DNA of 64,000 nucleotides from Erysipelothrix tonsillarum DSM 14972 (lineage in GTDB: Bacteria > Bacillota_I > Bacilli_A > Erysipelotrichales > Erysipelotrichaceae), in the NCBI RefSeq assembly GCF_000373785.1, contig NZ_KB892377.1, positions 584,934 through 648,933 of the forward strand, given 5' to 3'. Every line of letters starts with the position of its first letter. The stretch's first letter is position 1. Both the position numbers and the translations under genes were made by a program. Shown piece after piece: positions 1 through 64,000 of this stretch. The notes under the pieces are model-generated. The model was not told where the DNA came from and ran no database searches. It saw only the letters and a program-made list of their open reading frames with translations.

Positions 1-488
1 TTCAATTCTGCTTTCTTAAACCCTAAATCACCCAATGCATCCAAAGCTTCTTCCAACTGCGGGATTGCCGCACTCTTTGAAACCCCTGTTTGCGTTGCTA
101 CAAATTTCCCTTTAAGGTCTAACATCATTTGAGAAGCCATTTTAGGGCCTACTCCCGGCAGTTTCTTTAAAAAGGCCATATCTTCTTGGTCAATCGCCCT
201 TACGATGTCATCGCCGCTAAAACGGCTTAAAATGGTTATGCCCGTTTTAGGCCCAACCCCTTTTACCGTTATTAGTTGACGAAATATATCTAGTTCTCGT
301 TTTTCAACGAAACCAAATAAAATGATTGCATCTTCTCTCACATGTTGATAAGTGTGAAATATTATGCTCTCATTTAATGTCACCATCTCTGGATTCCCAC
401 AAAATACTTGATAACCAATACCATGGTTATCGACCACAACATAATCGATTCCTCGATCCACTGCAACACCTGAAATAAATGCAATCAT
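1..488 (-). CDS. ruvA: Holliday junction branch-migration subunit RuvA, 3' end cut by window edge
   Basis: RuvA tetramers bind Holliday junctions and recruit the RuvB motor during recombination repair. The reading frame opens with ATG at 488 (MIAFISGV) and stays open to base 1, giving 162 residues of a family that is usually about 200, so the RuvB-binding C-terminal domain is partly missing only because of the edge. An N-terminal OB-like part (1-60) is followed by two helix-hairpin-helix motifs, KGVGPKTG near residue 76 and LPGVGPKMA near 110. AGGTGA lies just upstream as ribosome site. It follows obg after 14 bases and is probably cotranscribed. Confidence 0.93.
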   Translation of the reverse strand, partial: MIAFISGVAVDRGIDYVVVDNHGIGYQVFCGNPEMVTLNESIIFHTYQHVREDAIILFGFVEKRELDIFRQLITVKGVGPKTGITILSRFSGDDIVRAIDQEDMAFLKKLPGVGPKMASQMMLDLKGKFVATQTGVSKSAAIPQLEEALDALGDLGFKKAEL

Positions 489-502
489 ATTATCACCTAT
501 TA

Positions 503-1786
503 TTATTCTACCATACCTTCTTCAAAAACAAATTGAATATCTGCAACAATTACAACATCATCATCTTTAACACCCGCATCACGGAGTGCTTGATCAACAC
601 CTAGACGTTTCATAGCGAGACCAAATTGAATGGCAGATTCTTCAGTATCAAACTCATATTGACGTAATTGACGGTCAATAATATCGCCTGTAACACGCCA
701 TTTTGTTTGATTAATTTGTTCTATATCAAAGTTTCGTTTTGGAGCTTCATATTTATAAACTACCGATTCACTTTGTTCTTCGATACGTTCTTCAACATGA
801 GCATCAAGAATATCAGCAAGACGGTACAATAATGAATCAATCCCTTCACCAACCATGGTTACAAGCTCAAAGACTTCAAGTTCCGGATAAGCCGCTTTGA
901 ATTTTTCTAAGTTTGCAGGTGCTACTTCAAGATCCATCTTATTCGCAACCACTACCATCGGTTTTTTTAGTAAATCTTCATTATATTTTTCAAGTTCCAT
1001 ATTAATGATCCGATAATCTTCAATAGGATCACGACCATCTTCCGAACCCATATCGACAACATGTACTAAAACGCGACAACGTTCGATATGTTTTAAGAAA
1101 ACATGTCCAAGTCCTTTACCTAGATGGGCATCTTCAATTAACCCAGGTAAATCGGCAACTGCAAAAGATCTGCCATCCGGGCTACTTGATATTCCCAAAT
1201 TTGGAGCTATTGTCGTAAAATGGTAATCCGCAACCTCAGGTTTAGCACGAGATATTACAGATAATAACGTTGATTTCCCAACAGATGGGTAACCAATAAT
1301 TCCAACATCAGCAAGCAGTTTTAACTCGATTGTAATATCAAGTTGTTGACCCAATTCGCCTTTTTCCGAAAAAGTAGGAGCAGGGTTATTTGCTGTTGCA
1401 AAACGTGCATTTCCTCTTCCGCCGCGTCCACCGTGAGCGACAACCTCGCGTTGTCCAACTTCTGTTAAGTCAGCAATAACAATTCCTTTTTCATTGTCGA
1501 TAACCATTGTACCTACAGGAACTTTTAAAATGACATCTTGTGCTCCTGCACCATGCATTTTTTTGTTCTTCCCAGGCGTACCATGTGAAGCTTTAATAAC
1601 ACGGTTATATCTTAAATCAAGCAATGTAGACTTATTTGAATCAGCAACAAAAACAATGTCGCCACCTTTTCCACCATCGCCACCATAAGGTCCACCAAGT
1701 GGAACAAAGGCCTCACGACGGAAAGAAGTCATTCCATCACCACCGTTACCGGCTATTACTTTTATATTTACGCGATCTACAAACAT
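503..1786 (-). CDS. obg: Obg family GTPase (ObgE/CgtA)
   Basis: Essential GTPase acting in 50S ribosome assembly and the stringent or stress response. At 427 aa it has the full three-part family layout: a glycine-rich Obg domain (1-158, with GGDGGKGGD and GGRGGRGNA runs), a G domain with P-loop GYPSVGKS at 165-172, switch motif DLPG at 212-215 and NKMD near 287, and a C-terminal OCT domain. The ATG start follows AAAGGGTGA. It sits just after the rpmA terminator, so expression probably depends on readthrough from the rplU operon. obg next to rplU-rpmA is a conserved arrangement in many bacteria. Confidence 0.97.
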   Translation of the reverse strand: MFVDRVNIKVIAGNGGDGMTSFRREAFVPLGGPYGGDGGKGGDIVFVADSNKSTLLDLRYNRVIKASHGTPGKNKKMHGAGAQDVILKVPVGTMVIDNEKGIVIADLTEVGQREVVAHGGRGGRGNARFATANNPAPTFSEKGELGQQLDITIELKLLADVGIIGYPSVGKSTLLSVISRAKPEVADYHFTTIAPNLGISSSPDGRSFAVADLPGLIEDAHLGKGLGHVFLKHIERCRVLVHVVDMGSEDGRDPIEDYRIINMELEKYNEDLLKKPMVVVANKMDLEVAPANLEKFKAAYPELEVFELVTMVGEGIDSLLYRLADILDAHVEERIEEQSESVVYKYEAPKRNFDIEQINQTKWRVTGDIIDRQLRQYEFDTEESAIQFGLAMKRLGVDQALRDAGVKDDDVVIVADIQFVFEEGMVE

Positions 1787-1810
1787 TAAATCACCCTTTC
1801 CATTTCAATT

Positions 1811-1832
1811 AAAAACCCCCTATTTAAGGGGG
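1811..1832 (-). terminator. Terminator between rpmA and obg
   Basis: On the minus strand a CCCCC/GGGGG stem with a seven-base loop (stem arms at 1828-1832 and 1816-1820) is followed by five T (1811-1815). It closes the rplU-prp-rpmA unit. With obg starting 24 bases later, it probably works as a partial terminator that lowers obg expression relative to the ribosomal proteins. Confidence 0.8.
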
Positions 1833-1839
1833 CTTCAGA

Positions 1840-2124
1840 TTAAGCTACTGGATAAACTGAAACACATTTGCGAGTTTTGCTAATGCGTTCGAATTTAACA
1901 ACACCATCCACTTTAGCGAATAAAGTGTCGTCGCCACCACGGCCTACGTTAACACCTGGATGAATCTTTGTACCACGTTGGCGGTATAAGATTGAACCTG
2001 CTGTACAGAATTCACCATCAGCGCGTTTCGAGCCTAAACGTTTCGAGTGTGAGTCACGACCATTTTTTGTCGAACCAACACCTTTTTTAGAAGCAAATAA
2101 TTGGATATCTAATACGAATTTCAT
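1840..2124 (-). CDS. rpmA: 50S ribosomal protein L27 with cleavable N-terminal extension
   Basis: L27 reaches into the peptidyl transferase centre of the large subunit. The 94-aa product has the conserved core [14 protein letters not shown]. Its N-terminus [15 protein letters not shown] matches the Firmicutes extension that the protease Prp removes between F and A, so mature L27 should start at ASKKG (residue 11). The start codon overlaps the prp stop in an ATGA tetranucleotide, implying translational coupling. The gene encoding its processing protease lies immediately upstream. Confidence 0.97.
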
Positions 2125-2441
2125 GAAGTTACCTCCTTTTCACTAATTTCGATATATTGTGATTGAGTTTGTTCCATTGTTTTAAGTTGTAACAATACAA
2201 ACTCAAATAATTTTTGATTAAGTTCATTACTATGTTTAATTTCAATTTCAATTAGTGGTTCGCGTGTCATGACTAATTCAACAGAATTATCTAACGCATC
2301 GAAACCATTAAGAGCACCAACCATAATGGAACTAACACCGGCACACACAAGATCAAATCCATGTTCACCAGAACCAGCATGACCTGTTACAGTCATTTTT
2401 TTATAAGTGCCATCACTAATCAAAACAGATACATGTATCAT
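2121..2441 (-). CDS. prp: Ribosomal-processing cysteine protease Prp
   Basis: Prp trims the N-terminal extension of L27 in Firmicutes and related groups. The 106-aa protein carries the two catalytic residues of the family: His21 in GHAGSG and Cys33 in DLVCAGVSS. Its place between rplU and rpmA is the conserved one, and the substrate motif is present in the L27 encoded next door. The start lies 4 bases after the rplU stop and its own stop overlaps the rpmA ATG. An older name for the family is YsxB/DUF464. Confidence 0.95.
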
Positions 2442-2445
2442 CGAA

Positions 2446-2760
2446 CTATCCTGCGTTAATGTCAGTTACAACTAACTTAGTATACGGTTGACGATGACCT
2501 TGTTTTTTACGTGTTGAACCTTTTTTAGCTTTATACTTGAAGATAGTAATTTTCTTACCTTTTCCATGTTTTTCAACTTTTGCAGTTACAGTAGCACCTT
2601 TAACGTATGGAGTACCAACTTTAAGAGTGCGGTTCTTAACAGCTACAACGGTTTCAAAAACAATTTCTTCACCTTCTTGAACATCCAATTTTTCTACGAA
2701 AATTGTTTGATCCTTTTCAACTAAAACTTGTTTTCCACCTGTTTCAATAATTGCGTACAT
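2446..2760 (-). CDS. rplU: 50S ribosomal protein L21
   Basis: Large-subunit protein that binds 23S rRNA near L20. At 104 aa it has the usual length, opens with [11 protein letters not shown] and contains the basic stretch [18 protein letters not shown] typical of L21. The GGAGGTGT Shine-Dalgarno stands directly before the ATG. It is the first gene of the rplU-prp-rpmA operon, preceded by an RNA leader and a strong promoter. Confidence 0.98.
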
Positions 2761-2762
2761 AG

Positions 2763-2874
2763 TACACCTCCTTCAATTTTTGCCATAAGACTCGCCAAGT
2801 AAGGTGGACGAATCACTTAAACCTTACAGTGTGCGGTTGTACGTCCAGAGACATGCAACTACGCCTTTAAATGC
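2763..2874 (-). ncRNA. L21 leader (ribosomal autoregulatory mRNA structure)
   Basis: The minus-strand sequence between the promoter and rplU matches the conserved L21 leader of low-GC Gram-positives. It contains a GTAAGG/CCTTAC stem (plus-strand positions 2822-2827 and 2799-2804) with a loop carrying GTGATTCGTCCA, and the downstream TTGGCGAGTC segment. Leaders of this type are thought to bind L21 and tune the operon. The match is from memory of the family; the ends are approximate. Confidence 0.8.
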
Positions 2875-2880
2875 CTTAAC

Positions 2881-2909
2881 ATTATATAACAGACCACTAC
2901 TAATGTCTA
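2881..2909 (-). promoter_or_regulatory. Promoter of the rplU operon
   Basis: TAGACA (2904-2909) and a perfect TATAAT (2881-2886) on the minus strand are separated by 17 bases. The predicted start near 2874 gives a leader of about 110 bases that covers the L21 leader element. Confidence 0.8.
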
Positions 2910-3136
2910 GTATATATGTAAATTATTTAAATTATTGTTTAATGACGATTTTCCACTTCCATTAGTCCAATAATTATTCTTCTATTATACTCTTTTTCTA
3001 ATATATTATAAAGCTATACTCGTAATTTTCAGTTTGAAATGAATTATGGAATATCAAAATTCAACCACTTTATTTCAATGATTTTTACTCTTAAAATCTA
3101 TATTCCTTAAATTCTTCTTAAGATTACGAATTTATC
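2910..3136. other. AT-rich divergent spacer
   Basis: This spacer lies between the rplU promoter and the plus-strand deacetylase promoter. It is very AT-rich and I see no ORF, tRNA or clear hairpin in it. A terminator is not needed here because the flanking units are divergent. Confidence 0.6.
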
Positions 3137-3165
3137 GTTATATCATCGGCTTTCTATGTTAAAAT
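3137..3165 (+). promoter_or_regulatory. Probable promoter of the deacetylase gene
   Basis: An extended -10 element, TGTTAAAAT, lies at 3157-3165. The -35 position (3137-3142, GTTATA) is poor. It stands just before the leader ORF at 3188. Confidence 0.45.
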
Positions 3166-3187
3166 CTTTACGAAAGGTGGATTTGGG

Positions 3188-3232
3188 ATGAAAGCATTTA
3201 TAACTAATATTGGGTGCGCTAATGAAAGCTAA
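3188..3232 (+). CDS. 14-codon upstream ORF overlapping the deacetylase start
   Basis: An ATG at 3188 opens a 14-residue ORF (MKAFITNIGCANES) that ends at TAA 3230-3232, eight bases past the ATG of the deacetylase in another frame. AAAGGTGG at 3173-3180 is an excellent ribosome site for it, while the deacetylase ATG at 3222 has none. I therefore think ribosomes load here and re-initiate on the deacetylase, either as simple coupling or as a regulatory leader peptide. The peptide resembles nothing I know. The alternative is that it is chance and the TTG at 3210 is used. Confidence 0.45.
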   Translation: MKAFITNIGCANES

Positions 3233-4592
3233 AAGAAGCAATAAGTTACGCAAACTCAATATGAAAGCAGTCGCATCAATTGGAGCTGCTTTACTCGTCG
3301 TTGTGGCAATCATCGTTACTTTGATATTTAATCCTTTCTCAAAGTATCCGAAATACATGACACGTGTCTCAAACGAGTATAAAAAAATAGGTCATCATGA
3401 AGTTATTAAAGAAACCTCAGATGACAGTGTCATCGTTCTGCATTATCCGCGTCTTGAAAATGACGGAGTAAATTCATGGATTAAAACGTTTACGGATCAA
3501 AGCAAAGAACTCACAAAAGGATTATCCAATGCGAATGGAAAGAGAACCGAAATTTTTCAAGACTACGATGTTTATCAAGTCCACGATAAATATGTAACAG
3601 TTGTTCTCAAAACGTTTTTGAATCATGAAATTTCAACGTCTACATCGCGAACTTATGACACGGAACGTGGCGAATTTTTAAAAGCTCAAGATTTACTCAA
3701 TGAGCCTGGGCTAAAGAAAATTATAAGTGATATACGACAAGAAGTTTCAAAGCCAAAAGAAATGGACCGCCTTCAATACCTGAAGGAAACATCTCTTAAT
3801 GATGATGTCGCGTTATCATTAACCGATACCGAAATGATTTTTAATTTCGATCGTTTTACAACGCCTATTTCTTTTGAACTTGAAAAAATTACTGATTACC
3901 TCTCTCAATCAATTGGAAAATTTGAAAAAACGGATGGAGAAATCCCTCCTGTATATTTGGATCGAGGAATCGATCCAAAAGAAAAGATGGTTGCATTTAC
4001 GTTTGATGATGGACCTCATCACAAAAACACACAAATGATTATGGATGAAATCGAGCAATATGACGGACAAGTTACATTTTTTATGGTTGGTGAACGCATA
4101 GAAGGTAATGAATCGATTGTTAAGGAAGTTGTAGAACGTGGTCATCAAATCGCAAGTCATTCATTCAGTCATCCAGACTTTAATTCTATGGATATCAAGG
4201 CAGTCAACAAAGAAATTGAAAAAACCGAAAAAGCCCTTTATAAGGCTTCTGGGCTTCCAGGCCCCTTCATGGTACGACCTCCCTATGGCAATGCAAATGC
4301 AGATGTGCGAAAAGGCACGAACGTTACTTTTGTCAATTGGTCGGTCGATAGCGAAGATTGGCTCACACGTGATCCACAACAAATTTGCAATACAATTGAT
4401 AAATATAAACATGATGGTGCTATTATATTACTTCATGATATTTATGACACAAGCTACGAAGGGTTCAAATGTGCAGCTAAAAAGCTCCATGATCAAGGCT
4501 ATAAATTTGTAACGGTTGAAGAACTCCTTGAAGCACGCAATGACATTGTAAAAACTAGCGCAATTTACTTTGAAGCCAATCCAAGCAATTAA
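3222..4592 (+). CDS. Membrane-anchored polysaccharide deacetylase (PgdA/PdaC type)
   Basis: Probably removes acetyl groups from peptidoglycan sugars outside the membrane, which in related bacteria gives lysozyme resistance. The 456-aa protein has a basic N-terminus, one membrane anchor (about 15-36), a middle domain resembling the DUF4163/DUF3298 part of PdaC (40-235) and a C-terminal NodB deacetylase domain. All catalytic motifs are present: TFDDGP at 260-265, HSFSH at 313-317 (metal ligands), RPPYG at 352-356 and LLHD at 403-406. It is a single-gene unit against the local strand. The start is uncertain: ATG 3222 has no Shine-Dalgarno of its own and seems coupled to the leader ORF. The exact substrate cannot be read from sequence. 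Confidence 0.9.
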   Translation: MKAKRSNKLRKLNMKAVASIGAALLVVVAIIVTLIFNPFSKYPKYMTRVSNEYKKIGHHEVIKETSDDSVIVLHYPRLENDGVNSWIKTFTDQSKELTKGLSNANGKRTEIFQDYDVYQVHDKYVTVVLKTFLNHEISTSTSRTYDTERGEFLKAQDLLNEPGLKKIISDIRQEVSKPKEMDRLQYLKETSLNDDVALSLTDTEMIFNFDRFTTPISFELEKITDYLSQSIGKFEKTDGEIPPVYLDRGIDPKEKMVAFTFDDGPHHKNTQMIMDEIEQYDGQVTFFMVGERIEGNESIVKEVVERGHQIASHSFSHPDFNSMDIKAVNKEIEKTEKALYKASGLPGPFMVRPPYGNANADVRKGTNVTFVNWSVDSEDWLTRDPQQICNTIDKYKHDGAIILLHDIYDTSYEGFKCAAKKLHDQGYKFVTVEELLEARNDIVKTSAIYFEANPSN

Positions 4593-4696
4593 AAAAAATA
4601 AAAAAATCAGGATGATACTATAATCTATTAAGTTAGAACTTAATAAACAAAATATTATTTAAAAGTAATAAGTTTTAGTATCCTAAATTTTTGATT
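4593..4696 (+). other. Structured 3' tail of the deacetylase transcript
   Basis: After the stop an A-rich stretch is followed by nested inverted repeats. ATTAAGTT faces AACTTAAT near 4628-4645, and an outer AGGAT..ACT faces AGTATCCT (near 4609 and 4677). They could form a weak first hairpin ahead of the strong terminator. Confidence 0.35.
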
Positions 4697-4727
4697 ACGT
4701 TCGGTGTTATTCTACCGAACGTTTTTT
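4697..4727 (+). terminator. Terminator of the deacetylase gene
   Basis: A nine-pair stem ACGTTCGGT/ACCGAACGT (4697-4705 and 4714-4722) with an eight-base loop is followed by TTTTT. It ends the plus-strand unit. Confidence 0.9.
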
Positions 4728-5049
4728 AATGCTTAACCTTACATCTTGAACTACGATATCTTTTTTTGGTCATCAACTTTTAATTGATAATGTATATGCT
4801 CTCTTTGACTTGTGGTGGAATCAATTTTGCCTAATGCCTTTATACGAAAGATATTCCATGGTTTCTTGATCCGTATCAAATGCAATTTTAAAAATACTTC
4901 TCAAAAAAAACATACACATTTATATAAAGTACAATACACGGTCTCTTTTTCATCTATTTAATACTTATTAACGAAGGTATCACACTTTCCTAACAGAACT
5001 TATTCAACAATCTACGTTAAATTCATACAGTCTTTTGGTGTGTTTATCC
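4728..5049 (-). pseudogene. Non-coding stretch with possible decayed minus-strand gene remnant
   Basis: No intact gene is found in these 320 bases. On the minus strand a 32-codon frame (4821-4919) reads FDTDQETMEYLSYKGIRQN and stops. Shifting by a base gives KIDSTTSQREHIHYQL, which continues to KVDDQKK and then breaks in an A-run. The protein-like composition across two shifts suggests gene debris, but I recognise no family and chance is possible. Confidence 0.25.
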
Positions 5050-5118
5050 AAAAAAACCTCCAAAGTCTTGAACTAAATAATAGCAATTGCGCTTTTATTA
5101 AGTACGAACTTCGGAGGT
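5050..5118 (-). terminator. Terminator of the dnaE-two-component operon
   Basis: On the minus strand ACCTCCGAAGT (5108-5118) pairs with ACTTTGGAGGT (5056-5066), 11 pairs including one G-U, followed by TTTTTT. The 41-base loop contains a second weaker stem. It follows the histidine kinase stop by 14 bases. Confidence 0.75.
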
Positions 5119-5131
5119 ACTAGAACCTTGT

Positions 5132-6556
5132 TTATTTTGCTTTTTTCATTGTATAGAAGAACGAAGTTCCTAAACCAAGTTCAGACTCAACCCAGTATTT
5201 AGAACCACTCGCATCACAGATTGCTTTAACAATCGATAACCCAAGTCCACTGCTTGTACCACTGCGTTGATAGTTTTTATCGATTTTATAATATCGATCC
5301 CAAATATGGTCAACGATTTCAGGACCAATACCAATACCATGATCGGTCACAGAAACAATCACCTGATCACCTTCAGAAACTGCACTGATAATGATTAGAT
5401 TATCTTCCCCTACATATTTAGTTGCATTGTTTATATAGTTATAAAGAACTTGCCCCATTTTGATTTCGTCCGCGAGCACCATTAAGTTCGGATCACAATG
5501 AATTTCAAATTGTATATCCAAAGCTAAAAATAAATGCGTCGTGCTACGAATTTGTTGAAGCATAAAATACTCTGTTTCTTTAATATCAAATACATTTGCC
5601 TCATACTTTGAAAGCGTCAACATATCATTAACAAGTCGCTCAAGATGATTAACCTCATCCACAATTACATTTAAATGCTGTTCACGCATTTTAGGATTAT
5701 CTCCTGAAATATCCTGAATCATTTCAGCATAAGCTTTTATCATGGTCAACGGTGTTTTGATATCATGCGATACATTCGCCACTAAATCCCTGCGCAACTC
5801 ATCGGTTTTACGAAACTCTTCTGTAGCATAATTCAATGTGTCTGCAAGGGTTTCAACTTCAGAGTAATCATCACCTTGAAAATCTACTGTTAAATCACCT
5901 TCCGCTAACTTTTTAGCACTATTCGTGATTTTGGTAATTGGACTCGAAAGTCGTTTTGATAGAATAAACGCTACGATTGTCGCCACACTAAAAACTACCA
6001 ATGCTAATAAACCAAACTGGCGTTTTAAAACAAAGACAGTCGAATCTAACAACTTAATTGGAGAAATCACAAAGATATAGTTGGTTCTGCCATTAATCAT
6101 AGTACTGCGACCGTAAAAATACATTCCTTGCTCATGAATACCATTATTAAAATTAATTGAAAAATCACGCGTTGGCGCATTATCCGCCATAATCATGTAC
6201 TCTTTCATGGTAGAATTTTTTAAATTATTCAGCTGACATGGAATATTGGGATTCTCCCCAATATAGGTTCGAACCCCAAGATCGTTATAAATACTAATAC
6301 ACATATTTTCCGTAGCGAGAATCTTCCCTGTCGCTTCTTCCACAATTGAAATATCAGATCGTTCCAAAAGTCGTTCGATCTCCGTAACTTTCATTTGAAT
6401 TGTTTGAGATCGATTGCGTTCGTAATAAGGTCCTATAAACGAAATTTGCAGCATCCATAAGAATAACAGCATAATTCCCGTTAAAAGTAGAAAGTAGAAC
6501 CAGATCCGAAACGCCATATTTTTAGTTGTTGATTTCAAACTTGTAACCTGTTCCAC
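5132..6556 (-). CDS. Sensor histidine kinase
   Basis: Membrane sensor that phosphorylates the response regulator encoded just upstream. The 474-aa layout is: membrane segment 1 (about 16-36), an extracytoplasmic sensing region (37-180), membrane segment 2 (181-200), HAMP (200-255), a HisKA domain with phospho-acceptor His264 in NVSHDIKTP, and an ATPase domain with Asn377 (N box), DHGIGIG at 405-411 and SGLGLSI near 437. The start given is a GTG inside the regulator gene, a 35-base overlap. ATG at 6517 is an alternative, and neither has a clear ribosome site. The signal sensed is unknown. Confidence 0.93.
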   Translation of the reverse strand: MEQVTSLKSTTKNMAFRIWFYFLLLTGIMLLFLWMLQISFIGPYYERNRSQTIQMKVTEIERLLERSDISIVEEATGKILATENMCISIYNDLGVRTYIGENPNIPCQLNNLKNSTMKEYMIMADNAPTRDFSINFNNGIHEQGMYFYGRSTMINGRTNYIFVISPIKLLDSTVFVLKRQFGLLALVVFSVATIVAFILSKRLSSPITKITNSAKKLAEGDLTVDFQGDDYSEVETLADTLNYATEEFRKTDELRRDLVANVSHDIKTPLTMIKAYAEMIQDISGDNPKMREQHLNVIVDEVNHLERLVNDMLTLSKYEANVFDIKETEYFMLQQIRSTTHLFLALDIQFEIHCDPNLMVLADEIKMGQVLYNYINNATKYVGEDNLIIISAVSEGDQVIVSVTDHGIGIGPEIVDHIWDRYYKIDKNYQRSGTSSGLGLSIVKAICDASGSKYWVESELGLGTSFFYTMKKAK

Positions 6557-7190
6557 GAACCGTCACAATATAATCGCGGTATGGACCTAAGTTTTGTCTT
6601 AACATTTTGATATGCGTATCAACGGTACGATAATCACCATAATAATTATAATTCCATACTTTATCTAATAAAACATCACGTGACAACGCTTGATCTTTAT
6701 GTTGGATTAAGAACACCAACAAATCAAACTCCTTCGGTGTAACATTGATACGTTCGCCATCAATAATTAAATTGCGGCCTGTTATATCCACTTCAAGTCC
6801 GCCAAAGGTATAGACACTGTGTTTCATTCCTTTAGCACGCTCGCTTACCGCTTTGATACGCGCCATTAATTCTTTCGGTGAGAAAGGTTTTGTGACATAG
6901 TCATCAATCCCTAATTCAAACCCGAGTAATTTATCAAATTCTTCTTGTCGTGCCGATAACATAATTATCGGAACATCCTTAATTTTTTTAATTTCACGAC
7001 ATGCAGTAAAACCAACAAGATTTGGCATCATGATATCCAAAACCACAACATCATAGTCATTGTTTTTAACCATTTCTATCGCTTCAGCTCCATCGGACGC
7101 CTCATCACATAATAAACCTGTTGCTTTTGCATATTCCTTAGCAACTTCTCTAATTTTTTCTTCATCATCTACAATCAAAAATCTAACCAT
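6522..7190 (-). CDS. OmpR-family response regulator
   Basis: DNA-binding transcription regulator, partner of the overlapping histidine kinase gene. The 222-aa protein has a receiver domain with acidic pair Asp8-Asp9, phosphorylation site Asp52 in VVLDIMMP, Ser79 and Lys101 in YVTKPF. A winged-helix effector domain (about 125-222) ends in VRGTGYKFE, the usual OmpR/PhoB signature. It lies 20 bases after dnaE and AAAGAGGTGA precedes its ATG. Targets cannot be inferred; the nearest differently transcribed gene is the wall deacetylase. Confidence 0.95.
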   Translation of the reverse strand: MVRFLIVDDEEKIREVAKEYAKATGLLCDEASDGAEAIEMVKNNDYDVVVLDIMMPNLVGFTACREIKKIKDVPIIMLSARQEEFDKLLGFELGIDDYVTKPFSPKELMARIKAVSERAKGMKHSVYTFGGLEVDITGRNLIIDGERINVTPKEFDLLVFLIQHKDQALSRDVLLDKVWNYNYYGDYRTVDTHIKMLRQNLGPYRDYIVTVRGTGYKFEINN

Positions 7191-7210
7191 GTGAATTCAC
7201 CTCTTTCATT

Positions 7211-10200
7211 TTATGATTCGTGAAATTCGGGTTTAGAATCAAATCGATACATATCCATTATGATTAAAGATCCCGGCTCACGCATCTGCCCCTTCACTAA
7301 GACAAGTGCCCCTATTTCTAGGCTCACTTTTATTTTATCATATACTGACGGAAATACCACTCCATCAATCAAACCTGTATCATCACTGAGTTGAATAAAG
7401 GCCATTTGATCACCTTTTTTCGTTCGATGCAGTTTAATACGATCAACCATTGCGATAATTCTGAAGTATTTATCACGAACTTTAACATCCACTAGCGAAT
7501 CCGCTTCGTGTTTTTGCTTTAAACGCAAAGTTGGATGCTCACTAAAATAAAATCCAAGTACCAATAATTCATCATTTAGAACTTGACGTCTATTTTCATC
7601 AACGACCGTAAAAATTGGCTCACTGATCAAATCCATATTAAGTGATGATTGGCCATCTTTTTCCACGCGGATTATGTTTGCATAACGAATCGCTTCCTCC
7701 AGTGAAGCAATCATACTTAAACGATCAGAATTAAGATAATCAAAAGCACCTGCGTGGATCAGCATCTCAAATTGGTTACGCTTAATCCCCACTAAATTCA
7801 AGCGACTGATTGCGTTGTAATAATTGAGATAGGGCCCATGCATCTCTACATCCTCACGGATTTTAGTACCCACACTCTTACTAATACCCTTTATTACGGT
7901 AAATGGCAAGCGAATTGCATACCCTTCTAATGTATAAGCATTCGTGCTCTGCTCAAGATTCACACAACGAAGTTCAATATTTCTACGTCTACACTCATCG
8001 ATGTACTGACGGGTTTTGACTTCGCTACCAATAACACTTGTTAACAGATACGTATAGAACAGGTGTGAATAATTTGCTTTAAGATACGCAAGTTGGTAGG
8101 CAATTAATCCATAAGCAACAGAATGAGATTTATTGAAACCATAATTTGCAAATTTGTAAATTAAAGCAAAAAGTTCTTCAGCAAATGGAGCATCATGTCC
8201 TTGTTGGATACATCCCTCAATAAAGTCCGTCTTCAAAGCATCCAATTCTTTAGCATTTTTTTTACCCATTGCTTTACGCAAAATATCGGCCTTCGCAAGA
8301 CTGAATCCAGCCATTATCTGCGCAACCTGCATGATTTGTTCTTGGTAAATTAAAATACCATTGGTGCTCTCCGTTATTTTTTTTAAATCTTCATGGATAT
8401 ATTGAACCTTTTCAGGATGCTCACGATATTCAAGATAAAGCGGGATGTTTTCCATTGGACCTGGACGAAATAAAGCAATTGTATCCACAATATCACTGAA
8501 TTGACGTGGCTTTACTTTTTTAAGTAAAGCTTTCATACCATCGGATTCCAATTGAAAAATGCCTACTGTTTCAGCTTGAGCGATTAAATTAAATGTTTTT
8601 GTATCATCCAGAGGTATCGTCATGATATCAAAAGGCTCGTGTTCATTAATTTGACGACTAATATTATCGATAATTGTCAAATTTCTTAATCCGAGGAAAT
8701 CGATTTTCACAAGTCCGATTGCTTCCAAATGATTCATATCATATTGAACTGCAATTGTTTCAGTATCAAGTTGTATGACGGGTACTACAGATTCTAAACA
8801 CTTCTTACTAAGTACAATCCCCGCGGCATGAGTTGATGTATGACGGGGTATGCCTTCAATCTTCCCTGCAAGTTCAAAGGTCTTCATTAAAATGGATTCC
8901 GAATCAATTAAAGACCTCAATTTACTATTTGAGGCATAGTTTTGGTTTAAAGGCATCACTGGATTAATCAACTTCGAGACTTGATCAACTTTACGAATGG
9001 GTACCTGAAGTACTCGTGCTGTATCTCGAAAAGCTTGACGTGCTTTAAGAGTCCCGAAAGTTACAATATGGGCTACATGATCATCACCGTATTTATTGCG
9101 TACATAATCAATTACGAATTGACGCTTGTCATCAGGAAAATCGATATCAATATCTGGCATCGAAATTCGTTCCGGATTTAAAAAACGTTCAAACAAAAGA
9201 TTATACTCAATCGGATCAATTTCTACGATACCAAGACAGTAAGCAACTAGTGACCCTGCCGAACTTCCACGCCCCGGACCAACATAGATCCCTTCTTTTT
9301 TTGCGAATCGAATTACATCATACACAATTAGAAAATAATCTGTAAAATTCATTTTGTTAATGATGTCGAGCTCGTAGTTTAAACGTTCCCTATATACTTG
9401 TGATACGTTATTTTTTAAACGTCGTTTTAAGCCGAACCGACTGAGTTGGTCAAGATATACTTTGTTGGAAACCTCTTGATTCGTTTCAAAAACCGGCAAC
9501 TGGGTAGTGAGCTCCATAAGATTTACATTACACATTTGCGCAATCGTGTCCGTTAATTGGACTTCTTCTTCAGTATAGAGACTCTTAAATGTTTCCGAAT
9601 CAATAAAATTACGATTAGGAGACGATACAAGCGTCTTATCCTCTAAGTAGGTGCTTTTATCAATAGCTTGAAGAGCCCGAAATGCTTCTTCATCTTCTTT
9701 GTTTTCATAGTATACCTTGGGTACCGCAAGACATTGAATGGACTTCAAACCAGCCATCTGGCGCAACTGGTCGTTAACACTTACAAAAAAACTTGATTCT
9801 TGATGGGACAATCCAATGTAGAACGAATCAAATTGATGATTAAGGCGATCCATCGTTTCACTAACACTTTGTAAATCTTTATTAAGCATCCCCTTCTCAA
9901 ATGGACCTTGTTCAGAATAGGCAATAAAAATTAAATCATCTTGAAAGGGAATCACGTCAGATTCTAATACATACCCATGTTGCGATAAAGAAAAAGATAG
10001 AGTGATTAGTGCTTGATAACCGTGATTCGAACGCGCGAGAACAAGCGAATCATAGCGGAGGCCCTCAAATTCAAGGGTGATTTCCATACCAAATATTGGT
10101 TTAATTTGATGCTTATTGGCAGCGTACTGAAAATCCAATGCACCAAAAAGAACATGTCGGTCGGTTAATGCAATGCTCTTCATATTTTGTACTTTCGCCT

Positions 10201-10276
10201 TTTCAATAATTGATTCGACAGACATCATTCCTTTAAGCAAAGAATAATAACTTCGAACCGCTAAATGTGTTGCCAT
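7211..10276 (-). CDS. dnaE: DNA polymerase III alpha subunit, DnaE type
   Basis: Replicative polymerase; in Firmicutes DnaE extends primers before handing over to PolC. From the second ATG of an ATGATG pair (7 bases after GAGG) it is 1021 aa. It has an N-terminal PHP-like domain, the palm with PGRGSSAGS and catalytic acids in PDIDIDFPDD (374-383), GIFQLES, a helix-hairpin-helix region and a C-terminal OB fold (VRDKYFRIIAMV). In the PHP domain the usual metal ligands are altered (HLAVRS at 4-9, TDRH at 38-41), so proofreading or phosphatase activity there is unlikely. It heads an operon with a two-component system. Confidence 0.96.
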   Translation of the reverse strand: MATHLAVRSYYSLLKGMMSVESIIEKAKVQNMKSIALTDRHVLFGALDFQYAANKHQIKPIFGMEITLEFEGLRYDSLVLARSNHGYQALITLSFSLSQHGYVLESDVIPFQDDLIFIAYSEQGPFEKGMLNKDLQSVSETMDRLNHQFDSFYIGLSHQESSFFVSVNDQLRQMAGLKSIQCLAVPKVYYENKEDEEAFRALQAIDKSTYLEDKTLVSSPNRNFIDSETFKSLYTEEEVQLTDTIAQMCNVNLMELTTQLPVFETNQEVSNKVYLDQLSRFGLKRRLKNNVSQVYRERLNYELDIINKMNFTDYFLIVYDVIRFAKKEGIYVGPGRGSSAGSLVAYCLGIVEIDPIEYNLLFERFLNPERISMPDIDIDFPDDKRQFVIDYVRNKYGDDHVAHIVTFGTLKARQAFRDTARVLQVPIRKVDQVSKLINPVMPLNQNYASNSKLRSLIDSESILMKTFELAGKIEGIPRHTSTHAAGIVLSKKCLESVVPVIQLDTETIAVQYDMNHLEAIGLVKIDFLGLRNLTIIDNISRQINEHEPFDIMTIPLDDTKTFNLIAQAETVGIFQLESDGMKALLKKVKPRQFSDIVDTIALFRPGPMENIPLYLEYREHPEKVQYIHEDLKKITESTNGILIYQEQIMQVAQIMAGFSLAKADILRKAMGKKNAKELDALKTDFIEGCIQQGHDAPFAEELFALIYKFANYGFNKSHSVAYGLIAYQLAYLKANYSHLFYTYLLTSVIGSEVKTRQYIDECRRRNIELRCVNLEQSTNAYTLEGYAIRLPFTVIKGISKSVGTKIREDVEMHGPYLNYYNAISRLNLVGIKRNQFEMLIHAGAFDYLNSDRLSMIASLEEAIRYANIIRVEKDGQSSLNMDLISEPIFTVVDENRRQVLNDELLVLGFYFSEHPTLRLKQKHEADSLVDVKVRDKYFRIIAMVDRIKLHRTKKGDQMAFIQLSDDTGLIDGVVFPSVYDKIKVSLEIGALVLVKGQMREPGSLIIMDMYRFDSKPEFHES

Positions 10277-10303
10277 CATGTCACCTCTACATTTATTATA
10301 CAT

Positions 10304-10332
10304 GAAAAAACATCGCTATAATAGCGATGTTT
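10304..10332 (-). terminator. Terminator after nrnA
   Basis: A perfect stem of AACATCGCTAT type (about 10309-10331) is followed on the minus strand by TTTTTT. The TAG stop of nrnA (10316-10318) lies inside the stem. It closes the smc-ftsY-ylxM-ackA-nrnA run. A TATAAT at 10295-10300 just past it may serve dnaE. Confidence 0.85.
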
Positions 10333-11239
10333 CGGCCAATTCTGTAATAAGAGTTTCTAATGTCTCCTTGGTGAGACCTTTAATACCGCAAGCAAGACGA
10401 TGACCGCCGCCATTATAACGTTGCGCTATTGTATTAATCGTATTGTTTTGTGATCGTAGAGAAGCCTTAAACGATCCGTCTTCGGCTTGTACAAACAATC
10501 CCCAAATCTTAAATTCGCGAACTCCCGCCATTGAACCGGTAAACATTTTGGCATCTGATTCTGTAATTTCAAGTTGATCAAGCAATGCTTGGTCGATGAT
10601 TACATATGCGAAAAAGTCTTTAACTTCAATGTGATTTTGAATTTCACGATTAATTTCAAAATTACGTCGAGTACGCAAAAATATAGCATGATTTAATTTC
10701 GTAATGTTTGCACCTTCATCCATAAGCCATGCTGCTGCTCTTAAGGTTTTAGAAGATGTCGTTTCAATCGAAAATTTTTGCGTATCTGTTAGAATTCCGG
10801 ATAAAAGTGTATTCGCTACATCCTCATTCATAAGCATACCCAAATCTTGAAGTAGGTCAGCTACAATTTCACAAACACTACCTCGTTTCGAGTCAACAAT
10901 TTGTAAATCACCATATTCATCAACCACTGGGTGGTGGTCAATTTTAATAAGTGCTTTTCCTTCTTGATATCGTTGATCATCGATTCGTTCTTGATTTGCG
11001 CTATCAAGCACAATTGCCAAAAATTCCCCTAGGTCATCAATTTGATCCATTGGTTCATAAATTGTAAAGTTGTGCAGATCACTACCCAACATTACAATCT
11101 CTTTTTCAGGATAGTTTAATTTCAACCATTTCGCCAACCCAACTTGCGATCCAAGTGCATCACCATCGGGTTGTACATGACGAAATAAACAAATACGATC
11201 AAATGATTCAACGTATTGAATAAAACTAGTTTTGTTCAT
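10316..11239 (-). CDS. nrnA: DHH-family nanoRNase / pAp phosphatase NrnA
   Basis: Degrades short oligoribonucleotides and probably dephosphorylates 3'-phosphoadenosine 5'-phosphate. From ATG 11239 it is 307 aa, typical of NrnA. The DHH domain shows HVQPDGDALGS (21-31), VLDSANQERI and IDHHP (DHH at 101-103), all metal ligands. The C-terminal DHHA1 domain ends with GGGHRLACG, the substrate loop. The start lies inside the end of ackA (14-base overlap), so translation is coupled. An upstream TTG at 11266 is possible but less likely. The DHH set also includes GdpP and RecJ, but their extra domains are absent. Confidence 0.93.
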   Translation of the reverse strand: MNKTSFIQYVESFDRICLFRHVQPDGDALGSQVGLAKWLKLNYPEKEIVMLGSDLHNFTIYEPMDQIDDLGEFLAIVLDSANQERIDDQRYQEGKALIKIDHHPVVDEYGDLQIVDSKRGSVCEIVADLLQDLGMLMNEDVANTLLSGILTDTQKFSIETTSSKTLRAAAWLMDEGANITKLNHAIFLRTRRNFEINREIQNHIEVKDFFAYVIIDQALLDQLEITESDAKMFTGSMAGVREFKIWGLFVQAEDGSFKASLRSQNNTINTIAQRYNGGGHRLACGIKGLTKETLETLITELAETSLL

Positions 11240-12428
11240 TATGAATACGATAAGCGTCAGTTGCAATCACTAATTCTTCATTTGTTGGACACACCCAAAT
11301 ATCCATTGCTGATTTATCAGTGCTCAATTTAACTTCTTTTCCACGTGTTTTTGCATTTAATGCGCGATCAAAGTCAAGTTTCAATCCTGGTTGTAATACA
11401 TCTAAGATTGCTTCACGAGTACCGGTATCGTTTTCACCTAAACCAGCTGTAAATACGAGTCCATCGACATGACCTAATTGAAGTGCGTAAGCACCTACAT
11501 ATTGTAATACGCGTTGTGCATACATTTTACGTGTAAGAATTGCGCGTTCATTCCCTGCTTCGATACCATTTTCAATATCACGTGCATCACTTGAGATGCC
11601 ACTAATGCCAGCCATTCCTGATTTTTTGTTGAAAATATCAAGAACTTCTTCAGCAGTAATATCTAATTTTCGCATAAGATACGTAACGATTGCTGGATCT
11701 AAATCACCAGTACGTGTTCCCATCATTACACCTGCAAGCGGTGTAAAGCCCATTGATGTGTTCACACATTTTCCGCCTTCTACAGCAGAAATTGATGCAC
11801 CATTACCTAAATGTAATGTGATTAAATTTACATCTTCAACCTTTTTACCCATTAATTCGGCAGTACGTTGTGCAACATATTCGTGAGAAATCCCGTGTGC
11901 ACCGTAACGACGAACAGCTAAATCAGTATAGTATTCATATGGTAATGCATACATAAATACCTCTTCAGGCATTGTTTGGTGGAATGCAGTATCAAATGCA
12001 AAGATATGTGTTGCGTTTGGTAGTGCTTCTTTAAATGCGCGGTAACCAATAAGGTTAGCTGGATTATGAAGTGGTGCTAAGTCTGCAAGTTCTTCAACTT
12101 TTGAAACAGAATCTTCATTACACAATGCACTGCCTTGGAAATATTCACCACCGTGAACCACACGATGTCCTGCAGCAATGATTTCAGATAAATCTGAAAC
12201 AATATTTTTTTCTACGAGACCTTTCAATACTAAATCAACCGCTACGTGGTGATCTGGAATATCTAAAGTATCTGTATCTTTTTGATCATTATATTTAAAT
12301 GTGATAATTCCATCATTTAAACCAATACGTTCAACAATACCACTTGTAAGCACCTCTGCTTCTGGCATTTCTAATAATTGAAATTTCAATGAACTACTTC
12401 CGGCATTAACCGCTAAAACTTTACTCAT
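11226..12428 (-). CDS. ackA: Acetate kinase
   Basis: Makes ATP and acetate from acetyl phosphate in fermentation. The 400-aa product has the family start MSKVLAVNAGSSSLKFQLLE, the HRVVHGGE motif, LHLGNGAS and GTRTGDLDP, and C-terminal FTAGLGEND. GGAGG stands before the ATG at 12428. It follows ylxM with an 8-base overlap, within the smc-ftsY-ylxM run. No pta gene is nearby. Confidence 0.97.
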   Translation of the reverse strand: MSKVLAVNAGSSSLKFQLLEMPEAEVLTSGIVERIGLNDGIITFKYNDQKDTDTLDIPDHHVAVDLVLKGLVEKNIVSDLSEIIAAGHRVVHGGEYFQGSALCNEDSVSKVEELADLAPLHNPANLIGYRAFKEALPNATHIFAFDTAFHQTMPEEVFMYALPYEYYTDLAVRRYGAHGISHEYVAQRTAELMGKKVEDVNLITLHLGNGASISAVEGGKCVNTSMGFTPLAGVMMGTRTGDLDPAIVTYLMRKLDITAEEVLDIFNKKSGMAGISGISSDARDIENGIEAGNERAILTRKMYAQRVLQYVGAYALQLGHVDGLVFTAGLGENDTGTREAILDVLQPGLKLDFDRALNAKTRGKEVKLSTDKSAMDIWVCPTNEELVIATDAYRIHNEQN

Positions 12429-12738
12429 AATTTCCTCCTCTATTGAAATCATCTAAGATTTTATTGACTTCCCCATCCCCTAGGGCATAAAGTTTATCAA
12501 ATAATTTTTGATAGGATGTCGCAACTCCCAACTTTTGCTCATACTCTTCGAGTAATTTGGTTGTTCGATTTAAATTATCATAAACAGCCGAACGACTAAT
12601 ATTAAGGATATCCGCAATTTCTTGATAAGACAAGTCATCTTGGTAATAATATTGAAAAACTTGTATTTGTTTTTCTGTTAACAAAGTTTCGTAATAATCA
12701 AAGAGTCGATTCAGCTTGACCGCCTTCTCAACGCTCAT
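12421..12738 (-). CDS. ylxM: YlxM-family helix-turn-helix protein
   Basis: Small DNA-binding-like protein of the UPF0122/YlxM (p13) family, usually encoded with SRP components ftsY or ffh and thought to affect SRP. The 105-aa protein has a sigma-region-4-like HTH: LSYQEIADILNISRSAVYD (about 39-57), followed by an acidic tail. Its start overlaps the ftsY stop by 11 bases and its stop overlaps ackA. In Bacillus the next gene would be ffh; here ackA takes that place. The biochemical role is not settled. Confidence 0.9.
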   Translation of the reverse strand: MSVEKAVKLNRLFDYYETLLTEKQIQVFQYYYQDDLSYQEIADILNISRSAVYDNLNRTTKLLEEYEQKLGVATSYQKLFDKLYALGDGEVNKILDDFNRGGNYE

Positions 12739-13687
12739 GATTATCATTTACAAGATGATACAAATAACTTTCAATATCAAAAGCTCTTAGATCACCTACC
12801 GACTCTCCTAAACCGATATGACTTACTTTTAAATCTAACTCATCTTTAATGCTGAGTAGAACGCCACCTTTTGGTGATCCATCTAATTTTGTAACGATTA
12901 ATGAATCTACCGGTGTCACTTCAGTAAATGTCTTGGCTTGTGATAGACCGTTTTGCCCTGTATTACCATCGATAACCAGGTAAGTGTGATCAATGCTTCC
13001 CACTTCACGTTCTAAAACACGCTTCATTTTTTCAAGTTCTTTCATTAAATTCACTTTGTTTTGAAGTCGCCCTGCACTGTCACAAATCATAACATCAAAA
13101 TCATGCTCTTTAGCATAACGTGCTGCGTCAACATATACAGATGCGGGATCCTGGTTATCGTTACCACCTACAAAATCCACGCTAATCTCATCAGCCCATA
13201 CTTTGAGTTGATTACTTCCTGCCGCTCTAAAGGTATCCCCACCAACAAGGAGAACTTTAAATCCTTCTTGTTGGTAATTATACGCAAGTTTTGCGCAAGT
13301 TGTTGTTTTCCCTGATCCATTAACCCCTACCACAAGAATCGCATTCAAACGTCCGGGTTCAATGGTATACGGCAATAAGTTTTCACCATACTGACGTAAG
13401 ATAACTTCAACCAATGTTTCTAACGCTTCTTCTTCACTCATGGATGTCTTAACATTTTTTCGGAAGGTTTTAATAATTTTTTGCGCACTTTTTAAAGAAA
13501 CATCACTTTGAATTAATACTGCTAATAAATGATCATACCACGCATCATCAAACTTAGGTTTTCCAGTAAACATTTGTTTTAATTTATTTCCAAATGATGC
13601 TTTCGTTGAATCTAAGCCTGTGGAATACAATGCCTGTTCTTTTTGATCTTTTTTATTTGATTTCTTAAACATATCAAAAAATCCCAT
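12728..13687 (-). CDS. ftsY: SRP receptor FtsY
   Basis: Membrane-associated GTPase that receives SRP-ribosome complexes for cotranslational insertion. At 319 aa it is the short form: a brief basic lead (about 30 residues) and then the NG domain, without the long acidic A region of E. coli. Motifs include P-loop GVNGSGKT at 121-128, DTFRAAGSNQL, CDSAGRLQ, and TKLDGSPKGG. The stop of smc overlaps its ATG by one base. The gene order smc-ftsY-ylxM is shared with Bacillus. Confidence 0.97.
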   Translation of the reverse strand: MGFFDMFKKSNKKDQKEQALYSTGLDSTKASFGNKLKQMFTGKPKFDDAWYDHLLAVLIQSDVSLKSAQKIIKTFRKNVKTSMSEEEALETLVEVILRQYGENLLPYTIEPGRLNAILVVGVNGSGKTTTCAKLAYNYQQEGFKVLLVGGDTFRAAGSNQLKVWADEISVDFVGGNDNQDPASVYVDAARYAKEHDFDVMICDSAGRLQNKVNLMKELEKMKRVLEREVGSIDHTYLVIDGNTGQNGLSQAKTFTEVTPVDSLIVTKLDGSPKGGVLLSIKDELDLKVSHIGLGESVGDLRAFDIESYLYHLVNDNHER

Positions 13688-16611
13688 TATGCGTCCTCCT
13701 TTAATTCAATCGCTTCATCAAGACGAACTCGTAACATCGATGATACACCGCGGGTTGGCATGGTAACGCCATATAAGACATCACATTGCGCCATCGTACC
13801 AGAACGGTGAGTAATCACCAAGAATTGAGTATCATCACTAAAGTCTTTTATATAGTTTGCTAATCGCTCTACGTTTGCTTGGTCTAAAGCAGCTTCAACT
13901 TCATCAAAAATACAAAGTGGAACATGGCGGGCTTTAAGAATTGCAAATAAAACAGAGATTGCAATCAAACTCTTCTCACCACCTGAGAACAAGCGAATGT
14001 TTTGGACTGACTTTCCAGGTGGTTGAACATCAATATCAATCCCGGTATTTAGAAGGTCATTTTCATCTTCTAAAACAAGTTTGGCTTTACCACCACCAAA
14101 TAGTGCACTGAAGACAGCACCTAATTCACCATTAATTTTATCAAACATTTCCTTGAATTGTTTGACCATAATTTGATCCATTTCTTCGATGACGCTCAGG
14201 AGCTTGTCCCGTGAAGATACTAAATCATCCAACTGTTTGGTCAAGAATTCATGACGCTCGCTTGCCTCTTTGAATTCTTCGGGAGCCTCCAGGTTCACAT
14301 TCCCTAATGCGGCAATTTCCCCTCGAAGCTTCAGTACTTCTTCCCGACTCGTTGCAGCCGCTTCATCATAAACATGTTCTAATGCATATTCGAACGTCAT
14401 TTGATACTCGCTCGATAAACGTTCTAAATTTGATTCTAAGCGTGTTGCATTTTTAGTATCATTTAAATTAACTTGGTGTTTCTCTTGCGTTAATTTATTC
14501 AGTTCACTGCGATACTGACGAATGAGTACTTCTTTTCGTTGTACATCATTCCCAAGCGCTAAACGACGTTCCCGAATCAGTGATAAATTTGAACTCAATT
14601 CATCACGTTCCATATAGGCACGGTTAAGTTTTCCTATCACTTCATCAGCAATATCTTCCGTTACAAACTCGTCATTCGGATTGATTTCTTCATATTCTTG
14701 TTGAAGACGCTCATATTTGGATCGCTTAACATCTAACAACGGTTCCAGTTGCGCTAAGGCAATTCGTCGTTGCATCAAGATTTCATTTGTATCTTTAAGC
14801 GTTGTTTGAAGGGATCGCACTTCATTTTCAGAAAACACAATGCGATCATTTAATTTAGAAATATCAGTTTCTAAAGCTTCTTTATCGCGTTTCAGAGTCA
14901 ACATCGATTGTTGGTTGTTTTTAGACTTACCACCAGACATTGTACCGCCACGATGCATAACATCGCCATCAAGCGTTACAATCTTATAGGAATGATGTAA
15001 TTGCTTCGCAAGTCGGTTGGCATCTTCAATCGTCGAAACCACTAGAACATTGCCTAAAAGACTTTCTTTTAAAACATCATAGATTGCATCATTAGTCACA
15101 AAATCCGATGCAACACCCATAAATCCTGGTGCATGCTCACACACTGTTAATGCGTCATCAGAAACTGAACGTGATTTACACGATGTTAATGGAATAAAAG
15201 TAGCACGACCTGACATATTTTTCTTCAAAAAATTAATTGCATTCACCGCGGATTTGTCAGTCTCAGTAACAACATGCATCATTGATCCAGCTAGAGCAGT
15301 TGTAATTGCAACTTCCAAACCATCTTCTGCAGTAAAAACATTTCCGACGGCATCAAGCACCCCAAAAAGAGAACCCTTATTCTTCATTACCGCTTGGACG
15401 CCTGCTTGAGATTCAAATGGACGTTCGAGTCGGTGAATGATAAATTCATGTCTGTTTTTTAATTGATTCAATGATGCCATTAACCCGTTTAGCCCTTGTT
15501 GCTTATCGGCAAGCGCTCTATTTTTTTCATACGTCGATTCCGTTAATAAATCAACCTCAGCTGTAAGCTTTTGATGACGTTCTTTACGCTCTTCGTATTC
15601 CAGTTTAGCATCATTCATCGCCGCAAATAACTCCTGTGCCTTCGCTTGCTTATCTCCAACTTCAAGCGTATATTTGCGTCGTTCATCAATCTCAACTTTT
15701 CGTGTTTCTAAAATTCCGATTTCACGAACAAATTGCATGACCTTTTCTTGTCCTTTAACAATGTCTTGATCCATTTTAAATATTTCTTGGCGTTTTTCCT
15801 GAAGTTCGTGATCATAAACGCCAATATTAGTTTCTAACGTTGCAATTTCTGATTCAAGACGATAAGTATCGTTTTTATTTGATTCAATTAGTTGTTCTAA
15901 CTCTTTTATTTCGCGACAAATCACAGAAACTTCTATCGACTCAAGCAACGCTTTTTTATCTTTATATTGTTCTGCTTTTTTAGCTGCGCGCTTTAAAGAG
16001 CTAACCTGACGGGTAATTTCATCGACGATATCTTGCATACGATCAACATTTTCCTTTGTTCGTTCAAGCTTATTAATCGATTCGATTTTACGTTTTTTGT
16101 ATTTCGAGACACCAGCAGCCTCTTCAAAAATAACACGGCGTTCAATTGGTTTTGCTTCAGCAAAATAACTGATTGTCCCTTGCGAAATAATTGATAACGA
16201 ATCACGCCCCAGACCCGTATCCATAACTAGGTCATGAACATCACGGAGGCGACATGGCACCTTGTTTATGAGATATTCTGATTCACGCGTATCGCGATAC
16301 AAGCGACGGGTTATTTCCAGCTCTTCATAATCACTGTTTAACGCCCGTTCTTCGTTATTAAATACTAAGGTTACCTCCGCGAGATTCACTTTACGACGGG
16401 ATTCAGACCCATTAAAAATAACATCAGTCATACTTGAGCCACGCATTGATTTTACAGATTGCTCTCCTAAAACCCAACGTATCGCATCACTAATGTTACT
16501 TTTACCACACCCGTTCGGACCTACAATACCTGTAACTGCGTCATCAAAGTTAATGACGACTTTATCCGCAAATGATTTAAATCCTTGCATTTCTATCTTT
16601 TTGAGGAACAT
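13687..16611 (-). CDS. smc: Chromosome partition protein Smc, short-armed
   Basis: ATP-driven condensin that works with ScpA and ScpB to fold and segregate the chromosome. The ATG at 16611 follows GGGGGT, giving 974 aa. The N-head has Walker A GPNGCGKSN (about 31-39), the C-head has signature LFSGGEKS and Walker B ICIFDEVEAALD-type residues (CIFDEVEAALD). A hinge lies near 400-565 of this numbering and ends in RGGTMSGG. Each coiled-coil arm is roughly 220-230 residues, compared with about 330 in Bacillus Smc, so the protein is some 210 residues shorter, with both arms trimmed alike. It heads the ftsY-ylxM-ackA-nrnA run. Confidence 0.96.
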   Translation of the reverse strand: MFLKKIEMQGFKSFADKVVINFDDAVTGIVGPNGCGKSNISDAIRWVLGEQSVKSMRGSSMTDVIFNGSESRRKVNLAEVTLVFNNEERALNSDYEELEITRRLYRDTRESEYLINKVPCRLRDVHDLVMDTGLGRDSLSIISQGTISYFAEAKPIERRVIFEEAAGVSKYKKRKIESINKLERTKENVDRMQDIVDEITRQVSSLKRAAKKAEQYKDKKALLESIEVSVICREIKELEQLIESNKNDTYRLESEIATLETNIGVYDHELQEKRQEIFKMDQDIVKGQEKVMQFVREIGILETRKVEIDERRKYTLEVGDKQAKAQELFAAMNDAKLEYEERKERHQKLTAEVDLLTESTYEKNRALADKQQGLNGLMASLNQLKNRHEFIIHRLERPFESQAGVQAVMKNKGSLFGVLDAVGNVFTAEDGLEVAITTALAGSMMHVVTETDKSAVNAINFLKKNMSGRATFIPLTSCKSRSVSDDALTVCEHAPGFMGVASDFVTNDAIYDVLKESLLGNVLVVSTIEDANRLAKQLHHSYKIVTLDGDVMHRGGTMSGGKSKNNQQSMLTLKRDKEALETDISKLNDRIVFSENEVRSLQTTLKDTNEILMQRRIALAQLEPLLDVKRSKYERLQQEYEEINPNDEFVTEDIADEVIGKLNRAYMERDELSSNLSLIRERRLALGNDVQRKEVLIRQYRSELNKLTQEKHQVNLNDTKNATRLESNLERLSSEYQMTFEYALEHVYDEAAATSREEVLKLRGEIAALGNVNLEAPEEFKEASERHEFLTKQLDDLVSSRDKLLSVIEEMDQIMVKQFKEMFDKINGELGAVFSALFGGGKAKLVLEDENDLLNTGIDIDVQPPGKSVQNIRLFSGGEKSLIAISVLFAILKARHVPLCIFDEVEAALDQANVERLANYIKDFSDDTQFLVITHRSGTMAQCDVLYGVTMPTRGVSSMLRVRLDEAIELKEDA

Positions 16612-16636
16612 ATAAACCCCCATTCTTATCTTGTTC

Positions 16637-16642
16637 ATTATA
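16637..16642 (-). promoter_or_regulatory. Possible -10 of the smc operon
   Basis: TATAAT on the minus strand lies about 25 bases upstream of the smc ATG, with only a weak -35 (TTTCAT) 17 bases further up. Confidence 0.4.
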
Positions 16643-16680
16643 CCGTAATATCGCCAAACATGAAAGATGTATCCTACAAT

Positions 16681-16709
16681 TTGATTTTCTCATTACAAAG
16701 TGATATTCT
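16681..16709 (+). promoter_or_regulatory. Promoter of the 173-aa anchored protein
   Basis: TTGATT (16681-16686) and TATTCT (16704-16709) are separated by 17 bases, with TG one base before the -10. The AGGAGG ribosome site follows at 16725-16730. Confidence 0.6.
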
Positions 16710-16734
16710 TTTATTGGCTACGTTAGGAGGAAAT

Positions 16735-17256
16735 ATGCGAAAACGAATTATTTTAATTGCGTTTACAGCTGTTGCACTCGTGTCCTTATTTGTCGTATTA
16801 TACGATCAATTTAAACCGAAGACCAGTGCTCTAACGCTGCGTGCTGATATGCCTAAGAGCGAAACCGTTAAACTTAACGAAATTCAGACATTTTTAAATG
16901 ATAATCCAGGGCAACATGTCTTCTTACTTAAAGATGGCGATGCCGATTCTGATTATGTTGAAGAAGCATTACTTGCTCCACTTACTACAGAACAAGTCGT
17001 ACGTCCCACACCAGATATCATTTCGGTCGATATGTCTGAAGCTCAGAACATTTCTGTAACACGCTTAAAACAATTATTGGGTGTTGAAAAGTACCCTGCA
17101 TTTGTCGTAATCGAAGCAAAAAAAGATAGTGTCGAAGTTAAATCAACCCTCGTATTTAAACAAGACAATCCTTTTACTAGCGACGATCTCAAAACTTGGT
17201 TTTTTGAAAACGGTCTTTGGACCGGTCCTTATGGAATTGAGAATAAAAAATCATAA
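16735..17256 (+). CDS. Membrane-anchored extracytoplasmic protein, possible thioredoxin-like fold
   Basis: I do not recognise this 173-aa protein. ATG 16735 follows AGGAGG at 4 bases. A basic N-terminus (MRKRIILIAF) leads into one hydrophobic segment (4-24) that should anchor it with the rest outside. The domain (about 45-165) alternates hydrophobic strands and helices. It includes HVFLLKDGDAD and VEKYPAFVVIEAKKD, the latter like the cis-proline strand of thioredoxins, but there is no CxxC and no cysteine at all. Redox catalysis is therefore excluded even if the fold is right. It is a lone gene between divergent smc and convergent mtnN, with its own promoter and terminator. Confidence 0.75.
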   Translation: MRKRIILIAFTAVALVSLFVVLYDQFKPKTSALTLRADMPKSETVKLNEIQTFLNDNPGQHVFLLKDGDADSDYVEEALLAPLTTEQVVRPTPDIISVDMSEAQNISVTRLKQLLGVEKYPAFVVIEAKKDSVEVKSTLVFKQDNPFTSDDLKTWFFENGLWTGPYGIENKKS

Positions 17257-17260
17257 AAAA

Positions 17261-17286
17261 GTATCAATCGTTTTTTCGATTGATAC
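17261..17286. terminator. First of two bidirectional terminators
   Basis: A ten-pair stem GTATCAATCG/CGATTGATAC (17261-17270 and 17277-17286) has a loop of six T. It is preceded by A6, which reads as T6 for minus-strand transcripts. It serves as a backup for the minus strand and adds to termination on the plus strand. Confidence 0.75.
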
Positions 17287-17290
17287 GTCT

Positions 17291-17325
17291 AAAAAAACGT
17301 ACAATGAATTCATTGTACGTTTTTA
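17291..17325. terminator. Bidirectional terminator between the anchored protein and mtnN
   Basis: A perfect 24-base palindrome (17297-17320, core ATGAATTCAT) is flanked by seven A on the left and TTTTATTTTA on the right, so it stops transcription from both sides. It begins 2 bases after the mtnN stop. Confidence 0.88.
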
Positions 17326-18003
17326 TTTTATATTATTAATGAATGATTGGCAGAGTTCTGCACTTACTTTACTTGCAAGAGGTAAATAGGCCTCAAAATT
17401 AACTTCATTTTCTGGATCATGAGTAACATCCGATAATCCGCGTAAAACGATAAACGGAATATTATTTCGCTTACATACATGGGCAATTGCCGTCGCTTCC
17501 ATTTCAACACAAATCGCATCTGGAAAATGCTTCTGAATGTTTGTGAAAGCTTGGGACTCCTTAGTTACAAATTGATCTCCTGAAACAATCAATCCGACAT
17601 GATAACGTTTTTTCATCGCATCAAGTGTGTTTTTCGCAATTTCTAATAATTGTGCATCTACTTCAAATATAAAACGAGGATCAGTTTGAGTGTTTGGACC
17701 AATATCGAGATCGTGGTACTGAAGCATTGATGCAACAACCATATCCCCTTGCTTTTGATCTATCTTCAAACCGCCAGCGCTTCCTATATTGAGGACCATT
17801 TCAGGTTGGAAAGAACCAATCAAACGTGTTGCTGTATAAGCAGCATTAACCTTACCAACACCACTTTGCGCTACTATAACACTTTGACCTGAAAGCATCC
17901 CTTTATAAACAGCAATATCATCAAGTGTTTCAGCACTCACATCACTCATAAGCATTGTCAGTGCATGAACTTCTTCTTGCATAGCTCCTATAATTAAAAT
18001 CAT
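17323..18003 (-). CDS. mtnN: 5'-methylthioadenosine / S-adenosylhomocysteine nucleosidase
   Basis: Cleaves adenine from MTA and SAH, recycling the by-products of methylation and polyamine synthesis and feeding autoinducer-2 precursor. The 226-aa protein starts MILIIGAMQEEV, with the catalytic Glu in that segment, and has NIGSAGG, CVEMEATA (substrate Glu) and the active-site Asp in LRGLSDV. It is the last gene of the parE operon. Its ATG overlaps the stop of the methyltransferase gene, which fits because that enzyme produces SAH. Confidence 0.96.
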   Translation of the reverse strand: MILIIGAMQEEVHALTMLMSDVSAETLDDIAVYKGMLSGQSVIVAQSGVGKVNAAYTATRLIGSFQPEMVLNIGSAGGLKIDQKQGDMVVASMLQYHDLDIGPNTQTDPRFIFEVDAQLLEIAKNTLDAMKKRYHVGLIVSGDQFVTKESQAFTNIQKHFPDAICVEMEATAIAHVCKRNNIPFIVLRGLSDVTHDPENEVNFEAYLPLASKVSAELCQSFINNIK

Positions 18004-18671
18004 ATTAATTCCTTTCTAATGACAAACATTAATTTTTCACCTTCTTGAGTAATGCCCGGTTGCTCAAAATCAGTTAAAACTGTAACGTGGTATCCCTGCT
18101 TTTCATAGGCATCAATTAGAATTTGAGGATTGAATACCCATTGATAAACACTATCAAAGGTACCATCTAAAAAATTAATAACATGAACGAGATGTTCGCC
18201 ATCAACTTCAATTTGATATGCATAATCAAAATCATCTGTAGAACCTTCTTCATAGTAATCATCCGCAAATTCAGTCAAACGAAATGGATGATGACAGTCG
18301 AGAAGGATACAATTCGATAATTTGACACTCTGATTTACAAATTTCAACAAATCTTCTTCTGTCAAAATATAATTAAGACTATCCCCAACACAGACTAACG
18401 TATCGTAAACTGTGTCATCTTCATAAGTTAAAAAATCACCCTGAACCATTTTATCAGCAAGTTCCGGATACTTTTCGTACCCCAAAGCAAGCATGGATTC
18501 ATCAAGATCCACGCCTTTGACCGAAAACGATTCTTTTAGTTCATTCAGAAGATCGCCAGTACCGCAAGCAAGTTCAAGAAGCGTATGCCCTTGAGCATGA
18601 TTTCGAATAAACGTTTTATATAATTGTGTCCCTTCTTGCGAAGCAAATAGTTTATCGTAATACGTTTTCAT
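18000..18671 (-). CDS. Class I SAM-dependent methyltransferase (YqeM-like)
   Basis: The 223-aa protein has a Rossmann SAM-binding motif LLELACGTGD (about 32-41), an acidic residue at KGVDLDESML and VCVGDSLNYI as post-motif. In Bacillus the gene after rsfS (yqeL) is yqeM, an uncharacterised methyltransferase of the same size, so this is probably its counterpart. The substrate is unknown. The start overlaps rsfS by 20 bases. Coupling to mtnN, which removes SAH, suits the reaction. Confidence 0.88.
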   Translation of the reverse strand: MKTYYDKLFASQEGTQLYKTFIRNHAQGHTLLELACGTGDLLNELKESFSVKGVDLDESMLALGYEKYPELADKMVQGDFLTYEDDTVYDTLVCVGDSLNYILTEEDLLKFVNQSVKLSNCILLDCHHPFRLTEFADDYYEEGSTDDFDYAYQIEVDGEHLVHVINFLDGTFDSVYQWVFNPQILIDAYEKQGYHVTVLTDFEQPGITQEGEKLMFVIRKELI

Positions 18672-18990
18672 CGATATAGTCCTGGTAAAGTTTTTCTAAA
18701 TTATAGTGAGCACGTTCTTCTGTTAAGAACAAATGCACAACAACATCAAAGGCATCAATTAAAATCCATGTTGAACCATGTTGGCGTTCAATGCTACGAA
18801 TTTTATACCCTTCTTTTTCAATTGCTTCCTCAACAAACTCAGCAATAGCATTAATTTGACGAACACTGGGTGCGTCAGCAATCACAAAATAGTCGCATAA
18901 TGGATTTTCACGTTTAAAATCAACAGTAACAATATCATTTGCTTTTTTTTCGTCGATTGTTTTTACAATTACATCTAATAATTTATTCAT
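18652..18990 (-). CDS. rsfS: Ribosome silencing factor RsfS
   Basis: Binds L14 on the 50S subunit and blocks joining with 30S when nutrients are scarce. The 112-aa protein has the family motifs DYFVIADAPSVRQINAIA and EGYKIRSIE, plus GSTWILIDAFDVVVHLF. Length is normal. It lies directly after nadD-yqeK with an 8-base overlap, matching the Bacillus order yqeH-(aroE)-yhbY-nadD-yqeK-yqeL. Confidence 0.95.
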   Translation of the reverse strand: MNKLLDVIVKTIDEKKANDIVTVDFKRENPLCDYFVIADAPSVRQINAIAEFVEEAIEKEGYKIRSIERQHGSTWILIDAFDVVVHLFLTEERAHYNLEKLYQDYIDENVLR

Positions 18991-19993
18991 TGGGTCTCCT
19001 TAGGTAGGCATCTTGTGCCTGTTTTACTGCTTTAAATCCTTTATTCAAATCCTGCTTTGCAAGGTGAATATAGGGCTCGCTATCATAACCACGGCCACGT
19101 TCACATTTATCGGCAATGTATAAAATCATACCAATTTTATTAGTTGAGTCTCCATTAACATGACCTCTAATGGCATTTAGTACCTGCTTATCGCGAATAT
19201 AAAATCTTTTGGCTAACTCTGACGCTGCTGCAAAACCATGATAAAACGCTGGATGGAGACTACGTTTATGCGGATATGTCGCCTCCATAATTGCCGTTAG
19301 CGCTTCTTTCGAGTCTTCTTTACATAAATCATGCATCATAGCTGCTAAGTACATTCGTTGTAAATCAACGCTATGCACAGCGGCCAATTCTAATGCAACT
19401 TCACATACGCGTTTAACATGTTCAAAGCGTTGCAAAGAAACACGGTTTGAAAGGATTGATTCCAAATACAATCCATTTTCACTCATATATCTCAAAACAG
19501 CGGGTGCGGTTTGCGTCTTTTCACCCTTACGAATTTGTGTCGAACTAATCTTCATCACAGGTCCCATTATTCGCGGATATTCCATCGTATCTTCCGCTTC
19601 GCGTGCATAAACAATAAATTGTATTTTTTGGTTTAAGCATTCAAAGTCTTTCCAACGATGTAAGGATTCTAACTGATCCGACCCGATTAACCATTCAAAG
19701 GTTATATCCGGATATTCAGTTTGAAGCACCTTAACGGTATCAATGGAATAGGAAGGTATCGGCATTTTCGATTCAATATCAAGAACTTTCATTTTACGAT
19801 ACGGATTGATCATTAATTGAACCATATTTATACGGTGTTTAAAATCTGAACTGCCTTGTTTAAATGGATTTTGTGCGCTGACAATAAACCACAATTCGTC
19901 AGCATTGCGTTGTTTTAGGGCGTGTTTTGCCATCGTTAGATGACCTTCATGAATGGGGTCAAAACTCCCCCCAAACAGAATGACACGACTCAA
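18983..19993 (-). CDS. nadD: NadD-YqeK fusion: nicotinate-nucleotide adenylyltransferase plus HD-domain Ap4A hydrolase
   Basis: One 336-aa frame joins two enzymes that Bacillus encodes separately. Residues 1-185 are NadD, which makes deamido-NAD: GGSFDPIHEGHL (8-19) and SSTQIRKG (150-157). Residues 190-336 are the YqeK HD phosphohydrolase, which splits diadenosine tetraphosphate: His192, HD pair 221-222, His252, His278 and ADK at 294-296 form the metal site. No stop or frameshift lies between them. Such fusions are known from Mollicutes. ATG overlaps the yhbY stop by 4 bases. Confidence 0.95.
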   Translation of the reverse strand: MSRVILFGGSFDPIHEGHLTMAKHALKQRNADELWFIVSAQNPFKQGSSDFKHRINMVQLMINPYRKMKVLDIESKMPIPSYSIDTVKVLQTEYPDITFEWLIGSDQLESLHRWKDFECLNQKIQFIVYAREAEDTMEYPRIMGPVMKISSTQIRKGEKTQTAPAVLRYMSENGLYLESILSNRVSLQRFEHVKRVCEVALELAAVHSVDLQRMYLAAMMHDLCKEDSKEALTAIMEATYPHKRSLHPAFYHGFAAASELAKRFYIRDKQVLNAIRGHVNGDSTNKIGMILYIADKCERGRGYDSEPYIHLAKQDLNKGFKAVKQAQDAYLRRPNE

Positions 19994-20274
19994 ACTTTAA
20001 TGCGTCCGTTTTTATTGTAACGATAGAAAACTGCAACGCGCCCTATTTTGCTCACGAGGTCACAACTGAAACGATCTTCAAACGCTTCAATTGCTTCAGT
20101 AATGGAAACATCTGAGTTTTTTTGGATACTCACTTTCACAAGATTGTGTGCAAGCATTGACGTTTCAAATGTTTCATATACGGTTTCCGTTAATCCATTT
20201 TTACCAATAAATACAGTTGTTTTTTCCTCATGAGAGATTCGTTTCAATTCTTTTTTTTGATCTTTATTTAACAT
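19990..20274 (-). CDS. yhbY: CRM-domain RNA-binding protein YhbY
   Basis: A single CRM domain protein linked to large-subunit assembly. The 94-aa product has the KTTVFIGKNGLTETV turn and the C-terminal KIGRVAVFYRYNK strand typical of the family. It abuts yqeH (one-base overlap) and nadD-yqeK (4-base overlap), the usual neighbours of this assembly factor. Confidence 0.94.
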   Translation of the reverse strand: MLNKDQKKELKRISHEEKTTVFIGKNGLTETVYETFETSMLAHNLVKVSIQKNSDVSITEAIEAFEDRFSCDLVSKIGRVAVFYRYNKNGRIKV

Positions 20275-21296
20275 TAAATGATCGCCTTTCTGATAATAAC
20301 TTCTGCTTCCTTATCGAAGCTTGTTTCTAATTCTTTCAAATCACCTTGAATACTGATAAATCCCACATCGAAAATTTCGATATCAACATGTTTATCACTA
20401 ACCGGCCATTTTCGTTTTCGATATTCCGGGTTTTGAATCATAAATTCATGTTCAAGTTCAAAATTCGCATCCATACGCTCCGGTTTAATGCGTTTAAGTG
20501 CAAACGGCAAGTAAGAAACGACATGCACTTGATTTTTCGGAGTAATGGTGATTGCACCAAGATTCCCAATCATTATCGTTTGTTTTTCATACAACTGATA
20601 AACAACTGGCTTAAGCGTTTTTTGTGGTGCTAACATTACAAGATTTTCATCCGTGAACTTATTCAATAATTTAGTCTCATTGCTTAGCCCCGGTGTATCG
20701 TATACATCATAACTTTCTGTTTCAATGTGCAAAACATCCGCGGTCGTTGAAGCTACAGGCGATACGGATAAATCGTTTTTACCCAATAAAGCATTCAGTA
20801 ATGAAGATTTTCCGGCATTAACACAGCCTACGAAGGCACACGGCGCATCCTCAAGGTAAGGTTTTAAGTCCGCTAGTGTGTTCTTCTTCAATGCTGACAC
20901 ATAAACAATATCCATTAATGCTACATCTTCATCTTTAAGAGATCGCATAATTGCATTCGTAAGTTTATTGTTTGATACTGATTTAGGTAGTAAATCACGT
21001 TTATTTACGACCAATACGACACTTTTATGTCGTAATGCACGTAAAAGCCCTGTATGCATACTTTGATTAAGATGCATAATGTCTAGCACCCATAAGATGT
21101 GACCTTCGAATCCTTCAATAAATTCAAGCGTATTTCCGTCATTAACATCTGCCTTAACACGTTTAAAATCGCGATAGTGTTTTAGACGAAAACACGATTG
21201 ACAGTAATCATTTTCAATTGATTTTGCATATCCGCGTCCAGCTGCATCTTCTGTTTGTAAAACAGATCCACAACCAACGCATTTTTTATTTTCCAT
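20274..21296 (-). CDS. yqeH: Circularly permuted ribosome-biogenesis GTPase YqeH
   Basis: GTPase needed for 30S assembly. The 340-aa protein begins with a zinc finger (Cys6, Cys9, Cys32, Cys35) and then shows the permuted order of G motifs: NKRD (98-101, G4), SALK (G5), P-loop GCVNAGKS (157-164, G1) and DTPG (200-203, G3). A C-terminal domain of about 110 residues follows. It overlaps purB by 11 bases, so the assembly genes seem to be translated together with purB. Confidence 0.95.
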   Translation of the reverse strand: MENKKCVGCGSVLQTEDAAGRGYAKSIENDYCQSCFRLKHYRDFKRVKADVNDGNTLEFIEGFEGHILWVLDIMHLNQSMHTGLLRALRHKSVVLVVNKRDLLPKSVSNNKLTNAIMRSLKDEDVALMDIVYVSALKKNTLADLKPYLEDAPCAFVGCVNAGKSSLLNALLGKNDLSVSPVASTTADVLHIETESYDVYDTPGLSNETKLLNKFTDENLVMLAPQKTLKPVVYQLYEKQTIMIGNLGAITITPKNQVHVVSYLPFALKRIKPERMDANFELEHEFMIQNPEYRKRKWPVSDKHVDIEIFDVGFISIQGDLKELETSFDKEAEVIIRKAII

Positions 21297-22590
21297 ATAT
21301 ATTTACCCTTTCAAAAATGGTATCAACTCTCCGTAAGAAGTAGTTTAAATCAAAACATTGTTCTAATTGTTCTCGTGAAATATATTGTAACACGTTTCCG
21401 TCCTCAATAATGACATCAAAAAATGATGTATTTTGATTGTAAGCCATCATCGCCAATGGTTGAATCAAATCATAAGCCCCCTCACGACTGAGGTTGCCTT
21501 GGTCAATCAACGTTGTCATTACACGTTGCGCAAAAATAACACCGTGTGTCAAGTTGATATTATCCACCATTTTGTCCTCATACACAACTAAATTCGCAAC
21601 AATTTGTGTAAATCGGTGAATCATATAGTCTAATAAAGTAATTGCATCCGGAAATATGATCCTTTCAGCACTTGAATGAGATATATCTCGCTCATGCCAT
21701 AACGCAACATTTTCAAACGATGACATCATGTACCCACGAATAACACGAGCACATCCCGCCATATTTTCACTTCCGATTGGATTGCGTTTATGAGGCATCG
21801 CCGAAGAACCTTTTTGTCCTTTATTAAAAAATTCTTCAGCTTCGCCTACTTCAGTACGTTGTAAATGACGGATTTCTGTAGCCATTTTCTCGATGCTAGT
21901 CGCAATGAGTGCCAATGTAGACATATAGAACGCATGACGATCGCGTTGTAATACTTGAGTCGATATGTTTGAAGATGCGATACCTAACTGATCACATACA
22001 TAATCTTGAACAAATGGATCTGTATTTGCGAAATTTCCAACTGCACCGCTAATCTTTCCGGCTTCAAGATCTTTTCGTGCCGATTTAAACCGATTTAGCT
22101 GACGATTCATCTCATCATACCAAAGTGCAAATTTCAATCCAAAACTGGTTACATCTGCATGAACACCATGCGTACGCCCAATGCAAGGTGTATCTTTATA
22201 CCGAATGGCTTGCTTTTTTAACACATCCATCAGTTCAAGAAGTCCAGTTTCTAACACATCATTCGCTTGTTTATAGATATATCCATATGCCGTATCTACG
22301 ACATCTGTACTCGTTAATCCATAATGAATCCATCTTTTTTCGTCACCTAAGGTTTCACTTACTGCTCGGGTAAATGCGACTACATCATGACGTGTTTCAG
22401 CTTCAATTTCATAAATACGATTAATATCAAAGGATGCATTGGTTTGTAGTGCTTCTAAGTCGCAATCTGGTACCACACCCAAATGATTGAATGCTTCAGC
22501 TGCATAAATTTCTACTTTAAGCCAAGCCTCAAAACGAAATTGATCATTAAAAATTGTTTTCATTACATCTCGTGAATAACGATTAATCAT
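21286..22590 (-). CDS. purB: Adenylosuccinate lyase
   Basis: Catalyses two steps of purine synthesis, both releasing fumarate (SAICAR to AICAR and adenylosuccinate to AMP). The 434-aa protein carries the fumarase-superfamily signature GSSAMPHKRNP and the catalytic His in GRTHGVHAD. ATG 22590 follows GGAGG at 5 bases. Although embedded in the parE operon, it has its own consensus promoter and an operator-like palindrome upstream. No other pur genes are in the window. Confidence 0.97.
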   Translation of the reverse strand: MINRYSRDVMKTIFNDQFRFEAWLKVEIYAAEAFNHLGVVPDCDLEALQTNASFDINRIYEIEAETRHDVVAFTRAVSETLGDEKRWIHYGLTSTDVVDTAYGYIYKQANDVLETGLLELMDVLKKQAIRYKDTPCIGRTHGVHADVTSFGLKFALWYDEMNRQLNRFKSARKDLEAGKISGAVGNFANTDPFVQDYVCDQLGIASSNISTQVLQRDRHAFYMSTLALIATSIEKMATEIRHLQRTEVGEAEEFFNKGQKGSSAMPHKRNPIGSENMAGCARVIRGYMMSSFENVALWHERDISHSSAERIIFPDAITLLDYMIHRFTQIVANLVVYEDKMVDNINLTHGVIFAQRVMTTLIDQGNLSREGAYDLIQPLAMMAYNQNTSFFDVIIEDGNVLQYISREQLEQCFDLNYFLRRVDTIFERVNIYGK

Positions 22591-22613
22591 AAAACCTCCT
22601 GATTGAAATAATA

Positions 22614-22642
22614 AAGTCTGGAAGTATACAACCGCCAGACTT
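22614..22642 (-). promoter_or_regulatory. Hairpin in the purB leader
   Basis: AAGTCTGG/CCAGACTT (22635-22642 and 22614-22621), eight pairs with a 13-base loop, is followed by TATTATTT and then the purB ribosome site about 8 bases later. It may be a weak terminator or an attenuator. The poor T-run argues against strong termination. Confidence 0.45.
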
Positions 22643-22646
22643 GGTT

Positions 22647-22680
22647 TTGTAAGGTTGAACGTAATAACTCTACCTTACAA
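22647..22680. promoter_or_regulatory. Operator-like palindrome at the purB start site
   Basis: TTGTAAGGT (22647-22655) and ACCTTACAA (22672-22680) are perfect nine-base inverted arms with a 16-base spacer. One arm abuts the -10 and the other lies inside the transcript. It could bind a dimeric repressor, or fold in readthrough RNA after parC. Confidence 0.5.
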
Positions 22681-22708
22681 TTATACATAATTATAAATCA
22701 AGTTTCAA
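22680..22708 (-). promoter_or_regulatory. Promoter of purB inside the parC 3' end
   Basis: TTGAAA (22703-22708), a 17-base spacer and TATAAT (22680-22685) on the minus strand give a near-consensus promoter whose -35 overlaps the last codons of parC. Confidence 0.7.
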
Positions 22709-25159
22709 AGGTTCCTCTATGCTTTTACCTTCGATTTTGGGTATCTCAACATTCATGACATGAACACGAGGTCTCAAGATACAGAAGTTCTTCTCGCTGG
22801 TTACTGTTGAGAAGGTTGCTTCAGCAGCCATCAGTGGTATATCTTTAATCGCTACTACAGATGCATGATCATTATAAATCATGATGTCATCGTGGATATT
22901 CCCTACAAATACTTCACTCAAACAGTGAGGATTACTCTTTACCGTCTTAACAATTGAAGTACCTTGAGTTGCTCGGTTATTAACAGCAATGTCATGCTCT
23001 TTAATTCGTTTCATTTGATATCGATCTGAAACAAAAACCACCTCAGTCTCATCGCGTAAACGAATGGTTGACATGATTCGATCATTAAGCTTGAGTTTCA
23101 TACCAATAACCCCTTTTGCACGCAATCCTATTGGATTTATTTCTGTGAGGTCTAAGCGCATGCATTGACCTTCTTTACTTACTAAGATTAAGTGGTCATC
23201 ATCTGCAGTAACCACAGCTCCGACTAACTCATCAAACTTACCTAACTTCATGACGTCATAAAGACGGTTTGTTCGTTTTACTTCGAGTTCGGAAATCGCT
23301 GTTTTCTTAACCATTCCTGATGCGGTTGCCGTTACAATAAATCGATAGGTATTGAAAGATTTGAGTGTAAAGGCACTGATAATTTTTTCATCAGGATCAA
23401 ATTTCATATATTGATTGATATGCGATCCGGTATCGCGCCAACGCGCTTCTTCAATTTCATGAACTAAAATAGTACCATAACGGCCTTTTGAAGTTACGAA
23501 AACCAGGTAATCCGTCGTTTCGACTTCAGCACTGAAAACGGGTTGGTCTTCATCCATTAAGGCTATGACATCTTTTTGACTGGAACCATAAGAACGCATC
23601 GATACTTTTTTAAGATATCCATCTCGCGATACGGTAACCATAACAGCTTCATTTGTAATGAGACTGAGATGATCTACTTCTAATTCTGAGATTTCTGCTT
23701 CAATGGTTGATCGTCTTGGAGTATCGAAGGTTTCTTTTATTTCCATAAACTCTTTAACAATTAAATTATTGAGCATATCGACGTTACTGATAACAAGATC
23801 AAGATACTCCAATTCATTTGCAAGTTTAGCGAATTCATCGCGTAATGCATTGATATCAGTTGATGACAAACGATACAGTTGTAAATCAACAATTGCAGTT
23901 GCTTGAGCCTCTGTGAAACCAAATGATTCCATAATATTATTTCGTGAGTCGGAACGATTGTTTGAACCACGAATCACAGCAATGATTTCATCTAAAATTG
24001 AGGTTGCCTTCATAAGTCCTTCAAGGATATGAATACGTTTCTCTTTTTGTTCATAACGATACTTACTTCGATTTAATACAACTTCTTGTCTAAATGCGAG
24101 ATAGGCATCTAAAACTTGTAAGAGCCCACAAACTTTAGGTCGTTGGTCCACAATTGCAACCATGTTGGCATTGTAATAAACCTGTAACTCAGTATATTTA
24201 TAGAATAAATTGAGAATGCTCTCAACATTTGCATCCCGCTTGCAGTCAATAACAATACGAAGTCCTGTACGGTCAGATTCATCGCGTACGTCCATAACAT
24301 CGCCAAATCCCTCACTTGCTTTCGTAAATCGTAATTCATCAATCTTACGAACAACATTTGATTTAATCACTTCATAAGGGAGCTCGGTAATCACAATTTG
24401 TTTCATACTTTTATTTTCAACAATATCGGCTTTTGCGCGTACAACAATGCGTCCTTTACCCTTGCGAATAATATCTTCAATGCCTTCGCGTCCCTGAATG
24501 ATTGCTCCCGTAGGAAAGTCAGGACCTTGAACCATCGTCATAATTTCCTCGACCGTGCAATTTGGATTTTGCAACCTGAAAATGGCTGCATCCATAATTT
24601 CATTAAGATTAAACGGCGGAATATTTGTCGCATAACCCGCTGCAATTCCGGTAGATCCGTTCACTAGAAGGTTCGGGTAACGCGCCGGTAATACAGATGG
24701 CTCGGTCGTCATATCATCGAAGTTTAAGACAAATGGAACAACTTCTTCATCAATATTTTCTAAAAGTTTTTGTGATAATTTGGAAATACGTGCCTCCGTA
24801 TATCGCATCGCCGCAGCAGGATCATCATCGATGCTCCCATTGTTTCCTTGCATATCAATTAAAGGCATATTCATTTTCCATGATTGCGACATCCGAACCA
24901 TCGCCTCATAAACGGAACTATCCCCATGTGGATGATAATTACCGATAACAAGTCCGACTGTTTTCGCAGATTTTCGATATGGTTTATCAAATAAGTTCTT
25001 ATCGTGGTACATCGCATATAGAATACGACGTTGAACTGGTTTTAAACCATCTCGCACATCCGGCAATGCACGTTCTTGAATAATATATTTTGAATACCGA
25101 CCAAATCGTTCCCCAACGATGTCTTCAATCGGCATTTTAATCATTGAATCATGAGACAT
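22691..25159 (-). CDS. parC: DNA topoisomerase IV subunit A
   Basis: Breakage-reunion subunit that decatenates daughter chromosomes together with ParE. The 822-aa protein has catalytic Tyr120 in DPAAAMRYTE. The quinolone-resistance region reads HPHGDSSVYEA with Ser81 and Glu85 (equivalents of S. aureus GrlA S80 and E84), the susceptible residues. C-terminal beta-pinwheel repeats occupy about 500-800. It overlaps parE by 11 bases. GyrA is the alternative, but the neighbouring parE and plsY favour ParC. Confidence 0.95.
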   Translation of the reverse strand: MSHDSMIKMPIEDIVGERFGRYSKYIIQERALPDVRDGLKPVQRRILYAMYHDKNLFDKPYRKSAKTVGLVIGNYHPHGDSSVYEAMVRMSQSWKMNMPLIDMQGNNGSIDDDPAAAMRYTEARISKLSQKLLENIDEEVVPFVLNFDDMTTEPSVLPARYPNLLVNGSTGIAAGYATNIPPFNLNEIMDAAIFRLQNPNCTVEEIMTMVQGPDFPTGAIIQGREGIEDIIRKGKGRIVVRAKADIVENKSMKQIVITELPYEVIKSNVVRKIDELRFTKASEGFGDVMDVRDESDRTGLRIVIDCKRDANVESILNLFYKYTELQVYYNANMVAIVDQRPKVCGLLQVLDAYLAFRQEVVLNRSKYRYEQKEKRIHILEGLMKATSILDEIIAVIRGSNNRSDSRNNIMESFGFTEAQATAIVDLQLYRLSSTDINALRDEFAKLANELEYLDLVISNVDMLNNLIVKEFMEIKETFDTPRRSTIEAEISELEVDHLSLITNEAVMVTVSRDGYLKKVSMRSYGSSQKDVIALMDEDQPVFSAEVETTDYLVFVTSKGRYGTILVHEIEEARWRDTGSHINQYMKFDPDEKIISAFTLKSFNTYRFIVTATASGMVKKTAISELEVKRTNRLYDVMKLGKFDELVGAVVTADDDHLILVSKEGQCMRLDLTEINPIGLRAKGVIGMKLKLNDRIMSTIRLRDETEVVFVSDRYQMKRIKEHDIAVNNRATQGTSIVKTVKSNPHCLSEVFVGNIHDDIMIYNDHASVVAIKDIPLMAAEATFSTVTSEKNFCILRPRVHVMNVEIPKIEGKSIEEPLKLDL

Positions 25160-27068
25160 GTGGATCCTCCTCTAGCGTAAATGCAACATTTTGCTCAATC
25201 CATTCACGGCGAACATCGACTTTATCGCCCATAAGAACAGATACACGTTTGTCTGCAACAAGGAAATCATCAATTTGAACTTGGATTAAGGAACGGCTTT
25301 CCGGATCCATTGTCGTTTCCCAAAGTTGATCTGCATTCATTTCACCCAACCCCTTGTAGCGTTGAATTTCGATTTTACCGTGTTCTTTACGGAAAGCATC
25401 GAGTTCTTCATCAGTATAGGCATATTGAACATGTTTTCCAGACTTAACTCGATAAAGGGGCGGTTGCGCAATATAAACATAACCTGCTTCGACCAATGGA
25501 CGCATATGTCTGAAGAAAAAGGTTAACAACAAGACTTGAATGTGTGCACCATCAGTATCCGCATCGGTCATAATGATAATTTTATTGTAGTTACAGTCTT
25601 TCAATTCAAAATCCTTGCCAACGCCAGCACCAACACAATGAATAATAGTATTGAGCTCTTCATTTTTTAATATATCTTCAAATTTTGCTTTTTGAGTATT
25701 TAACACCTTACCACGCAGCGGTAAAATAGCTTGAAACTTGCTATCTCGACCTTGTTTTGCACTTCCCCCCGCAGAGTCACCCTCAACCAAATAAAGTTCA
25801 TTTTTATTCTTGTTGCGTGTCTGTGCATTAGCAAGTTTACCCGACAGAATACGTTCGATTTTATTCCGTTTTCCACTTCGTGCTTGTTCTCGAGCTTTAC
25901 GTGCAGCTAAACGAGCATGAGATGCTTTTTGAATTTTAGTAATAATTTTAGTCGCTTCTTCATGGTGAACATCAAGATAGTACGGCAATTGTTCCGTAAT
26001 GACTGCATCCACCACCCCTTTAGCAGCAGGAGTTCCAAGTTTACCTTTTGTCTGTCCTTCAAATTGCAATAAGTTTTCAGGAATGCTCACAGACAAAATA
26101 GCCGATAACCCTTCGCGCACATCATTACCCTCAAAGTTTTTCTCTTTGTCTTTAAGGAGGTTATGCTTACGGGCCCACTCGTTAATTACTTTTGTGAAGC
26201 CTGAACGGAAACCCGCAACATGAGTTCCACCGTCATGTGTCCGCACTAAGTTAACATAGGAATAGGTGTCCTCGTTATATCCTTCATTATACTGCAATGC
26301 AATTTGCACTGAAATTCCTTGTTCAGTTCCATTTAAAAGAATCACATCATTCAGTACTTCTTGATCTTCATGTATGTATTCCATAAAGGCTTCAAGCCCT
26401 TTTTCATAACAATATTCACGTGTAATGTTTACACGTTCATCCGTTACAATGAATTGAATCCCTTGTAATAAAAATGCACTTTCCTGAACACGTTCGCAAA
26501 TCGTATCAAAACTAAATTTTGAATTCTTAAAAATCGTAGGATCGGCTTTAAAGCGAACACGACTTCCAATCGGTCCACGATCTGTTGTTTTTTCCAGCGG
26601 CCCAATTTCCTTACCACCATTTTTAAATGTCATATTATAAGTTCCATCTTTACGGAACACACTTACATTGACTTCTTCACTTAAAGCATTCACTACAGAA
26701 GCTCCGACTCCGTGAAGACCTCCACTGGTTTTGTATCCCCCTGCTTCTGAGAATTTTCCCCCAGCATGAAGCACAGTAAAAATGACCTGCAATGCACTCA
26801 CGCCGCTTTTATGCGTTTCAATAGGCATTCCTCGACCCTCATCACGAATCGATACAGTCATGTCATCTTCAATATTTAATCGGATTGTTGTCCCGAAACC
26901 ATTAAGTGCTTCGTCAATGGCATTATCCATAATTTCCCAAACTAAATGATGCAAACCACGTGAATCGGTAGATCCAATGTACATCCCAGGGCGTTTTCTT
27001 ACAGCTTCAAGACCTTCTAAAATCTCAATACTTGATGCTGAATAATTTTGTGTACTCAAGCTCTCCAA
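25149..27068 (-). CDS. parE: DNA topoisomerase IV subunit B
   Basis: ATPase subunit of topoisomerase IV. The 639-aa protein has the GHKL ATP site (EIMDNAIDEALNG, GRGMPIETH, GGLHGVGASVVNALS), the Toprim motifs EGDSAGGSAKQGRD and DADTDGAHI, and the C-terminal QRYKGLGEMNADQLWETTM. The start is a TTG: either 27068 directly after GAGGAG or, better spaced, 27059 (STQNYS). Non-ATG starts are otherwise rare here. It opens the ten-gene run ending at mtnN and diverges from plsY, a common Firmicutes arrangement. Confidence 0.95.
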   Translation of the reverse strand: MESLSTQNYSASSIEILEGLEAVRKRPGMYIGSTDSRGLHHLVWEIMDNAIDEALNGFGTTIRLNIEDDMTVSIRDEGRGMPIETHKSGVSALQVIFTVLHAGGKFSEAGGYKTSGGLHGVGASVVNALSEEVNVSVFRKDGTYNMTFKNGGKEIGPLEKTTDRGPIGSRVRFKADPTIFKNSKFSFDTICERVQESAFLLQGIQFIVTDERVNITREYCYEKGLEAFMEYIHEDQEVLNDVILLNGTEQGISVQIALQYNEGYNEDTYSYVNLVRTHDGGTHVAGFRSGFTKVINEWARKHNLLKDKEKNFEGNDVREGLSAILSVSIPENLLQFEGQTKGKLGTPAAKGVVDAVITEQLPYYLDVHHEEATKIITKIQKASHARLAARKAREQARSGKRNKIERILSGKLANAQTRNKNKNELYLVEGDSAGGSAKQGRDSKFQAILPLRGKVLNTQKAKFEDILKNEELNTIIHCVGAGVGKDFELKDCNYNKIIIMTDADTDGAHIQVLLLTFFFRHMRPLVEAGYVYIAQPPLYRVKSGKHVQYAYTDEELDAFRKEHGKIEIQRYKGLGEMNADQLWETTMDPESRSLIQVQIDDFLVADKRVSVLMGDKVDVRREWIEQNVAFTLEEDPHVS

Positions 27069-27083
27069 CTCCTCTCAACGTGT

Positions 27084-27092
27084 ATTATATCA
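27084..27092 (-). promoter_or_regulatory. Extended -10 promoter of the parE operon
   Basis: TGATATAAT on the minus strand lies 16-24 bases before the TTG start. No good -35 stands 17 bases upstream (CTCAAT), as expected for an extended -10 promoter. Confidence 0.6.
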
Positions 27093-27143
27093 TGACACTA
27101 TGCTTAATTGAGCATTAAAAGTTTAACCCTGAAGAAAACTTCT

Positions 27144-27172
27144 TTTAACTTTACCTTTGAACATGGTAAAAT
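27144..27172 (+). promoter_or_regulatory. Promoter of plsY
   Basis: TTTAAC (27144-27149) and TAAAAT (27167-27172) are separated by 17 bases, with TGG just before the -10. GAGGTGA follows at 27179-27185. Confidence 0.65.
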
Positions 27173-27189
27173 GGTTTTGAGGTGAATTT

Positions 27190-27792
27190 ATGGAAATATT
27201 ATTAGCAAGCGTTCTTGGATATCTCTTAGGATCAATTCCTAATGCCCTTGTAATTGGGAAAGTTTTTTTTAACACAGATATTCGAGAACATGGTTCAGGA
27301 AATCTTGGAGGGACGAATGCAGGCCGTACCTTAGGTGCTAAAGCTGGTGTTGCTGTTGCCATCTTAGATGTTTTAAAAGCGACTATCGCAATGGTGATAA
27401 CATACTTTATTTTTCCACAAGCAACAATCTATGCCGGATTCTTTGCGACATTGGGACATTGCTTTCCTATCTTTGCAAAGTTCAAAGGTGGTAAAGCCGT
27501 ATCAACTGCTATGGGGTTCTTGTTAGGTATTTCGATTTTGGTAACAAAACGACCTATCCTACATTTTATCGTTCCCGTACTTATCTTTTTTGGTGTACTC
27601 TATCTATCAAAAATGGTTTCCCTATCTGCAATTGTGTCCATCATAGCATCCGTCGTGATTCTCGCAGTTTCACAAGATAATCTTCATGTTACACTTGCTT
27701 TCGCGATTATTGCTGCAATCGTTGTCTACCGTCATCGAACCAACATTCAGCGCATTAAAGAAAAGACAGAACGTAAAATAACGTGGATGTAG
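27190..27792 (+). CDS. plsY: Acyl-phosphate:glycerol-3-phosphate acyltransferase PlsY
   Basis: Membrane enzyme that puts the first acyl chain on glycerol-3-phosphate, starting phospholipid synthesis. The 200-aa protein has about five membrane segments and the three family motifs: GSIPNALVIGK, GSGNLGGTNAGRTLGAK and FKGGKAVSTAMG. ATG 27190 has a good Shine-Dalgarno. It is divergent from parE-parC, as in many Firmicutes. Confidence 0.96.
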   Translation: MEILLASVLGYLLGSIPNALVIGKVFFNTDIREHGSGNLGGTNAGRTLGAKAGVAVAILDVLKATIAMVITYFIFPQATIYAGFFATLGHCFPIFAKFKGGKAVSTAMGFLLGISILVTKRPILHFIVPVLIFFGVLYLSKMVSLSAIVSIIASVVILAVSQDNLHVTLAFAIIAAIVVYRHRTNIQRIKEKTERKITWM

Positions 27793-27811
27793 AGGGCTTG
27801 CCCTCTTTTTT
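27791..27811 (+). terminator. Terminator of plsY
   Basis: A compact AGAGGG/CCCTCT stem with loop CTTG (27791-27806) is followed by TTTTT. It begins within the plsY stop codon. Confidence 0.85.
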
Positions 27812-27832
27812 AAAACACACTCGGTGCAAATA

Positions 27833-27860
27833 TTGAAAATAGTGAAAATAGTGATATAAT
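27833..27860 (+). promoter_or_regulatory. Promoter of the ABC transporter operon, built on a tandem repeat
   Basis: TTGAAA (27833-27838) and TATAAT (27855-27860) are separated by 16 bases, with TGA before the -10. The spacer consists mostly of two tandem copies of GAAAATAGT (27835-27852). Confidence 0.7.
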
Positions 27861-27890
27861 CTACCTATATTATAACTAAAGGAGAAGCAA

Positions 27891-28607
27891 ATGATTGATA
27901 TAAAACAGGTTACAAAAACATATAATGGAAGCCACAAAGCAGTGGACGATGTTTCCATTCAAATAAATTCAGGAGAAATTGTAGGTTTTATCGGACCTAA
28001 TGGAGCCGGGAAAACAACAACAATAAAAATGCTCACAGGAATCCTTAAGCCCGATGCAGGCTCCATTACCTTGAATGATTTTAATATCATCGATCAACCC
28101 ATTGAAGCAAAAAAACAATTTGGCTATGTTTCTGACGATCCCAATGCCTTTTTAAAATTAAAAGGCATTGAGTATTTAAATTTTATCGCCGATATCTATA
28201 ATGTTAGTGAAGAAGATCGACACGAACGTATGGAAACCTATACACGCCTTCTCGGCATGGAAGCAGCTTTAAATGATAAACTCTTATCTTATTCCCATGG
28301 TATGAGACAAAAAATTATGGTAATTGGTGTCCTAATTCATAACCCATACCTCCTAATCCTTGATGAGCCATTAACTGGTTTGGATCCACAGTCTTCCTAC
28401 GTACTCAAAGAAACAATGAAAGATCACGCAAAGCAAGGTGGTGCCGTTTTCTTCTCAACACACGTTCTTGAAGTTGCTGAAAAACTCTGTGACAAGGTCG
28501 TTATTATTAATCAGGGGCATATCGTTTACACGGGTACACTTGAAGCGTTAAAAGCAAATTATGGCCAACTTTCATTAGAAGAAATCTTTTTGGAGCTTAC
28601 AAAATGA
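27891..28607 (+). CDS. ABC transporter ATP-binding protein
   Basis: Cytoplasmic ATPase of an ABC-2 type exporter. The 238-aa protein has Walker A GPNGAGKTT (about 43-51), signature region SYSHGMRQK, Walker B LLILDEPLTGLD and the switch His in FFSTHVLE. AAAGGAG precedes ATG 27891. It overlaps the permease gene by 4 bases. The family resembles the YhcH/EcsA-like drug or peptide exporters, but the substrate cannot be read from sequence. Confidence 0.92.
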   Translation: MIDIKQVTKTYNGSHKAVDDVSIQINSGEIVGFIGPNGAGKTTTIKMLTGILKPDAGSITLNDFNIIDQPIEAKKQFGYVSDDPNAFLKLKGIEYLNFIADIYNVSEEDRHERMETYTRLLGMEAALNDKLLSYSHGMRQKIMVIGVLIHNPYLLILDEPLTGLDPQSSYVLKETMKDHAKQGGAVFFSTHVLEVAEKLCDKVVIINQGHIVYTGTLEALKANYGQLSLEEIFLELTK

Positions 28608-30301
28608 ATCGGATTTTAACACTCACTCAAATCATGATGAAGTCATCGAGCTATGATTTCACACAACAACTTACTACTAAAAAGAAAAAAGCATCAAAAA
28701 TGATGATGGTATTGTTTGGCTTTATTTTTGTTTATCTTGGGGTTATCGTTTACTTTCTATGGAATAGCCTCATTGAAAAGTCAATTCAACTCGGGCAATC
28801 CGGGATTACAATATATACGCTCTTCACAACAGCTACCCTATACATCCTTATTATGGGAATTATGATTGTACCAGGTATTTTTTATTTTTCTAAAGACATT
28901 GAGCGTTATCTGGTTTTACCTGTGAAACCCTCTGATATCCTGTTTTCAAAATTTATCACAAGTTTGATTACAATGTATATCACCGCTTCAATCATCTTTA
29001 TTCCATTTGCAATCGCCTATATTGTCAACGTAAAACCCGATATTTTATTCATATTGCGCTTCATCTTAGGTTCTATCATGATTCCAATTATTCCTTTTAC
29101 CCTTGCATTAATCTTTATGATTATCATTCTAACCTTCATCCCTTTTTTCAAAAATAAAGATGTCTATACTTACTGTTCAACTGGAATTGCTGTTATTTTA
29201 GGACTTGGAATCGCTTATTTTGGACAATCCTCTGGAAGTGGTAATACAGATTATATTGCCAACTTAATGGCCAGCATTACCTCAGGAGATAATGCTTTAC
29301 TTAAAGTTATGAACACCGCCTTACCAACAATCACGATGTTAGCCAGTGGCGTCGTCTATGCCGACTATGCACAATTAGGTTTAGGAATTGTTTTTTCAAT
29401 AATTATCCCTTTCATTTTGGTGACCATGGTGCAAAAATTATACTTTAACGGTGTTATTGGAATAGACGAATCAAGTTCTAATAAGGTCGCCTTATCGCAA
29501 CAAGAATTGAAAAACAAGTCGAAGCGGTCCAGTCCACTCCGTGCAGTCATGCGTTACGATATACGCAATATTCTTCGTACCCCAGTCTTCACAACCAATT
29601 ATTTTTCAGGTTTAATTATTCTTCCGGTCATGATTTTCATGCCACTATTGATTGGTATCTCAAAAGCACCGGTGTCACTCTCTGAAATAACACTTGCAAT
29701 AAATGAGGTTATGAATATTACGTTTTATTCGCAATCTGGACTCACTAGAATTACCATTGTTGCGATTATCGGTCTCATGATTGCCTATTTCATGGCAAAT
29801 ATCGGATTAATCTCTGCAACTTCGATTTCTCGTGAAGGGCGTACACTCCAACAATTTCAATCAATGCCAATCAATTTAATGACTGTCGTTCAAGCAAAAA
29901 TTTTAATCGGTGCATGTATCACAGTGATTCCTACATGGGTCGTAGGTATCATTATAAGCCTTCTGATTCGCTTAAATATTGGATACATCATAATCTTTAT
30001 GATAAGTGCTGTGATAGGCTCAATGATATCCAACACCAGTGCCGTCGTGCTCGATGTCTTCGCACCAAAACTAATCTGGGATAATGAAACACAAGCGATA
30101 AAGCAAAACTTTTTAACGATGGTACCGCTTTTTACTTCTTTTGTGATCATTGGTCTCTTCATAGTTGCACTGTTTAATTTTAATCCTATTACTGTTATTT
30201 ATTCTTTTGGTATCGGACTGATAATATATACTTTGATTACATATCAATTAATTAAACTTTTTGTGAAAAACCGACTACCAAAAGTTATCGAACAAATTTA
30301 A
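28604..30301 (+). CDS. ABC-2 type transporter permease
   Basis: Membrane partner of the preceding ATPase. The 565-aa protein is built from two hydrophobic blocks of about six segments each (about 35-290 and 330-560), joined by a basic cytoplasmic stretch (KNKSKRSSPLRAVMRYDIRN). This doubled layout is that of the large permeases found beside lone ATPases in Firmicutes. No accessory gene or two-component pair adjoins it, so the substrate remains open. Confidence 0.88.
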   Translation: MNRILTLTQIMMKSSSYDFTQQLTTKKKKASKMMMVLFGFIFVYLGVIVYFLWNSLIEKSIQLGQSGITIYTLFTTATLYILIMGIMIVPGIFYFSKDIERYLVLPVKPSDILFSKFITSLITMYITASIIFIPFAIAYIVNVKPDILFILRFILGSIMIPIIPFTLALIFMIIILTFIPFFKNKDVYTYCSTGIAVILGLGIAYFGQSSGSGNTDYIANLMASITSGDNALLKVMNTALPTITMLASGVVYADYAQLGLGIVFSIIIPFILVTMVQKLYFNGVIGIDESSSNKVALSQQELKNKSKRSSPLRAVMRYDIRNILRTPVFTTNYFSGLIILPVMIFMPLLIGISKAPVSLSEITLAINEVMNITFYSQSGLTRITIVAIIGLMIAYFMANIGLISATSISREGRTLQQFQSMPINLMTVVQAKILIGACITVIPTWVVGIIISLLIRLNIGYIIIFMISAVIGSMISNTSAVVLDVFAPKLIWDNETQAIKQNFLTMVPLFTSFVIIGLFIVALFNFNPITVIYSFGIGLIIYTLITYQLIKLFVKNRLPKVIEQI

Positions 30302-30303
30302 TA

Positions 30304-30340
30304 AAAAAAAACTCGAATTTAAACTTCGAGTTTTTTTATC
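30304..30340. terminator. Bidirectional terminator between the ABC operon and the LEA-like gene
   Basis: A CTCGAA/TTCGAG stem (30312-30317 and 30325-30330), extended by flanking A:T pairs, has A8 to its left and T7 to its right, so it can stop transcripts from either side. Confidence 0.85.
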
Positions 30341-30354
30341 CATTTTTGTATTAA

Positions 30355-30672
30355 TTATTTTTTAAAGATTTCTTTCGCTTTATCGGATAAATCTTCTGCA
30401 GTCTCTTTCGCTTTTTCTGAAAGGTCTTCTGCTACTTGTTTGCTTTTGGTAACAGCATCTGCAGTCATATCGCGTCCTTTTTCGAGCACATCCTCGGCAG
30501 TTTCTTTTGCTTTTTCACCAAATTCGTTTACTTTTTCGGTAGCGTCTTTTGAAACTGACTCAGTTTTTTCACCGAGATCTTCTGCTGCCTCTTTGGCTTT
30601 AACACCCAAATCATCAGCTGAGCTCTTAGCTTTTTCTGCAAGTTCTTTTGCTTTGTCTAATAAATTTCCCAT
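30355..30672 (-). CDS. LEA-like amphipathic repeat protein
   Basis: A 105-aa protein of low-complexity helical repeats, rich in Ala, Lys, Glu and Asp and lacking Cys, Trp and Pro. Units of the form KAKE(T/A)AEDL recur three times (about 25, 54 and 88), with variants between them. This is the pattern of late-embryogenesis-abundant-like and YtxH-tail proteins, thought to protect membranes or proteins under drying or cold. There is no membrane segment or signal peptide. AAAGGAGG lies upstream and a good promoter suggests real expression. Function is an inference from composition only. Confidence 0.8.
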   Translation of the reverse strand: MGNLLDKAKELAEKAKSSADDLGVKAKEAAEDLGEKTESVSKDATEKVNEFGEKAKETAEDVLEKGRDMTADAVTKSKQVAEDLSEKAKETAEDLSDKAKEIFKK

Positions 30673-30701
30673 AATATAAAGCCTCCTTTATGCTTAATTA
30701 A

Positions 30702-30730
30702 ATTATAGCGTTATGGTTCAAATCAAGCAA
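30702..30730 (-). promoter_or_regulatory. Promoter of the LEA-like gene
   Basis: TTGCTT (30725-30730), a 17-base spacer and TATAAT (30702-30707) stand on the minus strand, 30 bases before the ATG. Confidence 0.65.
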
Positions 30731-30770
30731 AGCATTTGACTAAACGTTTACAATCTTCATTAAATAATCA

Positions 30771-30802
30771 CATAATAAAACCTCTAGAATTAATTCTAGA
30801 GG
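30771..30802 (-). terminator. Terminator after yebC
   Basis: A perfect palindrome with arms CCTCTAGAATT/AATTCTAGAGG (30781-30802) is followed on the minus strand by TTTTATTATG. It closes the pheS-pheT-yebC unit. Confidence 0.8.
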
Positions 30803-30810
30803 TCGTAATT

Positions 30811-31533
30811 TTAATCTTCAAATTTAACGTTGTGATAAACTTCTTGGATATCTTCAACTTCATCAAACATTGCCTGAATTTTTTTGAAGTTTTCCGCATC
30901 ATCACCTTCAACCGTAACATACTCATTGGGTAAGTAGGTTATTTCAAGAACATCAAATTTAATTTCACCAAGCTTGCTTTCTAATGCTTCTTTTGCTTTA
31001 TGTAAACTTGTTGTCTCAACGGTAACTGAAATATGACCATCTTCTTGTTCAATATCAATCAGGTCAACTTCATTTTCAAGCAAAATCTCCATAATCGCTT
31101 CTTCATCATTATGTTCAAAAGAAAGGAGCCCTACATGTTCATAACCATGAACAACCGAACCATTAACTCCGATTTTACCTTTAGATTTAGTGAAACAATT
31201 TCGAACTTCACTATAAGTTCTATTATCATTATCCGTTAAACATTCCACGATAAATGAAGACGCTCCAGGACCGAATCCTTCATATCGCACGGCGTGATAG
31301 TTTTCTTCGGATCCCCCTTTTGCTTTTTCAATTGCACGTTTAATAACGTCGGCCGGAACTTGTTTTGTTCTTGCCTCATCAATAATACGTTTTAGCCCTA
31401 CATTCATCTCTGGATCTGGAATCCCTGCTTTTGCCGCCATATAAATTTCTTTTCCATAGCGTGAATATACTTTCGTTTTGGCTGCTGCTGTTTTTTGCAT
31501 CGATGCCTTACGAACTTCAAATGCTCTACCCAT
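30811..31533 (-). CDS. yebC: YebC/PmpR family protein
   Basis: Conserved protein of the YebC/TACO1 family. Members have been described as DNA-binding regulators and, more recently, as factors easing translation of difficult peptides; which applies here is open. The 240-aa protein begins MGRAFEVRKASMQKTAAAK, the basic N-terminal module, and has NPPL-type middle domains of normal length. It follows pheT after 18 bases. It can be read from the pheST transcript and perhaps from an internal extended -10 at 31604-31612. Confidence 0.93.
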   Translation of the reverse strand: MGRAFEVRKASMQKTAAAKTKVYSRYGKEIYMAAKAGIPDPEMNVGLKRIIDEARTKQVPADVIKRAIEKAKGGSEENYHAVRYEGFGPGASSFIVECLTDNDNRTYSEVRNCFTKSKGKIGVNGSVVHGYEHVGLLSFEHNDEEAIMEILLENEVDLIDIEQEDGHISVTVETTSLHKAKEALESKLGEIKFDVLEITYLPNEYVTVEGDDAENFKKIQAMFDEVEDIQEVYHNVKFED

Positions 31534-31551
31534 AATATTTACCTCCTAATG

Positions 31552-33927
31552 TTATCGCACTTCAACGTTGAAACGTTTGATTAATTCATTAATCACTGCA
31601 TTCATTATATCATTAATTTCTTCGACTTCTAAGGTACGGTCTTGCCCAAACGATAGTTGGAATGCAATAGATTTTTTATTTCCTAATTTTTCTGATGTAA
31701 ACACATCAAAGACATTTAAATCTACAAGGTATTTTCGCGATACCTTTTCGATTGCTTGTACAATATCACTTACTAATACTTCATTGTCACAAAGTATCGC
31801 TAGGTCACGAGTCATAATCGGATACTTTGCAACAGGCGTTGCTTTAATCGCACCCGCTTTTTGACCTAATAAGAAATCCAAGTCAATTTCAAGATAAACA
31901 GGATCTTTTAAGTCAAATTCTTTAGCATAAGTCGGATGTAATTGTCCGATAACGCCTAAATGTTTACGATCAAACATAATCTCAGCACTCTTAAATGGGT
32001 GGAACATATCGGTATCGCAACCTGTTGCCTTAAATTGGAATCGTTTTTCATTGAAGCCCAATTTGGCTAAAAGTTCCATAAGCATTCCTTTAAGTGTAAA
32101 GAAATCAAGTTCAATCGCTGTCTTAGTCCAGTTTTGATTGAATAATTGGCCTTGACCAATAATACCTAATCGACTCGTTTTTGCGTCTTGTGCATATACA
32201 GCGGAGTGTTCAAAAAAGAGTGCATCAGAGATTTTGTGTGCATTATTATAAGCGAGGACTTCGACCATCGATGGTAATAAATGTGTACGTAAAAATGCTC
32301 GTTTATCACTAATTGGATTGGCCAAGCGAATTGGTGTTCCTAAACTTTCTGAACCGCGTGTTTTCGCTTCATCTACAAGTGTATAGGACAAAATTTGATC
32401 GGCACCAAAACCAAGTAAAACATCTTCGATCATCCGTGTTTTTAATTGTTTCGTGTTTAAGTTCCCTACTGTTAAATCCATTAATGGTAATGTTTCATCC
32501 ATAACATCGTACCCGACAATACGAATTACTTCTTCAATTAAATCTTCTTCGATCGAGATATCTTTACGATAAGAAGGTATTGTACACGTTATTAATCCTT
32601 GTTCCACGATTGGCTTAAAGTTAAGACGTTCAAAAACATCAACAATTACCATTTCTTCTAAAGAAGTCCCAAGATATTCATTAACTCGGTCCGCAGTAAT
32701 TGATACGATTTCAGGACTACTGTCTAATGAACCCCACTGAACTGTTTCTTCGATTTCAGAAGCATCGGCGTATTCAATCAATAACTGTACGGCACGATCC
32801 ATTGCTTGTTTCGAAGCGTTATTATCCATAGGCTTTGTATAACGTGTTGATGATTCACTGCTTAAACCAAGACGTGTGGCTGTTTTTCGAACAGAAACAT
32901 GATTAAATCGCGCAACTTCAATAACAAGTCCTTTTGATGTCGGTTTAATCATTGAATTTCCCAATCCCATAATGCCTGCAATACCTACGGGGATATTCCC
33001 ATTCATAATTACGAGATCATTCTTTTTAAGATCATAAGTTTGACCATCCAAGGCCTCAACAGTTCCTTCAAAATCATCATGAACCGATAAATCTTGATTG
33101 CTTAAGAAATCAATATCATAGAAATGCATCGGATGACCTGTTTCAAGCATAACAAGATTAGAAATATCAACAACATTATTTATAGGTTTAATTCCTGATC
33201 CAATAAGTGCTTCGCGAATCCATTCAGGCGATGTTCCTATTGTCACATGTCCTATAACTTTTCCCATAAATAAAGGAGATTTTTCTGTGTAAGACGTAAT
33301 TTTTAAATTTGTTTCAGATCCTAAATCCGATGCATCTTTAAATTCAGGCAAGGTTAATTTCCGGCCGAAAAGTGCACTTACTTCATGAGCGATGGATATA
33401 ATCGACATAAAATCAGAACGATTCGGTGTTTGCGAAATATCTAATATTTCATCATCTAACCCTAACGCAACCGCAGGATCACTTCCTGGTTCAGCTTTAG
33501 GTAAAATTACAATCCCTGTTTTTTGATCTTCAGTCTGATATTTTTCCGCGACACCCAACTCATTCAAAGAGCAAATCATACCATTAGACTCAACACCTCT
33601 AACTTTCGAAGCTTTAATATTGAAGTCACCCGGTAATACGGCACCAACTTGCGCAACACATACATATAATCCCGCTTCAATGTTTGAAGCACCACAAACG
33701 ATTTGTTCAACACGGTCACCGAGATCAACTTGGCAGACGTTAAGGTGGTCACTATCCTGATGGGGTTCACATTCTAGAACGTGTCCTACAGTTAAATGTG
33801 TTCCGTGTACGAGCGGTTCAATACCCTCAACTTCTAATCCTGCATTAGTTAACGTATCTGCAAGTTTAAGTGTATCAATATCAGCGATATCAACATATCT
33901 ATTTAATAATTTTCTACTAACTAACAT
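31552..33927 (-). CDS. pheT: Phenylalanyl-tRNA synthetase beta subunit
   Basis: Charges tRNA-Phe together with PheS in an alpha2-beta2 enzyme. The 791-aa protein has an N-terminal tRNA-binding (EMAP-like) domain (about 40-150, GVESNGMICSLNELG), a B3/B4 editing domain, B5, a catalytic-like core and a C-terminal anticodon-binding FDX-ACB fold (about 700-791, KYPIMTRDLAILCD). Length is normal. It follows pheS after 9 bases, within the T-box controlled unit. Confidence 0.97.
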   Translation of the reverse strand: MLVSRKLLNRYVDIADIDTLKLADTLTNAGLEVEGIEPLVHGTHLTVGHVLECEPHQDSDHLNVCQVDLGDRVEQIVCGASNIEAGLYVCVAQVGAVLPGDFNIKASKVRGVESNGMICSLNELGVAEKYQTEDQKTGIVILPKAEPGSDPAVALGLDDEILDISQTPNRSDFMSIISIAHEVSALFGRKLTLPEFKDASDLGSETNLKITSYTEKSPLFMGKVIGHVTIGTSPEWIREALIGSGIKPINNVVDISNLVMLETGHPMHFYDIDFLSNQDLSVHDDFEGTVEALDGQTYDLKKNDLVIMNGNIPVGIAGIMGLGNSMIKPTSKGLVIEVARFNHVSVRKTATRLGLSSESSTRYTKPMDNNASKQAMDRAVQLLIEYADASEIEETVQWGSLDSSPEIVSITADRVNEYLGTSLEEMVIVDVFERLNFKPIVEQGLITCTIPSYRKDISIEEDLIEEVIRIVGYDVMDETLPLMDLTVGNLNTKQLKTRMIEDVLLGFGADQILSYTLVDEAKTRGSESLGTPIRLANPISDKRAFLRTHLLPSMVEVLAYNNAHKISDALFFEHSAVYAQDAKTSRLGIIGQGQLFNQNWTKTAIELDFFTLKGMLMELLAKLGFNEKRFQFKATGCDTDMFHPFKSAEIMFDRKHLGVIGQLHPTYAKEFDLKDPVYLEIDLDFLLGQKAGAIKATPVAKYPIMTRDLAILCDNEVLVSDIVQAIEKVSRKYLVDLNVFDVFTSEKLGNKKSIAFQLSFGQDRTLEVEEINDIMNAVINELIKRFNVEVR
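31604..31612 (-). promoter_or_regulatory. Candidate internal promoter for yebC
   Basis: TGATATAAT on the minus strand lies within the last codons of pheT, about 70 bases before the yebC ATG. It is identical to the extended -10 used at several starts in this window, but here it also encodes protein. Confidence 0.35.
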
Positions 33928-33936
33928 ACGAGCCTC

Positions 33937-34968
33937 CTACTCAAATCGCTTAAATTGATCAATGAATCGCTTATCATTTGTATAAAATGATCGAATATCA
34001 TCAATTCCATATTTAAGCATTGCGATACGTTCAACACCGATTCCAAAAGCAAATCCCGACAATCGCTCGTCCTCGTAACCGGCTGCACGTAAAACGTTTG
34101 GATGAACCATTCCACCACCTAATATTTCAATCCATCCTGTATCCTTACAAATATTACATCCTTTACCGCCACAGATATGGCATGTAACATCAATTTCGAC
34201 ACTTGGCTCTGTAAATTGGAAATAGCTTGGTCTGAAACGAATTTCGCGACTTTCGCCAAACATACGTTTCGCAAAAAGATTCAGTGTACCTTTAAGATCC
34301 GACAAGGTAATGCCATGACCTAAAACCAATCCCTCCATTTGAACAAATTGGTGTGAATGCGTTGCGTCATCATCATCACGGCGATAAACTTTACCGGGAC
34401 AGATAACTTTAACTGGTACAGAAGGTGCGTATTCTTCTAATGCTCGCATTTGAATTGCAGTTGTATGCGTTCTTAAAAGGGTGTGTTCATCGATAAAGAA
34501 CGTATCTTGCATTTCGCGCGCTGGGTGATCTTGGGGAATATTAGCACGTTCGAAGTTGTATAAATCAAGTTCAACTTCATCGCCTTCAACGACCTGATAA
34601 CCCATTTCTCTGAAAAAGTCTTCCATTTCGCGACGCATTAAAATCAACGGATTTTGACTTCCTTGCTTAAATTGAGTTCCTGGCAATGTAACATCGATTG
34701 CATCTTTCGCCATATCTCGTTCTAGCTTGATTGCTTCTAGATCTGCTTGTTTTTCTTTAAGTGCAGTTTCGATGCTTTGTTTCGCTTCATTTACGCGCTT
34801 ACCAAACAAAGGTTTTTCTTCATTCGATAAGTCTTTCATTTGGCCCATAACTTTTGTTAAATGACCTTTTTTACTTAGATATTCAATACGAACATCATTC
34901 AAGTGCTCAAGAGTTTTCGCTTCTTTTATCGCCTCAATCCCTTGAGTCATAATATCTTTCAAGTCCAT
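33937..34968 (-). CDS. pheS: Phenylalanyl-tRNA synthetase alpha subunit
   Basis: Class II catalytic subunit. From ATG 34968 (after AAGGAGG) it is 343 aa, starting MDLKDIMTQGIEAIKE. It has an N-terminal coiled coil, DHPAREMQDTF (motif 2 region), HQFVQMEGL and the C-terminal GFAFGIGVERIAMLKYG motif 3. A cysteine cluster CHICGGKGCNIC, common in Gram-positive PheS, lies near 270. The longer frame to 35028 would run through the T-box terminator and is rejected. Confidence 0.97.
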   Translation of the reverse strand: MDLKDIMTQGIEAIKEAKTLEHLNDVRIEYLSKKGHLTKVMGQMKDLSNEEKPLFGKRVNEAKQSIETALKEKQADLEAIKLERDMAKDAIDVTLPGTQFKQGSQNPLILMRREMEDFFREMGYQVVEGDEVELDLYNFERANIPQDHPAREMQDTFFIDEHTLLRTHTTAIQMRALEEYAPSVPVKVICPGKVYRRDDDDATHSHQFVQMEGLVLGHGITLSDLKGTLNLFAKRMFGESREIRFRPSYFQFTEPSVEIDVTCHICGGKGCNICKDTGWIEILGGGMVHPNVLRAAGYEDERLSGFAFGIGVERIAMLKYGIDDIRSFYTNDKRFIDQFKRFE

Positions 34969-34987
34969 ATAAATCCTCCTTAAACAT

Positions 34988-35205
34988 AAAAAAAACCGCA
35001 CGTCCAGGAACGTCAAGCGCGGTACCATCCTGATTTATACAATAAATGTATACATCTCTTCGTTTTTAACGCAAACGACACGGAAGTGATTAGCTTCTCT
35101 CCAAGATGAATTCGTAGGTAATCAATCAATAGTTCCATCAACCCTATTGTTTCTATAAATGATTATCCCTACTACTGCTTCTCTTCAATGATTTTTTATC
35201 CTCTT
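34988..35205 (-). promoter_or_regulatory. T-box riboswitch of pheS-pheT, specifier TTC (Phe)
   Basis: On the minus strand the leader shows a long stem I, a specifier loop GAATTCA with codon TTC at 35110-35108, the T-box GATGGTACCGCG (35029-35018) and a terminator whose ACCGC/GCGGT stem runs into eight T (34995-34988). Uncharged tRNA-Phe would pair with TTC and the T-box and allow readthrough into pheS. Confidence 0.93.
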
Positions 35206-35206
35206 T

Positions 35207-35235
35207 ATTATACCTAAAAGCGAGCATAAATTCAA
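35207..35235 (-). promoter_or_regulatory. Promoter of the pheS-pheT-yebC unit
   Basis: TTGAAT (35230-35235), a 17-base spacer and TATAAT (35207-35212) on the minus strand form a near-consensus promoter. The -35 lies exactly in the loop of the terminator that ends the upstream transporter genes. Confidence 0.8.
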
Positions 35236-35248
35236 GATTACACTCGCT
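35215..35248 (-). terminator. Terminator of the metal transporter genes
   Basis: An 11-pair stem with two G-U pairs (AGCGAGTGTAA at 35248-35238 and TTATGCTCGCT at 35229-35219) has an eight-base loop and a short TTTTA tail. The permease stop codon (35238-35240) is in the stem. Confidence 0.65.
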
Positions 35249-36035
35249 TAAATACAGCTTTTATAGAAATTAGACCAATAAGCACAGCAACACCTAATAA
35301 GACGATTGTGCCTCCTGGAGCTAAATTTAGATTATAAGATAAGGCAAGGCCAGCCCATACAAAGGCAAGTGAGAAGCCTATTGCATAGATCATCGTAGAT
35401 CGATAACTTTTGGATATTTGCATCGCACATGCCGTAGGAATCACCATCAGTGAAGATACAATTAAAGCCCCTACAATCCGAGATGCAATGGAAACCGTAA
35501 TCGCGGTCAAAATGGTGAATATGAGAGACATACGATTTGTATCAACACCGGATAAAGAAGCAGATTTTTCATCAAAAGCAATATAGAAAAATTCACGATA
35601 GTATTTAATTGATATGATAATGACAACAAGACTCAACAATATTGCAAGATAATTATCGCTTCCACCGATTGCGACAATACTTCCAAATAAGAAACTATTA
35701 AAATTCGCGGGATTTTTCACGAACCCCAATAATACACCTGATAAACCGATTCCGAAAGACATGATGATTGCAATAGCTAATTCTTGGTATTTTCCAAAGC
35801 GCTTTTGTATAAATTCGATACTCAACGCAGCAATTAAACTTAAAGCGATTGCTCCAACGATTGGGTTAAATCCCATAATAAGACCAATCGTGATTCCACT
35901 TAAGGATACATGGGATAAGGCATCGCCTATCATTGACATTCTTTTAAAAACTACGACAACACCAATAAGTGGAATAATAACCGCTAAAAGTCCCCCTACT
36001 AAAAAAGCTGTCCGCATAAATTCATATTTAAACAT
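35238..36035 (-). CDS. Zinc/manganese-type ABC transporter permease
   Basis: Membrane channel of a metal importer in the ZnuB/MntB/TroC family. The 265-aa protein has about eight or nine membrane segments and conserved pieces such as GDALSHVSLSGITIG (about 37-51), GVDTNRM and the C-terminal LAPGGTIVLLGV. It overlaps the ATPase gene by 8 bases. The substrate-binding lipoprotein normally encoded alongside is not here, so the metal (zinc or manganese) cannot be assigned. Confidence 0.92.
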   Translation of the reverse strand: MFKYEFMRTAFLVGGLLAVIIPLIGVVVVFKRMSMIGDALSHVSLSGITIGLIMGFNPIVGAIALSLIAALSIEFIQKRFGKYQELAIAIIMSFGIGLSGVLLGFVKNPANFNSFLFGSIVAIGGSDNYLAILLSLVVIIISIKYYREFFYIAFDEKSASLSGVDTNRMSLIFTILTAITVSIASRIVGALIVSSLMVIPTACAMQISKSYRSTMIYAIGFSLAFVWAGLALSYNLNLAPGGTIVLLGVAVLIGLISIKAVFKRV

Positions 36036-36705
36036 GCATCGTCACCTCGCTCACATGTCGATCTTTAACCTCTAAAATCCTACTAATATTCTGAATCTCA
36101 TGATCGATATTATGAGTAACCATAATGATCGTCATTTCACGTTCTTTATTAAGAACGGTTAAAAGTTTGTAGAGATTCTCAATTGAGGGCTGGTCTAAAC
36201 CATTTGTCGGTTCATCTAAAAATAATACATGAGGTTTCACAATTAATTCGCGTGCGATTAGAACGCGTTGCAACTGTCCACCTGAAAGATTTCCAATCAT
36301 TTCATTGGCATGAGATTCCATACCGACTATTTTTAGAACTTCCATTGCTTTTTGTGCACGTTGTTTCCGATAAAAGCTAAAAAAGTTTCCTTTAGGAAGT
36401 CTTAACATTACAATTTCGAGGGCAGTTGCTGGAAAATCAGCCACACTGAGTAACCCCCCCTGAGGTACATAACCAATTTCATTAAATTGGGTGAATTCAC
36501 TAATCGGTTCTCCGAGCAAATCTACCACTCCTTTTTGTGGTTTTTGAAATCCTAAAATCACTTTTAACAGAGTTGATTTCCCAGATCCATTTGCCCCTGT
36601 TAACGCAACAAAATCACCTTTCTCAATTGAGAAAGATACTGATTCAAGAATCTTGTTTTTTGAATATGAAAAATCCATATTTTCTATAGTGAGCACCGGT
36701 TCCAT
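36028..36705 (-). CDS. Zinc/manganese-type ABC transporter ATP-binding protein
   Basis: Cytoplasmic ATPase of the metal importer. The 225-aa protein has Walker A GANGSGKST (about 37-45), the Q-loop in IGYVPQGG, signature NLSGGQLQRVLIARE, Walker B LFLDEPTNGLD and the switch His in MVTHNID. AGGAGGTTG stands before the ATG. It is the first gene of a two-gene unit with a consensus promoter and a leader of about 100 bases. Confidence 0.93.
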   Translation of the reverse strand: MEPVLTIENMDFSYSKNKILESVSFSIEKGDFVALTGANGSGKSTLLKVILGFQKPQKGVVDLLGEPISEFTQFNEIGYVPQGGLLSVADFPATALEIVMLRLPKGNFFSFYRKQRAQKAMEVLKIVGMESHANEMIGNLSGGQLQRVLIARELIVKPHVLFLDEPTNGLDQPSIENLYKLLTVLNKEREMTIIMVTHNIDHEIQNISRILEVKDRHVSEVTMHV

Positions 36706-36746
36706 GATACAACCTCCTTTTTCTCTAATTACAGTTTATTAATCCA

Positions 36747-36801
36747 TTTGCATTGATCGAATTCATTGCCTAAAAGAATTTGATATATTTCTATATGCAA
36801 A
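36747..36801. repeat. Inverted repeat in the leader of the metal transporter genes
   Basis: TTTGCAT (36747-36753) and ATGCAAA (36795-36801) are seven-base inverted arms 41 bases apart, in the 5' leader of the transporter. They may be two half-sites for a regulator or the base of an RNA stem. They do not match a Zur, Fur or MntR consensus that I know. Confidence 0.35.
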
Positions 36802-36816
36802 CGGTTCGCAACAACT

Positions 36817-36845
36817 ATTATATGTGTGATTTATTGCTGTGTCAA
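36817..36845 (-). promoter_or_regulatory. Consensus promoter of the metal transporter genes
   Basis: A perfect TTGACA (36840-36845) and a perfect TATAAT (36817-36822) are separated by 17 bases on the minus strand. Such a strong core promoter usually implies a repressor, which fits metal-responsive control. Confidence 0.85.
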
Positions 36846-36895
36846 CAACAGTTATTCGTTTACGGTCATATCACTAAATTTTGACTTTAAAGATT

Positions 36896-36903
36896 GGTAT
36901 AAT
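36896..36903 (+). promoter_or_regulatory. Extended -10 promoter of nox
   Basis: GGTATAAT, preceded by T to give TGGTATAAT (36895-36903), lies 27 bases before the nox ATG. The -35 is weak. It diverges from the transporter promoter about 50 bases away. Confidence 0.6.
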
Positions 36904-36930
36904 ATGGCTATACAATTAGGAGGATTATGT

Positions 36931-38280
36931 ATGAAAGTTGTAGTTATTGGATGTACACATGCAGGGACATCCGCAGTTAAATCAATTTTAAATGAAGACC
37001 CTACTGCTGAGGTTAAGGTTTTCGAACGAAATGATAATGTTTCATTCCTATCATGTGGTATTGCTTTATATATCGGTGGCGTCGTAAAAGATGCTCAAAG
37101 TTTATTCTATTCAAGCCCTAAGGAACTTGCAGAATTAGGTGCTCATGTCCATATGGAACACAATGTAACCGATATTGATGTCGATGCAAAACGCGTTGCT
37201 GTTACTAATTTACTCACAAACGAAACATTTGAAGAAACTTATGATAAATTAGTTCTTACAACTGGGTCCTGGCCAATTGTTCCACCGATTCCTGGAATTG
37301 AGTCAGAAAACATTATGTTATGTAAAAACTATAATCAAGCGCAAGAAATTATCGCTCGTAAAGATAAAGCTGAAAAAGTTGTTATTGTTGGTGGTGGATA
37401 CATTGGAATCGAGCTTGTAGAAGCTTTTGGAGAATCAGGGAAAGATGTAACACTCATTGATGGTCTTGATCGTATCCTTAATAAATACTTAGACCCTGAA
37501 TTTACGGATGTATTGGAAGCTGATTTAAAAAACCGTGGTATAAAACTTGCATTAAATCAAACAGTTCAAGAATTTAAAACTGATTCGAATGGGAATGTAA
37601 GCCAAGTTATTACATCCGGTGGAAGTTATGACGCTGACCTCGTGATTATGTGTGTCGGTTTCCGACCAAGCACTGAGCTCATCAAAGGTAAAGTTGATAC
37701 ATTACCAAACGGTGCCATAAAAGTAAATGATTACATGCAAACCAGCCGTCCCGAAATCTACGCAGCAGGTGATAATGTTGCAGTTCACTATAACCCAACA
37801 GGTGACCATGCTTATATCCCTCTTGCTACAAACGCGGTTCGTATGGGAACGCTCGTTGGAAAAAATATTGTTGAAAATAAAGTTAAATATCGCGGTACCC
37901 AAGGAACTTCAGGGCTCTACCTCTTTGGCTATAATATTGGGTCAACGGGTGTAACAGTAAATTCTGCCCCTTTCTTTGGCCTCGAAGTAGATTCCGTTCT
38001 TGTTAAGGATAACTACCGTCCTGAGTTTATGCCAACAACAGAAGAAGTGATGATGAAACTTGTCTATGAAAAAGAAACACATCGCATCGTGGGTGGCCAA
38101 GTTATTTCTAAATATGATATTACTCAATCTGCAAACACACTTTCGTTAGCAGTACAAAACAAAATGACGATTGAAGATTTAGCTTATGTTGACTTTTTCT
38201 TCCAACCTCATTTTGATCGCCCTTGGAACTATTTAAACATCCTCGCACAAGCTGCTGTGGAACAAGAATCAAAAAAATAA
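36931..38280 (+). CDS. nox: Water-forming NADH oxidase (Nox2 / CoA-disulfide reductase family)
   Basis: Flavoenzyme that reduces O2 to water with NADH, restoring NAD+ and removing oxygen in fermenting Firmicutes. From ATG 36931 (after AGGAGG) it is 449 aa. The N-terminus MKVVVIGCTHAGTSA has the family FAD motif with His10, catalytic Cys42 lies in FLSCGIALYIGG, and VVIVGGGYIGIELVE (about 152-166) binds NADH. A C-terminal dimerisation domain follows. CoA-disulfide reductase shares the Cys42 layout, but GCTHAGTS is typical of Nox2. Confidence 0.92.
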   Translation: MKVVVIGCTHAGTSAVKSILNEDPTAEVKVFERNDNVSFLSCGIALYIGGVVKDAQSLFYSSPKELAELGAHVHMEHNVTDIDVDAKRVAVTNLLTNETFEETYDKLVLTTGSWPIVPPIPGIESENIMLCKNYNQAQEIIARKDKAEKVVIVGGGYIGIELVEAFGESGKDVTLIDGLDRILNKYLDPEFTDVLEADLKNRGIKLALNQTVQEFKTDSNGNVSQVITSGGSYDADLVIMCVGFRPSTELIKGKVDTLPNGAIKVNDYMQTSRPEIYAAGDNVAVHYNPTGDHAYIPLATNAVRMGTLVGKNIVENKVKYRGTQGTSGLYLFGYNIGSTGVTVNSAPFFGLEVDSVLVKDNYRPEFMPTTEEVMMKLVYEKETHRIVGGQVISKYDITQSANTLSLAVQNKMTIEDLAYVDFFFQPHFDRPWNYLNILAQAAVEQESKK

Positions 38281-38290
38281 TAATCAATTA

Positions 38291-38317
38291 AAAACCTCTC
38301 AATTAAGAGGTTTTTTT
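38291..38317 (+). terminator. Terminator of nox
   Basis: AAAACCTCT/AGAGGTTTT with a six-base loop (38291-38314) is followed by further T. It lies 10 bases after the stop. Confidence 0.88.
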
Positions 38318-38378
38318 CATATCTAAGCTTAAGTACATCACTATTTTCTTACTTGTTGATTCAAGATAGAAAAATATT

Positions 38379-38408
38379 GAGATTATTTCTTTTAATCTAA
38401 ATAATCTC
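38379..38408 (-). terminator. Possible terminator of the secreted-protein gene
   Basis: Ten-base arms GAGATTATTT/AAATAATCTC (38379-38388, 38399-38408) are followed on the minus strand by AATATTTTTC. The hairpin is AT-rich and 100 bases after the stop, so it is tentative. I see nothing else in 38409-38508. Confidence 0.4.
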
Positions 38409-38508
38409 TTTGATTTATATAACAACCGCCTCTATAAGAATGGTGTTAGTTACCCTGTGTGAGCTTCTTAGTAAGCAATCTAAACATTGCATTGAGCCAA
38501 TGCGGATT

Positions 38509-39720
38509 TCATTTTTGATTTTTTCTTTTCGTGAATTCTTCCATCAATATGTCATTTAAGTCCTTTTGACGCCACAGATTAAGCTGAGCAGTTTCATAAG
38601 ATTGAGCGCTGATATATCGATAGTATGTTGGAATCTTGTGAACATAGACACGACGGCATCGTTCGTCTACTTGATTCCATTGGTCTTGAACACGATAACA
38701 AGTTTGATAAACTCCAGGTATGCGCACATTTACCGTATTCGAAATAACCCTAATTCGGTTCGATATATCCTTATTATCACTGTCTTTTGCGCTTACTTTC
38801 TCATATTCGTTATATTTTTGATATTGGTTAATTGTTAAGGGACTCGCAGTAAGTGTGGGCAATAAACTATGTATACGGATTTTCATTGAACCCCCGGTAT
38901 AATTCACAAATGTACTTGGAATATGAACCGTGATTTCATCCCCTTCAACCAAACGTTGACGACCATCTACACATCCAGAGGCTTTTGCTTTTGTTTTAAA
39001 ATAGGAAACAATTCCCCGATACCGCTTCACATCGAGTATTTTATTAAATATAGCACCCTCTCGATAAAACGCTGTATTTCCGTGTGCACTCGAACACGAA
39101 TTACCATGCTCTACAACTTCTCCTTCGTAAGATGGTGAAGGCGTTGAGGTTGCGATGAGAGTATGATAATAAACAGTGAGTCCACCTTGTTGAAACAAGG
39201 AATCAATCGTTATATGTTTACCTAGATAACGATGCTCAACGGACTGCATACTTGCAAGATATAGTGGTATTTCTACAGTTCGATTGGTTTGAGGATGATA
39301 TATCTCTAAATAAGTTGCGTATTCCCCTTCAGGAAGCATACCAATCGGAACGACACCATTAAACCCTATGTTTTCATAGCGATGGTTACACATCCTTTTG
39401 GACCGCTCATGGTTACTACACCATCGATTTCCACGATAAGACATAAAACGTGATAGATTTATCGAATCCAATGATAGCTCATAAGTTTTATCAACCGGAC
39501 CACGCAAATGTAATCGAAACTGATGCGTATCTTCACCATAGTAATTTTGATAATCACGCACAAAGGCCCAGCCTCGCAAATGTAAATTACCTTCTAGAAA
39601 CGACACTTGAAGTAACTCATTTGGTACCCGTTGCCGATCATTTATAAACTCGGCCGAAACATTCATATAAGAACAAGTCATAAAAAATAAAAAACAAAAT
39701 AAATAGTAGTATATAAACAT
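38509..39720 (-). CDS. Secreted protein of unknown function with C-terminal Ig-like (DUF5011-like) domain
   Basis: I do not recognise the whole 403-aa protein. A hydrophobic leader (1-19, ending MNVSA-EF) looks like a signal peptide. A beta-rich domain (about 30-155) contains LHLRGWAFVRDY and VPIGMLPEGEYATYLEIY, the turn pattern of surface or carbohydrate-binding sandwiches. The C-terminal part (about 300-370) reads KVSAKDSDNKDISNRIRV, then NTVNVRIPGVYQTCYRVQD, the form of DUF5011/HYR Ig-like domains. It has several cysteines, possibly disulfides. No LPxTG, lipobox or enzyme motif is visible. It is a lone gene between nox and the metalloprotease. Confidence 0.75.
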   Translation of the reverse strand: MFIYYYLFCFLFFMTCSYMNVSAEFINDRQRVPNELLQVSFLEGNLHLRGWAFVRDYQNYYGEDTHQFRLHLRGPVDKTYELSLDSINLSRFMSYRGNRWCSNHERSKRMCNHRYENIGFNGVVPIGMLPEGEYATYLEIYHPQTNRTVEIPLYLASMQSVEHRYLGKHITIDSLFQQGGLTVYYHTLIATSTPSPSYEGEVVEHGNSCSSAHGNTAFYREGAIFNKILDVKRYRGIVSYFKTKAKASGCVDGRQRLVEGDEITVHIPSTFVNYTGGSMKIRIHSLLPTLTASPLTINQYQKYNEYEKVSAKDSDNKDISNRIRVISNTVNVRIPGVYQTCYRVQDQWNQVDERCRRVYVHKIPTYYRYISAQSYETAQLNLWRQKDLNDILMEEFTKRKNQK

Positions 39721-39780
39721 CCCCTATACTAAATACATTGTAAAAATAGAAGTTCATAAAAAAAAGACACTAAATGTGTC

Positions 39781-40464
39781 TTAATCATTTCTACGATTGA
39801 AAATTGCTATATAACGAAGAATACTCAATAATGTTCCCAGTAGTGCCGCAACATACGTTAATGCGGCAGCAGTAAGCATTTTTTTTGAGCCTTGTAATTC
39901 GCCTGCATCAAGAATTTGTTCTTGATCAAGAATTTTGATTGCTCGCATTGAAGCATCAAATTCAACAGGAAGCGTTACAAGTTGAAATACAGCAATCACG
40001 CCTAAAAGTACGATACCAATTTTTAAAAATTGTGGATTTCCAAATAAACCAATCATAATTGGAATCATACTAAACTTACTAGCAACAATTGCAAAAGGTA
40101 ATACGGTATTACGAAGTCCAATAAAACCGTAATTTTCAGCATGCTGAACCGCGTGACCACATTCATGAGCAGCAACCGATACAGATGCAATACTTGTTTC
40201 GTTATAAACTTTGGGCGAAAGTGCTACGATCTTTTTATTTGGATCATAATGATCACTTAACTCCCCACCATTTGATTGAACGACTTGAACATCATCAATA
40301 TTCTTTAATTCTAAAATACGTCGAGCAACTTGTGCCCCTGTCAAATGTTCGAGTGTGTCTACTTGACTGTATTTGCTGTACGCAGATTGGACATACATCT
40401 GTGCTGCAAAAGATATTATCGCGGCTAGAATTACAAATCCATAACCGACACCCATTAAACCCAT
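39781..40464 (-). CDS. Membrane zinc metalloprotease, YugP family
   Basis: Membrane-embedded zinc peptidase of the YugP/neutral zinc metallopeptidase group; substrates are unknown. From ATG 40464 (GGAGG at 5 bases) it is 227 aa. It has an N-terminal membrane segment (7-27), the zinc motif HECGH in VAAHECGHAVQHAE (about 98-111), two further hydrophobic segments (about 125-185) and a C-terminal one (about 200-220). The longer frame to 40509 would start inside the hup terminator and is rejected. Confidence 0.9.
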   Translation of the reverse strand: MGLMGVGYGFVILAAIISFAAQMYVQSAYSKYSQVDTLEHLTGAQVARRILELKNIDDVQVVQSNGGELSDHYDPNKKIVALSPKVYNETSIASVSVAAHECGHAVQHAENYGFIGLRNTVLPFAIVASKFSMIPIMIGLFGNPQFLKIGIVLLGVIAVFQLVTLPVEFDASMRAIKILDQEQILDAGELQGSKKMLTAAALTYVAALLGTLLSILRYIAIFNRRND

Positions 40465-40481
40465 ACTAACCTCCACTATAG

Positions 40482-40506
40482 AAAAAGGAGACAAGCTCCT
40501 TTTTTT
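40482..40506 (-). terminator. Terminator of hup
   Basis: AAAAAGGAG/CTCCTTTTT arms (40482-40490, 40496-40504) with a five-base loop end the hup unit on the minus strand, running into T. The stem lies between hup and the metalloprotease start. Confidence 0.8.
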
Positions 40507-40515
40507 CAATATTAA

Positions 40516-40800
40516 TTATTTTACTGCGTCTTTAAGAGCTTTTGCAGGTTTGAATCCTACACTGTGTGATGCAGCAATGCGAATCTTTTCTTTTGTTTGT
40601 GGATTAAATCCATCACGTTCTGCACGGTGGCGAACTTCAAATTTTCCAAAACCAGCTAAATCGACTGTTCCCTTATTTTCGAGAATTTCTTTTACCTCGT
40701 CTAGGAATGTTTCGATAAATTCATTTGCTTGTTTTTTACTAATATCTAATTTACTTGCGATTGACTCGCTTAATAATTTCTTGTTGTATGTTTCACTCAT
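40516..40800 (-). CDS. hup: HU-type nucleoid DNA-binding protein
   Basis: Histone-like protein that bends and compacts DNA. The 94-aa product has the HU fold: helix pair with KLLSESIASKLDISKKQA, saddle GFGKFEVRHRAERDGFNPQT and the C-terminal FKPAKALKDAVK. GGAGG precedes the ATG. hup after gpsA is the Firmicutes order. A TATAAT at 40834-40839 may give it its own promoter for high expression. Confidence 0.96.
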   Translation of the reverse strand: MSETYNKKLLSESIASKLDISKKQANEFIETFLDEVKEILENKGTVDLAGFGKFEVRHRAERDGFNPQTKEKIRIAASHSVGFKPAKALKDAVK

Positions 40801-40833
40801 ATTGAAACCTCCATTTCATAATCAAATAATATC

Positions 40834-40839
40834 ATTATA
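40834..40839 (-). promoter_or_regulatory. Possible -10 of hup
   Basis: TATAAT on the minus strand lies in the 55-base gap between gpsA and hup. No good -35 is seen at 16-18 bases. Confidence 0.4.
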
Positions 40840-40855
40840 ACCGCTATCTGACAAG

Positions 40856-41854
40856 TTAAATACGCTCAGGTTTCAAATCTCTCACCATTAATTCACTTAT
40901 GGCTTCAGAAGGGCGTTTTTCTTCATATATTATTTTGTATATTTGCTCGGTTATGGGCATATCAATGCCTTCTTCCACCGCAATTTCATAAACAACTTTG
41001 GCAGCAAACACGCCTTCTACCGTTTTGGTGTTGTGATCAAGAAAGCCTAGAGCCGAATCTTTACGGCCAATTTCCATACCCGCTTGAAAATTTCGGGAAT
41101 GAATTGATGTGGCCGTAACAACAAGATCACCAACACCACACAGACCTAAGTACGTATCCGGATGTCCACCCATGTGGACACCAAATCGCTGCATTTCTGT
41201 CAATCCCCGTGTAATCAAAGCTGCTCGCGCATTATCACCTGAGTCAAGTCCAGCGGCAATTCCACTGGCGAGCGCGATAATATTTTTAATGGCAACCCCA
41301 TATTGCGATCCCACTACATCATCATTTGTATAGACTCTAAAATATTCATTTGAAAATAATTGTTGAATATTCTCAGCGAGTTCTTGATTATCTGAGACAG
41401 CATTTATAGTCGTAATTTTTCTCAAAACGACTTCTTCTGCATGGGATGGGCCAATGAGACTTACGACCCCTTGTAATTTATCAGCATCAAGAACCCGTTT
41501 AATTACATGATCCAATAACTCATGTGTTGTTGGATGGAGTCCTTTTGCTACATTGATAATCACGACTGGATGTGTCAAATTTTGATTAAGCTCAACACAT
41601 ACTTCTTCGACAGCCGCGGTTGGTACAGCAAGTAAAATAATCTCAGAGTCTAAAATGTCCTCGAAATTTTGTGTAGCATCTAATTGTTCGTTAAGCTTCA
41701 CCCCAGGAAAGAATTCTTCATTTAAATGATATAAATGAATATCTACAACTTGATCAAGCTTACGCCCCCAGATCATCACTTCGTGGTCATTATCTGCTAA
41801 AACCTGACCTAAAGCGGTTCCCCAACTACCAGAACCTACAATTCCGATTTTCAT
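40856..41854 (-). CDS. gpsA: Glycerol-3-phosphate dehydrogenase [NAD(P)+]
   Basis: Makes sn-glycerol-3-phosphate from dihydroxyacetone phosphate for phospholipids, supplying PlsY. The 332-aa protein starts MKIGIVGSGSWGTALGQVL (NAD(P) binding), and has GPSHAEEV, the catalytic Lys in AIKNIIALASGIAAG and GLCGVGDLVVTATS. Its ATG shares one base with the der stop, indicating coupled translation. Confidence 0.97.
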   Translation of the reverse strand: MKIGIVGSGSWGTALGQVLADNDHEVMIWGRKLDQVVDIHLYHLNEEFFPGVKLNEQLDATQNFEDILDSEIILLAVPTAAVEEVCVELNQNLTHPVVIINVAKGLHPTTHELLDHVIKRVLDADKLQGVVSLIGPSHAEEVVLRKITTINAVSDNQELAENIQQLFSNEYFRVYTNDDVVGSQYGVAIKNIIALASGIAAGLDSGDNARAALITRGLTEMQRFGVHMGGHPDTYLGLCGVGDLVVTATSIHSRNFQAGMEIGRKDSALGFLDHNTKTVEGVFAAKVVYEIAVEEGIDMPITEQIYKIIYEEKRPSEAISELMVRDLKPERI

Positions 41855-43164
41855 TAAGCTCCCCTCTTTCTAATCAGGATCCGGATTGGTGTTCCTGTGA
41901 AATCAAATGCATTTCGTAAGGCATTTTCCAAATATCGCTTATACGAAAAGTGACATAATTCAGGGTCATTAACGAAGATAACAAATGTTGGTGGTGCTGT
42001 ACTTACTTGAGAAGCATAGAACACTTTTAAACGTTTACCATTGTGGGACGGTGGTGGTGTAAGCATCACTGCATCATGAATGACCTCATTAATAACACTC
42101 GTGCTTATACGTTTAATACTATTTGCATGAACATCTTCAATGAGTGGAATTAATGTGTGTACACGTTTTCGTGTGAGCGCTGAAACAAAGACAATAGGAG
42201 CGTATGCTAGGTACATAAATTCACTACGAATAATCTTTTTAACATCTTCCATCTCTGTTTCTTCTTTATCAACTACATCCCATTTGTTATAAACGATGAT
42301 AATTGGTTTACCTGCTTCATGCGCAAATCCAACGACGTGTTTATCTTGAGCACGAATGCCCGCTTCAGCATCAAGTAAGAATAAAACAACATCACTTCGA
42401 TCAATTGCACTCATAGCACGTAAAACAGAATATTTCTCAACGTCTTCGTACACTTTACCGCGTTTTCGAATACCTGCAGTATCGATAATAACATAGTCAC
42501 GATCGTTCATTCTAAACGGCGTATCAATTGCGTCACGAGTTGTTCCTTCAATATTCGAAACAATAACTCGGTCTTGATTTAATATTGCATTAACAAGTGA
42601 ACTTTTTCCAACATTAGGACGTCCAATTGCACAAAAACTCAGTTCATCTTCATACATTGTAATACCATCTTGTGGCAACTTTTTAATAACCTCATCAAGA
42701 AGATCTCCCAGTCCGATTCCATGTTCGCAAGAAACTGCAAAGGGTTCGTCATATCCTAATGCATAAAATTCATAGATATCCGCTTTAAATTGAATATCAT
42801 CAACTTTATTTGCTGCGATAATAACTGGTTTATTGGTTTGTCGTAAAAGACGCGCAATATATTCATCGTCTGTTGTTAAGCCATCTTTGGCACTCACAAC
42901 AAATATAATCATATCTGCTTCATCAATGGCAATATCAACTTGCATTTTTATTTCTTCTTGAAACGGTTGACCTTCTACTTGAATTCCACCTGTATCAATA
43001 AATCTTAAATCTTTTGTTAGCCATGTTGTCTTTCCATAAAGACGATCACGTGTGACCCCTGCTTCATCATGAACAATAGAAATTCTTTCGCCCATAATTC
43101 GATTAAACAGAGACGATTTTCCTACATTAGGACGACCAACGATTGCTACTACTCCATCAATCAT
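41854..43164 (-). CDS. der: Ribosome assembly GTPase Der (EngA)
   Basis: Essential GTPase for 50S assembly with two tandem G domains. The 436-aa protein shows P-loops GRPNVGKSSL near residues 9 and 182, DTGG and DTAG switch motifs, NKVD and NKWD, and a C-terminal KH-like domain (about 350-436). It overlaps cmk by 8 bases and gpsA by one. No ypfD/rpsA-like gene stands between cmk and der, unlike Bacillus. Confidence 0.97.
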   Translation of the reverse strand: MIDGVVAIVGRPNVGKSSLFNRIMGERISIVHDEAGVTRDRLYGKTTWLTKDLRFIDTGGIQVEGQPFQEEIKMQVDIAIDEADMIIFVVSAKDGLTTDDEYIARLLRQTNKPVIIAANKVDDIQFKADIYEFYALGYDEPFAVSCEHGIGLGDLLDEVIKKLPQDGITMYEDELSFCAIGRPNVGKSSLVNAILNQDRVIVSNIEGTTRDAIDTPFRMNDRDYVIIDTAGIRKRGKVYEDVEKYSVLRAMSAIDRSDVVLFLLDAEAGIRAQDKHVVGFAHEAGKPIIIVYNKWDVVDKEETEMEDVKKIIRSEFMYLAYAPIVFVSALTRKRVHTLIPLIEDVHANSIKRISTSVINEVIHDAVMLTPPPSHNGKRLKVFYASQVSTAPPTFVIFVNDPELCHFSYKRYLENALRNAFDFTGTPIRILIRKRGA

Positions 43165-43819
43165 TTAAATTCCTACTCTCTATAATATTAATTATTTGTG
43201 ATACAACATCTTCGATTGACAACGATGTTGTATTTATTTCAATGGCATCATCAACTTTTACTAATGGTGATTCCGCTCGATTGGTGTCACGCTCATCACG
43301 TTCGACCAAATCAGCATAAACAGCTTCATAACTCGTATTAATTCCATTTTTTACCAATTCATTAAAACGTCTGCGGGCACGAACACCTGCATCTGCAGTT
43401 TGAAAAATTTTAATTTCCGCATCCGTAAGAACCACCGAAGTAATATCACGACCATCCATTACAAAGCCTTTTTTGGAAGCAATATCTCGTTGAACTGATA
43501 CAAGCACATTGCGAACCGTACGATGTTTCGAGACTTTGGATGCTGCTTTAGATACTTCATCATTACGAATTAAAAGGGAAACGTCTTCACCATTCACGAG
43601 AATTTTGTCCTCTGAAGGTAAATCAATTTTTAAGTCCTTCACAATATTAAAACACGCGGCCTCATCTTCCAAATCTACATTATTCTTCAAACACATTAAC
43701 GCGACTGCACGATACATCGCTCCTGTGTCAATGTGTACAAACCCTAGTTTTTTTGCTAATTGCTTAGCGATGGTGCTTTTCCCTGATGCACTAGGCCCAT
43801 CAATTGCTATATTAAACAC
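43157..43819 (-). CDS. cmk: Cytidylate kinase
   Basis: Phosphorylates CMP and dCMP to diphosphates. The 220-aa protein has P-loop GPSASGKST (8-16), HIDTGAMYRAVAL, VMDGRDITSVV and RARRRFNEL. ATG follows the stop of the tail-anchored protein gene by 10 bases. It opens the conserved cmk-der-gpsA-hup block. Confidence 0.97.
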   Translation of the reverse strand: MFNIAIDGPSASGKSTIAKQLAKKLGFVHIDTGAMYRAVALMCLKNNVDLEDEAACFNIVKDLKIDLPSEDKILVNGEDVSLLIRNDEVSKAASKVSKHRTVRNVLVSVQRDIASKKGFVMDGRDITSVVLTDAEIKIFQTADAGVRARRRFNELVKNGINTSYEAVYADLVERDERDTNRAESPLVKVDDAIEINTTSLSIEDVVSQIINIIESRNLND

Positions 43820-43829
43820 TTAACTATTC

Positions 43830-44816
43830 CTACTTCCTAAATTGTGCCACTATTAATAGTAGTACTACGATGATTGCGAGAATCAATAAAGACAGAACCA
43901 CATTGAGCATACGGTTCGTACGAACCATGGTTTCATTCATATGATCGATGTTTTGTTCTTGATCAATGATTTTATGTTGTAAAGTTTGTGTTTGTGCAAG
44001 CAATTCACTTCTAAATTTATCAGAATCAAAATCACTATCGGAATAATCTTCCATCGATTCAAGTTGTGCTTGCATTTCAGAAATTGAGTCATCCTCTTCT
44101 GACAATATATTGTCGAATTCATCTGCATCAAGTTCAATTTCAAACGCTTCATCTTCTTGTGTTAAAGAAAGATCGGTCATCGCTTCTTCGTCGACCATTT
44201 CTTGAACCGCCATCGCAATCGTTTTTTCAAGTTCATCATCACCATCATCAAACGATTCAATTGTATTGTGTTCAACTGATTTGAATACTATTGTCTCATC
44301 AAGATTTGGTAGTTCATCAAGATTTACATCTTCTGTTGATTCACCCTCATTAAAAACATCTACATCCATTGTAGAGAGTTCTGGATCGATCGCATGTAAA
44401 ACGGTCGTCATCTCATCATCATTAAATGGTTTAGCAATTTCTGATGATTTATTTAATTCACTCAAAATGTTTGCATCGGTATTTTCGAGGTCACGGTAAC
44501 CTTTGCGTACATTATATTCTTTTACTTCATCTAGAAAATCTTTGAGATAAGCACTCTCAAACGTATCAAATTGAGTTTCTGGTTTTGGTTCATTGATTGA
44601 TGCTTCAATTTCTTGAACCTCAGAGACTTCTTCAATTTGGCGTGCATGTGTTGGCTCACGATCTTCTTTTGCAACGACATCCATTTTATCAAATTGGTCA
44701 TCAATTTGATTCAATCGATTCGCAAAATGCGATAGGTCTGAATTTTCAATATTACTTTCAGAATCTAAAGCAATTTGGTCATGCAAGTCTTGATATTTAT
44801 TCACTCGAGATTTCAT
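43830..44816 (-). CDS. Tail-anchored acidic protein of unknown function
   Basis: I do not recognise this 328-aa protein. From ATG 44816 nearly the whole chain is soluble, strongly acidic (Asp/Glu-rich, especially 130-265, for example DEFDNILSEEDDSISE) and probably largely disordered. A short coiled coil (about 260-300) leads into a single C-terminal membrane segment (about 303-323, MLNVVLSLLILAIIVVLLLI) and a five-residue tail. This is the layout of a tail-anchored protein facing the cytoplasm. It leads the cmk-der-gpsA-hup unit, has its own extended -10 and AAGGAGTGA. A division or envelope scaffold is possible but unproven. A TTG start at 44825 is less likely. Confidence 0.8.
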   Translation of the reverse strand: MKSRVNKYQDLHDQIALDSESNIENSDLSHFANRLNQIDDQFDKMDVVAKEDREPTHARQIEEVSEVQEIEASINEPKPETQFDTFESAYLKDFLDEVKEYNVRKGYRDLENTDANILSELNKSSEIAKPFNDDEMTTVLHAIDPELSTMDVDVFNEGESTEDVNLDELPNLDETIVFKSVEHNTIESFDDGDDELEKTIAMAVQEMVDEEAMTDLSLTQEDEAFEIELDADEFDNILSEEDDSISEMQAQLESMEDYSDSDFDSDKFRSELLAQTQTLQHKIIDQEQNIDHMNETMVRTNRMLNVVLSLLILAIIVVLLLIVAQFRK

Positions 44817-44840
44817 AATATCCAATCACTCCTTGAGATA

Positions 44841-44849
44841 ATTATATCA
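44841..44849 (-). promoter_or_regulatory. Extended -10 promoter before the tail-anchored protein
   Basis: TGATATAAT on the minus strand stands 24-32 bases before the ATG, just past the ribU stop. No matching -35 is present. Confidence 0.55.
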
Positions 44850-44851
44850 CA

Positions 44852-45379
44852 TTAATGTCCTATGATTCTATGTAAATGGGGTCGTAAAATACTAAACAAA
44901 AGGATTAACAGCATCCCTTTGGCGAGATTAAATGGGAAAAAGACCGTAAACAGCAATTTCCAAGCGCCCTCGCGTCCCATTCCATACAATGGGAATGTGA
45001 CGTAGTAATTGATAACATTCATTAATAAAGCACTCGCTATGACTGCAAATATATAGAGCCCACCTCGTTTATACGACGTTTTTGGTCTATAGAGTGCAAT
45101 CGGTAACATGATTAGAATCGCATAACTAAAGTTTGCAAATTCACCAACGGGTCCTGCATTTTTTGATAAAAAGAACATATGTAGAAGGTTCTTTAAAAAT
45201 GCAATCATCAATCCGGGGCCAGTCCCCAAGAGGTAGCCTCCGACAATAACTGGTAAATCACTTAAATCAGCTTGCAATGGAGACCCTGGTATCACAAAAA
45301 ACTCAAACATATAGAGTATTACAGATACTGTTGTTAACATTGCAATTTTAACCATGGTGCGAGTATTATATTTTTTCAT
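44852..45379 (-). CDS. ribU: Riboflavin ECF transporter S component RibU
   Basis: Membrane substrate-binding subunit that imports riboflavin with a shared ECF energising module. From ATG 45379 (AGGAGG at 5 bases) it is 175 aa with six membrane segments. Family features include SPLQADLSDLPVIVGGYLLG and LKNLLHMFF, and NVINYYVTFPLYG. The FMN riboswitch directly upstream fixes the substrate class. The frame extending to 45460 runs through the riboswitch and is rejected. Confidence 0.95.
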   Translation of the reverse strand: MKKYNTRTMVKIAMLTTVSVILYMFEFFVIPGSPLQADLSDLPVIVGGYLLGTGPGLMIAFLKNLLHMFFLSKNAGPVGEFANFSYAILIMLPIALYRPKTSYKRGGLYIFAVIASALLMNVINYYVTFPLYGMGREGAWKLLFTVFFPFNLAKGMLLILLFSILRPHLHRIIGH

Positions 45380-45428
45380 ATTTTCCTCCTGTATAAAAAT
45401 AATAATACTCAAGGCAAACATGAAAAAA

Positions 45429-45534
45429 ACTTCTTCCATCCAGACTTTAACTGTCGCCACTCGAATTTAACGAGTTCAGCCTATTGGCTCGCGGGGTTTA
45501 CCGCCGATCGGGAATTACACCCTGCCCTGAAGTA
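45429..45534 (-). promoter_or_regulatory. FMN riboswitch (RFN element) controlling ribU
   Basis: The minus strand carries the conserved core: CTTCAGGGCAGGGTG at the 5' side, AATTCCC, CGGCGGTAA, GAGCC, AGGCTGA and 3' GCGACAGTTAAAGTCTGGAT, closed by a short P1 (ACTTC with GAAGT). P1 is followed at once by seven T (45428-45422). I find no separate terminator hairpin before the ribosome site. Confidence 0.95.
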
Positions 45535-45543
45535 TACATGAAT

Positions 45544-45573
45544 ATTATAAGTAAACCCTAGGATAAAGTCCAA
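45544..45573 (-). promoter_or_regulatory. Promoter of ribU
   Basis: TTGGAC (45568-45573), an 18-base spacer and TATAAT (45544-45549) on the minus strand place the start a few bases before the riboswitch. Confidence 0.75.
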
Positions 45574-45591
45574 TATTTACACTTATAAATG

Positions 45592-45626
45592 AAAAAACAG
45601 ACTCACTGCATAACAATGAATCTGTT
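45592..45626 (-). terminator. Terminator of efp
   Basis: AACAGATTCA (45626-45617) pairs with TGAGTCTGTT (45606-45597) with one mismatch, followed by T5 on the minus strand. It separates efp from the ribU promoter. Confidence 0.75.
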
Positions 45627-45647
45627 TAATTTTTACAATTTCAATTT

Positions 45648-46205
45648 TTATGCACGTCCGGAATATTTTCCGTCAGTAGTATTAACAAGTACGACTTCCC
45701 CTTCGCTGATGAATAGAGGAACACGAATCTCTAAACCTGTTTCCACGATTGCGTTTTTTTGTGCATTTGTTGCGGTGTCACCTTTAACTGCAGGTTCTGC
45801 CTGAGTGATTGTCAATGCAATCTTTTCAGGTAAGTTTACACCCAATACTTCTGATTCATAGAAAACCACAGTAATATCTTGATTTTCTTTCATAAAATTC
45901 ATTTCCCATTCAAGACGAGATTTAGGAATTTCAAGCTGTTCAAAAGTTTCCCCATCCATAAACACAAGTTCTTCTCCCGCATCATATAGATATTGCATTA
46001 CACGTTTATCAATATGTGCTTGTTCAACTTTGTCGCCACCAATCATTGTCAGCTCCGTAACAGAACCACTACGCATGTTGCGTACTTTTGCTTTAATAAT
46101 CATTTGTCGTTGAGCTGTCTTATTATGGGATGTATCTAGCACTTGATATAAGTTATCTTCGTAGATAATCGACATTCCTGCTCGCAAATCATTTGATTGA
46201 ATCAT
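45648..46205 (-). CDS. efp: Elongation factor P with non-canonical tip loop
   Basis: EF-P relieves ribosome stalling at polyproline. The 185-aa protein has the normal three-domain length and C-terminal signature (ETGLEIRVPLFISEGE). The tip loop of domain I, usually KPGKG with a modified lysine, reads HNKTAQRQM here. Aligned to B. subtilis, the position of modified Lys32 is Gln32, and the glycines are gone. So lysine modification of the known types cannot occur at that place; Lys29 or Arg33 might serve. AGGAGGAATA precedes the ATG. It follows the comG genes after two bases. Confidence 0.92.
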   Translation of the reverse strand: MIQSNDLRAGMSIIYEDNLYQVLDTSHNKTAQRQMIIKAKVRNMRSGSVTELTMIGGDKVEQAHIDKRVMQYLYDAGEELVFMDGETFEQLEIPKSRLEWEMNFMKENQDITVVFYESEVLGVNLPEKIALTITQAEPAVKGDTATNAQKNAIVETGLEIRVPLFISEGEVVLVNTTDGKYSGRA

Positions 46206-46207
46206 AT

Positions 46208-46543
46208 TTATTCCTCCATTTTAGTTAAGTTAAAACTTCCATCATCAATTATATCATAGGAGAACCGATATGACCTAACACCATTTACCAAAACATTAAT
46301 TTTTTCATCATTTTTTTGTGCAAACACCTCATATTTATCATCTTCATAGGTAAAATCTTCTTCCTCAAAACAAAAATGGTCAATAACAAGGCGTTCTAAT
46401 TCTATTCGTTCGTTAATATAAGCGAGTGTTTGAAGTTGACGTTGATACCGAACACGCATTAGGGCAACACGCGCCATGACCAGAAGCACGATAAAAAAAA
46501 CTAAATGCGTACATCCAACAATATTACCACGCCGAAAACTCAT
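46208..46543 (-). CDS. ComGG-like protein, last gene of the comG operon
   Basis: A 111-aa protein with a basic N-terminus (MSFRRGNIVG), one membrane segment (about 10-28) and a polar C-terminal domain. Position after comGF, size and layout match ComGG, a minor pseudopilin of the competence pilus that lacks a clear prepilin motif. Sequence similarity is too weak to call on its own. AAGGA precedes ATG 46543, which overlaps the comGF end by 20 bases. Confidence 0.65.
   Translation of the reverse strand: MSFRRGNIVGCTHLVFFIVLLVMARVALMRVRYQRQLQTLAYINERIELERLVIDHFCFEEEDFTYEDDKYEVFAQKNDEKINVLVNGVRSYRFSYDIIDDGSFNLTKMEE
46248..46256 (-). promoter_or_regulatory. Candidate extended -10 for efp
   Basis: TGATATAAT on the minus strand lies in the last codons of the ComGG-like gene, about 45-50 bases before the efp ATG. 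It would allow efp, a housekeeping gene, to be expressed apart from competence genes. Confidence 0.45.
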
Positions 46544-46895
46544 AGCTTTTTCCTTCAAAATCGTACTTCACCCAATTTCCATCACAACTAAAGTCCGTTA
46601 CATTATGCAGTAAAATTTCATATCCAGGACGTTTAACAATAAATCGGCCATTAAAACTAATTTCATTATTATGATTATTCTTTTCAAAATAAATACAGTT
46701 TTGTTCACAATAGACCCGTCTACTCCGTATTAAAAGTTGCTTCAACTGTAACTCAAAAATATTATTTTGTCGTAATACTGGTGTGGTTACCATCATGTGA
46801 TAACAATGTTCTAAGATGCCGCTTAAAAGAATAATAAGTAACGGCGTCAAAGCTAGGCATATCAAAAATTCAAGCAACGAGTAAGCTTTATGCAT
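46524..46895 (-). CDS. ComGF-like minor pseudopilin
   Basis: A 123-aa protein with prepilin-type N-terminus KAYSLLEFLICLAL (Glu at +5, Ala rather than Gly at -1), a membrane helix (about 6-27) and a C-terminal domain with FNGRFIVKRPGYEILLHNV, resembling ComGF. It should help build the pseudopilus that carries DNA through the wall. ATG 46895 lies inside the end of the micro-ORF upstream. A GTG at 46904 is an alternative, and neither has a good ribosome site, so coupling is likely. Confidence 0.75.
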   Translation of the reverse strand: MHKAYSLLEFLICLALTPLLIILLSGILEHCYHMMVTTPVLRQNNIFELQLKQLLIRSRRVYCEQNCIYFEKNNHNNEISFNGRFIVKRPGYEILLHNVTDFSCDGNWVKYDFEGKSYEFSAW

Positions 46896-46977
46896 TAAAT
46901 ACACATAATAAGTAAACCATCATTGTAATAATACAAAGACTGTACAAATATGTTATAAGTGTGAAGTGGTTACTCAC
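46888..46977 (-). CDS. 29-codon micro-ORF in the comGE position
   Basis: GTG 46977 overlaps the comGD stop (GTGAGTAA) and the frame runs 29 codons to TAA 46888, overlapping the comGF ATG by 8 bases. It encodes a hydrophobic peptide, MSNHFTLITYLYSLC followed by IITMMVYLLCVFNA, with FTLI as in prepilin N-termini and then one membrane helix. In Bacillus comGE (about 115 aa) sits exactly here. So this may be a reduced ComGE, or only a coupling ORF that carries ribosomes from comGD to comGF. Confidence 0.5.
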   Translation of the reverse strand: MSNHFTLITYLYSLCIITMMVYLLCVFNA

Positions 46978-47254
46978 ATCGATACCTCCCAAAACCTAAC
47001 TGTACTACACAGAGATAATGATCAATTTGAATCGTCCCACCTTTATTGATATTACCATTAGCATTAAACCACATGTTGGGTTTGATCATGACAGAAGTCA
47101 TCGATTCCATTGCACTGAGCTGATACTCCAATAAATTAGGTTCTTCTTTCATTTCTACACTATACGATAATGTTACTTTAGCAGAAACCCCAATAATCAA
47201 GATGATTATTAAAAACTCACAGAGCGTAAATGCTTGACTATACTGCTTGACCAT
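46970..47254 (-). CDS. ComGD-like minor pseudopilin
   Basis: A 94-aa protein with prepilin-like N-terminus QAFTLCEFLIIILIIG (Glu at +5, Ala at -1) and one membrane helix (about 9-30), followed by a short polar domain. ComGD of Bacillus is about 143 aa, so the C-terminal part is reduced. It overlaps comGC by 17 bases and the following micro-ORF by 8. Assignment rests on order and the N-terminal motif. Confidence 0.75.
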   Translation of the reverse strand: MVKQYSQAFTLCEFLIIILIIGVSAKVTLSYSVEMKEEPNLLEYQLSAMESMTSVMIKPNMWFNANGNINKGGTIQIDHYLCVVQLGFGRYRCE

Positions 47255-47525
47255 CGACGATTTGAATCACCTCTCCATTAAAACATTTCCCTTGGTTCTC
47301 TCGTAAATATCCATTCGCTATGAGTTGATCAATGCTCGTGGGTAAATTATCATAATTAATTTTATATTGCATTATTGCGGCATCCACAATTTTCTTTTGA
47401 GCCTCACATCCTTTATTGTTTACCATTGTTATTGTTTTTTGAATGTTTGGCAGCGTCAGCATAAATATGATGGCAATTATTGTCATTACTATCACCATCT
47501 CGATTAGTGTAAATCCTCGTTTCAT
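47238..47525 (-). CDS. comGC: Major competence pseudopilin ComGC
   Basis: Main subunit of the competence pilus. The 95-aa protein has the textbook prepilin motif KRGFTLIEMVIVMTIIAII (cleavage after Gly4, Glu at +5), a membrane helix and a C-terminal domain with two Cys (in KGCEAQKK and GKCFNGE) as in ComGC. TSIDQLIANGYL matches the family loop. It overlaps comGB by 4 bases. Confidence 0.93.
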   Translation of the reverse strand: MKRGFTLIEMVIVMTIIAIIFMLTLPNIQKTITMVNNKGCEAQKKIVDAAIMQYKINYDNLPTSIDQLIANGYLRENQGKCFNGEVIQIVDGQAV

Positions 47526-48496
47526 AAGCCCTCCATTAGTTTTAGTGGAATCATGATCAATTCATAATAAGACACCACAATCATAAGTATGTTCATGGTA
47601 ACAAAAACCCTATAACGGCAAAACCATTTTTTTAGCTCTGCTTGAATAAGAACATTCGCAATAGTAAGTCCTTTATCCAGTGATTGTTCTAAAGAATTCA
47701 TATAAAAACCCTCACGGAGATAATTCTGGAATGTTTGGTGCATAGACGACTGCTGTAGTACCTCTAAGATGTCTTCTCCATATTCAAGCCTTCGTTCTAT
47801 CTCAAAAGCGATTGAGCCTGCCAAGGTCCCTGTATGAGCCTTTCTCAAAGTTTTAATCGTCATCAGCGTGGTTTTGGTTTCCGGATAAAAATAACGATAA
47901 TAAAGCGCAAATTGCTCAGAAATGCAAAGATTCAAAAATTCACAATATTTATGCGTATACAAGTAAGCTGCAGTAACCATTCTTGTTTTTTTGTTTAGAA
48001 TTATAAACGAAAAACAAACTAACGCTATCAAACAACAAACATGGGTGATCACGATAAATTGAATGCATAGTTTCGAATACCATGAAACATTTAAACGCCC
48101 GTTTAGAATGATTACTTGATCCGTTATCGCAGGAAAAATAAGCCACTTGTAGAAAATCATCATCCCAATAACCATTAGATGAAGTAGAAACCAATAACCT
48201 ATCTCTTGACGCAAGGTCATAAACCGTCTTAGATTGTTTGACCTCACTTGTTGATATACGGTCAATAATGTTTGACCTGAAATTTTTGGATACAACGTGT
48301 AGAGTGTTTTCGGTAGCGTTACCTTTAAATACGTATCAAAGGAAAAATCTTGTAGATTAAGATAGTGATTAATTTCCTGAAAGGATAATCCATACCCTAA
48401 CAGGTTCAAAATTGCACCATCATCAAATATCCTCTTTGCATGTTTTTTGTTGTTGAGCAAGTAATTGAATGATTTGATTTTGCCCCATAAATTCAT
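47522..48496 (-). CDS. comGB: Competence pilus membrane protein ComGB
   Basis: GspF/PilC-type inner membrane platform of the pilus. From ATG 48496 (GGAGGGG 11 bases upstream) it is 324 aa with three or more membrane segments (about 110-130, 160-185 and near the C-terminus) and two repeated cytoplasmic halves, e.g. DDGAILNLLGYGLSFQEI and RRLEYGEDILEVLQQS. It overlaps comGA by 74 bases, an unusually long overlap. A later start is possible. Confidence 0.88.
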   Translation of the reverse strand: MNLWGKIKSFNYLLNNKKHAKRIFDDGAILNLLGYGLSFQEINHYLNLQDFSFDTYLKVTLPKTLYTLYPKISGQTLLTVYQQVRSNNLRRFMTLRQEIGYWFLLHLMVIGMMIFYKWLIFPAITDQVIILNGRLNVSWYSKLCIQFIVITHVCCLIALVCFSFIILNKKTRMVTAAYLYTHKYCEFLNLCISEQFALYYRYFYPETKTTLMTIKTLRKAHTGTLAGSIAFEIERRLEYGEDILEVLQQSSMHQTFQNYLREGFYMNSLEQSLDKGLTIANVLIQAELKKWFCRYRVFVTMNILMIVVSYYELIMIPLKLMEGL

Positions 48497-49325
48497 GTTG
48501 AAATAGAACCCCTCCCTTTGAACTATTGAGTTTATGATAAAGAATACCGACAAGACTTGATTCGATAGCATAGTGTGTCGCTCCTAAATCATAGAGGCGA
48601 TCAAGTGTTGACACTAAGCCTCGTGAATGGATGGTTGCACATACAAGATGACCCATATTAACCGCTTTGAGACATAACTGCAGGTCCATCTTAGTGCGTA
48701 CCTCACCATAAACGAGAACATCAGCATCCATACGAAGTAGCTGGTTCATAATGTCTTCATTACTTAATCGCTTTCTTATGGGCTCAAGTTGAACAACATG
48801 CTCATAATAACGTTCAATTGGATTCTCAATACTATAAATTGACTCCTGCTTTAATTCCTTCAATGTATTAAATAACGTGGTTGATTTTCCCGATCCTGTA
48901 CCTCCTGAATACAGAACCAGTCCAGAACTGCATTGAAAAACACTCAAAAGTGACTTTATAGTCCGTTTATTTCGGATACACTCAAAAATCGTATGAACTA
49001 ACACAATATTTAAAATGCGAACAACTCCATTTTTGCGACCAAAGGATTCAATCGCAGCAAAGCGAAAATAGTAATTACGCTCAAAGACCATCATAAATCG
49101 GCCTGTTTGTGGAACATCCTTTTGACTTAAGTCAAAATTAGCAATGAATTTTAAATGTTCATACATATTGGTTGCCATTACATTGTGAATGGTTTCTATC
49201 GTTTTTTTATGTCTTCGAAATCGAATCACTTGAAAGGTATTTGAAATATCAAAGTGAATATCAGTAATTGATAATGAAATTGCATATTCAAGTAAGTCAT
49301 GAGTTTTTTTATCTATATATTCCAT
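48423..49325 (-). CDS. comGA: Competence pilus assembly ATPase ComGA
   Basis: Traffic ATPase (GspE/PilB family) that powers assembly of the DNA-uptake pseudopilus. The 300-aa protein has Walker A YSGGTGSGKSTT (about 139-150), the Asp box, Walker B region DADVLVYGEVRT and the His box CATIHSRG. It is short (Bacillus 356 aa), lacking part of the N-terminal domain and the C-terminal zinc motif. The ATG has no clear ribosome site and sits 34 bases after the preceding gene's stop, just past a terminator. No ComK box is evident. Confidence 0.9.
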   Translation of the reverse strand: MEYIDKKTHDLLEYAISLSITDIHFDISNTFQVIRFRRHKKTIETIHNVMATNMYEHLKFIANFDLSQKDVPQTGRFMMVFERNYYFRFAAIESFGRKNGVVRILNIVLVHTIFECIRNKRTIKSLLSVFQCSSGLVLYSGGTGSGKSTTLFNTLKELKQESIYSIENPIERYYEHVVQLEPIRKRLSNEDIMNQLLRMDADVLVYGEVRTKMDLQLCLKAVNMGHLVCATIHSRGLVSTLDRLYDLGATHYAIESSLVGILYHKLNSSKGGVLFQHEFMGQNQIIQLLAQQQKTCKEDI

Positions 49326-49346
49326 ACTATTAAGTACGATATAAAT

Positions 49347-49373
49347 AAAAAAAACCTAACTACATGTTAGGTT
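49347..49373 (-). terminator. Terminator of the metallo-hydrolase gene, upstream of comGA
   Basis: AACCTAAC/GTTAGGTT arms (49353-49360, 49366-49373) with a five-base loop are followed by six or more T on the minus strand. The TAG stop of the hydrolase (49360-49362) lies in the hairpin. The comG genes start 22 bases further on, so they need their own promoter in this gap or readthrough. Confidence 0.85.
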
Positions 49374-49998
49374 TCAAATATGGATTTGTTTTCATTTCTT
49401 GATACAGTGTTGTAGGGTTGCCATGTCCAGGATAGAGTATGTAATCTACAGATCCAAAATCTTGAATAAAGCTACGAAGTGACGCATTCATCACATTCAT
49501 ATTCCCTGTTGGTAAGTCCGTTCTACCAATAGACCGTTCAAAAATAAAATCACCATCAAAAATAAAATCATCAAATACATACGAAATTGATCCACTGGTA
49601 TGACCTGCAGTTTTAATAACATCACACTCGAAAGGTCCTACCTGTAAAGGCTCACAATCAATTGCAGTTGGAATAGCATTGATGATGAATGGTTCTGGTG
49701 TCTGATTCGATAAATTATAAGACATGTCTTTCAAATAGTGTATTTCTTCATGATACATGTATAAAGGACAATGGAAAGCATCGATTATTACATCCACGCC
49801 CGAAATATGATCAAAATGCCCATGTGTCAATAAAACTCCAATTACCTCAAACCCTTCTGTAGGTTTAAGCAAGGTAGTGGCATCTTGATTCGGATCCAAA
49901 CACGGATCAATAATCAGCATTTGAGTCCCTTCACTTAAATAATATGTATTTGTGGCTGCATAGCCTAAAGTTTGATATGTTACTTTCATTGTTTTCAC
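49360..49998 (-). CDS. Metallo-beta-lactamase-fold hydrolase (glyoxalase II-like)
   Basis: The 212-aa protein has the zinc motif THGHFDHISG (about 54-63), further ligands in AGHTSGS and DGDFIFERSIGR, and the final PGHGNPT. It belongs to the YqgX/GloB-like group of cytoplasmic hydrolases; a thioester such as S-lactoyl conjugate is possible, but the substrate is not shown. In Bacillus yqgX lies just upstream of the comG operon too, so the context is conserved. Confidence 0.9.
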   Translation of the reverse strand: MKTMKVTYQTLGYAATNTYYLSEGTQMLIIDPCLDPNQDATTLLKPTEGFEVIGVLLTHGHFDHISGVDVIIDAFHCPLYMYHEEIHYLKDMSYNLSNQTPEPFIINAIPTAIDCEPLQVGPFECDVIKTAGHTSGSISYVFDDFIFDGDFIFERSIGRTDLPTGNMNVMNASLRSFIQDFGSVDYILYPGHGNPTTLYQEMKTNPYLKPNM

Positions 49999-50002
49999 CT
50001 AG

Positions 50003-50025
50003 AAAAAAAAGCCAAAAGAGGCTTA
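50003..50025 (-). terminator. Terminator of rpmG
   Basis: AGCC/GGCT with a short T-rich loop on the minus strand runs into eight T (50010-50003). The rpmG stop (50023-50025) is part of the stem. Confidence 0.65.
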
Positions 50026-50172
50026 TTTTTTTTCCTTATGTAATGTATGTTTGCGCTCACGTGGGCAGTATTTTGTAACTTCCATACGTTCTAATTGAAC
50101 TTTTTTGTTTCTACTTGTGTGATAGTTTTCTTCGCCACATTCTGTGCAAACTAAAATCGCTTGAGTTCTCAT
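50023..50172 (-). CDS. rpmG: 50S ribosomal protein L33
   Basis: A 49-aa ribosomal protein, too small for many ORF finders. It reads MRTQAILVCTECGEENY, then KYCPRERKHTLHKEKK, with zinc-ligand-type Cys9, Cys12 and Cys36; the fourth cysteine is not in the usual CxxC place. ATG 50172 follows GGAGGTAAC. Many Firmicutes keep two or three rpmG copies, so another may exist elsewhere. It has its own extended -10 promoter and terminator. Confidence 0.93.
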   Translation of the reverse strand: MRTQAILVCTECGEENYHTSRNKKVQLERMEVTKYCPRERKHTLHKEKK

Positions 50173-50201
50173 AGTTACCTCCAATATTTATTAGCCAACT
50201 C

Positions 50202-50210
50202 ATTATATCA
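50202..50210 (-). promoter_or_regulatory. Extended -10 promoter of rpmG
   Basis: TGATATAAT on the minus strand, 30 bases before the ATG, lies in a very AT-rich gap after the penicillin-binding protein gene. There is no good -35. Confidence 0.6.
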
Positions 50211-50232
50211 TATATTATTTTAATTGCATATA

Positions 50233-52269
50233 TTATTTTAAATTCATATATGCATCTACAATCTGATCTCCCGTAGAAGTACAGATATTTGTTACCGGAT
50301 TTGATAAATCTTCTGTGTAAGCAAGCGGCGCAATGCAAGCTACTGCTATTTTGGGTTGCTCATAAGGTGCAAATGCAACATAGGTATTATTGATGTAAGA
50401 ACCGATCTCTGGATCGTACGCTTGCGCTGTTCCGGTCTTGGCTCCTGCACTATAAGGAACGGTTGCAATTAAGTCTCCACACATATTTGTGGAAGCACAT
50501 AAGCGCATCCCTGAGCGAACCCGTTCGAGCATTTCTTTGTTTTCGAGTGAGTTTAGAATATTAATGTTGTTTTGATAAACAGGACGATGCGTATCGTGAT
50601 TCACAGCTTCTTTAACAAAGTGTGGCTGTAAACGATAACCACCATTCGCAACCGTAGTAATGTATTGACTTAATTGCATCGCATTATAGTTATCAAATTG
50701 TCCAATTGCAAATTCAAGAAGGGATCCAGAGTTTGATGTACCCCCTTTATAACCAATTTCCTCACGAGGGTAGTCCACTTGTGTACGGACACCCAAACCG
50801 AATTGACTGTAATAATTGCGCATTAGTGCAAAAGTACTTTCTGCATCATTAAATACTAATGGTCCATTTGGAATATAGGACGAACCACCTAACCGAATAG
50901 CAACATTAAACATATAGATATTTGATGAATGTTGCAAAGCTGTTTGATCATCCACAACACCTAAATTTCGCCAAGAATGTCGTGGTGGAGTTCCTTCAAT
51001 ATACATAGGAGTATCATTAACGGATTCCCCGGGCTTCATGACCCCTTGGTCCAATCCCATATATACCGTCGCACCTTTAATGGTTGAACCCACCGGATAA
51101 CCCTGAAGCATGGTCAATTGAGGGTCGTTATAGTACTTCCCATCCTTCCCCCGAACCATTGCGACAATTCCGAGAATATCGCCCGATTGGGGATCTGTTG
51201 CGACAACATGCATTTGGTTATTGATTTTGGTCCGCTCACCAATACTTTTTTGATAATCGAGACGTTCTTTAACAATTTTTTCCATTTCTTTTTGTAAATC
51301 CATATCAATTGTTAGGCGTATATCATTTCCTTTACGTCCCTCTTTTTTAAGTTTAAATTTACTTCCCGAAGTCCGTTCGTACTCACTATTGTATCCCGAT
51401 AAGAATTTTTCATACTGGTACTCAAGACCATATGCGCCGACTTGTTCACTGAGTTCATATCCCTCCGCAACATAATAGTCGCGTTTTTCATATGGAACAT
51501 CGCCTAAATCACCAATCAAAGACATAAGATCAACTTCTTTATTAGGCTCTCGCTTCCAAGAAGTTGTACGAGAGAACCCTGGAAACTCAGCAGCATGTTC
51601 AGCTAAATATGCAATTTGCTCATTTGTCGCTTCTTCCAAAATAATTGAAGGTTGACCCATTTGAATATTTCCCATCTTAACTTGGACTTGGAAAGCCAAT
51701 CGGTCATCTTTTGAAAGGGAATCTGTCATCTCTTTAGTGATTTTACTTTTTTTCAAAGCTTCAATCGCATTTTGATCCATTTCAGTATCTTTAATTGTTT
51801 TTAAATCGTCTTGCGTGAGTAAATCTTCGCCAAGGTTGTTTTTACGCAACCAGAGCACTTTAAGATCATCTTCATTTAGCTCATCTTTAACACCGAATTG
51901 TTTCGCAAATTTCAAAGCAACTTGATCCTCTTTCATACCTTCTGGCATTTTTGAAGGATAATAAGTAATTGAATTTACAGCTTTATTTGACACAATAATT
52001 CTGCCTTTAGCATCAAGAAATTCGCCTCGCATGGTCGGCATTCGAACGGGTGGTGAAGAGTATTTTGCTAATAAGTCTTCGTAGTGACTTTGACCTACAA
52101 TCTGAATCTTATACAGCCTAAAAATAAGTCCACCAGCAATCACCACAAGAATCAGAACAAATATTTTAAGACGTCCGTTGATCATCTTATCAAGATCTAA
52201 TCCCTGTTTGAGGTGTTCACTGCTCCCTGTATAATTATCGGTTTTTTTCCGTCGTTTAAAAATACCCAT
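50233..52269 (-). CDS. Class B penicillin-binding protein (transpeptidase, PBP2-like)
   Basis: Cross-links peptidoglycan outside the membrane, probably for elongation. From ATG 52269 (after GGGAGG) it is 678 aa. A basic cytoplasmic tail and one membrane anchor (about 34-54) precede a PBP dimer domain (60-330). The transpeptidase domain has Ser in GSTIKG (SxxK), SSN in ALQHSSNIY and KTG in GAKTGTAQ. It is the last gene of the ybeY-era-rpoD run. Beta-lactams should bind the Ser; nothing suggests a resistant variant. Confidence 0.93.
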   Translation of the reverse strand: MGIFKRRKKTDNYTGSSEHLKQGLDLDKMINGRLKIFVLILVVIAGGLIFRLYKIQIVGQSHYEDLLAKYSSPPVRMPTMRGEFLDAKGRIIVSNKAVNSITYYPSKMPEGMKEDQVALKFAKQFGVKDELNEDDLKVLWLRKNNLGEDLLTQDDLKTIKDTEMDQNAIEALKKSKITKEMTDSLSKDDRLAFQVQVKMGNIQMGQPSIILEEATNEQIAYLAEHAAEFPGFSRTTSWKREPNKEVDLMSLIGDLGDVPYEKRDYYVAEGYELSEQVGAYGLEYQYEKFLSGYNSEYERTSGSKFKLKKEGRKGNDIRLTIDMDLQKEMEKIVKERLDYQKSIGERTKINNQMHVVATDPQSGDILGIVAMVRGKDGKYYNDPQLTMLQGYPVGSTIKGATVYMGLDQGVMKPGESVNDTPMYIEGTPPRHSWRNLGVVDDQTALQHSSNIYMFNVAIRLGGSSYIPNGPLVFNDAESTFALMRNYYSQFGLGVRTQVDYPREEIGYKGGTSNSGSLLEFAIGQFDNYNAMQLSQYITTVANGGYRLQPHFVKEAVNHDTHRPVYQNNINILNSLENKEMLERVRSGMRLCASTNMCGDLIATVPYSAGAKTGTAQAYDPEIGSYINNTYVAFAPYEQPKIAVACIAPLAYTEDLSNPVTNICTSTGDQIVDAYMNLK

Positions 52270-52289
52270 CAAAACCTCCCGTTAATACA

Positions 52290-53630
52290 CTAATTTTCAG
52301 TGTCGAGTGCGCGTTCGCGTTGTTTTGCTTTTGCACGTTCTTTTTTCTGATTTCTAATTTCTTGTTGAATCATATTACGTTTTTTCTTATTTGTTAATCG
52401 CTCAATTTCGCGTTTTCGCTTAACTTTATATCCCGGCTTAACCTTAACATTTTTACGGTGTAAAACTTGTACAATCTCAGGATCAAGCTGTTTTGTGCGT
52501 TTTTCGAGATTAAACCAAGGACGAACATCCTCGAGAGCTCCGTCTTTTACGCGTTTATATTCAAACCGCACACCCTTTTTCATCAAACGTGTCACAGCAC
52601 CTTGATCTTTTTGAGTTACGACACTGATACAGTAACCTTGACGACCACTTCGTCCCGTACGACCTGAACGGTGAGTATAAAAATCCAAATCATGATTAGG
52701 CAAACCAGCATTAATTACATGGCTGATTTCAGGTAAATCAATACCACGAGCAGCCAAGTCTGTCGCAATTATATATTGCACACGTTTGCTATTGATTTGT
52801 TTCAAGACTTGTTTACGACCACGATCACTCACATCACCATGAAGTTCAACACATTCGATGCCATAATCACGCAGATAGCTAGCTACCTCTCCGGCTTGTA
52901 CTTTCGTATTTGTGAAAACAACCGCTAGCAATGGATTAATTGCTGAAAGCACATCCAACACCGCTTCATTCATATCACGGTGTCGTTGGTTAATCAAAAT
53001 GTGATCGATACGAGGTTTTAATTTTTCTTCCGTTGAAACAATTTCAACGGGATGTTTAAGATACTTTTTAATGAATGCACGTAATCCCGTTGGAATTGTA
53101 GCACTATATAGCATAAAAATTGTATCATTAGACAATCTCGATGAAATTGTATCCACTTCATTAATAAATCCATAATCGAGCATCATATCTGTTTCATCAA
53201 CTACAAACGCTTTGATAAAGTCCAAACGTAACACATTCCAACTCAGAATATCAATTAATTTTCCTGGTGTCGTAATAAGAATCATCGGTTGTTTTTCAAT
53301 TTTTTTCTTAAGACGACTGTTATCCATTCCTCCAATTGCAAGTTCTGTTGTAATGCGTTCATCAAGTGTTGTAATTTCGCTGGCGAAATTTTGTATTTGC
53401 ATAGCGAGTTCACGTGTCGGTGCAAGAATTAATGCTTGTGTTTGTTCAACAGATGGATCAATGAGTTCGAGGATTGCAAAGAGAAACGCATGTGTCTTCC
53501 CAGTCCCCGTATCCGATTTAACAATCAAATCACGCTTGCTCTTAATTTCATTAAGAACTTTTTCTTGAACTGATGTTAGCTCTTTAAATTTATTCAGTTC
53601 AAAAAACTTTTTATTAATATTATTCATCAT
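52290..53630 (-). CDS. DEAD-box RNA helicase (CshB-like)
   Basis: ATP-dependent RNA helicase, probably for ribosome assembly or cold response. The 446-aa protein has the Q-motif lead, KSDTGTGKTHAF (motif I), PTRELAMQ (Ia), VDETDMMLDYG (motif II, DETD instead of DEAD), SATIP (III) and HRSGRTGRSGR (VI), and a basic C-terminal tail (about 395-446) for RNA binding. GGAGTG precedes an ATGATG start. In Bacillus cshB (yqfR) follows the rpoD-trmK region as here. Confidence 0.92.
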   Translation of the reverse strand: MMNNINKKFFELNKFKELTSVQEKVLNEIKSKRDLIVKSDTGTGKTHAFLFAILELIDPSVEQTQALILAPTRELAMQIQNFASEITTLDERITTELAIGGMDNSRLKKKIEKQPMILITTPGKLIDILSWNVLRLDFIKAFVVDETDMMLDYGFINEVDTISSRLSNDTIFMLYSATIPTGLRAFIKKYLKHPVEIVSTEEKLKPRIDHILINQRHRDMNEAVLDVLSAINPLLAVVFTNTKVQAGEVASYLRDYGIECVELHGDVSDRGRKQVLKQINSKRVQYIIATDLAARGIDLPEISHVINAGLPNHDLDFYTHRSGRTGRSGRQGYCISVVTQKDQGAVTRLMKKGVRFEYKRVKDGALEDVRPWFNLEKRTKQLDPEIVQVLHRKNVKVKPGYKVKRKREIERLTNKKKRNMIQQEIRNQKKERAKAKQRERALDTEN

Positions 53631-53631
53631 A

Positions 53632-54285
53632 TTAACACTCCTTTTCTAAAATATTTCTAATGGTGTTATATTCGGTTTCAAGGTCTATATTGTGACTCTT
53701 GATTGAATATAGATGATTTGCGCGATTGGTTAAATAGTCGAGATATTCACCCGTTATATTTTGTTTTAACACAGGACCAATCAACACATCTTCCTGTGTT
53801 AAGGCGTGAATTTTTTTCTTTGAAATTTTCAAAACCATAATAAAAACGGGTATTTGTCGTTCCATCAAAAAACGTTCATCCGTAATCGCAAAGCCTTGTT
53901 CAGTAACCGTCTTGCGAAGCCACGCATTTTTGGTATTGGATTGAATAATTATTGTATCGTTTTCTTTAAATTTATAATTAGAAATGATGGACCAAATGGT
54001 TTCTGCCCCCATACCTGCAATCACAAAACAATTGGCAAATCCCTTGAACCCTTCAAGTCCATTTCCCAAATGCAAATCGATGGAGTCCTGATATCCAAAA
54101 CGCTCAACATTTTCACGAGCTTGTTGCAGCGGCTTCTCTGCAATATCTAAACCATAGCCTTTTACTGCTTTGTTTTCTTGAATTGCTTTAATTAAAAGGA
54201 GTCCATGATCTGTACCAATATCCGCGACATACGCTTGTTCCGGAATTAGATTAAAAATTTCTGTAAGTCGATTCGAAAGCTTCAT
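53632..54285 (-). CDS. trmK: tRNA (adenine-22-N1) methyltransferase TrmK
   Basis: Methylates A22 of tRNA with SAM. The 217-aa protein begins KLSNRLTEIFNLIPEQAYVADIGTDHG, whose VADIGTDHG is the SAM-binding motif; CFVIAGMGAETI near 86-97 is the family active-site motif. Length is normal (Bacillus YqfN). It lies one base after the rpoD stop and is conserved next to rpoD in Firmicutes. Confidence 0.94.
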   Translation of the reverse strand: MKLSNRLTEIFNLIPEQAYVADIGTDHGLLLIKAIQENKAVKGYGLDIAEKPLQQARENVERFGYQDSIDLHLGNGLEGFKGFANCFVIAGMGAETIWSIISNYKFKENDTIIIQSNTKNAWLRKTVTEQGFAITDERFLMERQIPVFIMVLKISKKKIHALTQEDVLIGPVLKQNITGEYLDYLTNRANHLYSIKSHNIDLETEYNTIRNILEKEC

Positions 54286-54286
54286 A

Positions 54287-55666
54287 TTATCTCTTGTCTA
54301 CAAAGTCTCTTAAACGTTTTGAGCGCGTAGGATGTTTTAATTTACGCAATGCTTTTGCTTCAATTTGTCGAATACGTTCACGTGTAACATTAAATTCTTT
54401 CCCAACCTCTTCCAATGTGCGTGTACGCCCATCTTCAAGACCGAATCTTAAACGCAATACTTTTTCTTCACGTTCTGTTAATCCTTCAAGGACCATCTTA
54501 ATTTCTTCTTTTAATAATTGATTGTTTGCATATTCATCGGGAGAAAGGGCATCTTTATCTTCGATAAAATCACCAAGATGCGAATCATCCTCTTCTCCAA
54601 TTGGTGTTTCCAAAGAAACCGGATCAAGTGCAATCTTTTGAATTTCACGTACTTTTTCTGGCGTAATATTCTCCATCTCTGCAGCAATTTCTTCAGCAGT
54701 TGGCTCACGTCCAAGAGTTTGAACGAGTGAACGTTGAATACGTGTCAATTTATTGATTGTTTCAACCATATGAACCGGAATACGAATGGTACGTGCTTGA
54801 TCCGCAATAGCACGTGTAATTGCTTGACGAATCCACCAAGTTGCATAAGTTGAAAATTTAAATCCTTTTGTATAGTCAAACTTTTCAACCGCTTTAACAA
54901 GTCCCATATTTCCTTCTTGAATAAGGTCCAAGAAGAGCATACCTCGCCCTACATATTTTTTAGCTATTGAGACAACAAGACGTAGGTTCGCAGAGATAAG
55001 AATTCGGCGTGCTTCCAAACCATCATAGTATGTTGCAACCCAGTTTGTTAGAAATGCTAAGTTTTCTTCATCACCATTGTCAGAGAGAATCGCTTCGAAA
55101 TCATCGAAGAAGTAACCAATTTGACTCTCAGTTAGACGTTCAGCGAGTTCTTCATCCGTAATTGCAGGATCAACAATTTCTTTATACTTATTGATAATAA
55201 ACTCTTTGGCTTGCTCACCCTCTTGAAGACGACGTGCAATTTCTGGCTCATCTTTTGCATCAAGTAAATTAACGCGACCAATCTCTTTCAAGTACATCTT
55301 AACAGGATCGTTAATTCGAACCATATTTGCACTCGTTAATTCATTTTCATATGAACTCAAATCAACTTTATTTAAAGAATCATCGAAAATTTCATCTTCT
55401 TCCGTTGCATCATTGATGAAATCATCATCCACATCAGGCTCTTCGGCTTCGAGCATAACACCTTCGTCAATATCATCCTCGTCATCGCTTAAAATAATGC
55501 CTTTTTCTGCAAACCATTCGAATAATTCATCAGAGTCATCATCACTTAAGTTTAGGTGATCAATTGCCTTCTCAACATCATCATTTAACAGAACACGTTT
55601 CTTCTCATATTGCTTTAGAAAACTTTCTTTAACTTCTTCTAACGTTTTTAGTTTTTTAGCTGCCAT
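54287..55666 (-). CDS. rpoD: Primary sigma factor RpoD (SigA)
   Basis: Housekeeping sigma factor. The 459-aa protein has an acidic region 1.1 (about 60-110), region 1.2 ([14 protein letters not shown]), region 2 ([19 protein letters not shown] and [14 protein letters not shown], core binding and -10 recognition), region 3 and region 4.2 ([19 protein letters not shown]) for the -35. The extended -10 promoters of this window would be read through region 3.0 ([10 protein letters not shown]). One-base overlap with dnaG. Confidence 0.97.
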
Positions 55667-57438
55667 TAATGTTCTCCTTCTCTCTTATTTTTACTTCTTA
55701 ATTGCTTAATTGCTTCTTCGAGTAATGCTGCTTGTTCATCAATCTTATCATGTTGAAGTACCCGACCCTTCATATCATGAATCCCCATGACGACTAGATG
55801 ATTTCGAATTAATTCAAGATTTTGCTCCATGCTTTTACGATCATAACCATCGAGCAGATCGCTTGATTCAATTTCGATTGCAAACTTTTTCATTTTATCA
55901 GGTATATCCAAAGATAAAATATCTGCGATTTCAATGACCTCTTGATTACGATAGCAATCTAAAATTGTCAAAGCAAAATCGGTTGCAAGATCAGATACCA
56001 AAAATCCTAACTGATCACGATATAAGTAAGCTGCTTCTTTTGAAATCAGCATTTGCTTCAAAATAGCTCGCTCAGGAATTTTAACATTAAATTCCATAGA
56101 ATTTGAAACAACGTTTGGCACAACTTGTGGTTCTCGTTCCATTGAAACACTACGTGAATTCAATTGTTGTGATAATACACTATATTCAAAATTTGTTTTA
56201 TCTGAAAGCTTCTTGAGATAGTAGCTTTGTTCAAGCTCATCTTCATCCTTTAAATGATCAATCATAAACTGTACGACGCGCTTACGATTATCAAAAGAAT
56301 CGAGGCCATAATTTCCAATTCCATAACTCATCAAAAAATCGAGCCAATGAATCCGGTCCTCAACGCCTTTCTGTACACGCTCTATTCCGTGTTCACGAAT
56401 GCATTCATCCGGATCCAATCCAGTATCATTATACCATACAGACACCGCGCAATGCGCCTTACGTAATCGCATTCCAACTTGATAGGTTGCTTCTAGACCC
56501 GCACGATCTCCATCAAATGCTAAAACTATATTTGAGCTGCATTGTTTCAAAATTTGAATTTGCTCGGTAGTACAAGCAACACCCAGTAACGATACCACGT
56601 TATCAAATCCTGCCTTAGTAAAGGCAATTGTATCTGTTACCCCTTCTGCAACAAGTACGAAATCTTGTTTACGGGATGTTTCTCTAGCATTGTGAAAATT
56701 ATAAACGGTTAACCCTTTTGTATAAAGTCGCGTTTCAGAAGTATTGATATATTTAACTTTATTATCATTACTGAGTGCACGCGCGCTGAATGCGATGGGA
56801 CGGCCTGAACGGTCAAAAATTGGGAACATGATGCGTTGATAAAAAACATCCTCAACTCCGCGTTCACTCACACGGGCCAAATCCGCATCGACAAGTTCTT
56901 TCTCCGTAAACCCTTTAGCAAGGAGATAATTAGAAAGCTGATTATCGCCATATGCCACACCAATTCCAAACTTTTTAATTAAATCCATACTATATCCACG
57001 TGCTTCAAGTTGACTTAATGCTTCTTTTCCGGTTTTCGTATAGAGTTGAAATTCGGTGAATTTTTGTGTCTCATCTAAAACTTGATAAAGACGTAGCACC
57101 GCTTCATCAACAGGTTTTCTTTCTTGATGCTCATACTCGGTTACATCAACATCAATATATGATGCCGTCTTAACCACGGCGTCAATAAATCCAATTTTTT
57201 CAAAATCTTTGACAAATGAAAAAACATTTCCTCCCGCACCACAAACAAAACACTTGTAGATTTGACGATCTGGCGAAACTGACATTGAAGGATTATTATC
57301 ATCATGAAAAGGGCAAACCCCCCAGTAATTTTTGCCCTTTTTTGTTAGTGTCATGTATCGAGAGATGGTATCAACAATATCCGTTTTTGAACGAATGTCA
57401 TTGATTAGTTCTTCTGGCATTCGCTTCATATCACTCAC
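55666..57438 (-). CDS. dnaG: DNA primase DnaG
   Basis: Makes RNA primers at the replication fork. The 590-aa protein has the zinc-binding domain [11 protein letters not shown] with later CFVCGAGG (Cys-His-Cys-Cys), the RNA polymerase domain with [13 protein letters not shown] and DGDRAGLEA (Toprim acids), and a C-terminal helicase-binding domain (about 450-590). The dnaG-rpoD pair is the macromolecular-synthesis operon. Confidence 0.97.
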
Positions 57439-57447
57439 CCGTTATTC

Positions 57448-58821
57448 TTATTTATTAATTTCTGATTGCATCAATGTGATGGCTTCATCAATAGTAACAC
57501 GAACTTGCTCCATTGAATCACGATAGCGTAACGTTACTTTTTCATCTTCTAATGAATCAAAGTCAAAAGTTATACAGAATGGAGTTCCAATTGCGTCTTG
57601 ACGGCGGTATCGTTTTCCAATACTTGCAGTTTCATCAAAATCACAAGCGAAAGATCCCATTAGTTTATGCATCACTTCACGTGCTGGTTCACTTAATTTC
57701 TTCGATAATGGCAACACGCATACTTGAGTCGGTGCCAATTTCGGAGCAAAATGCATCACAATACGCGAGTCATTTTCAAGTTCTTCTTCGTCATAAGCTT
57801 CACAGATTAATGCAAGCATTAAACGTTCGACGCCAAGTGATGGTTCAACACAGTAAGGAATAAATTTCTCATTTGTTTCAGGATCTAAATATTCCATACT
57901 TACTTTTGAGTGTTCTTGATGTTGTTTCAAGTCATAGTCTGTTCGATCAGCAATACCCCAAAGCTCATCAAAACCCCATGGGAAACGATATTCAATATCA
58001 CTTGTACCTTTAGAGTAGTGTGATAGTTCATCTGCATCATGCTCACGGAGTCGTAAATTTTCCGGTTTGATGCCTAAACCAATGAGCCAATCCATAGCAA
58101 ATTTTTTCCAGTACTCATACCATTCGAGATCTTCTCCTGGTTTGACAAAGAATTCGAGTTCCATTTGTTCAAATTCTCGCGTTCTAAAAATAAACTGTCC
58201 CGGTGTAATTTCATTTCTAAATGATTTACCAATTTGAGCAATACCAAATGGTAATTTCTTACGCATTGATCGTTGCACATTTCGATAATTAACAAACATA
58301 CCTTGAGCAGTTTCAGGACGTAAATAAATTGCATTTGAACTGTCCTCAGTAACCCCTTGGAATGTTTTAAACATTAGATTAAACTGACGGATATTTGTAA
58401 AATCATGACCTCCGCAGTTTGGACATGGAATGTTATGTTCTTGAATATACAACTCCATATCTTCATTGCTCATTACACCTGCATTAATCTCAGTTTCTGA
58501 AAACTCTTCAATCAATTTATCAGCTCGGTGTCGTGTATTACATTTTCGACAATCCATAAGTGGATCGTTAAATGTATCTAAATGACCACTTGCTTGCCAT
58601 ACGGATGGATTCATCAATATAGCGGATTGTATCCCTACGTTATAAGGATTACGAGAAACAAAAGATTCCCACCAAAGTTTCTTAACATTTTGCTTTAATT
58701 CAATTCCTAAAGGTCCAAAATCCCACGTGTTTGCTAAGCCACCGTAAATTTCACTACCTTGAAAGACGAAACCACTTGTTCTTACATGGTTAACAATCGT
58801 CTCAAATTCATATTTTTTCAT
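57448..58821 (-). CDS. glyQS: Glycyl-tRNA synthetase, single-chain class II
   Basis: Charges tRNA-Gly. From ATG 58821 (after GGAAGGTGA) it is 457 aa, the homodimeric (archaeal/eukaryotic and Mycoplasma/Bacillota) form rather than the two-subunit GlyQ/GlyS. Motifs include [33 protein letters not shown] (motif 2), [11 protein letters not shown] (motif 3) and the zinc cysteines CRKC and CPNC. No T-box is seen upstream. It sits between recO and dnaG, where Bacillus has other synthetase genes or glyQS. Confidence 0.96.
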
Positions 58822-58850
58822 TCTTTCACCTTCCAATTGCTTTCCCTCTA

Positions 58851-59549
58851 TTATACATCAGAAATGAGTTTCCAACTATTAAATTTATAATCACCATGAA
58901 ATTCTAAATATTCCACTAAAATTTTTAATAATTCTTGTTTATTTATTGTGTTCAAATAATCCTCTACAAGCCGTCCTGTGAATAATCCAAGCAACGCGAC
59001 CATAACTTCTTTCGATGTTTTTACGTGGTATGGTGCATGCGTTGCACAAACATAACCACCCTTTTCAACATCAAAAGCATTTACTTGTGTTTTTCCACAA
59101 ATCACACATCCAGTCACATCAGGAGTAAAACCTTGTGATTGAATGAGATACACAATAAATTGTATGCATGCCCGTTCGATATCTCGAGAATCGATGCATT
59201 TTTCAAACCACTGAAAGAATGCAAAATTATCCTCAGGGTCATAACAACGGACCGTCAATTCAGACACCAGCGACATATACATGAGCCAGTTTAAATTCTG
59301 ACGCACTTGTAAATATGCATTGATGGACTCTCCACCTATAATTCGGTTCAATTTTTGATCTTGATAATTAAATCGATACTGAACTTTGGAAAATTCCAAT
59401 CCCAATCGAGCTTGCTTTGACTTTGCACGGTAATAACCAGGTAATATCAATCGTAAAAGACCATATTCTTTACCAAGAAAATGGACCATTGCATCATGTT
59501 CTCGATATGGAACAATTGATACAATGAATCCAACATCCTTATTGTTCAT
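58851..59549 (-). CDS. recO: DNA repair protein RecO
   Basis: Loads RecA with RecR on SSB-coated DNA. The 232-aa protein has an N-terminal OB fold ([19 protein letters not shown]), a helical middle and a zinc-finger-like CVICGK and CATHAPYH at about 146-180. Length is typical. It overlaps era by 11 bases, the conserved era-recO pair. Confidence 0.94.
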
Positions 59550-60435
59550 ATTCTGTTTCGATATAACCCAACTGATTCAACATTCGTGCTCGATTACGCC
59601 AATTCTTCTCAACGCGAACATACGTTTCTAAATATACTTTTTCCCCGAGGACTGTTTCGAGTTCCCCACGAGCGCGTTCGCCAATTTGTTTAATCATGCT
59701 TCCTTGTTTTCCAATAATGATTCCTTTTTGTGAAGGACGGTCAACGAAAATCACTGCACTAATTACCGTTGCACTTTTCTTTTTAACAATTCGTTCAATT
59801 GCGACCGCAACACTATGTGGAATCTCTTCTTCAGTAAGTTCTAATATTTTTTCACGAACAATTTCCGCCATAATAAATTGTTCAGGATATGCACTGACCT
59901 GATCTTTTGGATAGTACATAACCCCTTCTTCCATATAACTTAAGGTCACATCCAGCAAACGATCTACATTATTGTTTTCTAACGCCGAAATCGGAATAAT
60001 TTCAGCAAATTTAAAATCTGTAGATGCTGCGATACGTTCAAGTAGCGCTTGTTCACTCATTTTATCAACTTTATTAATAATTAAAAAAACAGGTATTTTC
60101 AGCTTACTCAAGCGCTCAATCACAAATTCATCACCTTTACCAAATGGTTCAGCACCATCGATAATGTAATAAACCAAATCTACCCCTTTAAAATGAGCAT
60201 ACGCCGTGCGGTTCATGCGTTCTCCCAATTGGTGTTTCGGCTTATGAATTCCCGGTGTATCGATAAATATTAATTGATAATCTTCTTCGGTTTTGACACC
60301 AATAATCGCATCCCGTGTAGTTTGTGCTTTTTCGGTTACGATTGCAATTTTTTGTTTCACTATTTGATTAATCAATGTTGATTTTCCAGCATTAGGTCGA
60401 CCTACGATTGAAATAAATCCTGATTTAAATGTCAT
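59539..60435 (-). CDS. era: GTPase Era
   Basis: Binds 16S rRNA and helps 30S maturation. The 298-aa protein has P-loop GRPNAGKST (about 11-19), DTPG, NKVD, and a C-terminal KH domain with GIIIGKQGSMIKQIGERA. It overlaps cdd by 11 bases and recO by 11. Together with ybeY it serves 16S rRNA processing. Confidence 0.97.
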   Translation of the reverse strand: MTFKSGFISIVGRPNAGKSTLINQIVKQKIAIVTEKAQTTRDAIIGVKTEEDYQLIFIDTPGIHKPKHQLGERMNRTAYAHFKGVDLVYYIIDGAEPFGKGDEFVIERLSKLKIPVFLIINKVDKMSEQALLERIAASTDFKFAEIIPISALENNNVDRLLDVTLSYMEEGVMYYPKDQVSAYPEQFIMAEIVREKILELTEEEIPHSVAVAIERIVKKKSATVISAVIFVDRPSQKGIIIGKQGSMIKQIGERARGELETVLGEKVYLETYVRVEKNWRNRARMLNQLGYIETEYEQ

Positions 60436-60826
60436 TTAAGTCCTTCTTTCCAAACATTAACGGCATCAGTTCTTCAATATTTGTTGTCATTGATTCTTTA
60501 CCGTTCGATAAATAAATGGGTGTTGTCGGTTCAAGCAGTTCTGAAAGTACTTGTCGACAAATCCCGCATGGACCAGCCAGGAGATACCCGTCAGTGACAA
60601 TAGCCAATCCAACAATATCCTCTTGACGATAGCCATGAGAATACGCAGCAAATACCGCACTGCGCTCGCCACAATTGGTGGCTCCATAAGATGCATTTTC
60701 TACATTCGCCCCTACAAATGTCTTACCATCTCGTGTCATGAGACATGCACCAACATGGTAATTGGAGTAAGGTGCATAAGCATTTCGCATTGCTTCAAAA
60801 GCTTTTGAAACTAATTCATCTTTCAT
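60425..60826 (-). CDS. cdd: Cytidine deaminase
   Basis: Deaminates cytidine and deoxycytidine. The 133-aa protein has the zinc site Cys-Gly-Glu in NCGERSAVFAA (the more common form is CAE) and PCGICRQVLSEL, as in homotetrameric Cdd. NVENASYG contacts the nucleoside. It overlaps dgkA by 4 bases; the dgkA-cdd-era order is that of Bacillus. Confidence 0.96.
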   Translation of the reverse strand: MKDELVSKAFEAMRNAYAPYSNYHVGACLMTRDGKTFVGANVENASYGATNCGERSAVFAAYSHGYRQEDIVGLAIVTDGYLLAGPCGICRQVLSELLEPTTPIYLSNGKESMTTNIEELMPLMFGKKDLNDI

Positions 60827-61191
60827 ATGAATCTCCTTATGATAACAATAATCCCTATAATTATCGCATATATTGCAGCAAGTAAAACAGCCCCCGCCGC
60901 AATATCTTTAATTTCTTTAACATGCAAATTATAATTCTTAATAAGCAAGTCACATATGTCTTCAACTGCCGAATTTAGAAATTCAGTAATAAGGACAATA
61001 AACACAGCACTTAGAACGAACATCCAATCTGTTGAACTAATCCCAATCACAGCAAAAAAAGCAATTGCTACTCCTCCAAAAACAAGTTGGATAAGTATAC
61101 TGTGATCATAGAGGACACCGGTTTTAACACCCTGAAATGCCGACTTGAATTTCTTCCGGGTGCGTTTAAGAATCTTTTCGAGCGATATCAT
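60823..61191 (-). CDS. dgkA: Diacylglycerol/undecaprenol kinase DgkA
   Basis: Small membrane kinase; in Firmicutes it phosphorylates undecaprenol, feeding wall precursors. From ATG 61191 it is 122 aa with three membrane segments and the catalytic stretch EFLNSAVEDICDL. The start lies inside the end of ybeY (26-base overlap), and a frame extending to 61251 is rejected because it reads deep into ybeY. Confidence 0.93.
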   Translation of the reverse strand: MISLEKILKRTRKKFKSAFQGVKTGVLYDHSILIQLVFGGVAIAFFAVIGISSTDWMFVLSAVFIVLITEFLNSAVEDICDLLIKNYNLHVKEIKDIAAGAVLLAAIYAIIIGIIVIIRRFI

Positions 61192-61609
61192 GAAGAATCT
61201 CTTTCTGCAATCCAAACATGACAACTTCTTCCTCCGGGGTATGATGATCATAACCGAGAAGATGAAGGTATCCGTGAGCTACAAGAAAACAAAATTCTCG
61301 TTTAATTGAGTGTCCGTATTCTTCTGCTTGTCGGCGAATCGCGTCAACACTAATAATAATATCTCCCATCATAAAGATATCCGCTTCAACTGACCCATCT
61401 TCAAAACTTAAAACATCTGTAGGTCGATCAATATTACGAAACTCTTTATTGAAACGATGAATACTCTCATCATCAACTAAGACAACATTAACTTCAACAT
61501 CTTTATCAAAAGAAGTCTTTAGTAATGTTTCTTTTAAAATCGGGTTTAAAAACACCTCGAAGTCATTCCAATAATCATCGTTTGTTTGATTAATATAATT
61601 TATTTCCAT
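61166..61609 (-). CDS. ybeY: 16S rRNA endoribonuclease YbeY
   Basis: Zinc-dependent RNase-like factor for 16S rRNA 3' end maturation and ribosome quality control. The 147-aa protein has the zinc motif HGYLHLLGYDHH (three His of the H3xH5xH type), DVLSFE and MGDIIIS. GAGGAAGTGA lies upstream of the ATG. It is the first gene of a run that ends with the penicillin-binding protein. Confidence 0.96.
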   Translation of the reverse strand: MEINYINQTNDDYWNDFEVFLNPILKETLLKTSFDKDVEVNVVLVDDESIHRFNKEFRNIDRPTDVLSFEDGSVEADIFMMGDIIISVDAIRRQAEEYGHSIKREFCFLVAHGYLHLLGYDHHTPEEEVVMFGLQKEILHDIARKDS

Positions 61610-61627
61610 TTTATCACTTCCTCATTA

Positions 61628-61636
61628 ATTATATCA
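61628..61636 (-). promoter_or_regulatory. Extended -10 promoter of the ybeY run
   Basis: TGATATAAT on the minus strand abuts the phoU terminator T-run and stands 19-27 bases before the ybeY ATG. No -35 match. Confidence 0.6.
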
Positions 61637-61666
61637 TAAAAAAAAGGCTTACATCTAAGCCTTTTA
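61637..61666 (-). terminator. Terminator of the pst-phoU genes
   Basis: AAGGCTTA/TAAGCCTT arms (61656-61663, 61644-61651) with a four-base loop are followed by further T on the minus strand. It ends the phosphate operon. Confidence 0.9.
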
Positions 61667-61673
61667 TCACATA

Positions 61674-62306
61674 TTAACCAAAATCAATATGCCGTCCTCT
61701 AACAATATAAATTACATGCTCACAAATATTCGTCGCATGGTCACCTGCTCGTTCAATATTTCTTAAAATACCAATCGTTTGCGTTGGTATCCGATCAGTC
61801 TCCAAAGGGCTCGATGCATACCGTGCCATCATCGATTGAAACAGTTCATCCAATGATTCATCCATCTCAGCAACACAATATGCACCTTTAACATCCGGAT
61901 TTTTCAGTAACGTCACTACTTCATCAAAAATTTCAAGAAATTTTGCGCCCAACACTTCCACATCATTTTGGTACTCGGGTTGAGATTCTTTACTTTTAAT
62001 TACATAACGTCCCATGTTTTTAGCGTAATCACCAATGCGCTCTAAATCAGAAGACACTTTGATGCCCCCTACGACCATACGTAGATCTTTTGCTACCGGC
62101 TGCATTAGGGATAAAATTTCGATTGCTTGATCATTAATACTTTCATCTGCATCATTTATGTAATCATCTTTCTCAATCACCGCTAAAGCAAGTGATTTAT
62201 CCTCCGTTACAATCGCTTGAATCGCCATCGCCATTTGTTTGCGAACACGATCTGCCATCACTAATAAATCAGCTTCAAACATTATCATTTTATCTTCTAA
62301 TCGCAT
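61674..62306 (-). CDS. phoU: Phosphate uptake regulator PhoU
   Basis: Negative regulator linking the Pst transporter to phosphate signalling. The 210-aa protein consists of two similar three-helix repeats (about 1-105 and 106-210), each with the metal-binding D/E pattern, e.g. ERIGDYAKNMGRYV and ERAGDHATNICEHV. It follows pstB after 8 bases, the standard order. No phoR-phoB pair is in the window. Confidence 0.95.
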   Translation of the reverse strand: MRLEDKMIMFEADLLVMADRVRKQMAMAIQAIVTEDKSLALAVIEKDDYINDADESINDQAIEILSLMQPVAKDLRMVVGGIKVSSDLERIGDYAKNMGRYVIKSKESQPEYQNDVEVLGAKFLEIFDEVVTLLKNPDVKGAYCVAEMDESLDELFQSMMARYASSPLETDRIPTQTIGILRNIERAGDHATNICEHVIYIVRGRHIDFG

Positions 62307-62314
62307 ACGTCCTC

Positions 62315-63067
62315 CTAGCCAAATCGGCCTGTAATATAATCTTCGGTGCGTTTATCCTTCGGGGTATGAAATAAATCTCGGGTTGCTTCGTATTCCACAA
62401 TGTCCCCCATCAAGAAGAAAGCAGTCATATCACTGATCCGTCCCGCCTGCTGCATGGAGTGAGTCACAATGATAATTGTGTAATCTTTTTTGAGTTCTAG
62501 AATTAATTCCTCGATCTTTGCAGTTGCTATCGGATCCAACGCTGATGTAGGCTCATCCATTAAGATCACATCCGGCTTTAAAGCAATCGCCCGAGCGATA
62601 CACAAGCGTTGTTGTTGCCCACCTGACAACCGGAGTGCTGATGACCCTAGCCGATCTGAAACTTCCTCATAAAGAGCAGCTTTTATTAAAGCATTTTTTA
62701 CTGCATCATCAAGTATCGTCTTATCTTTGATTCCTTGGCAACGTAAACCATAGGCAACATTGTCATAAATGCTCATGGGGAAAGGATTGGGATTTTGAAA
62801 GACCATGCCAACTCGCGTTCGCAAATCAACTACATCCACCTCACGATCATATATATTCGCATCATCAAACACAATGCTTCCTTCAATTTCACAATTTTCT
62901 ACAAGATCATTCATCCGATTGAAACACCGTAAAAACGTTGATTTACCACAACCAGAAGGTCCGATAAAAGCAGTCACTTTTTGTTTTTTTATATCAATGG
63001 ATAAATTGTTTAAGGCTTGATGATCACCATAGAACAAGCTTAAATTTTTTACTTCAAAACAATTCAT
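62315..63067 (-). CDS. pstB: Phosphate ABC transporter ATP-binding protein PstB
   Basis: ATPase of the high-affinity phosphate importer. The 250-aa protein has Walker [10 protein letters not shown] (about 36-44), [19 protein letters not shown] (PstB-specific Q-loop region), signature [14 protein letters not shown] and Walker [14 protein letters not shown]. It follows pstA after 2 bases. Confidence 0.97.
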
Positions 63068-63069
63068 AA

Positions 63070-64000
63070 TTAGTATCCCATCCTTTTTCTAAGTTGCTTA
63101 GAAATTTGTTTGACCGATAAATTCAAGATTAAAACTAACAAGAGAATCACAAGTGAAATCGCACTCGCCAACTCAAAGTTTGGTTGTTCTTGACTCATCA
63201 CAGACCAAATATGTACGGCGAGCGATGTAGCACCTTGATTTAACGCTGGGACGTCATTCACGAAAGTTCCCATTGTATAAATGAGTGCTGCCGATTCTCC
63301 AATAATACGGCTTACCGATAGCAGCACCGCTGATAAAATACCTGGTAATGCGCTAGGCAAGACTACTTTGAATATCGTTTGTGTTTGTGTAGCCCCAAGG
63401 GATAAGGATGCAGAACGCAAACTATCAGGCACCACTAGCAACGATTCTTTCACCGAACGAATAATGACCGGCAATAAGATAATAGACATTGTCATTCCGC
63501 CGAGCATAATGCTCATCCCCGATACATTAAACAACGCAGTAATCGGAAACAAAACGGCGATTCCCAACAACCCAAAAACAATACTCGGTACACCTGCAAG
63601 CATCTCTATACTACTTTCGAGCATGTGGGTGCCGCGATTATCTGCGGCAATTTCTGTTAAATAGAGTGCCGCGCCAATTCCTAAGGGTAATGCAAATACT
63701 AGTGAAATCACAATCAACAGCAACGTTGCAATAACAGAGCCCCAAATCCCACCACTTCGCGTCTTATAATATATAGAGTCTAGTTTTGAAGCTTTCGTAA
63801 GTTTATTATGAACCGACAGGGCATCATCACCACCGATGTGCCCCGCTACAACGCGTTTCCCATTGATATCGGTAAGTGTTATTTTTTCAACTATGTCTCC
63901 TTCTTTAATAATATGGTCCTTTTCAAAAAGAGGTCCTGCGGTTAAGTTAACTGTAGATCCAAATGGCCCATCTGTGTCCACATAGGTCACAACAACCATT
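63070..64000 (-). CDS. pstA: Phosphate ABC transporter permease PstA, 5' end beyond window
   Basis: Membrane channel half of the phosphate importer. The open frame reaches the window edge; the visible 309 residues contain five membrane segments, with the EAA loop [21 protein letters not shown], and [14 protein letters not shown]. The first membrane segment is not seen, so the ATG at 63999 is probably internal. Before the first visible segment is a soluble stretch of some 85 residues, longer than the usual PstA periplasmic loop. Confidence 0.9.

Follow-up and report, generated by a model that had tools for sequence, protein, structure and literature searches.

The window, a stretch of 64,000 nucleotides from the genome of Erysipelothrix tonsillarum DSM 14972, carries on its minus strand a comG operon in the order comGA, comGB, comGC, comGD, a 29-codon ORF, comGF and a comGG-like ORF, followed by efp. 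The features are as follows:

48423..49325, minus strand: comGA, assembly ATPase (T2SSE, E 1.8e-46; NF041000, E 3.7e-48)
47522..48571, minus strand: comGB, platform protein, with a putative start codon (NF041012, E 1.2e-06, under cut-off)
47238..47525, minus strand: comGC, major pilin, with the canonical KRGFTLIE motif (NF040999, 82.5 bits, over cut-off)
46970..47254, minus strand: comGD, minor pilin of 94 aa with a reduced head (NF040982, E 5.5e-07, under the curated cut-off)
46985..46990, minus strand: GGGAGG, Shine-Dalgarno-like, 7 nt 5' of the GTG of the next feature and within comGD Gly-Arg codons
46888..46977, minus strand: helix-only comGE, 29 codons with a GTG start, overlapping the comGD stop and the comGF start, with in-frame relatives in 20 other species
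46524..46895, minus strand: comGF, minor pilin of 123 aa from the ATG with a full beta-sheet head (NF041002, E 1.3e-08, under cut-off)
46208..46558, minus strand: comGG candidate, 116 aa, placed by position only, overlapping the comGF end
46205-45648, minus strand: efp (elongation factor P), directly after comGG

Among these genes comGC alone exceeds its curated cut-off, and comGA, comGB, comGD and comGF are recognised only below theirs. The comGG-like ORF had no family match in profile searches. The comGF gene ends at 46524 and may start at ATG 46895 or GTG 46904. The comGG-efp order recurs in several members of the family. Also on the minus strand, an FMN riboswitch (window 45424-45538; Rfam RF00050, 104 bits) lies 5' of a RibU-like transporter gene (about 45380-44852).

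The short ORF between comGD and comGF runs on the minus strand from GTG 46977 to TAA 46888 and encodes the 29-aa peptide VSNHFTLITYLYSLCIITMMVYLLCVFNA. It shares 8 nt with comGD (GTGAGTAA) and 8 nt with comGF (ATGCATAA), the latter counted from the conserved comGF ATG at 46895; the preliminary description of a GTG-started 29-codon ORF overlapping both neighbours was therefore right in its coordinates and its wording. In relatives, the bases upstream of the start read GGAAGG or GGGAGG in several cases and the weaker GGACGG in others. The overlap with both neighbours and the good Shine-Dalgarno-like site 5' of the GTG are what one would expect of a coupling ORF, whose sole job is the passage of ribosomes from comGD to comGF and whose peptide sequence is irrelevant.

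The relatives speak to this alternative. ComGD homologues were found in 11 other Erysipelothrix species (they were absent from one incomplete genome) and in two further genera, and the helix-only set comprises 21 operons, 12 from Erysipelothrix, window included, and nine from five neighbouring genera. The comGE frame is open over the whole comGD-comGF interval in all 21 operons, so none of these operons carries a frame-breaking change, and each of the other two forward frames is open in none; base shuffling gives an open frame a chance of 0.03-0.13 per species, values that were not multiplied, the species being non-independent. The encoded peptides are prepilin-like helices of 29-38 residues, 24-34 of which follow the cleavage position. 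Between sister species (L003 against L004 and L005), pN/pS is 0.16 in the comGE frame (8 synonymous and 6 non-synonymous changes, 22 codons, P about 0.001), compared with 0.56-2.2 in the other frames and 0.20-0.27 in comGD and comGF of the same pairs. Constraint is weaker between the window copy and its sisters (pN/pS 0.39-0.48), and the L008/L009 comparison lies near 1 on few changes. The micro-ORF is a real coding sequence, and conservation at the amino-acid level, which the preliminary description had proposed to look for, takes the form of purifying selection between sister species. A pure coupling function, also raised there, is very unlikely: what is conserved is the amino-acid sequence, beyond a mere open frame, the prepilin motif and hydrophobic helix keep their register, and sister genera encode longer versions.

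One pair shows a pattern of its own. L004 and L005 differ in comGE by 0 synonymous and 2 non-synonymous changes in 22 codons, and more than half of the synonymous sites in their flanking comGD and comGF have changed, which may reflect either local recombination or an extra constraint at the nucleotide level.

The consensus of the clade is KGFxLIExLxxLxILxxMV (n=21 taxa), with Gly at -1 in 17 of the 21 and Glu at +5 in 19. In every taxon the ORF stops at the helix or just past it, leaving no C-terminal soluble domain. Longer ComGE proteins with the same slot and start motif are encoded at about 80 other loci of the family, at 30 in the sister family and also by other families within the class. 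Measured from the helix start, these longer proteins have about 41-81 aa in the family; most in the sister family have 46-67, and those elsewhere in the class about 54-110. Between the comGD stop and the comGF helix lie 72-111 nt in the helix-only operons, and a median of 164 nt in the other members of the family. On a tree of ComGC, ComGD and ComGF, all 20 placed helix-only rows group in one clade (SH-aLRT 96), and a single change accounts for the trait; this tree of 104 rows, from which ComGE was left out, comes from a short search and has some long branches (L096 above all), and the border of the clade could move. Because there is one helix-only clade, with longer ComGE in the rest of the family, the order and the class, ComGE lost its C-terminal part once. 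Judged by its place in the comG operon, between comGD and comGF, and by its descent from the longer ComGE of relatives (one length change on the tree, shared slot and motif), the ORF is comGE, truncated in the common ancestor of Erysipelothrix and the five neighbouring genera. ComGD is shorter too in the helix-only clade, at about 88-106 aa from the helix start; elsewhere in the family it can have as many as 125 aa, and in other families it has about 125-150.

The name comGE rests on position and phylogeny, since the residue weights of the helix do not separate ComGE from ComGF: a position-weight comparison with ComGC, ComGD, ComGE and ComGF (n=21) gave 12 to ComGF, 8 to ComGE and 1 to ComGD. 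The slight preference for ComGF in 12/21 would suit a duplicate of the comGF or comGD helix that replaced comGE. We hold this to be highly improbable, as all other family members encode, in this very slot, a longer ComGE that starts in the same way, and the residue at +2 is mostly hydrophobic, a feature shared with ComGE but not with ComGC or ComGD. The idea of a minimal ComGE, put forward in the preliminary description, is thus strengthened by the same position and frame, by a complete motif in most relatives and intermediate lengths in sister genera, and by the single origin and purifying selection seen here.

We also searched for another comGE. In the window's genome the NCBIfam ComGE model NF041013 matched only comGC; a full comGE elsewhere, named at the outset as an observation that would speak against a minimal ComGE, was not found by this search. 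The same model had no match to the 29-aa peptide, and it is insensitive here, because no genome of the order has a match over its cut-off. The operon itself has no room for a gene encoding a separate ComGE head, and none was seen there.

The window copy is the most degenerate of the 21. According to a review (PMC10191384), the residue that closes the leader peptide is invariably Gly or Ala, and Glu5 is frequent, not universal. At -1, in place of the Gly or Ala of a class III signal peptide, the window copy has His and its three sisters in a four-species subclade have Cys, Cys and Phe; at +5, the window copy has Thr in place of the usual, though not universal, Glu. A hydrophobic helix of 20-25 residues does follow the leader. 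The earlier reading of the peptide as FTLI plus one helix therefore stands as described, but two prepilin hallmarks are absent from it, with His before the F and Thr as residue 5. In the same subclade, residue -1 of ComGD is Ala, Arg, Asn and Asn, and comGC retains its Gly; the window ComGD has the Ala and keeps Glu5. The comGF of one sister genome (L004, G009) is frameshifted at an A-run, so that the protein ends about 69 residues past the helix start, owing either to a sequencing error or to real decay.

Because Gly/Ala(-1) is lost in the subclade and Glu5 in the window species, the usual processing of ComGE probably does not take place there. The -1 residues of comGE and ComGD and the comGF frameshift in one sister suggest that, atop the older truncation, the subclade has relaxed processing rules or is in early decay. 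The truncated comGE might even be a relic there, no longer working and surviving only through its overlaps with comGD and comGF; the loss of both hallmarks in the window copy, the Arg or Asn at -1 in ComGD of sister species, the frameshifted comGF and the long branch of the subclade on the ComGC, ComGD and ComGF tree are all in its favour. We nevertheless consider such decay unlikely, and at most recent and local, given a frame that all 21 taxa have kept open since a single old event, a motif that is intact in most of them and a pN/pS of 0.16 between two sisters that is comparable to that of comGD and comGF. Judging from its residues, ComGE in the window's species and subclade may instead be a helix scaffold under relaxed constraint.

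The rest of the uptake machine is encoded as well. Prepilin peptidase genes are present in all 13 genomes of the genus. In the window's genome, a peptidase of 235 aa (G000:C1:489179 region, L202) is followed by TadE-like proteins and belongs to a Tad/Flp pilus cluster. A second one, of 137 aa, comprises the catalytic part only (G000:C1:710152-710445, L209); this second match was seen only in the window's four-species subclade, and the protein may be a minimal ComC. Pfam PF03772 detected ComEC in 0/13 genomes of the genus, though nearly all sister-family genomes match, and misses nearly every genome of the family (G000:C1:97498-98205 in the window's genome; L214, L215). A divergent ComEC query from the family matched in 13/13, and the reading that the system lacks ComEC and hence is not one for transformation was rejected; the miss was an artefact of the Pfam model's limited sensitivity. 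ComEC of the family has about 580-644 aa and its gene adjoins holA where examined. Competence surveys relying on PF03772 would score ComEC as absent in Erysipelotrichaceae. AlphaFold2 predicts a complete beta-sheet head for ComGF (pLDDT 89; a helix at 7-36 and 8 strands), and a smaller head is kept in the predicted ComGD (pLDDT 74). Foldseek found no significant match in the PDB to the ComGF model.

In Streptococcus, the tip complex consists of four minor pilins, ordered ComGD-GF-GE-GG, with ComGE between ComGF and ComGG (PMC10790768). ComGE surface mutants transform normally, and DNA is bound by ComGD and ComGF (PMC12153270). In pneumococcus, ComGE E5A nearly abolishes pilus formation, from which its authors infer reliance on the N-terminal helix, and the soluble domain binds partners (PMC8727766). 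Helix-only ComGE, having no soluble domain, cannot make these contacts. It would be expected if the ComGE head were dispensable. A tip-helix role of the peptide fits the published data by analogy, and the surface mutants, the E5A phenotype and the tip order lead us to regard it as likely that this minor pilin bridges ComGF and ComGG at the pilus tip as a helix adaptor. Against such an adaptor stand the missing contacts of the soluble domain and the window copy, which is without Gly/Ala(-1) and Glu5, while pneumococcal ComGE E5A is close to null. We infer that helix-only ComGE is translated, inserted, processed and assembled. Translation would proceed by re-initiation or overlap after comGD, the peptide, a bare alpha1N helix, would insert in the membrane and fill the ComGE slot of the ComGD-ComGF-ComGE-ComGG tip-initiation complex, helix-helix packing between ComGF and ComGG would hold it there, and the ComGD and ComGF heads would do the DNA binding.

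The GspI and PilI minor pseudopilins have globular heads, unlike helix-only ComGE, and resemble it in position. In the H-J-I-K complex, they occupy the homologous place at the tip (PMC10790768). ComGE of Streptococcus and Bacillus competence pili (NF041013) shares with it the slot between comGD and comGF, the N-terminal prepilin helix (in most clade members) and the presumed tip complex, but has a soluble domain (pneumococcal constructs extend to residue 86, PMC8727766), which the Erysipelothrix clade lacks. The shortened ComGE of other Erysipelotrichaceae and of the sister family occupies the same slot with the motif GF[LI]L[IM][ED], but has 15-45 more residues after the helix, such as EISTQWFYSD tails. 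Headless pilins are already known: Geobacter PilA-N (61 aa mature, PMC6201914) is likewise scarcely more than alpha1, but it is a major pilin of about twice the length, and its head is made as a separate protein (PMC10191384). Helix-only ComGE is far shorter than 61 residues. Our literature search found no paper naming both comGE and Erysipelothrix.

An annotation in which comGE is missing can mean a comGE too short to call; full-length comGE is also unannotated in S. pneumoniae R6 (PMC8727766). How minor pilins initiate the tip is one of the open questions in the assembly of type IV filaments. Because it has no head, helix-only ComGE challenges the proposal that the machinery grips the pilin just below the head (PMC10191384). 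Published mutants suggest that ComGE works mainly via its N-terminal helix, and the helix-only lineage is a natural test of this; retention in 21/21 operons suggests that the helix is the part of ComGE that matters. On balance, we favour the view that a bare alpha1N helix of 24-34 residues is a working, conserved tip component across six genera, and that the ComGE position would need only a membrane helix.
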